Positions 1 through 39,433 of a DNA stretch of 39,433 nucleotides are shown piece after piece. The number at the start of each line of letters is the position of its first letter. Position 1 is the stretch's first letter. A program made the position numbers and the translations under genes. The notes under the pieces are model-generated. The model was not told the origin of the DNA and did no database searches. It saw only the letters and a program-made list of their open reading frames with translations. The DNA is from Akkermansia muciniphila. GTDB lineage: Bacteria > Verrucomicrobiota > Verrucomicrobiia > Verrucomicrobiales > DEV007. The DNA lies in contig CAMCXS010000055.1 of NCBI GenBank assembly GCA_945883495.1, positions 1 to 39,433 on the forward strand, in the 5' to 3' direction.

Positions 1-678
1 CTCACGGACTTCCACTACGATCCGATGCTAGAGGGCGAGTTCTTTGAGCGGATCGTGACCCTGACGAATGCGGAGCGACCGGACCTGATCCTGCTATTGG
101 GAGATTACGTTTCCGTCGACAGCGGCGCGGCTACGGAGCTTCTCTCCATCATGAGCAAGCTCCGGGCCCCCTGGGGAGTCAAGGGCATCCTGGGAAACCA
201 CGACTGCTGGCAGGGCCGGCGGACGATCGGGCACGCCTTGGAAAACAACGGAATTGAACTGCTCTGCAACGAGCTGATCCGCATCCGGAGGCCTGAGGGC
301 ACGGTGGCCCTCGCGGGATTCGACTCCGTGTGGAGCGGATTTCCGGATACCCGTATCCTCAGCGGCCTGGGCCCCGACGAACGAGCTCTCCTGGCCCATC
401 ATGAACCGGATCACATCGACGAGATTCGGCCGGAATGGCGCGACAAAGTGGCGCTGCAAGTCTCCGGCCACACCCATGGCGGGCAGATTTGCGCTCCCGG
501 CGGCGTGGTCCTACGCAAAGTCCCTCATGGTGAAAAATACAGCCGCGGACTCTTCCAGATCTCCCCGCGCACCCGGCTCTATGTTTCGCGGGGACTCGGA
601 ACCGTCGGGATCCACGCCCGCCTTTTCTGCCGACCAGAAATCGCGGTGCTTGAACTGATTAACAACCACACGGACTGA
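1..678 (+). CDS. metallophosphoesterase, 5' truncated by window edge
   Basis: The reading frame is open from base 1, so the N-terminus lies outside the window; the in-frame ATG at 25 is internal. The visible part has the calcineurin-like metallophosphoesterase motifs in order: LTDFHYD at its start (D-x-H), LLGDYV (GD), GNHDCW (GNHD), a late HHEPD stretch, and SGHTHGGQ (GHTH), which together build the two-metal site. The order and the GHTHGGQ ending resemble the YkuE-type membrane-associated phosphohydrolases, but the N-terminal signal or anchor cannot be seen. The substrate is unknown. The gene ends 18 bases before nagA and could be co-transcribed with it. Family is secure; subfamily is inference. 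Confidence 0.9.
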   Translation, partial: LTDFHYDPMLEGEFFERIVTLTNAERPDLILLLGDYVSVDSGAATELLSIMSKLRAPWGVKGILGNHDCWQGRRTIGHALENNGIELLCNELIRIRRPEGTVALAGFDSVWSGFPDTRILSGLGPDERALLAHHEPDHIDEIRPEWRDKVALQVSGHTHGGQICAPGGVVLRKVPHGEKYSRGLFQISPRTRLYVSRGLGTVGIHARLFCRPEIAVLELINNHTD

Positions 679-696
679 TCCGACGAATCCCCGCCA

Positions 697-1872
697 ATGA
701 GTCTTCTGATCCGCGATGCCCGCATCATCTCCCCCGGAGTCGACCTCCCGTGCGCGTCGCTTTGGATCCAAGGAGACCGGATCGCCCGGATCGGCTCGGC
801 CGGTGAACTGCCGAGAGCATCGGAAGAAATCGACGCCAGTGGGCTCCTTGTGGTCCCGGGTTTCATCGATATCCACACCCACGGCGTGGCAGGCGTGTCC
901 GCGATGGACGGCACCGGCGAAGCGCTCCGGGCGATGGCTGCCGCCAAACTGACGGAAGGCGTCACCCAATTCTTGCCGACGACTTGGACGGAGACGCCGG
1001 AAGCGCTCGAACGTGCCATGCATGGCATCGCCGCCTACCGGGAACAACCAGACCTGGCACGCGTCCCCGGAGCCCACGTGGAGGGGCCTTACCTGAACCC
1101 GAAGTGCGTCGGAGCCCAGAACCCGGCGTTCGTCCGGTTGCCCGATCTCGCCGAAGTGGATCGGCTGCGCGCGATTGCCCCGATTCGGCTGGTCTCCGTC
1201 GCGGTGGAAATGGAGGGAGCCATCGACTTCGTTCGTCAGTTGCGGAGCTGGGGCATTGTCTCCTCCCTAGCGCACACCGCGGCGACCTACGAGGAATTCC
1301 TCGCCGCGAAGGCTGCGGGGCTGACGCACCTGACGCATTTCGCGAACCAGATGTCTCCCCTCCACCACCGCGCCATCGGCATCGTCGGGGCCGGACTGCT
1401 CGACAACGATGTGATGGTGGAAGTGATCGCCGATGGCATCCATCTCTGTCCGGACATGCTGCGGTTGGTGGGCAAATTGATCCCTGCGGAACGCCTCATG
1501 CTGATCACGGATTCCATCTCCGCCTCCGGTCAGCCGGATGGGGAATACATGGAGGGCGGTCAGCGCGTCATCGTCCGGGATAGCGTATGCCGCCTGGAAT
1601 CCGGGAACCTCGCCGGCAGCACCCTGCGCTTCGATCGCGCCTTGGCGATTTTCCATGAATCCACAGGGATTGCCCTGAGCATGCTGATTGCGGCCACCTC
1701 GTGGAATCAAGCCCGCTCCCTGAGATTGGAAGGATTTGGCAAAGTCACACCCGGCTACTTCGCTGATTTGGCTTTGCTCGACGCGCAGACGTTGGCTCCG
1801 GTGACCACGATCGTTGGCGGCAAGGTGGTGTGGCGCGGGGAGAAGATTTCTGTTTCAAGTCCGGCCGTCTGA
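697..1872 (+). CDS. nagA: N-acetylglucosamine-6-phosphate deacetylase
   Basis: Amidohydrolase-superfamily enzyme of 391 residues, the usual NagA length. It removes acetate from GlcNAc-6-phosphate in amino-sugar use and cell-wall recycling, in the cytoplasm. Visible motifs are H60-T-H62, HVEGPYLN with E129, the later metal or substrate histidines H193 and H214, the catalytic aspartate D272 in ITDSISASG, and LAGSTLRFDRAL. An N-terminal beta sandwich (about 1-50) and the C-terminal strand ending in VVWRGE are as expected for amidohydrolases. No nagB or PTS gene is nearby, so the pathway context is not supplied by the window. It lies between a phosphoesterase and modA. Confidence 0.93.
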   Translation: MSLLIRDARIISPGVDLPCASLWIQGDRIARIGSAGELPRASEEIDASGLLVVPGFIDIHTHGVAGVSAMDGTGEALRAMAAAKLTEGVTQFLPTTWTETPEALERAMHGIAAYREQPDLARVPGAHVEGPYLNPKCVGAQNPAFVRLPDLAEVDRLRAIAPIRLVSVAVEMEGAIDFVRQLRSWGIVSSLAHTAATYEEFLAAKAAGLTHLTHFANQMSPLHHRAIGIVGAGLLDNDVMVEVIADGIHLCPDMLRLVGKLIPAERLMLITDSISASGQPDGEYMEGGQRVIVRDSVCRLESGNLAGSTLRFDRALAIFHESTGIALSMLIAATSWNQARSLRLEGFGKVTPGYFADLALLDAQTLAPVTTIVGGKVVWRGEKISVSSPAV

Positions 1873-1888
1873 TTCCAAAGTTTGGAAG

Positions 1889-2671
1889 ATGCAAGGGATT
1901 GGCCGCGCAGCAGCACTGCTTCTAATTGGGTTGAGCCTTCTGCCGGCCAGCGAGCCGCTCACGGGAAGACTGACCGTCGCCGTGGCGGCCTCCATGCGAC
2001 CGGCGTTTGAGGACATCATCGCGGAGTTTGAAGCCGCGCACGCCGGAGTCCAGGTCACGGCGGCGTACGGAGCCAGCGGTTCGTTTTTCGCGCAATTGAG
2101 CCAGAGAGCGCCCTTTGATCTCTTTTTGTCCGCCGACACCAAGTATCCCAGTCAACTCGTCGCATCCGGACAAGCGGAGCAGAGCTTTTTGTATGCCTCG
2201 GGCCGATTGGTGCTTTGGGCGCCAGACTCAGCCGGATTGGACGTGAAAGCGCGCGGGCTGCAAGCGCTTGCGGATCCCGCAATCCGGAAGCTAGCCATCG
2301 CCAATCCCGAACTGGCGCCGTATGGCCAAGCAGCGGAGGCGGTGCTGCGCAAGGCAGGACTTTGGGAAGCCCTGAGAGCGAAGTTGGTCCGAGCGGAAAA
2401 CGTGGGACAAGCGGCGCAATTCGTGCAGTCGGGCGCGGCGCAAATCGGATTCGTCGCGCATGCGTTGGCGTTGGAACCCGCGATGGAGAAAGGCGGCGAC
2501 TCGTGGTTGGTGCCGGCAGAACTTCATGAGCCCATTCTGCAAAGTGGCGTGATCCTTCCCTGGACCACGAACCGGACGGCGGCGGAAGCGCTGCGCGACT
2601 TTGTGCTCGGTCCCCAAGGAGGCGCGATTCTCACCCGGCACGGCTTTTCGCTCCCGGCGTCCGGACCTTGA
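1889..2671 (+). CDS. modA: molybdate ABC transporter, periplasmic binding protein ModA
   Basis: Solute-binding protein of 260 residues that captures molybdate or tungstate for the ModBC transporter. The frame is open further upstream, but the ATG at 1889 gives a proper signal peptide (MQGIGRAAALLLIGLSLLPA) and starts just after the nagA stop. Family motifs are visible: VAVAASM near the mature N-terminus, YGASG, PFDLFLSAD, IANPELAPYGQAA, and ENVGQAAQFVQSGAAQIGFV. There is no lipobox, so it looks soluble in the periplasm. The stop lies one base before the modB ATG. No clear Shine-Dalgarno is visible. Confidence 0.93.
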   Translation: MQGIGRAAALLLIGLSLLPASEPLTGRLTVAVAASMRPAFEDIIAEFEAAHAGVQVTAAYGASGSFFAQLSQRAPFDLFLSADTKYPSQLVASGQAEQSFLYASGRLVLWAPDSAGLDVKARGLQALADPAIRKLAIANPELAPYGQAAEAVLRKAGLWEALRAKLVRAENVGQAAQFVQSGAAQIGFVAHALALEPAMEKGGDSWLVPAELHEPILQSGVILPWTTNRTAAEALRDFVLGPQGGAILTRHGFSLPASGP

Positions 2672-2672
2672 T

Positions 2673-3335
2673 ATGGACACCGAGGCGCTTTGGCTGACGC
2701 TCCGGTTGGCATTCGCGACGACTGCGATCCTGACGATCGGTGGATTGCCGGTCGCGTGGTGGCTAGCGATGTCACGTTGGCCGGGGAAGGTGATTGTGGA
2801 AGCGATCCTGGCCTTGCCGCTTGTCTTGCCGCCGACGGTGCTGGGGTTTTACATTCTCGTCGCGACGGGACCGAAAACCTGGTTTGGCGCGCGATACTTG
2901 GAATGGACCGGGGAATCGCTGCCCTTCAGCTTTCCGGGGATCCTTTTGGGCTCAGTCCTTTTCAATGTGCCGTTTGTCCTCCGGCCCTTCATCGCGGGCT
3001 TCGCGGGCGTAGACCGGCGCTTGCTGGAGGCCTCGTGGTGTTTGGGCGTATCGCGCCTGGTCACGTTTTTCCGGGTGGCCTTGCCTTTGGCCTCGACGGG
3101 GGTGCTCTCGGGAATGATTTTGGGATTTGCCCACACTATGGGAGAGTTTGGCGTGGTCCTCATGATCGGCGGGAACATTCCTGGCGTGACCCGGACGTTG
3201 TCGATTGCGCTCTACGATGACGTGCAAGCCATGCACTACGATTCCGCGGCGCGGACGGCGCTCTGGCTCTTGGGCTTTGCATTCGCGGCCTTGACCCTGG
3301 TCTCCGCTCTGAACCGGCGGCCTTTGACTTTGTGA
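2673..3335 (+). CDS. modB: molybdate ABC transporter permease ModB
   Basis: Inner-membrane permease of 220 residues with about five hydrophobic helices. The characteristic ModB stretch LALPLVLPPTVLGFYIL lies near residue 50, and the cytoplasmic EAA-type loop (LEASWCLGVSRLVTFFRVALPLA) contacts the ATPase. The C-terminal FAHTMGEFGVVLMIGGNIPG is highly typical of ModB. The longer upstream frame is only read-through of the modA end, so the ATG at 2673, one base after the modA stop, is preferred. The gene overlaps modC by four bases (GTGA), implying translational coupling. Confidence 0.93.
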   Translation: MDTEALWLTLRLAFATTAILTIGGLPVAWWLAMSRWPGKVIVEAILALPLVLPPTVLGFYILVATGPKTWFGARYLEWTGESLPFSFPGILLGSVLFNVPFVLRPFIAGFAGVDRRLLEASWCLGVSRLVTFFRVALPLASTGVLSGMILGFAHTMGEFGVVLMIGGNIPGVTRTLSIALYDDVQAMHYDSAARTALWLLGFAFAALTLVSALNRRPLTL

Positions 3336-3979
3336 ACGCGGAACTTACGGCCAATTTCCAGAAGCAATTTCCCGGCGGCCCCATGATTCGCGCGGACATC
3401 CAGCTGCCGTTGGACCGCCATCATGTCACCGTCTTGTCCGGACCATCTGGGAGCGGCAAAACCACCATCTTGCGCTGTCTCGCCGGCCTCACCCGTCCGG
3501 ATTCGGGCCGAATTTTGGTGGGCGACGAGATCTGGTTCGATGCCGCCCAGAGCCAGGACCTGAGCCCACAGCGTCGCGGAATCGGCTTTTTGTTCCAGGA
3601 CTACGCGTTGTTCCCCCATCTTACGGTGCGCGAGAACCTCGGTTACGGCTTGGGAAAGTTGTCCCGGTCCGGCCGCGGTCAGCGCATCGGAGAGCTGATT
3701 GAGTTGTTCCGTTTGCAAGGCTTGGAACGCCGCCGCCCGCGCGAGATTTCTGGCGGACAGCAGCAACGGCTCGCCCTGGCCCGCGCCCTGGCCTGCCGTC
3801 CCCGGCTGCTCTTGCTGGACGAGCCGTTATCGGCCATTGACGCCTCCCTGCGGCAAGATTTGCGACGCGAACTGCGGGAAACGCTTGCCCGGCTGGAGCT
3901 CCCAGCCCTTGTGGTGACGCACGATGCCGAGGATGTTCGTGTTTTGGGGGATGCGGTGATCGAGGTTGGGGCTAGTTGA
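3332..3979 (+). CDS. modC: molybdate ABC transporter ATP-binding protein ModC, short form
   Basis: ABC ATPase of 215 residues starting at a GTG inside the modB stop. It has Walker A GPSGSGKTT, a Q-loop in LFQDYALFPH, the signature SGGQQQRLALARAL, Walker B LLLLDEPLSAID, and the H-loop VVTHDAED. It powers molybdate import with ModB. It ends right after the nucleotide-binding domain and lacks the C-terminal molybdate-binding TOBE regulatory domain of classic ModC (about 350 residues), so feedback inhibition by bound oxyanion is not expected through this subunit. Identification rests on both the ABC motifs and the operon. Confidence 0.9.
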   Translation: MNAELTANFQKQFPGGPMIRADIQLPLDRHHVTVLSGPSGSGKTTILRCLAGLTRPDSGRILVGDEIWFDAAQSQDLSPQRRGIGFLFQDYALFPHLTVRENLGYGLGKLSRSGRGQRIGELIELFRLQGLERRRPREISGGQQQRLALARALACRPRLLLLDEPLSAIDASLRQDLRRELRETLARLELPALVVTHDAEDVRVLGDAVIEVGAS

Positions 3980-4020
3980 ATTGATTGACGTTCCTGGGGG
4001 GCGCCTTGCAGGATGGGACG

Positions 4021-4671
4021 ATGCGCGGTTTGAACCATGTTGTGTTTTCCTTTCTTTGGATGGGCATTGCCATCTCCGCACCGGGGCAAACCCGGCCAGA
4101 AACCTCCCTCTCCAAAGTTGGCGAGTTGATCGTCTCCACCTCATTCAACGAACCCACGCCGAAGACGCGCAAGAAAGCAATTCATGGGTGGCAAGCGGCC
4201 ATAGGGGAATGGTGGATCGAGGACGAGGCGCTCCACGGTGATGAGCTGCCCGAGGACAATCATCATTCCTCCTGCACCTACAAGATTGAAGCGACCGACC
4301 TAATCATCTCCGCCAAGTTTCGCCTGGGAACGGCGAGCCAGTTGGCGATCGGCTGCCGGGACAGCGTAGCTCCGCATCACCACCTTGCCCGGACGTATGT
4401 GACCAAGGACGCGATCTGGGTAACCCGGATGTCCGGGATCTCCAAGACTACGAAGTCGGAGAAGCTGGCCGAACTAAAAATCCCCCTGGATCCCGAAGCG
4501 TGGCACACGCTGACCATAGAGATCCTGGGTGATCATTTCCAGGCAAGAGTCAATGGCCAATTGATCCAGGCCCGTCACGAGCGTTTCCAAGATGCCAAAG
4601 GAATCGTCGCCCTAATCAGCAAGGGACAGGGGGCGCAGTTCAAAGATGTATCGATCTGGAAAGCGATGTGA
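4021..4671 (+). CDS. secreted 3-keto-disaccharide hydrolase-like (DUF1080) protein
   Basis: Predicted 216-residue exported protein. The ATG at 4021 gives a signal peptide (MRGLNHVVFSFLWMGIAISA) and is preferred over the upstream in-frame ATG at 3985. The mature part looks like a single concanavalin-like jelly roll: KHGWQAAIGEWWIEDEALHGDE-type opening motifs, alternating strands, WHTLTIEILGDHFQARVNGQ, and a closing KGQGAQFKDVSIWKA, as in DUF1080/glucanase-like proteins common in Planctomycetes and Verrucomicrobia. Family membership is by pattern; no catalytic residues could be assigned. It follows modC by 41 bases but functional linkage to molybdate uptake is not implied. Confidence 0.65.
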   Translation: MRGLNHVVFSFLWMGIAISAPGQTRPETSLSKVGELIVSTSFNEPTPKTRKKAIHGWQAAIGEWWIEDEALHGDELPEDNHHSSCTYKIEATDLIISAKFRLGTASQLAIGCRDSVAPHHHLARTYVTKDAIWVTRMSGISKTTKSEKLAELKIPLDPEAWHTLTIEILGDHFQARVNGQLIQARHERFQDAKGIVALISKGQGAQFKDVSIWKAM

Positions 4672-4736
4672 CCGGGTGGAATTACCTCCAGAAGTGAAGC
4701 GCGGCCCCCGGCACGGTTGCACGATCCCCGGAACGC

Positions 4737-5147
4737 GTGAATCGTTCCGCGATGGATCAACTCACGCTTCTAGGCCACGCGAGCAGCTTTCCCGATACCC
4801 CATCGCGCGATACCCTGGAGACTTTCCCCAGTCCGACCGGCCGGGCGTATTGGATCAAGCTCGATTGCCACGAGTTTTCCTCGCTCTGCCCAGTGACCGG
4901 CCAGCCGGATTACGCGCGGCTCTTCATCGATTACATCCCGGCGGAGCGATGCGTGGAGACGAAGTCGTTGAAGTATTATCTCGCTTCGTTCCGGAACACG
5001 CGCGCCTTCAACGAAGCCATCGTCAACCAGATCGCCGAAGATCTCCACGCCGTCTGCGCCCCGCGTCGGCTCCGGGTCCGCGGAGAGTTCGCCGCCCGCG
5101 GCGGCATCGGCCTCACGGTGGAGGCTTCGTTTCCGGAACCGCTTTGA
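4737..5147 (+). CDS. queF: NADPH-dependent 7-cyano-7-deazaguanine reductase QueF
   Basis: Type I (unimodular) QueF, which reduces preQ0 nitrile to preQ1 amine in queuosine tRNA-modification synthesis. The motif EFSSLCPVTGQPDYA carries the nucleophile C51 and acid D58, and CVETKSLKYYLASFRN is the substrate and NADPH-binding signature; ARGGIG near the end is also conserved. The length is 136 residues, a little shorter than Bacillus QueF because the C-terminal tail is absent. A GTG start at 4737 has GGAA four bases upstream; an ATG at 4752 is an alternative. queE and queD follow on the same strand. Confidence 0.93.
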   Translation: MNRSAMDQLTLLGHASSFPDTPSRDTLETFPSPTGRAYWIKLDCHEFSSLCPVTGQPDYARLFIDYIPAERCVETKSLKYYLASFRNTRAFNEAIVNQIAEDLHAVCAPRRLRVRGEFAARGGIGLTVEASFPEPL

Positions 5148-5210
5148 GCGCGCTGCGCGCGGGTTGATGGTTGAGAGTGGATGGTTGATGGGCGGGAAAG
5201 CTGGCCGCTA

Positions 5211-5915
5211 ATGTTCATGTTGGTTTCCGAGATTTTTCATTCGATTCAGGGCGAGGGCTTGTTGGTGGGGGTTCCTTCGGTGTTTGTCCGGTTTTCCGGG
5301 TGCAATCTGCGGTGCACGTGGTGCGACACCCCGTATGCGTCCTGGGAGCCGGTGGGCGAGACGATGACTCAGGCGGACATCCTGGCCCGGATGGAGTCCT
5401 TTTCAGGGAGGGTCCGTCACGCCGTCCTCACCGGCGGGGAACCCATGGTGGCTTCCGGCATCCGGGAGTTCGCGGCGGAACTGCGCCGGCGCGACTGGCA
5501 CGTCACGCTCGAGACCGCTGGAACGATCGCTCCCGACGAAATCGCGTGCGATTTGGCATCGCTGAGCCCGAAACTCCGGCATTCCACGCCCGAGGCTGGC
5601 CGCATTGAGGAGGCCTGGATCTCGCGCCACGAGTCGCGCCGCCTGCAACCGGCGGTGCTCGCCGAGTGGATCCGGGACTATGAAGTGCAATTGAAGTTCG
5701 TCATCGCCGCCGAGGCGGACCTGCCGGAAATTCACGAACTGCTCGCGAAGCTTCCCCCCGTCCCGGCGGACCGCATTCTTCTCATGCCGGAAGGAATCAC
5801 CAGCGAAGACATCCTCGCGCGCGCTCCTCTGGTCACCGGACTCTGCAAGCAGTTTGGCTACCGCTACTGCGACCGCCTGCACATCCATCTCTACGGCAAC
5901 ACCCGCGGCACGTGA
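5211..5915 (+). CDS. queE: 7-carboxy-7-deazaguanine synthase QueE (radical SAM)
   Basis: Radical SAM enzyme that contracts 6-carboxy-tetrahydropterin to 7-carboxy-7-deazaguanine. The opening SEIFHSIQGEG and the cluster motif CNLRCTWCD (C31, C35, C38 from the ATG at 5211) are diagnostic; LTGGEP and KLRHSTPEAG follow, and the C-terminal HIHLYGNTRGT is typical of QueE. The protein is 234 residues from this start. An in-frame ATG at 5181 lies in low-complexity intergenic DNA and is less likely; ATG at 5217 is also possible. The gap to queF is 63 bases and to queD 60 bases. Confidence 0.93.
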   Translation: MFMLVSEIFHSIQGEGLLVGVPSVFVRFSGCNLRCTWCDTPYASWEPVGETMTQADILARMESFSGRVRHAVLTGGEPMVASGIREFAAELRRRDWHVTLETAGTIAPDEIACDLASLSPKLRHSTPEAGRIEEAWISRHESRRLQPAVLAEWIRDYEVQLKFVIAAEADLPEIHELLAKLPPVPADRILLMPEGITSEDILARAPLVTGLCKQFGYRYCDRLHIHLYGNTRGT

Positions 5916-5975
5916 AGTCGTGATCGGGGATTGAGAGTTGCGCGTTCCAGGGCGAGACTACCGCTTCCATCTTCC

Positions 5976-6431
5976 ATGTACCGCATCTGCAAAACCATCG
6001 AAATCGAAAGCGGGCATCAGCTTTCCAAGCACCCGGATAAGTGCCGCTTCCCGCACGGCCACAGCCGCAAGGTTGAGATCGAGTTGGAAGCGGACGAGCT
6101 GGACGCCAACGACATGGTTTGCGATTTCAAAATCGTGAAGGAGGTGATCGGCGATTACCTGGAGTCGTTGGATCACTCGCTCTGCATGAACACGGCGGAT
6201 CCGATGTTCGCCAAGTTACGGGAAGTTTACGGCGAGCGAATCATCCCGTTTGAGAACGAAGACCCGACCACCGAAGTCCTCGCCCGGGTCATCCACGACG
6301 TGCTCGCCGCCAAGCTCACGGCTTACCGCTCCCAACCCGACCCGCGCTACCCGCTGCGAGCCGAGGTGCGCATCGTCCGCATCCGGGTTTGGGAGACGAG
6401 CAGTTCCTGGGCGGAGTATTGGGGCCGCTGA
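5976..6431 (+). CDS. queD: 6-carboxy-5,6,7,8-tetrahydropterin synthase QueD
   Basis: Tunnel-fold (6-pyruvoyl-tetrahydropterin synthase family) enzyme of 151 residues that makes 6-carboxy-tetrahydropterin from dihydroneopterin triphosphate. Zinc ligands are H14 (SGHQL), H27 and H29 (FPHGHS). The catalytic C23 sits in DKCRFPHGH, and LDHSL (D66-H67) and the NEDPTTEVLAR stretch complete the active site. The ATG at 5976 fits the family N-terminus (MYRICKTIEIES); the upstream in-frame extension is not conserved in character. Queuosine synthesis would also need QueC and a GTP cyclohydrolase, which are not in this window. Confidence 0.92.
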   Translation: MYRICKTIEIESGHQLSKHPDKCRFPHGHSRKVEIELEADELDANDMVCDFKIVKEVIGDYLESLDHSLCMNTADPMFAKLREVYGERIIPFENEDPTTEVLARVIHDVLAAKLTAYRSQPDPRYPLRAEVRIVRIRVWETSSSWAEYWGR

Positions 6432-6440
6432 GCAGCGCTC

Positions 6441-7286
6441 TCACTTGGCGGTCAGCAAACCAAGACTGCGCAACCATTCCTCGCAGCGTTTGGGCCAGTC
6501 GTCGACCGGCATTCCCCGGCGTCGCATCCCGAATCCATGCCCGCCCTGGCCGTAGATGTGCAATTCCGCGGGCAGCTTGTATTTCTGGTATCCCAGGTAA
6601 AGCTGCGCTGCCTCCGCTGGGGCGCTTTTATCATCGTGAGCCACGAGGAAGAATGCGGGAGGCGCATCCGGCGGAACCGCGTCCGGATGATCGAGAAATC
6701 CGCCGCCATAAATGAAGATCAGAAAGTCCGGCCCACGCGGATCGTCATACTCCCCATGCTGCGGATAGGTCCGCGGCGTGCGATCCCAAGCGCAGTGTCC
6801 CGCCAAGTTCGCCCCGGCCGAGAAGCCCAGAAGGCCCACCCGAGCCGGATCAATGTTCCACTCCGCAGCGTGCTTGCGCACCACCCCTAGAGCCCGTTGC
6901 CCGTCTTGCACCGGCAGCTCGAACGGATCTGCCGCGTCGCGCGTGGGGGTCCTGTATTTGAGAAGCACCCCGGTGACACCGATACCTTGGAGCCATTCAC
7001 AAACCTCGGTGCCCTCAAAAGACGACGAGAGAAACATGTACCCACCGCCCGGCGCAACCACGACGCAGGTCCCATTCGGCTTTTCCGGGCGGTAAACTGC
7101 GATTTCCGGCTCGCTGATGTCGGTCAGTCGGGTGGCGGTGGCGCCCCCGTAGCGCTCGATGAGCTTGGCTGTCGCCTCGGATTTGGGCGGCAATGGAGTG
7201 GGCGTGCCTTCCGGCCAGAGCGGCAGGGTGATGAGTTCGGCGGACGTCAAAGCAAGCGCGACGATGGCAAGGGACAGCGGTATCAT
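6441..7286 (-). CDS. secreted alpha/beta hydrolase (acetyl-xylan-esterase-like)
   Basis: Exported serine hydrolase of 281 residues with a short signal peptide (MIPLSLAIVALALTSAE). The alpha/beta fold is shown by the oxyanion motif VVVAPGGGY (about 75-83), the nucleophile elbow GFSAG with S156, an aspartate in VAHDDKSAP (D218 or D219), and H250 in GGHGFGM. The architecture resembles BD-FAE/Axe-type carbohydrate esterases annotated as acetyl esterase or endo-1,4-beta-xylanase B-like. The real substrate is unknown; deacetylation of plant polysaccharides is an inference from the family. It converges on queD, with only nine bases between the stops. Confidence 0.85.
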   Translation of the reverse strand: MIPLSLAIVALALTSAELITLPLWPEGTPTPLPPKSEATAKLIERYGGATATRLTDISEPEIAVYRPEKPNGTCVVVAPGGGYMFLSSSFEGTEVCEWLQGIGVTGVLLKYRTPTRDAADPFELPVQDGQRALGVVRKHAAEWNIDPARVGLLGFSAGANLAGHCAWDRTPRTYPQHGEYDDPRGPDFLIFIYGGGFLDHPDAVPPDAPPAFFLVAHDDKSAPAEAAQLYLGYQKYKLPAELHIYGQGGHGFGMRRRGMPVDDWPKRCEEWLRSLGLLTAK

Positions 7287-7347
7287 GATGGAACGGCAAT
7301 TGGGGCCAAACCTCTCCGCCGCGGCCTCGTCGGCTATTAGCGGAAAT

Positions 7348-7367
7348 AGAATCTCGCATACGATTCT
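7348..7367. promoter_or_regulatory. inverted repeat between esterase gene and terC
   Basis: Six-base arms AGAATC and GATTCT separated by eight bases lie in the 122-base divergent spacer, about 40 bases before the terC ATG. It could be an operator. There is no direct evidence of the regulator, and six-base arms can arise by chance. Confidence 0.25.
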
Positions 7368-7408
7368 TCGTCATAGTCAAATAATCACTCCCAAGCGAAG
7401 CTCAAACA

Positions 7409-8356
7409 ATGATCGAATCCCTGCCGCTCTGGATCGGGTTCAACGCATTTGTCCTCGTGATGCTGGCCCTCGATTTGGGCGTGTTTCATCGCAAATCGCA
7501 CGTCGTCAGCATCCGGGAATCACTTACCTGGACGTTCGTCTGGATCGCGCTGGCGATGCTTTTCAATGCCTGGATCTGGAAGACGCAAGGCCCCGATGCG
7601 GGTCTCAAATTTCTCACTGGCTACGTCATCGAAAAATCCCTGAGCGTGGACAATGTGTTCGTCTTCGCCCTCCTCTTCAGTTACTTCGCGGTGCCACCGG
7701 TCTACCAGCACAAGGTGCTCTTCTGGGGCGTCCTGAGCGCGCTGGTGATGCGGGGCGTCATGATTTTCGTGGGCGCGGCGTTGATCTCGAAGTTCCATTG
7801 GATCCTCTACGTCTTCGGCGTCTTCCTTATCTTCACCGGCATCAAAATGCTGGTCAGCCAGGAAAAGGAGATGCACCCGGAGAACAACCCGGTCGTCAAG
7901 TGGTTCAAGAAGCGCATGCCCGTCACCCCTGATTTCCGGGGAAACAAGTTCTTCGTCTGGGAGAACGGCCGCCGCTGCGTCACGCCCTTGCTCATCGTCC
8001 TCCTCATCGTGGAAATCTCCGACCTGATTTTCGCGGTCGATTCCATCCCCGCCATTTTCGCGATCACCACGGATCCGTTTCTGGTCTATACCTCCAACGT
8101 TTTTGCGATCATGGGCCTGCGATCGCTCTACTTCGCGCTGGCTCATGTCATCGATCGCTTCCACTACCTAAAATACGGTCTCGCCGTAGTCCTCAGCTTC
8201 GTCGGCGTGAAGATGCTTTTGGGACACACGGAATGGAAAATCGACACGGAGATTTCGCTGGCCGTGATCGCGATGATTCTCCTCAGTTCCGTCATCATCT
8301 CGCTGCTCAAGCCGCCCCACCGGCCAGACGCCACGGCGAGCACGCCGGCGCGTTGA
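7409..8356 (+). CDS. TerC/Alx family integral membrane protein
   Basis: A 315-residue polytopic protein with about nine hydrophobic segments and the TerC family acidic membrane motifs: LVMLALDLGVFHRKSH near the start, SLSVDNVFVFALLFSYFAVP, and EISDLIFAVDSIPAIFAIT. Alx/TerC proteins are linked to metal (manganese) export and pH or tellurite stress in other bacteria; here the ion is not known. The spacing and length match the Alx-type rather than the shorter tellurite-operon TerC. It is convergent with the AIPR gene. No yybP-ykoY riboswitch was recognised in its leader. Confidence 0.88.
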   Translation: MIESLPLWIGFNAFVLVMLALDLGVFHRKSHVVSIRESLTWTFVWIALAMLFNAWIWKTQGPDAGLKFLTGYVIEKSLSVDNVFVFALLFSYFAVPPVYQHKVLFWGVLSALVMRGVMIFVGAALISKFHWILYVFGVFLIFTGIKMLVSQEKEMHPENNPVVKWFKKRMPVTPDFRGNKFFVWENGRRCVTPLLIVLLIVEISDLIFAVDSIPAIFAITTDPFLVYTSNVFAIMGLRSLYFALAHVIDRFHYLKYGLAVVLSFVGVKMLLGHTEWKIDTEISLAVIAMILLSSVIISLLKPPHRPDATASTPAR

Positions 8357-8377
8357 GCTCTCCGCGCCATCCTATCC

Positions 8378-10279
8378 TCAGGCGGAGGCATGTTCTTCCC
8401 GCCATCGGTTGGCCACAACGCGAACGCGTTCGGTGAAGTCCTTGGACCTCACCAGGCCGGAATTGAGCGGATCGGTCCCGGCGGCCGCTAGCACGCATTG
8501 CCCGGCGGCATCGGCCAGTTTTTCCCCTTCCGGGCTGGCAAGCAGACGGCAAGCGGCCTCGAACCGGTCGTTGACGTTGCGCACCGCCCGGCTCAGACCA
8601 GTATCCGCTGGTCCGAGGTCGCTGATGATCCAAAGCGCGAACACAAATTGATGCCGAGCCGGGTAGGAACGGCCGCCCCGGGAATCCGTTTGATCCACCC
8701 AGGTGAGTTGGTGCCGTTGCGCCCACGTCCGTCCGGCCACGCTGAGCCAGCCCATGGCCCGATAAACACTCGGGGAATGCGACATCGAAAAGATCTTGTC
8801 CGGCACATCCGCGAGCAGACTCCCGGAATCGGTATGCACCCGGTGAGGCACGGCCAAACAGGCGGCGGCAAACGCCTCCATGAGATTGCGCAACGTCACG
8901 AAACGCTGGGTGGCATACGCTTCCCGGGGCACCCACTCGCGACGACGGCGCTGCAACCAGATCCGGTCCGGGCGATGCCAGGCGATGGCGTCGAACCCTT
9001 GCTGCAACGCGCGGACCTCACGACGCCGCGCCAGCATGTCGTAGGCATTGACCATGGACTGCGTGTTCGCGCCGAGGATCACGCCGTTTTTGATCTCGTC
9101 ATCTTCGGTGACGACGATTTTCACCGAGACCATGGCGGACTCGATGAGGTGTTGGTGGCGGTAGAGCACGAAGGCTGTCTGGGCCCCGTTGACGATTTGA
9201 AATTGCGACAGCAACAGGCTGCCGTCCGGTTGGCTTTCGGCCCGGCGAGCGGTGACGGTGATGCCGTTGTGGCGCAGCAAAATCTGATCCGCTTCGCCTT
9301 TCTCCAACGATTCCAGAAGCCCCAGCGCGCCGGGGTTGATTTTGGCGACGTTTTCCCCGCTGTCCCCCAAGAACGAACGGACGTTATCGATGAAGATCCG
9401 CTCGTCGGGACGGCCGTCGCGTTGCGGCATCAGTTCCACGATTGATTTTGCCGGGGCATACCCGAGGTAGCCCTTGGCCGGTCCACCCGGCAACGCCATC
9501 AAGGTAGCGCCGCGCAAGACGCCATCGACCGATTTGTTCGCCCACTCGATCGCCTCAATCAGCTCATCCGCGCCCCACATCCGGAAGTTCACGTCGTCCT
9601 TGCTGAACTCCCCGCGGAGCCGGCTTTCCGCCGTTTCCCGGGCGACTTCGGGAGCGAGTTCTTTGCGCCAGACGCCCGCATACGCGAAAATCAGTTCTAT
9701 CTCTGGCCGGAAGGGGATGCCGTGATCCGCGTAAACTTGGCGGACGCGATCGTAAACAAGCCGCCACCGGAGGACCCCGGGGTTAGGCCGTAGCTCCTGG
9801 AAACGATTCGACTCGAGGGTCAGGAAGCGGTGCGCCGACGCGCCGAAATGGTCGAGTTCCCGGATCGGCGTGAAGTGCTCCCGCTTGACCTGCATCAGGA
9901 GAATCCGCGGCCGGGGCACTTGATCGGCGATCAGACGCCCTTCGCCATCGAAGAGTGTCCGGGATTCCAACAACTCCTCCAAGGTGGCGGCAGCGGCATC
10001 GGGCGAGCCGAGCGCTTGGTCGCCAACAGCCACGACGACTCCGTCCAGCCCGAGTTCTCCTTTGCCTTCGGTGACCGCATCCTGGTAGTGCGGGACGGGC
10101 AAATCCAACTGATGGACGGCCAGGTAAACGCAGAAGCGGGAGAACTCCAAAGGATCTTCCGGATCAGGCTCGGACCCGTCCTTCTTGGCCATCCCCTCCG
10201 CCGCCCCTGGAGCGGCCTGGAAAACCTCGATCTGGTCCCTGCAAAAACGGCACAGGGCGACCCATAGTCTGCTATCCAT
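8378..10279 (-). CDS. AIPR-family protein (predicted abortive-infection nuclease)
   Basis: A 633-residue protein. The ATG at 10279 is chosen over the in-frame ATG at 10297 because AGAGG lies seven bases upstream of it. The N-terminal part carries an Mrr-like PD-(D/E)xK nuclease signature: LGLDGVVV with D79, then ILLMQVKRE with Q130-x-K132. The centre is the AIPR core: HNGITVTARR (338-346), QIVNGAQTAF (361-370), then GANTQSMVNAYDMLARRREVRALQQ and RRRREWVPREAYAT. AIPR proteins are known from phage abortive infection and restriction islands. Here the gene stands alone between terC and glgB with no methylase, toxin partner or integrase. Role in defence is inferred from the family. Confidence 0.82.
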   Translation of the reverse strand: MDSRLWVALCRFCRDQIEVFQAAPGAAEGMAKKDGSEPDPEDPLEFSRFCVYLAVHQLDLPVPHYQDAVTEGKGELGLDGVVVAVGDQALGSPDAAAATLEELLESRTLFDGEGRLIADQVPRPRILLMQVKREHFTPIRELDHFGASAHRFLTLESNRFQELRPNPGVLRWRLVYDRVRQVYADHGIPFRPEIELIFAYAGVWRKELAPEVARETAESRLRGEFSKDDVNFRMWGADELIEAIEWANKSVDGVLRGATLMALPGGPAKGYLGYAPAKSIVELMPQRDGRPDERIFIDNVRSFLGDSGENVAKINPGALGLLESLEKGEADQILLRHNGITVTARRAESQPDGSLLLSQFQIVNGAQTAFVLYRHQHLIESAMVSVKIVVTEDDEIKNGVILGANTQSMVNAYDMLARRREVRALQQGFDAIAWHRPDRIWLQRRRREWVPREAYATQRFVTLRNLMEAFAAACLAVPHRVHTDSGSLLADVPDKIFSMSHSPSVYRAMGWLSVAGRTWAQRHQLTWVDQTDSRGGRSYPARHQFVFALWIISDLGPADTGLSRAVRNVNDRFEAACRLLASPEGEKLADAAGQCVLAAAGTDPLNSGLVRSKDFTERVRVVANRWREEHASA

Positions 10280-10428
10280 TTCAGATCCTCTGGCCATTCC
10301 GGCCCGCGTCGCAAGTCGCTCGACCCACCGGAGACAAGGTCCAGCGGCGCGGGCACAAGGCCGTCAACCGTTGCCAAGCTCCGGCGTGAAGACAAGCGGA
10401 TTGTGACGGTTCCGTGACATTCGCCGCA

Positions 10429-12654
10429 TCAGCCCGTGTAACGGAACATCACCGTGGCCAACGGCGGCAAACAGACCTGCACCGACCACGGCCGCCCGTG
10501 AAACTCCATCGCGGACGCCTGCACGCCGCCTTGATTCCCCATGTTCGTTCCCGCGTAGAGATCCGCGTCCGTGTTGAGCACTTCCTGCCAGTATCCGCCG
10601 TGCGGCACCCCAAACCGATGCCGCTCACGAGGCACCGGAGTCGCGTTCACCGCGATGAGAATCGTGCTCCCATCCGCGCCTTTGCGGACGAAGGAGAACA
10701 CGCTATTGCTCGAATCGTTCGCATCGATCCACTCGAAGCCCTCGCCCGAGTGATCAAAGTCGTGCAACGCAGGCATTTCCCGGTACAGCCGGTTCAGATC
10801 CGTCAAAAGCCGCCACACGCCGCGATGCTCCGGATACTGCGCCAGGTGCCACGGCAGGCTTTCATTCGCCTTCCATTCCGTGAACGGCGCCAACTCGGCT
10901 CCCTGGAACAGCAGTTTTTTCCCAGGATGCGCATACATCCAGGCCAGGAACATCCGCAGGTTCGCGAACTTCTGCCAGTTGTCCCCCGGCATTTTGTCGA
11001 GCAGCGATTTCTTGCCGTGGACCACCTCGTCGTGGCTCAGCACCAGGACGAAGTTCTCGTCATAGGCATACAGCATCGAGAACGTGGCGTTGTCGTGATG
11101 ATGCCGCCGGTGGATAGGATTCTTGCTCATGTATTCGAGCGAATCGTTCATCCATCCCATGTTCCACTTGAAGCCGAACCCAAGCCCGCCGGCATCGACC
11201 GGACGACTCACGCCTCCGAAGGCGGTTGACTCCTCGGCGAACATCATGATCCCCGGCACTTCGCCGTAGCAGATCGAGTTCAACTCCCGCAGGAAATCGA
11301 TCGCTTCCAGGTTCTCTCGCCCGCCAAAGCGGTTCGGAATCCAATCGCCGGATTTGCGCGAGTAATCCCGGTAGAGCATCGAAGCCACGGCATCGACCCG
11401 CAGACCATCAATGTGATATTCCTTCAGCCAATACAACGCGCTGGCCACGAGGAAGTTGCGCACTTCATTGCGGCCGAAGTTGAAGATCAGTGTCCCCCAA
11501 TCCCGGTGCTCCCCTTCCCTGGGGTCCATGTGCTCGTACAACGGCGTTCCGTCGAACCGCGCCAAGCCATGGGCGTCCTTCGGAAAGTGCGCCGGCACCC
11601 AGTCGAGGATCACGCCGATCCCGTTTTGGTGACAACGATCCACGAAGTAACGGAAATCATCCGGCGGCCCAAACCGGCTGGTGGGCGCGAAGTAACCGGT
11701 GACTTGATACCCCCAGGAGCCATCGAACGGATACTCGGTCACCGGCATCAGCTCGATGTGGGTGAAGCCAAGCTCCTTGACGTGAGCGACCAAGCGATCC
11801 GCCAACTCGCGGTAACTCAGCGGACGATCCCCATCTTCGGGCACGCGGGCCCAGGAATCGACGTGGACCTCGTAAATGCTGACCGCTTGATGGTACGGAT
11901 CCACCTTGGAGCGTTGGTCGATCCAGGCTTGGTCGTTCCACTGATAGCTATGCCAATCCCATACCAGCGAGGCGGTTTCCGACCGGCACTGGCTGTAGAA
12001 GGCGAGCGGATCACTCTTCACCACGAGCCGACCATCAGCGCCGACGAGCTCGAACTTGTAGTGGGATTTGAGCGCCACATCCGGCACGAAGAGCTCCCAG
12101 AGACCGGCCTCGATCCGTTTGCGCATCGGGTTGATCCGGCCGTCCCAATCATTGAAATCCCCGACCACGCTGACGCGCCGGGCATTGGGCGCCCAGACGG
12201 AGAACATCACGCCCTTGACCCCGGCGAACTCGCGAAGATGCGCTCCGAGGACTTCATAAAGCCGCCGGTGCGTGCCCTCCGCCAAAAAGTACACGTCTTG
12301 TTCCCCGAGCAACGGCCCGAACGAATACGGATCCGCCGAAAGATGCCCGTGGTGCGACGGCGAAAACTCCCATTCCAGCCGGTACGTGGGCCGCTCCACC
12401 GATCCCGGCAGCTTGGCTTGAAAGAACCCATCCGGATGCACCCGGTCCGCTTCAAACCGTTCCCCGCCGTTCACCTCCACCCACATCTTCTGGGCGTGAG
12501 GACGGAATGACCGGACGATCCACCCCGATTCACTCCCCCCTTCGGCGGCGTGCAAACCGAGAAACGAAAACGGGTCCGGATGAGAGGCGCTGAGGATCTT
12601 TTGAATCTGGTCCATGGCCAGCGTTTGACCGAGAGTCGATTGGGTCTCACTCAT
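10429..12654 (-). CDS. glgB: 1,4-alpha-glucan branching enzyme GlgB
   Basis: GH13 branching enzyme of 741 residues that forms alpha-1,6 branches in glycogen. It has the N-terminal N1/CBM48-like modules (DPFSFLGLH and FSVWAPNARRVSVVGDFNDWDG), the (beta/alpha)8 barrel with YEVHVDSW and HIELMPVTEYPFDGSWGYQ, the nucleophile aspartate in DGLRVDAVASMLY, the acid glutamate in IMMFAEEST, and LSHDEVVHGKKSL. The C-terminal beta domain ends at the stop. Length is normal for a full GlgB. No other glycogen gene is nearby; tpiA lies upstream on the same strand, 148 bases away. Confidence 0.95.
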   Translation of the reverse strand: MSETQSTLGQTLAMDQIQKILSASHPDPFSFLGLHAAEGGSESGWIVRSFRPHAQKMWVEVNGGERFEADRVHPDGFFQAKLPGSVERPTYRLEWEFSPSHHGHLSADPYSFGPLLGEQDVYFLAEGTHRRLYEVLGAHLREFAGVKGVMFSVWAPNARRVSVVGDFNDWDGRINPMRKRIEAGLWELFVPDVALKSHYKFELVGADGRLVVKSDPLAFYSQCRSETASLVWDWHSYQWNDQAWIDQRSKVDPYHQAVSIYEVHVDSWARVPEDGDRPLSYRELADRLVAHVKELGFTHIELMPVTEYPFDGSWGYQVTGYFAPTSRFGPPDDFRYFVDRCHQNGIGVILDWVPAHFPKDAHGLARFDGTPLYEHMDPREGEHRDWGTLIFNFGRNEVRNFLVASALYWLKEYHIDGLRVDAVASMLYRDYSRKSGDWIPNRFGGRENLEAIDFLRELNSICYGEVPGIMMFAEESTAFGGVSRPVDAGGLGFGFKWNMGWMNDSLEYMSKNPIHRRHHHDNATFSMLYAYDENFVLVLSHDEVVHGKKSLLDKMPGDNWQKFANLRMFLAWMYAHPGKKLLFQGAELAPFTEWKANESLPWHLAQYPEHRGVWRLLTDLNRLYREMPALHDFDHSGEGFEWIDANDSSNSVFSFVRKGADGSTILIAVNATPVPRERHRFGVPHGGYWQEVLNTDADLYAGTNMGNQGGVQASAMEFHGRPWSVQVCLPPLATVMFRYTG

Positions 12655-12678
12655 GCTACGGCCTGACTAGAGCCAGAA

Positions 12679-12744
12679 ACGGGAGCACTGCAACGAGTGA
12701 GTTCCCGTAGCACTCTCTTCCGCGGCTTCGCGGCGCCGGAAGAG
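12679..12744. repeat. double stem-loop element between tpiA and glgB
   Basis: Two adjacent inverted repeats. The first has arms ACGGGA (12679-12684) and TCCCGT (12703-12708) with an inner CACT/AGTG pairing. The second has eight-base arms CTCTTCCG (12715-12722) and CGGAAGAG (12737-12744) around a GC-rich loop. No U-tract follows either on the minus strand, so they are not classic terminators. They could be a repetitive extragenic palindrome or an mRNA-stability or attenuation element in the tpiA-glgB spacer. Confidence 0.55.
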
Positions 12745-12802
12745 TAGGTCCGATAGCGATTCCCGCTTCATCCGCTCTCCCCTTCGGCTTCCGCCAATGT
12801 CC

Positions 12803-13579
12803 TCACGCCACGCTATCCGCCGCCGCTTTCACGATGGCGAAGAAGGTGTCGGGCTGCAGACTGGCTCCGCCGATCAGGCCGCCATCGACGTCCGGTTGCG
12901 CCATGAGTTCCACGGCATTGTCGGGCTTCATGCTGCCGCCGTATTGGATGCGGATTTGCTGGGCGAGCGCGGGGCCGAGAAGTTCGGCGAGAACGCTTCG
13001 AACAAACAGATGCGCTTCTTGCGCTTGCGCCGGGCTGGCGGTGCGGCCAGTGCCGATGGCCCAAACGGGTTCGTAGGCGATGACCACTTTCGCCGCTTGG
13101 TCCGCGGCGACTCCGGCGAGTCCGCCTTGAAGTTGGGTGCGGCAAACGGCTTCCAGTTTTCCGGCGTCGCGTTCATCCAAGGTTTCGCCGATGCAAAGGA
13201 TCGGGGTCAAACCGGCGGCAAGGGTGGCGAGGACCTTTTCGTTGATGAAGGAATCGGTCTCTCCGAAATACTGGCGGCGCTCGCTGTGGCCCAGGACGAC
13301 GTGGGTCACGCCGAGTTCCACGAGGAAGGGAGCCCCGATTTCCCCGGTGTAGGCGCCGTTCGCCTTCGGATGCATGTTTTGGGCGCCCAAACCGACCAGC
13401 GGATGCCCCTGGAGGAACTCCGAAGCCTTCGGGATGGAGGTAAACGGCGGGACGATCACCACATCGCTGGCGCAGGACGTGCCAAACATCGGCAGGAAGG
13501 CGCGCAAGAACTCGGCGGCTTCGGGCCGGGTTTTGTTCATCTTCCAGTTGGCGGCAACGATCGGGCGACGGGTGGACAT
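12803..13579 (-). CDS. tpiA: triosephosphate isomerase
   Basis: TIM-barrel enzyme of about 258 residues that interconverts dihydroxyacetone phosphate and glyceraldehyde-3-phosphate in glycolysis. Catalytic residues are visible: K13 in AANWKMNKT, H98 in LGHSERR, E170 in IAYEPVWAIGTG; the phosphate loops near IQYGGS and GGLIGGASL are present. The ATG at 13579 gives the family N-terminus; a GTG at 13588, three codons earlier, has AGAAGG upstream and is a possible alternative. It is not linked to gapA or pgk here. Confidence 0.95.
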   Translation of the reverse strand: MSTRRPIVAANWKMNKTRPEAAEFLRAFLPMFGTSCASDVVIVPPFTSIPKASEFLQGHPLVGLGAQNMHPKANGAYTGEIGAPFLVELGVTHVVLGHSERRQYFGETDSFINEKVLATLAAGLTPILCIGETLDERDAGKLEAVCRTQLQGGLAGVAADQAAKVVIAYEPVWAIGTGRTASPAQAQEAHLFVRSVLAELLGPALAQQIRIQYGGSMKPDNAVELMAQPDVDGGLIGGASLQPDTFFAIVKAAADSVA

Positions 13580-13624
13580 GGCCGCCACGTAGCCTTCTCA
13601 ACGCGCGGTGTCAAGCCTCGCACA

Positions 13625-13678
13625 CCTAAAGGGCGGAATCGTGGGCGATTCCCTAAAGGGCGGAATCGTGGGCGATTC
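13625..13678. repeat. tandem 27-bp hairpin repeat (two perfect copies)
   Basis: A 27-base unit beginning CCTAAAGGGCGG occurs twice in perfect tandem (13625-13651 and 13652-13678). Each unit, with the first base after it, contains the palindrome GGAATCG-TGGG-CGATTCC, a seven-base stem with four-base loop. It lies in the spacer between the Fur-family gene stop and tpiA start, both on the minus strand. It has the look of a small repetitive extragenic palindrome rather than a CRISPR (no spacers) or a terminator (no U-tract). Confidence 0.8.
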
Positions 13679-13716
13679 CGCTACGAGGAGAAGATTGAGT
13701 GAGAATTCCGATCCCC

Positions 13717-14154
13717 TCAACGGGCGCATTCCGGACAGACGCCGTAGAATTGGAGCTCGTGGTAGAGCTTGGTGTAGCCGGAATTCGAGGAGATCTCCCG
13801 TTCCAAGACTTCCACGGGGCAGTGGATATCGAGCGACTCGACGCTGCCGCAACCCGTGCAAATAAGATAATCGTCATGGCGATCCGCGTAGCGCATGGTG
13901 TAATGAGCGGAGCGATCATGAAACCCGAGCCGCCGGATGACGGCGTGCTCCTCCAATCGGATGAGGAGCCGGTAAACAGTTGCCTTGTCGCACTGACTCC
14001 CCAACGCCGCGCCCAAGCTGGTCAAGGTCATGGGTCCAGGTGCCTGGATGAGGACCCGGAGGATTTCCTCCAAGGCCTTGGTCCGGCGCAGTCCGGCGTT
14101 GCGGCACCGGTCCAGGCTATCCTGGAGCAATGAATCTGCTGATGCGTTCTCCAC
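13717..14154 (-). CDS. Fur-family metalloregulator
   Basis: A 145-residue transcription regulator of the Fur/Zur/PerR family. An N-terminal winged helix has the recognition segment DKATVYRLLIRLEEHAVI; the dimerisation/metal part has HDDYLICTGCGSVE and YHELQFYGVCPEC, giving the two CxxC pairs of the structural zinc site. Which metal it senses cannot be read from the sequence; Zur or Fur is possible. The GTG at 14154 has AGG nine bases upstream; TTG at 14163 is an alternative. It begins 18 bases after the stop of the large AAA+ gene and may be the last gene of that transcript. Confidence 0.85.
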   Translation of the reverse strand: MENASADSLLQDSLDRCRNAGLRRTKALEEILRVLIQAPGPMTLTSLGAALGSQCDKATVYRLLIRLEEHAVIRRLGFHDRSAHYTMRYADRHDDYLICTGCGSVESLDIHCPVEVLEREISSNSGYTKLYHELQFYGVCPECAR

Positions 14155-14172
14155 TAGCCGCAACCTAAGTGA

Positions 14173-17546
<3,374 letters not shown>

Positions 17547-17550
<4 letters not shown>

Positions 17551-20500
17551 AACGCCCGCTCCGCCTCCGTGATGAGCCGCTGCCGTACGATGCGCTCCAA
17601 CAGCTCGTAAGAATAATAATCGTGACCGGACGTTCCCATCAGATCGTCCTTCCAGGTGCCGCGGATCAGGTTGTAACGCCGATGCACCGGCGCCCCGCGC
17701 AACGCCGTTTGCCGCAGCTTCTCGCCGTCGAACCAAGCCTCTTCCAGCGGACCTTCCAGCGGATGGACAACCAGCCGGTACTTCTTCTTCCCGCCCCGGT
17801 CCTCCAGCTCAAACTCGTGTCCGCCGGTTTCTCCCCGGAACCAGAGATACGCCAGCGGCCCGCGCAGTTCCAAAGCCAACGCGACGGTCTCCTCATCGCG
17901 CCGCGCCAGGAAATCCGCTTCCGCCCCTGGCTCGATGACCCGGGGCCGCACCTTGGCCTTGGCCTCGTCCCAATGCTCCTTGAGCGGCTTGCGCAGGTAA
18001 GCACCGAGCCGGCAATCGCAATCCAGATTCTCCGCCAATCCAAAATAGTCGTCCACGACGTTGAAGAGGTGGGCCGGTTCGTCCGCTTGAAACACGAGGA
18101 GCAACATCTGGGGCGTCCGCTCCGCCGCCGCGTAGAGAGACAACAGCAGCTGCTCATAGTCCTCTTCCGTCACGTTCACTCGCCGGTTGTCCGCCGTGCC
18201 GTGTCCGCTTTGCTCCAGCAGCAGCATTTCTTCCCGGAGCAGCATCGCACTCGCTTTCTTCTCGAGCGATTTGAGCAGGCCATCCACCACTTCGCGCCGG
18301 GCGAATACAGCTTTGACGTCATCGCCGGTCGCCCGGTTGCGCCGGTGTTGTGCCGCCACCCGGTCAAGCCGGAACTTCTCGCTGTTCAACTCGCTGACGA
18401 ACGAGGCCCGGCTGAGGCGTTGAAATTTCCGGCGCAAGGCCGCCACGGTTTCCAATTCCGGGGATTGTTTGCCGAGCGAAGGCCCCGGCACTTTCGTGTA
18501 ACGAATCTCGCCGATTCCTACCCGCACCTCGCCACGCTCCCGCGTCGATTCGTTGAGATTCTCCGCAACCCGCCGCAGGACTTCAATCCCGAGTTGGCGC
18601 CGCAACGGACGCGCCCCGTAGCGAGGATCGTAGCCGCGTTCCAAGATCCGGTCGATCAACTCCGGCTCCAGCTCCAAACTGAGATGCCGCTCACGGATTC
18701 CGTCCCGCCGCCGCAAACCATCCAGCTCCTTGGCCACAATCAACCGCAGGTGCTCCGGGCTCAACGGCGCGAACGGGACGATGTGATCGATGCGGTTGAA
18801 GAACTCCGGCCGGAACCGCTTTTTGGCTTCCCCAATGAAATGTTCCGCCGCTCCGCGATCCGCTCCGGCGGTGCCGCCGAAACCCAATCGCACCCCGGCC
18901 CGGTATTCTTGAGCGCCCAAGTTTGAGGTCATGATGACCAGGGCATTGCTGAAATCCGCAACCCGCCCCGCGCCGTCCGTGAGACGAGCTTCACCCAGCA
19001 CTTGGAGGAAGAGGTCAAACACCGCAGGGTGCGCCTTTTCAAACTCATCAAGCAAGACCACCGAGAAGGGCTGATCCCGCATTTGGGCGGTGAGGATTCC
19101 CTCCTGCTCTTGACCCAGATCGCTGACCAGCCGGGCCGCGCTCAAGGGCGTGTTGTATTCGCTCATGTCGAGCCGGATCATCCGTTCCCGGCTGCCGTAG
19201 AAGAACTCCGCCAAGGTCTTGGCCAATTCGGTTTTCCCAACTCCCGTGGGCCCAACGAAGAGCAGGCTGGCCAGCGGTTTCCCTGGCCGGGAGAGGCGCG
19301 CCTTGATCATCGCGATGGTGTCGATCACCACCTGCACGGCGCCGTCCTGGCCCATGACGCGGTTCCGGAACCACGTTCCAGTCTCCGGCAAATCGAGCGG
19401 GATGGAATCTTCAAGCAGGGCGATCGGCAAACCCGTTTCTCCGGAGAAAACTTCGTTCACCCGGGAGACGGTGAGAGGGATCGGCACCGAGGCCGTTTTG
19501 CCGGGAGTCGTCCGGAGCACTTGTTGCAGAAAACGCACTGGCTTGCCGGGATACGCGGAGTAACCCGCGTAACGCCGGTGCAGCGTGTCCACCCGGTGCA
19601 GCGCCGCCGTATCAGGCTCTTGGCCGGCCAACGCGGTGGCCACCTCCGTCAGAATACGTCTGGAGGTTTCCGGCGGCGGTTCCTCCACCCGGAACTGCCG
19701 CAAGCCATCGAGCACGCGCGGGTCCCGCTTCTCCACGGCGGCGAGTTGGTCCGGAGTGCACTCGATCACCGCCAGCAGCTCGCCCCGCACCATTCTGGGC
19801 CGGAAAAAGGCGGCCACGTTGTCGCTGTTTCCCCCGGCCCGGCCCGCTTCCAACAGTTCGGCGAGATTCCCGAAATGCAGGATCGCTTGGCTCTCCTTGG
19901 CTTCCTTGGCGATTTTTTGGCAACGCTCCTGCCAATCGCCAAAGCCGGACATGCCGGAGACGAGACGAGCCCCGCTCGTTTTCCAAAAGGGCCGCCCGTC
20001 CAAGCCGAGATCGCCCCGGCGCCGCACCAGTTCCTGAAAGATCGCGGTTTTGCCCACGCCCGGCAACCCCACCAACAGCACGCTGGTGGCCCGCCGGCCT
20101 GTCAACGTACGCGCCAAGTCCTCGACGATCTCTTCCCGGCACCAGGCCACCGGCATCCGGTCCGGTTCCAGGTGAACGCCGACCTTGGATATCTCGCTGC
20201 CCGCCGACGGATCATCGTCCGTCCGGTCGAACCGCTCCTTGGGCGTTTCCGGGTAGAGGTTCAACGAAGAAATCCCGACCTCCAGCTTCCGGGTCCGCTG
20301 CATCAAGGCCAGGCCGAACAAGCTTTTCGCATGCCCGCCGCGCAGCAAGCCGGTGCGGACGTCCTCTTCCACCCGGCGCATCATGTCTGATTCCGCGTCC
20401 GCGACGACCTCGATCCCCAATTCTGGGACGTAAGCGATCCGATGGGCGTCATGCTGCCAGACGATGAGCGGGAAGGTGAGATCCACCGGTTCTTGCCAGG

Positions 20501-20810
20501 CGGCGGAGCGTTGCACCGGTTCAATCCGCAAGGTGACCGTAGCGCCCTCGGGCATGCCGGGGATTTGGCGTTCGTGAATCTCCGCGGGATCGCCTTCTTG
20601 CACGAGGCGTTCCGCCAAGCTGAGGTGCTCCCGAAGGACGTTTTTCGCCCGGTTCCCGAACGTGGTGATTTCCGGCCAGAGCAGGATTTCCGCGAACAAC
20701 TGCTCGCGTTGTTCCGGGCTGGGCTCCAGGTGGCGGACGAGGGAGACGATCTTGACGTGGAAATCCAGCACGGGAACTTCCACTAAGGCGCGGGCCGGAG
20801 CGCCGGTCAA
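17547..20810 (-). CDS. giant Clp-like double AAA+ ATPase A with release-factor-like C-terminus
   Basis: A 1087-residue paralogue of the next gene. The TTG at 20810 overlaps the cinA stop (TTGA); a GTG at 20783 is possible. Residues 1-235 are an unrecognised N-terminal region. NBD1 keeps Walker A GLPGVGKT (248-255), but the Walker B position reads ILHFGN (310-315) with no acidic pair, so this ring looks hydrolysis-dead. No M domain. NBD2 is intact: GPTGVGKT (520-527), VVLLDEFEKAHP (D588-E589), N630, R673 in FFNRID, R734 in YGARPLRR. Its GYVG pore loop is replaced by SDLGQEQEG. LGF (642-644) occupies the ClpC ClpP-loop position. The C-terminal 290 residues end in a PCRF-like stretch (about 900-1020) with GPLAYLWFRGETGGHEF, close in pattern to the RF2 motif AYGWLRTETGVHR. 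Function unknown. Confidence 0.85.
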
Positions 20811-22051
20811 GCGTTCGGGTCAAGCCCCAGAATCCGGCGTCGCACCAGCTCCATCGCCATCCGCGTGGTCCGCTCCTTGAATCCAAGCCGTTCCGCCGCG
20901 AATTGGTAACGCTTCACGAAGGTTTCCTGATTCCGGCAGGCCACCGCAATGTAGACCGTGCCGACCGGCTTCGACGGCGTGCCTCCTCCCGGACCGGCGA
21001 TTCCGGTCACGGCGACGGCGTAATCCGTCCCGGCGCGTTGCAAGGCTCCTTCCGCCATGGCCTGCGCCACCGGCTCACTGACGGCGCCGTGCTCCGCGAG
21101 CATCGCTTCGGGGACGCCGAGGAGCTCCGTCTTCGCCTCGTTTGCGTAGGTCACGTAGCCCTGCCGGAAAACGGCGGACGAGCCCGGGACGTCGGTCACT
21201 TTGCAGGCGATCATCCCCCCTGTGCAGGACTCGGCGGTGGCCAACCAGAGTTTCCGCTCCGTGAGCAAGCCGACCAGCGTCTCCTCCAAACTGCGACCGT
21301 CGGAGTTGATCAGCTGATCGGGGAAATGCTGACGCACCAACGCCTCGGCCAAATCGAGCCGGTCCGTGGGGCCGATGACGCGTACGTCCACCTCCCCGAG
21401 CCGGGCGCAGTAGCCGATTTCCATGCCGCCGATCTCCAGCAGGTTGGGTTCGAGCACTTCGGCAAGTTGCGATTCCCCCACCCCGATGACGCGGAAATTG
21501 CGAAACGTGGTGACCCGGCCGGTGCCTTCCACCATGGCCTTGAGCCTCGGCAACACCTCGGCTTGGAACATCGGTTTCAACTCACGAGGCGGCCCCGGAA
21601 GGATGAAAAGATGCGGATGTTGGCCCGCTTCCGCCGGGAAATAGAGGCCCGGGGCGGTCCCGAACGGATTGTCGAGCACCACCGCACCGTCCGGCACCAT
21701 GGCCTGGCGGGCATTGCTTTCCGGCATGACCCGGTTGTATCGGGCAAAGATCTTGCGGATGTGCTCCACCAGCGATTCGTCTAGCCGCAACTCGCGTCCC
21801 AACAGCTCCGCGATCACCTCGCGCGTCACGTCATCGCTCGTCGGTCCCAAGCCGCCGGTGATGAGAACCACGTCGGTCCGCGGAAACACCTCTTTGAGCA
21901 GTTCGCCAATGGCGTCGCCGTCGGGGATCGTGGACTGCCGTTGGATCCGGATCCCCAGCGGGAGCAGCTGATCGCCGAAGTAGGCGACGTGGGTGTTCAC
22001 GACTTGCCCGAGCAAGAGCTCCGTGCCGGTATTGACGACTTCGAGGCGCAT
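20807..22051 (-). CDS. cinA: CinA-family nicotinamide-nucleotide amidohydrolase
   Basis: A 414-residue two-domain CinA protein. The N-terminal MoCF/COG1058 domain opens with [21 protein letters not shown] and has [17 protein letters not shown]. The C-terminal CinA domain has [21 protein letters not shown] with the catalytic serine, and [25 protein letters not shown]. The enzyme deamidates nicotinamide mononucleotide in pyridine-nucleotide salvage; a competence or damage link is species-specific. It starts six bases after the dcd stop, and its own stop overlaps the AAA+ A start by four bases, so dcd-cinA-AAA+A-AAA+B looks like one operon. Confidence 0.93.
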
Positions 22052-22057
22052 GAAACT

Positions 22058-22594
22058 TCAGAAACGGTTTTTCCACATCATCGACTCCTGCGGCCGGTCG
22101 GAGCGCTGGTTGTATTTCGCCGATGGCTTGGTGGAATACGGCGTAAGGATCTCCCCCTCGACGCGAAAATAAATGAGCTGTCCGATCGGCATCCCGTAAT
22201 AGACCCGCACCGGTTGCTGCACGGAGATCTCCAGGGTCCAGTGGTTGGAGAAACCGACGTCCCCCTTGCCCGCCGTGGCGTGGATGTCGATCCCGAGCCG
22301 GCCGACGCTCGACTTGCCTTCGAGGAACGGGACGCAATCGAGGGTTTCGGTGTATTCCAAGGTCACGCCGAGATACGTCTGCTGCGGCTCCAGAAGAAAG
22401 CCGTCTTCGCCAATCTCAAAGTGGAAGATCTCGTTGTGCTTCCGGGCGTCGAGCACTGGGTCCTTGTAGGTGGCCAAATAGCGGCCAAGGTGGACATCGT
22501 AGCTGTTGCTGCCCAGACATTCCCGCTGGAATGGCTCGATGACGATGGTGCCCGCCTCGATGGCGGCGAGGATGGCGCTGTCCGAAAGAATCAT
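22058..22594 (-). CDS. dcd: dCTP deaminase
   Basis: Trimeric dUTPase-fold enzyme of 178 residues that supplies dUTP for thymidylate synthesis. Visible motifs are the N-terminal [18 protein letters not shown], the nucleotide-binding [13 protein letters not shown] (93-101), and WTLEI with the catalytic E122. The final [18 protein letters not shown] is close to the typical C-terminal closing segment. I cannot tell the deaminase-only from the bifunctional deaminase-dUTPase form by eye. It is the first gene of the minus-strand operon and is divergent from rpmJ. Confidence 0.93.
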
Positions 22595-22656
22595 GAATGC
22601 GCACTACCCCTTCGCGAATCCGGAACCGGCGTCAAGGCAACCCACGGAAAAATCCC

Positions 22657-22686
22657 TTTACATCCCGGACGAGCCTTCCATATTAC
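22657..22686 (+). promoter_or_regulatory. possible sigma70 promoter of rpmJ
   Basis: TTTACA (22657-22662) and TATTAC (22681-22686) are 18 bases apart, 61 bases before the rpmJ ATG. The -35 matches 5 of 6 and the -10 matches 4 of 6 consensus positions. Confidence 0.4.
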
Positions 22687-22747
22687 GCGTCCCCTCCTTC
22701 GTGGCTTCGGGGAACACACTGCAACGAACCTCTTTTTCGCGCCCGAC

Positions 22748-22912
22748 ATGAAAGTCGCCTCTTCCCTGGGATCCGCCAAGAACCGCCATGCCGATTGCCA
22801 AATCGTCAAGCGCAAGGGCACGATTTACATCATCTGCAAGTCGAACCCCAAGTTCAAGGTTCGTCAGGGCCGCACCAAGGGCACGCGGATGGGCAAAAAG
22901 GGCGTCAGCTGA
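22748..22912 (+). CDS. rpmJ: 50S ribosomal protein L36, type B (YkgO-like)
   Basis: A 54-residue L36. The core [21 protein letters not shown] and RQG matches the second L36 form (E. coli YkgO) rather than the canonical four-ligand zinc ribbon: of the C-C-C-H zinc set, the first C is replaced by H and the last H by F, leaving two cysteines. It thus probably does not hold zinc in the classical way. The C-terminus is extended by [10 protein letters not shown] beyond the usual end. It lies inside a much longer spurious frame; the ATG at 22748 fits the family start MKV. In gammaproteobacteria this form is Zur-repressed; here regulation is unknown. Confidence 0.9.
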
Positions 22913-22924
22913 AGCTGAGCGCCC
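22900..22924 (+). terminator. probable terminator hairpin at rpmJ 3' end
   Basis: GGGCG (22900-22904) pairs with CGCCC (22920-22924), and inner CAGCT pairs with AGCTG, around a GA loop. It overlaps the rpmJ stop and is followed by TT then a T-rich TTTGATTGTTTGAT. The U-tract is interrupted, so efficiency is uncertain. Confidence 0.45.
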
Positions 22925-22958
22925 TTCGCGTTTGATTGTTTGATCCACCCGGGCCGCT

Positions 22959-23540
22959 TCAGGCCCGCTCAACCGCCAGAATCTGGCGCAGTGCCTCCAG
23001 GCCCCGGCGCACCCGTGCTTTTACCGTGCCCAACGGCAATTCCAGCCATTCCGAGGCCTCTTTCACCGTCATGTCCCGCTGATACACCAGCTCGATTGCC
23101 TCGCGTTGCTCCGCCGTCAGGTGCACCATCGCCTCCCGGACCCGGACCAGATCATCCTTCCGCTCCAGGTCCGTCAACGCCGTTGGCATCGGCTTGACGA
23201 CTTCGCGCACTTCCCTCTCTTCCCGGAATTCGTCCCGGAGCCGAAAGCGCCGACGGTTCGAGCGCAGACGATCGATCGCCCGGTTGCGCGTCATCGCGTA
23301 AACCCAGGTGGTCGCCTTGCCTTTCCTGCTCTCGAATTGGGGGGCCTTTTCCCAAACGTAGGTGAAGACATCTTGAGTCACCTCGCGGGCATCGTCCGGG
23401 TCATTGAGGACGCGGAACGCCGTGCTGTAGACGAGGCCAGCCAGCCGCGAGTGGAGCTCCTCGAAGCTGGAGCAATCCCGATGAGCAACGGCCTGCAAAA
23501 GGAAATCATCCGAAACAGCAACCTCAGCATCGAGTTTCAT
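22959..23540 (-). CDS. ECF-like RNA polymerase sigma factor
   Basis: A 193-residue sigma70-family protein. Region 2 (about 25-95) includes AFRVLNDPDDAREVTQDVFTYVWEKAPQF and WVYAMTRNRAIDRLRSNRRR. Region 4 (about 135-185) has the helix-turn-helix MTVKEASEWLELPLGTVKARVRRGLEALR. Spacing and the DREV-type acidic patch are typical of ECF factors such as SigK-like ones. No anti-sigma gene is adjacent in this window, so its signal is unknown. It is divergent from xseA over 120 bases of AT-rich DNA containing a long inverted repeat, which is compatible with autoregulation. Confidence 0.9.
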   Translation of the reverse strand: MKLDAEVAVSDDFLLQAVAHRDCSSFEELHSRLAGLVYSTAFRVLNDPDDAREVTQDVFTYVWEKAPQFESRKGKATTWVYAMTRNRAIDRLRSNRRRFRLRDEFREEREVREVVKPMPTALTDLERKDDLVRVREAMVHLTAEQREAIELVYQRDMTVKEASEWLELPLGTVKARVRRGLEALRQILAVERA

Positions 23541-23597
23541 ATTAGGAAATCTGATTTAAAACGCTGAAATCGCAAGATATAAATAAGATTTTCTAAT
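23541..23597. promoter_or_regulatory. 11-bp inverted repeat bracketing the sigma/xseA promoter region
   Basis: ATTAGGAAATC (23541-23551) and GATTTTCTAAT (23587-23597) are inverted copies with ten of eleven positions paired, separated by 35 bases. The left arm abuts the sigma factor ATG, the right arm overlaps the predicted xseA start of transcription. This looks like a pair of binding sites for one regulator controlling both divergent genes. Confidence 0.5.
23555..23583 (+). promoter_or_regulatory. predicted sigma70 promoter of xseA
   Basis: TTTAAA (23555-23560, 4 of 6) and TATAAA (23578-23583, 5 of 6) have an ideal 17-base spacer. The predicted start is near 23590, about 70 bases before the xseA ATG. 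The AT-rich setting in an otherwise GC-rich window supports it. Confidence 0.55.
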
Positions 23598-23660
23598 TCA
23601 TGCAGGGCGTGGCGCAAACAGTTGAGGACAGCCCTTGGCGCGCATGTTAGCTTGTTCTCC

Positions 23661-25025
23661 ATGCCAGCTCTGGTCTCCACCCGCGATGCCCTCACCGTCA
23701 GCGAGTTGACGCGGCGGATCCGTCAAGCTCTCGAAAGCGGAATCGGCCGGGTTTGGGTGGAAGGAGAAATCAGCAACCTGCGGCAGCAGAACTCCGGTCA
23801 CCAGTATTTCAGCCTCAAAGACGCCGACGCCCAGATCCGCTGCGTTTTGTTCCGCGGGCAAAACCGGGACCAAGCGCCGCTCCGCGACGGGATGCAGGTG
23901 CAAATCCAAGGCGATCTCTCCGTCTTCGAAGCACAGGGACAGTACCAAATCGTCGTCCGGATCGTGCAGCAGAAAGGGGTCGGCGAACTTCAGGCCCGGT
24001 TCGAGGCACTGAAGCGGCGGCTTGATGCGGAGGGGCTCTTCCGGGCCGAGCGCAAACGCAAAATCCCTCGGTTCCCCCGGACCATCGCCCTAGTCACCTC
24101 GCCCACCGGAGCGGCCGTGCGGGACATGCTGCACGTGCTGGCAAGGCGGGCGCCATGGGTGCGCATCATTGTGGCTCCGGTCCGGGTCCAGGGAGACGGT
24201 GCCCATGAAGAAATCGCCGCGATGATCCGGCGCATCAGCGAAGGGACCATTCCCGGACTGCCACCCATCGATACCGTCATCGTGGCCCGGGGCGGCGGGA
24301 GTATTGAGGACCTTTGGAACTTTAATGAAGAGTCCGTGGCCCGGGCGGTGGCCGAGTGCTCGATCCCGGTCATTTCTGGGGTCGGCCACGAGATCGATTT
24401 CACCATCTGCGACTTCGCGGCGGATTTGCGGGCCCCCACGCCGAGCGCGGCGGCGGAAATGGCCGTGCCGGACCAGACGGACTTGGCAAACTACCTGCAC
24501 CGGGCCCACGACCGAATGGAGACCTGCATTCGGTCGCGGATGGAGCAGTCGCGCCGACTTTTGGACTTGGTGTCCCGAAGCGCCGCGTTCCGCGAACCGG
24601 GCCGGATTTTGGCGGAGCGCCAACAACGGCTGGACGATTCCGCGCAACGGATGGAGTCGGCAATCGAAACCCGCCTGCACCGCCTTCGGGATCGGGTAAG
24701 CCACGCCACCCGCTTGGTGGAAATGAGCCGTCCCGACCGGCTTCTGGCCCAGCGTTCCGATTGGCTGCACATGCTGGGAGACCGGCTGAATCAAGCGGTC
24801 CACCGCCGACTGGAAGAACAACGTCAACGCCTCGTCCCACTGGGGAACTTGGTGCGAACTCTCGGTCCAGAATCCGTTTTGAAGCGAGGGTACTCGATGA
24901 CGGTGGACTCCGGCGGGAATGTGGTCAGCTCGGTGTCGGAATTGTCTCGAGGCAGCCGGTTGGTGACGCGGTTGCGCGACGGAGAGGTCGAAAGCGAGGT
25001 GAAGGACGTCAGGCCCGGCACATAA
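23661..25025 (+). CDS. xseA: exodeoxyribonuclease VII large subunit
   Basis: A 454-residue XseA, the catalytic subunit of the single-strand-specific exonuclease VII. An N-terminal OB fold (about 10-105: LTVSELTRRIRQALE, VWVEGEISNLRQ, GHQYFSLKD) precedes the catalytic core with TSPTGAAVRDML, VIVARGGGSIEDLWNFNEE and SGVGHEIDFTICDFAADLRAPTPSAAAE. A long helical region and a C-terminal VLKRGYSMT segment complete it. The ATG at 23661 fits the family; an in-frame TTG at 23622 is less likely. The small subunit gene xseB is not seen in the window. Confidence 0.94.
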   Translation: MPALVSTRDALTVSELTRRIRQALESGIGRVWVEGEISNLRQQNSGHQYFSLKDADAQIRCVLFRGQNRDQAPLRDGMQVQIQGDLSVFEAQGQYQIVVRIVQQKGVGELQARFEALKRRLDAEGLFRAERKRKIPRFPRTIALVTSPTGAAVRDMLHVLARRAPWVRIIVAPVRVQGDGAHEEIAAMIRRISEGTIPGLPPIDTVIVARGGGSIEDLWNFNEESVARAVAECSIPVISGVGHEIDFTICDFAADLRAPTPSAAAEMAVPDQTDLANYLHRAHDRMETCIRSRMEQSRRLLDLVSRSAAFREPGRILAERQQRLDDSAQRMESAIETRLHRLRDRVSHATRLVEMSRPDRLLAQRSDWLHMLGDRLNQAVHRRLEEQRQRLVPLGNLVRTLGPESVLKRGYSMTVDSGGNVVSSVSELSRGSRLVTRLRDGEVESEVKDVRPGT

Positions 25026-25035
25026 CCCCCCCCCC
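25026..25035. repeat. C10 homopolymer after xseA
   Basis: Ten consecutive C follow the xseA TAA directly. Such a tract could slip, but it lies outside coding sequence. Confidence 0.9.
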
Positions 25036-25076
25036 AAGGACCGTCGAGCAATCGAGCAATCAGTCGCAGCGGGCAC

Positions 25077-25115
25077 AAAAAAAAGCCCACGGGCACTGCG
25101 GTCAGCGCCCGTGGG
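25077..25115 (-). terminator. rho-independent terminator of the pseudopilin gene
   Basis: Read on the minus strand: nine-base stem CCCACGGGC (25107-25115 complement) with GCCCGTGGG (25086-25094 complement), inner CTG/CAG pairing, then G and eight T (25077-25084 complement). It lies 36 bases after the pseudopilin stop. Confidence 0.85.
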
Positions 25116-25150
25116 TGAACCCTCAAATCAGGTGATTGGGATCAGCTTGC

Positions 25151-25840
25151 TTATTGAGGAAGCAGAATCGAGTTGCCGTCGAGGTAGGAGGGAAGCAATC
25201 CCCCCGTGACCCGGCCTTCGTCATCTTTCTGACCGGCTTGAAAGATGTCGTCGATGTTGCTGCCCTTGGGTCCACGAACGGTCGCGCCGGGCTGATTGGT
25301 GGTGAGACGCTCAGGACGGACTTGGCCGCCCACATAGCCGACAACCGCCTTGCGTTGATCCAACCAAGGGTGAAACGGTCCGTAACTGCCAGCGGTTTGC
25401 ATTTCATCCGCGATGATCGGCGCTCCAGCTGGGGCGGAAGAGTTCATGCCCGCAACGTAGATGACGCAGTTTTCCACAGGATCCAGGAAGCCATCACCGT
25501 TGGGCGGATTGCTTTTTTGGGGATCATTGGTCTGGTAGTAGAAGATTTCGTCAGCACCAACCCCGGTCTCGAGCATGAGATTCTGGAAGACTTCGGTAGA
25601 GTTACCGAAATCGTTTCCATCTTCGTCCCGGTTCGGGAAGGCACCGTCCCAGTCGAGGGCGTAGAGGTTCAAAGTGGTCAGAATCTGTTTGTAGTTCGAG
25701 ACCGACTTCATCATTTTGGCGCGTGTCGTCACCAGGCTGTAGGCCGGGAACGAGGCACTCGCGAGGATGGCGATAATCGTGATCACGATCATCAGTTCCA
25801 AAAGGCTGAATGCCTTGTTGGACAAGCGGATGGCTTTCAT
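25151..25840 (-). CDS. type IV pilin-like / pseudopilin with prepilin cleavage motif
   Basis: A 229-residue protein with a class III signal: MKAIRLSNKA then FSLLELMIVITIIAILASASFPAY. Cleavage is expected between A10 and F11 (Ala rather than Gly at -1), leaving F1 and E5 of the mature protein as in pseudopilins. A hydrophobic N-terminal helix is followed by a C-terminal globular part rich in G, N and D, ending LPSYLDGNSILLPQ. The ATG at 25840 is preferred because the upstream frame begins at a TTG and does not resemble a signal. No secretion or pilus gene is adjacent, so it may be one of many dispersed Verrucomicrobial pseudopilins. Confidence 0.85.
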   Translation of the reverse strand: MKAIRLSNKAFSLLELMIVITIIAILASASFPAYSLVTTRAKMMKSVSNYKQILTTLNLYALDWDGAFPNRDEDGNDFGNSTEVFQNLMLETGVGADEIFYYQTNDPQKSNPPNGDGFLDPVENCVIYVAGMNSSAPAGAPIIADEMQTAGSYGPFHPWLDQRKAVVGYVGGQVRPERLTTNQPGATVRGPKGSNIDDIFQAGQKDDEGRVTGGLLPSYLDGNSILLPQ

Positions 25841-25962
25841 TTTGTTATGTTGGTTTTGTTTGGTTTGGATCAAGCCAACCGGATTGCCCGGCGGGCTTGG
25901 GTATTACGCGACGCTCGGAATTCGCCCAGCTATCGCAGGGCTGATCCTTTCAAAAACCAACG

Positions 25963-25980
25963 AAAAAGACAAGAATTGTC
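25963..25980 (-). terminator. weak terminator after the DUF151 gene
   Basis: On the minus strand GACAA-TTC-TTGTC (25968-25980) is followed by TTTTT (25963-25967), 28 bases past the DUF151 stop. The five-base stem is short, so this is tentative. Confidence 0.35.
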
Positions 25981-26007
25981 GTTGAGTCGCTGGAGAATTT
26001 TCCAGCT

Positions 26008-26481
26008 TCACTCTGGGGAGCTGTAAGGTCCGTCCTCCGGTCCTCGCTCCTCCATCTTCCGAAGAACCTCGGACATGTCCTCGACCTCATCCCAAACGTT
26101 CCGGGTGATATAAATCGGGGCGTGCTGCTGAATGGCCATCGCCATGCTGTCGCTCGGACGCGCGTCCAGCTCGACGATCTTGCGCTCGTGCAACTCGTTC
26201 TCCGCGCTGATAATGAGGCGGGCGTAATAGACCCCTTCGTTAAACTCGTTGATAATGACCCGCTCCACCTTGGCCCCAAGCGCCAGGAGAATGTCCGCGA
26301 TCAAATCATGCGTCTGCGGCCGCGGCTTCGGAGTTGAACGCATGAACATGGTGATCGCCGCCCCCACGGTTTGGTCCACATAAATGACGAATAGCTTCTC
26401 GTCATTTCCCAGGAACACGGCGCAGCCGCCGCTCGTGGGGAGGACCGCTCGGACTTCAATCTCGAGGACGTCGTTGCTCAT
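26008..26481 (-). CDS. bifunctional nuclease family protein (DUF151)
   Basis: A 157-residue BFN/DUF151 protein. The domain covers about residues 5-125: EIEVRAVLPTSGGCAVFLGNDEKLFVIYVDQTVGAAI, VIINEFNEGVYYARLII, and the signature ARPSDSMAMAIQQHAPIYI. Family members are reported as DNA/RNA nucleases or as regulators; the biochemical role here is open. The acidic C-terminal tail is not conserved. It is 24 bases downstream of the gamma carbonic anhydrase and probably co-transcribed with it and pabB. Confidence 0.9.
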   Translation of the reverse strand: MSNDVLEIEVRAVLPTSGGCAVFLGNDEKLFVIYVDQTVGAAITMFMRSTPKPRPQTHDLIADILLALGAKVERVIINEFNEGVYYARLIISAENELHERKIVELDARPSDSMAMAIQQHAPIYITRNVWDEVEDMSEVLRKMEERGPEDGPYSSPE

Positions 26482-26505
26482 GAATCTTCAACTGATCTTT
26501 ATGGA

Positions 26506-27036
26506 CTACTTCAAATCCCGTTTCAAATACTCACTCACCGTAGCCACGTACCGCAGCGCCCAATTGCGAATGTCCGCCTGCTCGGCTTCGCTCAACGTCC
26601 GCACCACTTTGCCCGGTGCACCGAGCACTAGCGATCCAGGGGGCACCAAGGTCCCGCCGGTCACCACCGCTCCCGCGCCAACGATGCTTCGCGTCCCGAT
26701 CACGGCGCCATCCATCACAATCGCCCCCATGCCGATGAGGACCTCGTCCTCCACGGTGCAGGCGTGCAACAAGGCCCGATGGCCCACGGTGACCCAATCC
26801 CCCACCACGGCTCCGAACCGATCCGCTACATGCACAATGGTTCCGTCCTGGAGATTGCTGTTCGCCCCGATCTGGATGCGGTTGATGTCCCCGCGCAAGA
26901 CGCATTGATACCAAATGCTCGACTGATCCCCCACGGTCACGTCCCCGAGGACATCGGCCGACGCGGCGACGAAAGCGGACGCGGACACCTGGGGCGACCG
27001 GTCAAGGAATGCGTACGACTGGGGCCGGGGTGCCAT
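26506..27036 (-). CDS. gamma carbonic anhydrase-like hexapeptide-repeat protein
   Basis: A 176-residue left-handed beta-helix protein of the YrdA/PaaY/gamma-CA group. Hexapeptide-type turns are visible (VLGDVTVGDQSSIWYQCVLRGD, IGANSNLQDGTIVHV, VGHRALLHACTVEDEVLIGMGAIVMDG). The three metal histidines are in TIVHV, VGHRA and LLHAC. It ends in the usual LVLGAPGKVVRTLSEAE. Carbonic anhydrase activity is not certain in this group. The ATG at 27036 lies inside the 3' end of pabB, a 35-base overlap, which implies coupled expression. Confidence 0.88.
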   Translation of the reverse strand: MAPRPQSYAFLDRSPQVSASAFVAASADVLGDVTVGDQSSIWYQCVLRGDINRIQIGANSNLQDGTIVHVADRFGAVVGDWVTVGHRALLHACTVEDEVLIGMGAIVMDGAVIGTRSIVGAGAVVTGGTLVPPGSLVLGAPGKVVRTLSEAEQADIRNWALRYVATVSEYLKRDLK

Positions 27037-28339
27037 GCGGAATCGTAACCTGAGACGCTTCCCCGCCCATCGCAAAGAAATCCTGTCGTTTTTCCCACTC
27101 GTTCAAGGCCTTGCGCAAGCCCCGTCCTTTGTGAAGGGTTTCCTCGTACTCCGCTGCCGGGTCCGAGTCCGCCACGATGCCCGCCCCCACTTGGTACGCA
27201 AGCTTTCCTCCAGAAATCACGGCGGTGCGGATCGCGATGTTGAATTGGCTCTCGCCATTGGCCCCGAGATAACCGATCGCCCCGGTGTAAGGTCCCCGTG
27301 GTCCATTCTCCAATTCCGCGATAATCTCCATGGCGCGTCGCTTCGGCGCCCCGGTGATCGACCCGCCGGGAAAACAGGCTTCCAAGGCAGCGAGGTGATC
27401 CACTTCCGCCCGCAGCCGCCCGCGGACGGTGGACACTAGGTGAAAGACCTGCTGAAACCGCTCCAAACGGGCCAACTCCGTGACCTCAATGCTCCCAAAC
27501 TCGCAAACTTGGCCCAGATCGTTTCGCTCCAAGTCCGTGATCATCACCAACTCGGCGATCTCTTTGGCCGAAGACACCAACTCCGACGCCGAACGCTCAT
27601 CCCGGGCCGGGTCCGCAAAGCGAGGGCGGGTTCCCTTGATCGGACGGGTCACGGCATCCCGGCCCGACATCTGGAGGAACTGCTCCGGTGACGAAGAGAG
27701 GATTTCGCGGTCGCCAAACTTCAAAAACGCCGCGTAGGGGGCTGGAGACACTTCCCGGAGAGCCAAATACAGGCCATAGCTGGAAACCCCAGCCGGCCAA
27801 TCCGCCGAGAATCGTTGCGCCAGATTCACCTGGTAAATGTCACCAGCCGCGATGTAGTCCAGGGCACGCCGTACCCTCCACAGATATTCTTCCCGGGTGA
27901 TCTCCGCCTCAGCCCGGAGCTGGGCCAGGCCCGCAAACTCGCGCCCAACCGGCGGCCGGCTGGGAAGCCTTCGCGCCAAGCCCCCCGGATCCTGCCACTC
28001 CCCGGTGCGGTGATGATACACGAGCAGTGCGGGATAAAGGCCAAACTCAGCTTCCCCCTCATAGGAGACCATCCCGATCGCGGCGCCGCCAGCCAACGAG
28101 CCGCCTTTTCCCGCCTCAGGACGCGAACGAAGCCACTCGCGCACTTCCTCCAACTCTCCGATCCGGCCTCGGACGATCGCCTCGGGGCCAAACCCGATCA
28201 CGGAGACAGAATCTTCACCCGCCATCGCGGAATCGAGGAAAACCGCACCAGGCAGTTCCGACACCCGTGCGAAAAGCTCCGCTGGCGTCTCGTTGAGCCG
28301 GTGAAGAGGGCGCGCGGGATGGTCGAGACCAGGGTCCAT
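27002..28339 (-). CDS. pabB: aminodeoxychorismate synthase component I PabB
   Basis: Chorismate-binding enzyme of about 445 residues that makes 4-amino-4-deoxychorismate for folate. The motif TRPIKGTRPR has the lysine typical of PabB, where anthranilate synthase (TrpE) usually has PIAGT. Other landmarks are IYQVNLAQRF, FGDREILSSSPEQF, ERNDLGQVCEFGSIEV, PGGSITGAPKRRAMEIIAELE and GAGIVADSDPAAEYEETLHKG. The ATG at 28339 is chosen: the frame is open further upstream to 28531 but runs into the neighbouring gene and is not protein-like. No pabA or pabC is visible nearby. Confidence 0.88.
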   Translation of the reverse strand: MDPGLDHPARPLHRLNETPAELFARVSELPGAVFLDSAMAGEDSVSVIGFGPEAIVRGRIGELEEVREWLRSRPEAGKGGSLAGGAAIGMVSYEGEAEFGLYPALLVYHHRTGEWQDPGGLARRLPSRPPVGREFAGLAQLRAEAEITREEYLWRVRRALDYIAAGDIYQVNLAQRFSADWPAGVSSYGLYLALREVSPAPYAAFLKFGDREILSSSPEQFLQMSGRDAVTRPIKGTRPRFADPARDERSASELVSSAKEIAELVMITDLERNDLGQVCEFGSIEVTELARLERFQQVFHLVSTVRGRLRAEVDHLAALEACFPGGSITGAPKRRAMEIIAELENGPRGPYTGAIGYLGANGESQFNIAIRTAVISGGKLAYQVGAGIVADSDPAAEYEETLHKGRGLRKALNEWEKRQDFFAMGGEASQVTIPHGTPAPVVRIP

Positions 28340-28419
28340 GTTCGCAGCAGTGGACGAGAGCGGAGGGTCAGCATCGTCCGCCTTTTCCGCCCTGTCCAGC
28401 AGCCAACGGCGTTCCCCCG

Positions 28420-29553
28420 TCAGGAAAATGTCTCTTCCGGAAGCCGGACGAGTTCGCCTCCCTTGAGGGCGGATTGGTGCGCCAGAATCCCGGTGCAAGT
28501 CCAGTTTGCGGACTGCCGGGCATTCGGCCACGGATCGCGATCCTCAATGAGTGCGCTGATGAACTCATGCGCCAAGTGCGGGTGCGATCCACCATGTCCG
28601 CCGCCTTGAGTGAAGCTGAGGTGCTCGTCCCCGTGATCGCCACCATACACCCCACCGGTGGTGAAGGGCGCGATTTCTGGTGGAAGGAGCCGGGCGTAGT
28701 CTGGACATTCCACTTCCTCTGGAATTTCCGGCTCGGGACGCTTCGCGGTGTGGAGGATGAGCGGCCGGCCCTCGATCAACGGCCACTCGACCGATTTTTT
28801 GGAACCGTAGACGTCGATCGACTCGCGATACTGCCGCGCGGTATCAAAGAGCGACCGGTAAATCCGCGCCGAAAGATCCGAGCCGCGCAGCTTGATATGG
28901 GTGGTCTCGACCGCAAACGGAGATCCGTAGTGATGATGCATTTCCTCGCGGATGGTTCCAGACGCAAAGCAGGAAACATACTCCGCGTCTTTGCGGGGCA
29001 AGCCCAGCACCGGACCGACGCAGTGCGTCGCGTAGTGCATCGGCGGCAAACCGGGCCAATAGCCAGGCCAACCGTCCATATCTTGCTGGTGGCTGGCTTG
29101 AAGGAATTGGATTTTGCCGAGCTCACCGGTCTCGTGGAGCTCCTTCATGAAGAGGAATTCCCGGCTGTAGACCACCGTCTCCATCATCATGTATTTCAAC
29201 CCCGTCTCGTCGCAAACCCGGATGATCTCCAAGCATTCCTCCACCGTAGTCGCCATTGGCACGGTGCAGGCCACGTGCTTACCCGCCCGAAGCGCCTTCA
29301 AAGATTGAGCGGCGTGATCCGGGATGGGCGTATTGATGTGAATGGCATCGATCTCTGGATCACGGAGCATGTCGTCGTATTCCGTGTAGCGCTTGGCGAT
29401 GCCATAGCGCTCCCCGCAGGCATTCAACCCAGCGGGATCGCGACGGCAAATGGCCGCCATTTCCGCCTGAGGATGCCGTTGATAAATGGGGATGAACTCC
29501 GCCCCAAAGCCGAGTCCGGCGATGCCGATCCGAATCTTCCTGTCACTGGCCAT
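28420..29553 (-). CDS. Gfo/Idh/MocA-family NAD(P)-dependent oxidoreductase
   Basis: A 377-residue oxidoreductase with an N-terminal Rossmann fold (IGIAGLGFGAEFIPIYQRH) and the C-terminal alpha/beta dimer domain. The EKP motif that usually holds the catalytic lysine is replaced by T97-V98-P99 in GKHVACTVPMATTVEE. The substrate, likely a sugar or inositol-like compound, is unknown. Verrucomicrobia and Planctomycetes encode many such paralogues. The gene lies 80 bases upstream of pabB; a shared function is not implied. Confidence 0.87.
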   Translation of the reverse strand: MASDRKIRIGIAGLGFGAEFIPIYQRHPQAEMAAICRRDPAGLNACGERYGIAKRYTEYDDMLRDPEIDAIHINTPIPDHAAQSLKALRAGKHVACTVPMATTVEECLEIIRVCDETGLKYMMMETVVYSREFLFMKELHETGELGKIQFLQASHQQDMDGWPGYWPGLPPMHYATHCVGPVLGLPRKDAEYVSCFASGTIREEMHHHYGSPFAVETTHIKLRGSDLSARIYRSLFDTARQYRESIDVYGSKKSVEWPLIEGRPLILHTAKRPEPEIPEEVECPDYARLLPPEIAPFTTGGVYGGDHGDEHLSFTQGGGHGGSHPHLAHEFISALIEDRDPWPNARQSANWTCTGILAHQSALKGGELVRLPEETFS

Positions 29554-29804
29554 AATGACGCGACTCTAGGCCAAAGCGGACGCGAGGTGCTAGGAGGAAA
29601 GCGCCGATGTTTGGGAGATTTCGGCCAGGGGAGCGGCACAAGCGCCCGCTTGTTTCGGCAAGTATATCGAGGATCTGTCGACAGGGTGGGCGCTGCGGAG
29701 CGCGTATACTTCCCGGCAGCCGCCCTTTCGTTCGTGATCCTGACGAACTCGCGTTGTGGAGCCGGAGACTGGTCCCCGATTTGACTGATTGGCTCCAGGT
29801 AAAG
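29554..29804. other. gene-free spacer before tRNA-Met
   Basis: About 250 bases with no convincing gene on either strand. It contains the palindrome CTGTCGACAG (29675-29684) and the inverted arms AAGTATA (29660-29666) and TATACTT (29705-29711). No terminator with a T-tract was seen after the tRNA. Confidence 0.6.
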
Positions 29805-29876
<72 letters not shown>

Positions 29877-29890
29877 ATCGTGGGGAGGGT

Positions 29891-29919
29891 AAAGGTGCGA
29901 GAAAGCGGGCTTTTGTCAA
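29891..29919 (-). promoter_or_regulatory. possible promoter of tRNA-Met
   Basis: A perfect TTGACA (complement of 29914-29919) lies 38 bases before the tRNA 5' end with the -10 expected near 29891-29896. That site reads ACCTTT, a poor match, so only the -35 is well supported. Confidence 0.35.
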
Positions 29920-29950
29920 CTCCTTCGGTGAAGGACTCAGTCCGCAGCAC

Positions 29951-29982
29951 AAAAAAAGCGGGCCCCTCGGGACCCGCTTTTG
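29951..29982 (-). terminator. rho-independent terminator after the small lipoprotein gene
   Basis: On the minus strand AAAAGCGGG pairs with CCCGCTTTT, with inner GGG/CCC pairing, and a run of seven T follows (29951-29957 complement). It lies 36 bases beyond the lipoprotein stop. Its flanks are A-rich and T-rich, so it could work in both directions. Confidence 0.75.
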
Positions 29983-30017
29983 AAATCAAATGGACCGGGC
30001 GATCTCCCGGCCGAGGG

Positions 30018-30137
30018 TTACTTGCCGTATTCGACGTAACCTGGAGCCGGAGCAGCCGCTTCCTTCTTGGCGCAGGAGGCGCAAAGCACCGTAGCGAGAG
30101 CCGCGAGGGCGAGAACGGAAAGTTTGATGAGCTTCAT
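30018..30137 (-). CDS. 39-residue small lipoprotein-like exported peptide
   Basis: A short gene with a start ATG at 30137 and a stop at 30018. Translation is MKLIKLSVLALAALATVLCA, then SCAKKEAAAPAPGYVEYGK. It has a positively charged N-terminus, a hydrophobic core, and a cysteine in CASCAKK as the probable lipidated residue (C22; -3 is Cys rather than Leu, so the lipobox is imperfect). The mature peptide would be about 18 residues, tail-like with Ala/Pro repeats. A good terminator sits just downstream. Similar tiny CAKKE lipoproteins recall Verrucomicrobial genomes; no function is known to me. Confidence 0.7.
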   Translation of the reverse strand: MKLIKLSVLALAALATVLCASCAKKEAAAPAPGYVEYGK

Positions 30138-30167
30138 GATGTCTTTTTCTAGTGAGTAGTTCGTTGC

Positions 30168-30216
30168 AAAAAAAGGGCTTTGGCTTGAGCCGCGCACTTA
30201 AACGGCTTTCGAGCCC
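30168..30216 (-). terminator. probable terminator of rng
   Basis: On the minus strand GGGCT (30212-30216 complement) pairs with AGCCC (30175-30179 complement), with inner AGCCG/CGGCT pairing (30203-30207 and 30188-30192), followed by seven T (30168-30174 complement). It starts 20 bases after the rng stop. Confidence 0.55.
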
Positions 30217-30235
30217 GTACGCAACCTTTGTTCTC

Positions 30236-31807
<1,572 letters not shown>

Positions 31808-31852
31808 GCCTGTGATGTCTGGTGCTAAATGTCTTACCATGTTTCCCCCTCA

Positions 31853-31895
31853 AGGGAAGGCTTCTACGCGTTCCCTCGGAAATGATTGATTTCCG
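31853..31895 (-). promoter_or_regulatory. two adjacent stem-loops in the rng leader
   Basis: AGGGAA (31853-31858) and TTCCCT (31871-31876) form one hairpin; CGGAAAT (31877-31883) and ATTTCCG (31889-31895) form the next, a perfect seven-base stem with a five-base loop, directly abutting. They lie between the mrdA stop and the rng start, on the mRNA leader of rng. A processing or autoregulatory site for RNase E/G is one reading; no U-tract follows, so not a terminator. Confidence 0.5.
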
Positions 31896-31907
31896 CTGAC
31901 CCTTTCC

Positions 31908-34118
31908 TCAGCGGCCCTTCTTTTTGAACAATCCGCCAAATCCTCCTTTTCTCTCGGGCGGCCGCCGCGCCTGCGGATACTTTTTCGCTCTGGGCGGGAT
32001 GTTCGAAAGACTTCCTCGGCTGTCGGGCCGCGCTCGCAGCGTTGGCGCGTCCTGAGGCCCGCCACGCTCAGAGGTCACCACCCTCGGCGCGAACCCTTCG
32101 GGCAATTCCACCGCCGCGTCCGCATCGTCCCCTTCCACGAATTGGTCAAGACCGACGTTGTCGAAATCGACCAGATCGATGCGCGTAAAGTTCCCCACCG
32201 CCTCCATCATGGGCTTGGCTTCGACCACATACCCATGCTTCATCGCCATGATTTGCTTGATGATGTGCCCGGCAATGGGAGCCCCGCACTTTCCGCCTGA
32301 ATCTGCGTTGTGGATGAAAATCGCCACGGCCAACTCCGGTTCTTGATACGGCGCGAAGGAAATGAACCAAGCGTTTGTCGGCTCTCGCGAGTTTCCGGTC
32401 TGAGCCGTGCCCGTTTTGCCCGCAACCTCAAAGTTTGGCGATCGAGCCCGTCCAGCCGTGCCCCCTTCCTCGTTGACCACCTTCCACATGCCGCGCTTCA
32501 CCTGCTCTAATTCCGCCGAGGTCAGCCCTTCCTTGGCCAAATCCGCCTGAAGCACCGGTTGATCCGGCACCACGGCGGTCCCGTCCTTTTCCAAGACCTT
32601 GCGGACAAGTCGAGGCTGAAACACTTTGCCGCCGTTGGCTACCGTGCAAGTCACCGACGCCATTTGCAGCGGGGTCGCCTCGGTAAACCCTTGGCCAATC
32701 GACGTCATGGCCGTGTAGGCATCGCTCCACACCAAACCGCGCAGCTTCAACCACTCGGGCGTCGGCACCAGCCCGGGCATTTCTCCTTCCAGCGGAATGC
32801 CCGTTTTGTGCCCGAGCCCCATTTTGCTGGTGATGTCCACGATATTGCGGATGCCCGTTTCGTTCCCGTATTGGTAGAAATAGCAGTTGCAGGAGCGCTT
32901 GATCGCTTCGCTCAAATCGAGCGATCCGTGACGCCCGCCCTTGGAGCCGATCCAGCACTGCATGAACTTGTTCCCGTATTGCACGCCACCACCGCAGTAG
33001 AAGTTGCGGCGGTTGGTGTTGGAAAGACAGCCCGCCAAGGCAATCGGAATCTTGAAGGTCGATCCCGGGGGATGCTGGCTCATCGCGCGGTTGTACATCG
33101 GGGACGACTCGTCCGTGGTGTAGCGGTTCCAGTCATCGGGCGACACGGCGGGGATGAAGCGATTCGGGTTGTAGGACGGAACCGAAACCATGGCCAGGAT
33201 ATCGCCGTTCCGTGGATCCATGACTACGGCCGCTCCTCGACCAATGGAACGCATCGCCTCTTCCACGATGTACTGCACCTTGGCATCGATGGTGAGATAG
33301 ACATCGGCGCCAGCAGTGGGCGGCACGTAGCTGATCTCTCCGCGGATCACGCCCTTCTCGTCCCGGCGCATGGTCCGCTTGCCCGCGTTGCCCTGAAGCA
33401 TTTCGTCTAAACTCTTCTCAACGCCGGCACCGCCGTAGTCATCCGCCACGTAGTGATCGAACTCCTCTCGCTTCTCCGCCGCCACCTTCTGAATATCCGG
33501 CAGCTTGAGATAACCGAGGATATGACAAGCAAGCGCATCAAAGGGATAAACCCGCAGCGGCTTGACCTCAATATTCACCCCGGGGATGTTGTAGTCATTC
33601 TCCGCGAACACCGCGAAGTCATCGAACGTCAGATCGCGCCGGTAACTGTAGGGCACCAGCCCGCTCGTGCCCCGGAAATGCACCTGCATCTGCTCCGCGT
33701 TGAAGCCCTCCGCCAACCCAAGCGCCTGCATCTCCGGGATCACCGTTTCTTGCACGATTTGTACGATATCCGGTTCCGTCCGAGGCCGGGTCATGCCCCC
33801 CTCTTTGGCCTCATACTTCACGAGCGGGACTTCTTCTCCTTCGGCCAGATTCTCCCGGTAGCGCTCCAGAATGGCCCGAAGATCGAACGTTACCTCGTAG
33901 CTCGCCCGGTTGGTGGCCAGGACCACGCCGTTGCGGTCTTTGATTTCACCCCGCACCCCAGGGACCCGCACCGTAACTTGCTTTTCCCCAGGCAAGCGGC
34001 TCCGGTAATATTCGTAATCCACCACTTGGACCTTGTGGAGCCGGGCGACGAGCACGCTCAGGCCCAGCAACACCAAAATGGCGAGCAGGTAGAGCCGCAG
34101 TCTATATCTGGTACCCAT
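31908..34118 (-). CDS. mrdA: penicillin-binding protein 2 (elongasome transpeptidase)
   Basis: A 736-residue class B PBP that crosslinks peptidoglycan during rod elongation, working with RodA and MreBCD. One N-terminal transmembrane helix (about 7-25), a PBP dimer/linker region, and the transpeptidase domain are seen: SxxK at S353-TFK, SxN at S409-CN, KTG at K568. The C-terminal 90 residues after the domain are extra: acidic, then proline/arginine-rich ending GGFGGLFKKKGR, so probably disordered. It overlaps mreD by 17 bases, so it is the fourth gene of the mre operon. rodA is not seen. Confidence 0.94.
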   Translation of the reverse strand: MGTRYRLRLYLLAILVLLGLSVLVARLHKVQVVDYEYYRSRLPGEKQVTVRVPGVRGEIKDRNGVVLATNRASYEVTFDLRAILERYRENLAEGEEVPLVKYEAKEGGMTRPRTEPDIVQIVQETVIPEMQALGLAEGFNAEQMQVHFRGTSGLVPYSYRRDLTFDDFAVFAENDYNIPGVNIEVKPLRVYPFDALACHILGYLKLPDIQKVAAEKREEFDHYVADDYGGAGVEKSLDEMLQGNAGKRTMRRDEKGVIRGEISYVPPTAGADVYLTIDAKVQYIVEEAMRSIGRGAAVVMDPRNGDILAMVSVPSYNPNRFIPAVSPDDWNRYTTDESSPMYNRAMSQHPPGSTFKIPIALAGCLSNTNRRNFYCGGGVQYGNKFMQCWIGSKGGRHGSLDLSEAIKRSCNCYFYQYGNETGIRNIVDITSKMGLGHKTGIPLEGEMPGLVPTPEWLKLRGLVWSDAYTAMTSIGQGFTEATPLQMASVTCTVANGGKVFQPRLVRKVLEKDGTAVVPDQPVLQADLAKEGLTSAELEQVKRGMWKVVNEEGGTAGRARSPNFEVAGKTGTAQTGNSREPTNAWFISFAPYQEPELAVAIFIHNADSGGKCGAPIAGHIIKQIMAMKHGYVVEAKPMMEAVGNFTRIDLVDFDNVGLDQFVEGDDADAAVELPEGFAPRVVTSERGGPQDAPTLRARPDSRGSLSNIPPRAKKYPQARRPPERKGGFGGLFKKKGR

Positions 34119-34680
34119 AGGATCTCCGGAAGGTGAATTGCTCGACTTCGAGCTGATATCCGCACCTCCGGGCGATCCGGCTATTCAACCAAAACAGAGC
34201 GGGCGACAGCGCCATCGAGGCCACCGAGGTGAAGACCACAGTCAACCACAATTCGCTCGAAAACTCAAAGCTGCCCCGCCGAAAACTCAACAGAAGGTAC
34301 TGACTCACCAGCTGAAACAAGACCGCCAGACCGGCCATGACCACCGGAAGAAACCAGTTCCCCCGCCGGAACAAAGGCCGAATCCCTTGAAGGACGGACC
34401 CGAAAATAACAAAGAAAATAATGGATGACCCGAAAGGCAAATCCGGCGCATCCCCCGGCACCTGCCAGCGCGAGTCCCAGACAAACCCGGTCAACGCCGC
34501 AAACGCGAGCATCAACGGATACGGCACAGCCAACGCCAAGGAATAAAAGAATATCCAGGGCAACAGGCAATACACCTCTGCATCGCCCGACGACGTGCTC
34601 ACGATCCACGGGGACAGGAATTCCTGCGCGATCACCGTCGCCCAAAACAACAAAAACATGACCGGAGCGAAAACGATCAT
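34102..34680 (-). CDS. mreD: rod-shape-determining protein MreD
   Basis: A 192-residue membrane protein with five or six predicted transmembrane helices (for example MFLLFWATVIAQEFLSPW, IFFYSLALAVPYPLMLAFAALTGFVWD, SIIFFVIFGSVLQGI). MreD is poorly conserved, so the call depends on position between mreC and mrdA and on membrane topology. Its start overlaps the mreC stop by four bases (ATGA). Confidence 0.82.
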   Translation of the reverse strand: MIVFAPVMFLLFWATVIAQEFLSPWIVSTSSGDAEVYCLLPWIFFYSLALAVPYPLMLAFAALTGFVWDSRWQVPGDAPDLPFGSSIIFFVIFGSVLQGIRPLFRRGNWFLPVVMAGLAVLFQLVSQYLLLSFRRGSFEFSSELWLTVVFTSVASMALSPALFWLNSRIARRCGYQLEVEQFTFRRSYGYQI

Positions 34681-35579
34681 GGCCTCGCCTTGGTAGCGGT
34701 TGGACCTTCCGAAGGCTCAGCCGCACTTTCGCTAGGAGCCCCGCGGATCACGAAGACAAACTCCAACCGGCTGAAATCGACCGCTGGTTCAATCTCCGCT
34801 TCCGTGGTGATATCCCCGGGCTTGACCGCCACAATGGTTCCGAGCTCAAGATTCGGCGGATAGACCCGCCCCTGGCCCGAACTAAAAACGGTCATTCCGG
34901 GCTGAATCTTGGCGAACTTATCAAGGTATCGGAGCCGCAGCCGTGGCGTCAGGCTGCCCCGGACGCCTTGAGTCTCTCCCTGGCCAGTGAAAACCGCCGG
35001 ACTTTGGCTCCCCTGCCCCTCCGAGATTCCCAGATACGTCGTACTCATGACCCGGGCCGTCACCTTGCAAGCCTCATCCGTCACCAGCAACACCACGGAG
35101 GAATCCGGCCCCGCCACGGAAATTTTACCGACCAGCTTGGTTTCGACGATCACCGCATCGTTGACCTTGAGCCCTTCATTGGTCCCCTTATCGATCACGA
35201 GGGTATTGTACCACGTGCTGCTATCCCGGCTGATCACCTCCGCCGCCACCAGTTCAAAATTCGGAAGCTTGCGCAAATCCAACGCCCGGCGCAGCTCACT
35301 GTTCTGCCGGTAAAGATCGTCGAGCGTGCGGTTCAACGTCCTCAGGTGCTGCACCTCCTGAAACAGACGCCGATGCTCCTCTTCTAACTGCTCATATGTC
35401 GGCTTCTTGCTCACCAAGCCGTCCACGAAGGTGCCCGTCGCATCCTTGGTCCGCAGCAACGGCGACGCCCATCCCATCGCCGTGTGCCGGATTCCCTCCA
35501 CCTTTTCCCCAGGTAAGAGCAGAAGCCCCGCCACCAGCACGAAAACAAGCAAAAGCGCGATGACGTTGACCCGGGACAT
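34677..35579 (-). CDS. mreC: rod-shape-determining protein MreC
   Basis: A 300-residue bitopic protein with one N-terminal membrane helix (VIALLLVFVLVAGLLLLP), a coiled coil (about 62-100, EQLEEEHRRLFQEVQHLRTLNRTL), and a periplasmic beta-rich domain with VISRDSSTWYNTLVIDKGTNEGLKVNDAVI and LVGKISVAG, typical of MreC. It links MreB to the PBP2-RodA machinery. The C-terminal 25 residues are Ala/Ser/Pro-rich. It lies 64 bases downstream of mreB. Confidence 0.92.
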   Translation of the reverse strand: MSRVNVIALLLVFVLVAGLLLLPGEKVEGIRHTAMGWASPLLRTKDATGTFVDGLVSKKPTYEQLEEEHRRLFQEVQHLRTLNRTLDDLYRQNSELRRALDLRKLPNFELVAAEVISRDSSTWYNTLVIDKGTNEGLKVNDAVIVETKLVGKISVAGPDSSVVLLVTDEACKVTARVMSTTYLGISEGQGSQSPAVFTGQGETQGVRGSLTPRLRLRYLDKFAKIQPGMTVFSSGQGRVYPPNLELGTIVAVKPGDITTEAEIEPAVDFSRLEFVFVIRGAPSESAAEPSEGPTATKARP

Positions 35580-35643
35580 GGAACCAGTGCAACTTACGCC
35601 GTTTCCAAGGTCTCGCGCAAAAAACCAACCATTGCCGGAAAGT

Positions 35644-36675
35644 TCACCCTTCCGCGGTTGCGATGCGTTTGAGCAGCGAAAGTTCGTTGAGCACCTTGCC
35701 GCACCCTTCCGCCACCGCGCTCAGCGGATCCTCGGCCACATGCACCGGTAGCCCGGTTTCCTCCGAGAGCAGCTTGTCCAAGCCGCGCAGCAGCGCCCCG
35801 CCGCCGGCCAACACCAATCCGCGGTCCACCAAGTCCGCCGATAGCTCCGGCGGACACCGCTCCAAGGTCACCCGCACGGAATCGATGATCGTGTTCAGCG
35901 GATCCAGCATCGCCTCGCGAATCTCCTGAGACGTGATCTTGATCGTCTTCGGCAGTCCCGCCACGAGATCGCGCCCCTTCACCTCCATCGAAGCCTCTTT
36001 GCCTTGCGGATACGCGGACCCTATCCGGATTTTGATCTCTTCCGCCGTGCGCTCGCCCACCATCATGTTGTAGGCCCGCTTCAGATACAGCATGATCGCC
36101 TCATCCAACTCATCCCCGGCCACCCGGACGCTCCGGCTGTAGACGATCCCCGATAGCGAAATCAGCGCCACTTCCGTCGTCCCGCCGCCGATATCGACGA
36201 TCATGTTTCCAGAGGCGTCCTGAACCGGCAGCCCCACCCCGATCGCCGCCGCCATCGGTTCCTCAATCAAAAACACCTCACGCGCTCCAGCGTTCCGGGC
36301 GGATTCCTGCACCGCGCGCTTCTCGACCTCCGTGATGCCCGACGGCACCGCCACCACAATCCGCGGACGGATCAATGATCTCCCGTTCGAAACCTTGCGG
36401 ATGAAATGCCGCAGCATTGCCTCCGTCACCTCAAAGTCCGCGATCACCCCGTCACGCAACGGCCGGATCGCGACAATGTTCCCCGGGGTGCGCCCCAGCA
36501 TCCGCTTGGCGTCGTCCCCCACCGCGACCACCTTGTTCGTTCCCGCCTGAACCGCAACGACCGAGGGCTCGCGCAAGACAATGCCGTGCCCCTTGACATT
36601 GACCAGCGTATTCGCCGTGCCGAGGTCGATTCCGATGTCGTTGGAGAAAATTCCGAAAAGCTTTCCGAAAGGCAT
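35644..36675 (-). CDS. mreB: rod-shape-determining actin homologue MreB
   Basis: A 343-residue bacterial actin that guides lateral wall synthesis. Motifs are [57 protein letters not shown] and [15 protein letters not shown]. The MreB frame is fused upstream with a long spurious antisense frame of argS; the ATG at 36675 ([17 protein letters not shown]) is the family start. A perfect TTGACA (complement of 36757-36762) lies about 82 bases upstream with no good -10. It is the first gene of mreBCD-mrdA and diverges from argS. Confidence 0.95.
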
Positions 36676-36822
36676 CTTGGTGAATTGAAGCAGGGAACGG
36701 CGCGGCCGCCTGCCAAGGCGAAAAACGCCTCTCTTTCTCCGGTTTCCACCACTCAATGTCAACACCTTTTCCCCCCTTCCCGCTTGAATCCAGCCCCGCA
36801 CTCCGGAACTGTCTGCGGACCG

Positions 36823-38766
36823 ATGTCCGAGACTTTCCCCGACCAACTCCGCGAACGCGTCCGCTCCGCCCTCGCCAAGTTCCCCGACGCCGCTTCGGTT
36901 CCCACCGGCTTCCCGATCGACGTCAAGCCCTCCAAGGACCCGCGCTTCGGCGATTACCAGACCACCGTCGCCATGGCCCTGGGCCAACGCCTCGGCAAAA
37001 ACGCCCGGGAAATGGCCGCCACCCTCGTGGAACACCTCGACGTCTCCGGACTGGCCGACACGCCCGAGGTCGCCGGCAACGGCTTCATCAATTTCCGCCT
37101 CACCCCGGATGCCGTCGGCAAAGGCATCCTCGCCCTCGCCGCCAGCCCCACCCTCGGCGTCCCCACCGCTCGCGAGCCCCGCACCATCGTCATCGATTTC
37201 TCCGCGCCAAACGTCGCCAAGCCGATGCACGTCGGCCACATCCGCAGCACGATCATCGGGGAAAGCCTCGCCCGCATCGCCCGTTTCCTCGGCCATCGCG
37301 TCATCACGGATAACCACATCGGCGACTGGGGCACCCAATTCGGGATGATCATCCACGGCTGGAAACTCCTCCTCGACCGCAAAGCCCTGGAGCAAGACGC
37401 GATCAAGGAGTTCATCCGCCTCTACAAAGCGGTGAACAACCGCGTCAAGGTCGAGCAATTCGAAGCCGCCATCCTCGCCCTCGGCAAATCCCGGAAAAAA
37501 CCCGAGGAAGATGAATGGTTCGCCGCCGAGAAGGAACTTAAGGACCTGGGCCCCTTCCTCGGTTCTCCGGAAAACAAGCTCCTCGCCCGCGCCATGCGCA
37601 AGCCCGGGGACACCCTCGACCAGTGCCGCGAGGAACTCGTCAAGCTCCAGCAGGGCGATCCCGAAAACCTTGGCATCTGGCGCCAATCGGTCGATCTCTC
37701 CCTCGCCGCCCTCGACAAAATCTACGCCCAGCTCGGCGTCACCTTCGATCACGTCCTCGGCGAGAGCTTCTACAACGACGACCTCGCCCCGTTGGTCAAA
37801 GACCTCGTCGCCAAGGGCATTGCCCGCGAAAGCCAAGGGGCCATCTGCATTTTCTCCGATGGCACCCTCCCGCCCGGCGATGACCCTTACCAAATCCAGG
37901 AAGACGGCGCCTGGAAGGACAACCCCGCCATCGTTCGCAAATCCGACGGCGGCTTCCTCTACGCCACCACCGACCTCGCCACCATCGCCTACCGCGTCCG
38001 CGAGTGGCAGCCGGATGAAATCTGGTACGTTGTGGGCCATCCGCAATCCCTCCACTTCCGCCAAGTCTTCGACGCCGCCCGCCGCCTCGGCTGGACCGAA
38101 TCGATCCGCTTTGTCCACGTCGCCTTCGGCAGTATCCTCGGCAAGGACCGCAAGCCGTTCAAAACACGTTCCGGGGAAAACGTCGGGCTCGTCGAGGTCC
38201 TTGAGGAAGCGATCTCCCGTTCCCGCGCCTTCATCGACAGCCGCGACACCGACGAGGAAAGCGAGCACACCAATTTCACGGCCGAGGAAAAAGACGCCAT
38301 TTCCCGCGCCGTCGGCCTGGGCGCCGTGAAATACGCCGAGCTCTCCCAATCCCGGACCACAGATTACGTGTTCGACTGGGACAAAATGCTTTCGCTCAAG
38401 GGAGATACCGCGCCGTACCTCCTCTACTCGTATGTCCGCACCCGGGGCATCTTCCGCAAGCTGGACGCTCCGTTCAAGACACCCAAGAAGATCGCGTTGA
38501 CCGAGCCGGAAGAACACGCCCTGGCGCGCAAGCTCTTCCAATTCGCCGAAGCCGTCCCCGCGGTCCTCAACGAGCACAAGCCCAACGTGCTGGCGAATTA
38601 CCTCTACGAACTGGCGAAGGCTTACCACGCCTTTTTCCACTCGTGCCCGGTCCTGAAATCCGAGGGAGCCGTCCGCCAAACCCGGCTCATGCTTTGCGAA
38701 GTGACCTCCCGCGTGCTCCACCAAGGATTGCAACTGCTCGGAATCGAAGTGGTGGAACGGATGTGA
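36823..38766 (+). CDS. argS: arginyl-tRNA synthetase
   Basis: A class I synthetase of 647 residues, long for bacteria. The N-terminal ArgRS-specific domain is followed by the catalytic core with the HIGH-type motif [39 protein letters not shown] and the KMSKS-equivalent region near [15 protein letters not shown]. The DALR anticodon-binding domain is at the end, with [14 protein letters not shown] and [17 protein letters not shown]. The ATG at 36823 is chosen over upstream in-frame sequence that is antisense to mreB. It ends with a four-base overlap (GTGA) on the next gene. Confidence 0.95.
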
Positions 38767-39433
38767 TTCCCCACCTCGACATCCCGGTCTCGACCTACGT
38801 CTGGGCCCTGGCTGGCGCCTTTTGCCTCGGCTTCGCCAAAACCGGTTTGCCCGGCTTGGCGCTGCTCAACGTGGTGATCATGGCGCACTTCTTCGGCAAG
38901 GAATCCGTCGGGATCGTCCTCCCGCTCCTCATCTTCGCGGACATCATTGTCTACCCGCTCTACCGGCGCCACGCCACCTGGCGCCAAGTTTGGCCACTGC
39001 TCGTTCCGTCCATCGTTGGCGTTTGCCTCGGCTACTTCGTCCTCCGGTCTCTCGACGATCTCATGACGAAGCGCGTCATCGGCTGGACCATTCTCGCCAT
39101 GCTTCTCCTGCAATTCCTCCGGATGCGCTCCGAGACGTTCCTGGCTCACCTCCCCCACTCGCGCCGATTCCTTGCCGCATCAGGCCTAGTGATCGGCGTC
39201 TCCACGACGGTCGCGAACGCCGCCGGCCCGGTTTTCTCCATCTGGGGTCTGCTCAAAGCCTTGCCCAAAGAAGAATTCCTCGGGATCGGCGCCCGGGTTT
39301 TCCTCTTCCTCAATATCTTCAAAATCCCCTTCAACTGGGAGATCGGCATCCTCAATCCACGCACCCTCTGGCTCGATGCCGCCCTCGTCCCATCCGTCCT
39401 CCTCGGCATCGCCGCCGGCAAACCGCTGGTCCA
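38763..39433 (+). CDS. TauE/SafE-family permease, 3' truncated by window edge
   Basis: A GTG start at 38763 overlaps the argS stop. The visible 223 codons translate to [20 protein letters not shown], then [23 protein letters not shown], with many hydrophobic segments, [16 protein letters not shown], and [21 protein letters not shown], the repeat signature of TauE/SafE (DUF81) sulfite or organosulfonate exporters. The substrate is unknown. The frame stays open to the window end, so the C-terminus is missing. Confidence 0.82.

Follow-up and report, generated by a model that had tools for sequence, protein, structure and literature searches.

Two 15-bp operators of a sigma factor gene, O1 and O2, are the best reading of the region between an ECF-type sigma factor gene and the divergent xseA gene in the window, i.e. 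the whole stretch of 39,433 nucleotides of DNA that was analysed. A sequence-only reading had proposed instead one inverted repeat shared by the two genes. Comparison with relatives makes it probable that O2 and O1 are the two operators of a single LysR-type regulator (LTTR) at the sigma promoter. The features concerned are collected in Table 1.

Table 1. Features of the sigma/xseA intergenic region, its flanking genes and the candidate regulator
Feature	Position	Strand	Remarks
ECF-type sigma factor gene, 193 aa	22959..23540	-	Pfam Sigma70_r2, Sigma70_r4, Sigma70_r4_2
xseA, exonuclease VII large subunit	23661..25025	+	TIGR00237, 501 bits (cut-off 180); divergent neighbour
Arm 1, ATTAGGAAATC	23541-23551		part of the inverted repeat, sigma/xseA intergenic region
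Arm 2, GATTTTCTAAT	23587-23597		partner arm of the inverted repeat
O1, candidate operator	23541..23555	-	sigma-strand sequence ATCAGATTTCCTAAT; directly adjoins the sigma ATG
O2, candidate operator	23583..23597	-	ATTAGAAAATCTTAT on the sigma strand; starts 42 bp from O1
TTGCGA, candidate -35 of the sigma promoter	23570..23575	-	at O2+22; invariant in 3 congeners
TTTAAA-17-TATAAA, promoter of the sequence-only reading	23555..23583	+	TTTAAA 23555-23560, TATAAA 23578-23583
Candidate LTTR, copy of the window's genome	G000:C60:11574-12458	-	ortholog of the 'MHIETF...' group

The letters and coordinates of the proposed inverted repeat are exact, its arms pair at 10 of 11 positions, and arm 1 does touch the sigma ATG, given the extent of the sigma ORF. 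Taken alone the repeat is marginal: when the 60-nt core was dinucleotide-shuffled 1000 times, 26 of the shuffles contained an equally good one, and for the 120-nt intergenic region the count was 47 of 1000. It goes beyond chance because it is conserved in congeners. Invariant positions across the three of them (the window, G001 and G002) amount to 10/11 in arm 1 and 11/11 in arm 2, so the arms are indeed kept in relatives, a point on which the sequence-only reading had made itself depend.

Comparison with more distant relatives makes a separate palindrome visible in each arm. The repeat is thus not the unit it was taken for; there are instead two separate 15-bp palindromes, one per arm, and the arms resemble one inverted repeat because two copies of a near-palindrome look so. 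Both O1 and O2 are imperfect palindromes with the consensus ATTAG-N5-CTAAT, each with one mismatch, and both show this dyad and the T-N11-A pattern of a LysR-type (GcvA-like) operator. Across the three congeners 14/15 positions of O1 and 15/15 of O2 are invariant, against only 14/27 in the stretch between them. Their equivalents in relatives are ATAAGTTTTNCTCAT, located immediately 5' of the ATG, for O1 and ATTAGAAANTCTAAT for O2, and the spacing of the two sites, 42 bp in the window's genus, is mostly 47–49 bp elsewhere. When the 11,264 five-base dyads with gaps of 0–10 were ranked over 35 sigma upstreams, a list partly selected for carrying the motif, ATTAG with gap 5 came first, being present in 33/35 upstreams (200 shuffles: mean 0.35, maximum 3). 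An RNA hairpin or attenuator was considered and rejected: on the sigma strand the O1 stem has a C-A mismatch, and the conservation, as judged by eye, is that of DNA palindromes.

The sigma ORF scores 88.6 bits with TIGR02937 (cut-off 42.9), and Pfam finds region 2 and region 4 only, region 3 being absent, as in ECF factors. Inspection by eye of the loci listed revealed no recognisable anti-sigma gene adjacent to the sigma gene. The 98 sigma loci used here, a part of all sigma matches, were combined with 80 among the loci listed; the resulting 176 proteins (≥120 residues) comprised 151 non-identical ones, from which a quick maximum-likelihood tree of 151 rows was built. In a clade of 35 sigma rows belonging to the same bacterial family (support 85), 26 rows carry the pair of sites, 7 a single site and 2 none, whereas sites were found in 0/56 rows of the neighbouring group, made up of the same genomes' second sigma copies together with sigma factors from other families. 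The next larger clade, with 38 rows, comprises 26 pairs, 8 singles and 4 rows without sites; outside of it, L020 and L024 have pairs and L009 has a single site. Chance complementarity in an AT-rich promoter region, for which the 26 equally good repeats per 1000 shuffles of 60 nt could be invoked, is extremely improbable in view of these sites in 33/35 sigma upstreams of one clade versus 0/56 in its neighbours, and of the same motif preceding unlinked genes.

Although they carry the pair, the three sigma factors of the window's genus fall outside the 35-row clade: their branch is long and adjoins that of their own paralogs. It can be argued that the window's sigma factor belongs with the 35-row clade, its placement being unsure; because of this unsure long-branch placement, its orthology rests on the layout of the sites and on shared xseA synteny. 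Two side observations concern the sampled loci. A second sigma locus of G001 (contig C137, L125) has nearly the same upstream region as the L022 locus of G027, from another genus, and is probably on a contaminant contig. The sigma genes of L223, L256, L265 and L285, all titled Akkermansia muciniphila, are scattered among other Verrucomicrobiota, and these titles may be mislabels.

According to the sequence-only reading, the inverted repeat would loop or co-repress the sigma gene and xseA, and so tie a DNA-repair nuclease to an ECF factor. The location of the sites between divergent sigma and xseA genes in 3 genomes of the window's genus and 4 of genus g13 speaks for it, as does the position of O2, 64–78 bp upstream of the window's xseA ATG, which was placed at 23661 by start similarity in congeners. 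We compared the xseA upstream regions more widely. Among 67 genomes with an xseA match, two were excluded, G031 because a contig end was too close and G069 because its gene is partial, leaving 65 upstreams, those of the window and 64 relatives. The sigma gene is immediately divergent from xseA in 8/65 (G000, which is the window's genome, G001, G002, G014, G025, G030, G035 and G006), and a sigma match lies farther away in three (G009, G016 and G018). The operator pair is found in 7 of the 8 divergent sigma-xseA loci, G006 being the exception, and in 0/57 of the remaining xseA upstreams. The 54 upstreams without a sigma match have no pair, and sites with ≤1 mismatch are limited there to a single position, in G088, G093 and G094, all of the same AT-rich genus.

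The sites are also present where the sigma gene has another neighbour. At 22 sigma loci this neighbour is ftsH-like (Pfam AAA on the L111 copy, the FtsH name being our own reading), and 15 of them bear a pair and 6 a single site, only 1 being without sites, so that sites are kept at 21/22. All five scored sigma loci beside a zinc-type dehydrogenase (oxidoreductase; Pfam on the L008 copy) are without sites. Since the sites go with the sigma gene beside xseA and beside the ftsH-like gene alike, the operators are those of the sigma factor, in part of its family tree. The adjacency of xseA seems, from these comparisons, to be an accident of gene order in a few genera, and the suggested link between sigma factor and nuclease is not supported, although it may exist in the genera where the two genes adjoin. 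Looping fares no better: the genera differ in spacing, 42 bp against 47–49 bp, by roughly half a helical turn, and fixed-phase looping is therefore disfavoured. The promoter TTTAAA-17-TATAAA assigned to xseA is present in its letters, but its conservation in congeners fails, with only 2/6 and 4/6 positions of the two hexamers invariant, and it is absent from the sites returned by the promoter scan. Joint control of the sigma gene and xseA through one looping repeat is thus very unlikely, and what stands of the proposal is the idea of regulatory sites at the sigma promoter, which the conserved O1 and O2 support. Separately, ATGTTAGCTTGTT lies just 5' of the xseA ATG, at window positions 23644-23656. 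It hardly differs between congeners, is similar to ATGCTAGCTTAA of G006 and is perhaps a better xseA promoter candidate (TG-N-TA...T) than TTTAAA-17-TATAAA.

The position of the operators relative to the sigma promoter is best seen in the relatives. In 33 aligned rows, with the start of O2 as 0, TTGA is located at +26, its T, T and G being kept in 32, 31 and 32 of 33 rows, and 11 bp separate it from the end of O2; a half-site, CTWAT, lies ~20–30 bp upstream of O2. O1 follows at +47 to +49 in 32/33 rows, the remaining row (L013) being anchored on a wrong upstream site while its true site spacing is 49 bp. In those 32 rows the ATG comes 13–17 bases past the O1 start, and O1 ends at the start codon, 1–2 bases before it, or overlapping it. 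TTGA would be the -35 and TAAGTT, inside O1, the -10, with a spacer of 16–18 nt. Because this reading puts the start at or near the ATG, the sigma promoter of the relatives is probably leaderless, i.e. it would give an mRNA without a leader. TTGCGA (Table 1) is the positional equivalent of TTGA in the window's genus, where only 15 nt would separate it from the same O1 -10; it may be the -35 of the sigma promoter in this genus.

Searching for the operator motif in the whole genome of the window (G000, 6.46 Mb) with ≤1 mismatch returned 12 places, versus 39 for the reversed pattern. The motif is therefore not enriched genome-wide. Two of the 12 places are O1 and O2 themselves, 4 are in tandem arrays on contigs C92 and C35, and 6 are others, for which no common gene was seen by eye. 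The tandem arrays (G000:C92, L032:1440-1600; G000:C35, L039:1440-1640) have coding-like units of ~42 bp, VTEQVTLVFLMDA, and contain ATTAGN5CTWAT by letters. A connection between the unit length and the 42-bp operator spacing was dropped as a coincidence, the arrays looking like minisatellites and not like promoters. Contig C35 also bears, ~50 bp past a ppc-like gene (L039:1354-1373), the palindrome GGATAAGATTTTCTTATCC, which could be a terminator or a site; its core, ATAAGATTTTCTTAT, is identical to O2 at 14/15 positions, on the plus strand. With ≤1 mismatch, G001 yielded 3 places (13 for the reversed pattern) and G002 yielded 4 (16 for the reversed pattern); one of the G001 places is at the probably contaminant sigma locus on C137. 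The sigma site alone is in common, and no second target common to the window's genus was found in these searches.

At the level of the family, the strict motif ATTAGNANNTCTAAT has 40 places in 30/74 genomes. Seventeen of them are in the AT-rich genus g16, which is also the source of 15/21 control matches. Outside g16 there are 23 places (control: 6), 16 of them before the sigma gene, counting G064, where a contig end intervenes and the assignment is inferred from an O1-like site 47 bp on, and 3 before a gene for a PQQ-type propeller protein; the remaining 4 are elsewhere or were left unexamined. Exact ATTAG-N5-CTAAT in eight chosen related genomes gave 13 places versus 5 for the reversed control; one LTTR gene is preceded by 5 of the 13, the sigma gene by 2 and the propeller gene by 3, and the other 3 are elsewhere.

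The propeller gene (Pfam PQQ_2) was found in 18/18 genomes tested. It encodes a protein of 763–768 aa (three genomes), the N-terminus of which is signal peptide-like by eye; this beta-propeller protein is thus probably secreted. Its upstream region has a ≤1-mismatch site in 15/15 genomes outside the window's genus, 12 of these 15 carrying a pair 72–74 bp apart, and in 0/3 genomes of the window's genus. Six of the 15 genomes were first found via the motif, and the other 9, picked by protein only, constitute an independent test: ATTAG with gap 5 is present in 9/9 and has rank 1 of 11,264, with a mean of 0.08 and a maximum of 2 in 300 shuffles. In three g2 genomes (L184, L185, L191), the motif-bearing propeller gene has in its vicinity a further ECF-like sigma gene or the anti-sigma-like partner of such a gene, according to our own reading.

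The third target is the LTTR gene itself. The motif is present in 7/34 of its own upstream regions (shuffle mean 0.075, maximum 1), one of the 34 rows, L366, starting inside the gene and having no real upstream. The seven belong to all 4 g13 genomes, both g11 genomes and the single g14 genome; the motif was not found upstream in G018, in 23/23 g2 rows or in 3/3 rows of the window's genus (g1). In the window's genus, the sigma gene is the only one of the three targets at which the motif was found.

This LTTR, which we call 'MHIETF...' after its ortholog group, is with fair probability the binder of O1 and O2, as judged from the sites and genomes compared. Matches to HTH_1, the LTTR-type HTH, number 13 in G000 and are present in 10/10 genomes tested. 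Among 34 LTTR genes listed, only three ≤1-mismatch sites were found, and all are in the 'MHIETF...' group. The ortholog was found in 50/74 genomes of the family (E up to 1e-40), the window's copy having only 48% identity with that of G014. Over 57 genomes, both the LTTR and the sigma operator occur in 37, neither in 9, the operator only in 3 and the LTTR only in 8, a co-occurrence that is confounded and inflated because the LTTR and the motif share ancestry; the eight LTTR-only genomes include G064, where the sigma gene is cut by a contig end, and G071 and G073, for each of which a second sigma match was left out. Two of the LTTRs score 68 and 75 bits with the NCBIfam GcvA model (cut-off 288), and are thus not GcvA. 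Their best model is NF040786 (162–166 bits, cut-off 250), and none of the NCBIfam models shown exceeded its cut-off for these two proteins.

Another dimeric regulator, of the MarR type or another LTTR, could bind O1 and O2 as sigma operators and also control the LTTR and propeller genes. The motif and its targets are firm under either assignment, the LTTR being the binder predicted from sequence; in favour of this alternative, the LTTR gene is without a site in 27/34 upstreams, and G028, G033 and G081 carry the operator without a detected LTTR ortholog. We nevertheless regard another binder as unlikely. Sites of SlyA, a MarR-type regulator, are TTAGCAAGCTAA, with gap 4, as against gap 5 here, and no gap-4 dyad, as TTAG-N4-CTAA would be, is among the 25 dyads listed, where gap 5 is first. 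No LTTR ortholog group other than 'MHIETF...' has a ≤1-mismatch site among the LTTR genes listed. Finally, the motif is the one published for GcvA, itself an LTTR: PMC5002191 gives ATTAG-n5-CTAAT, in two copies in the regulatory region, with sites centred at -65 and -43 of gcvB, 22 bp apart, and describes a T-N11-A box for LysR-type regulators. Upstream of E. coli gcvB (NC_000913.3), ATTAGTTTTTTTAAT has 1 mismatch to the motif.

From the motif, its conservation, the positions of its copies and the three target genes, which are read in the sequences, we infer a binder and its action, a transcription start and the involvement of a ligand. O1 would cover the predicted -10/+1, and O2 would lie just upstream of the -35. 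LTTRs often activate from a position just upstream of the -35. An LTTR on O1 would block RNA polymerase, and a dimer on O2 would be placed where activation is possible. This blocking by O1 and activating position of O2 would together amount to ligand-dependent control of the sigma supply, with the LTTR setting the amount of sigma factor. The factor under such control would be one without a recognised anti-sigma gene alongside. In other genera, the same motif also stands at the PQQ-type beta-propeller gene, and three genera have it at the LTTR gene too.

Whether the parts form one circuit is an evenly balanced question. Across a Verrucomicrobia family, one LTTR may directly gate three genes: that of an ECF sigma factor, leaderless and with no anti-sigma gene adjacent, the LTTR gene itself, and a gene for a secreted PQQ-type propeller protein. 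The operator spacings, 47–49 and 72–74 bp, are target-specific and conserved, and in the window's genus the circuit may have been reduced to the sigma gene alone, its two sites re-spaced to 42 bp. For sigma factors lacking an adjacent anti-sigma gene, the mode of switching is in question. The prediction made here is that a one-component regulator sets sigma supply via two operators at a probably leaderless promoter; it names a candidate regulator, specifies the sites exactly and limits the targets to a small, testable set. In the literature searched, we found neither a three-gene LTTR/sigma/propeller circuit nor such a regulon in the phylum Verrucomicrobia, and no report joining LysR-type regulators, ECF sigma factors and Verrucomicrobia or describing a sigma factor gene divergent from xseA.

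In autoregulated ECF systems, the sigma gene is controlled at its own promoter. The same holds for the control predicted here. In contrast to these systems, the sites are palindromic operators at a housekeeping-like promoter (TTGA...), and an anti-sigma gene was unrecognised by eye beside the sigma gene in the loci listed. GcvA operators (PMC5002191) are like O1 and O2 in being 15-bp inverted repeats, ATTAG-n5-CTAAT, in two copies, and the T-N11-A pattern of LysR-type regulators fits ATTAG-N5-CTAAT. They differ in their spacing, which is 22 bp for GcvA against 42–49 bp at the sigma gene and 72–74 bp at the propeller gene; a spacing of ~22 bp as at gcvB was found neither in the window (42 bp) nor in the relatives (47–49 bp). 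The regulator's own gene bears a site in three genera (7/34 upstreams), though not in the window's genus. Unlike the case of LysR-type regulators in general, the sigma gene has no recognised LTTR gene beside it, and the regulator is predicted to act on it in trans.
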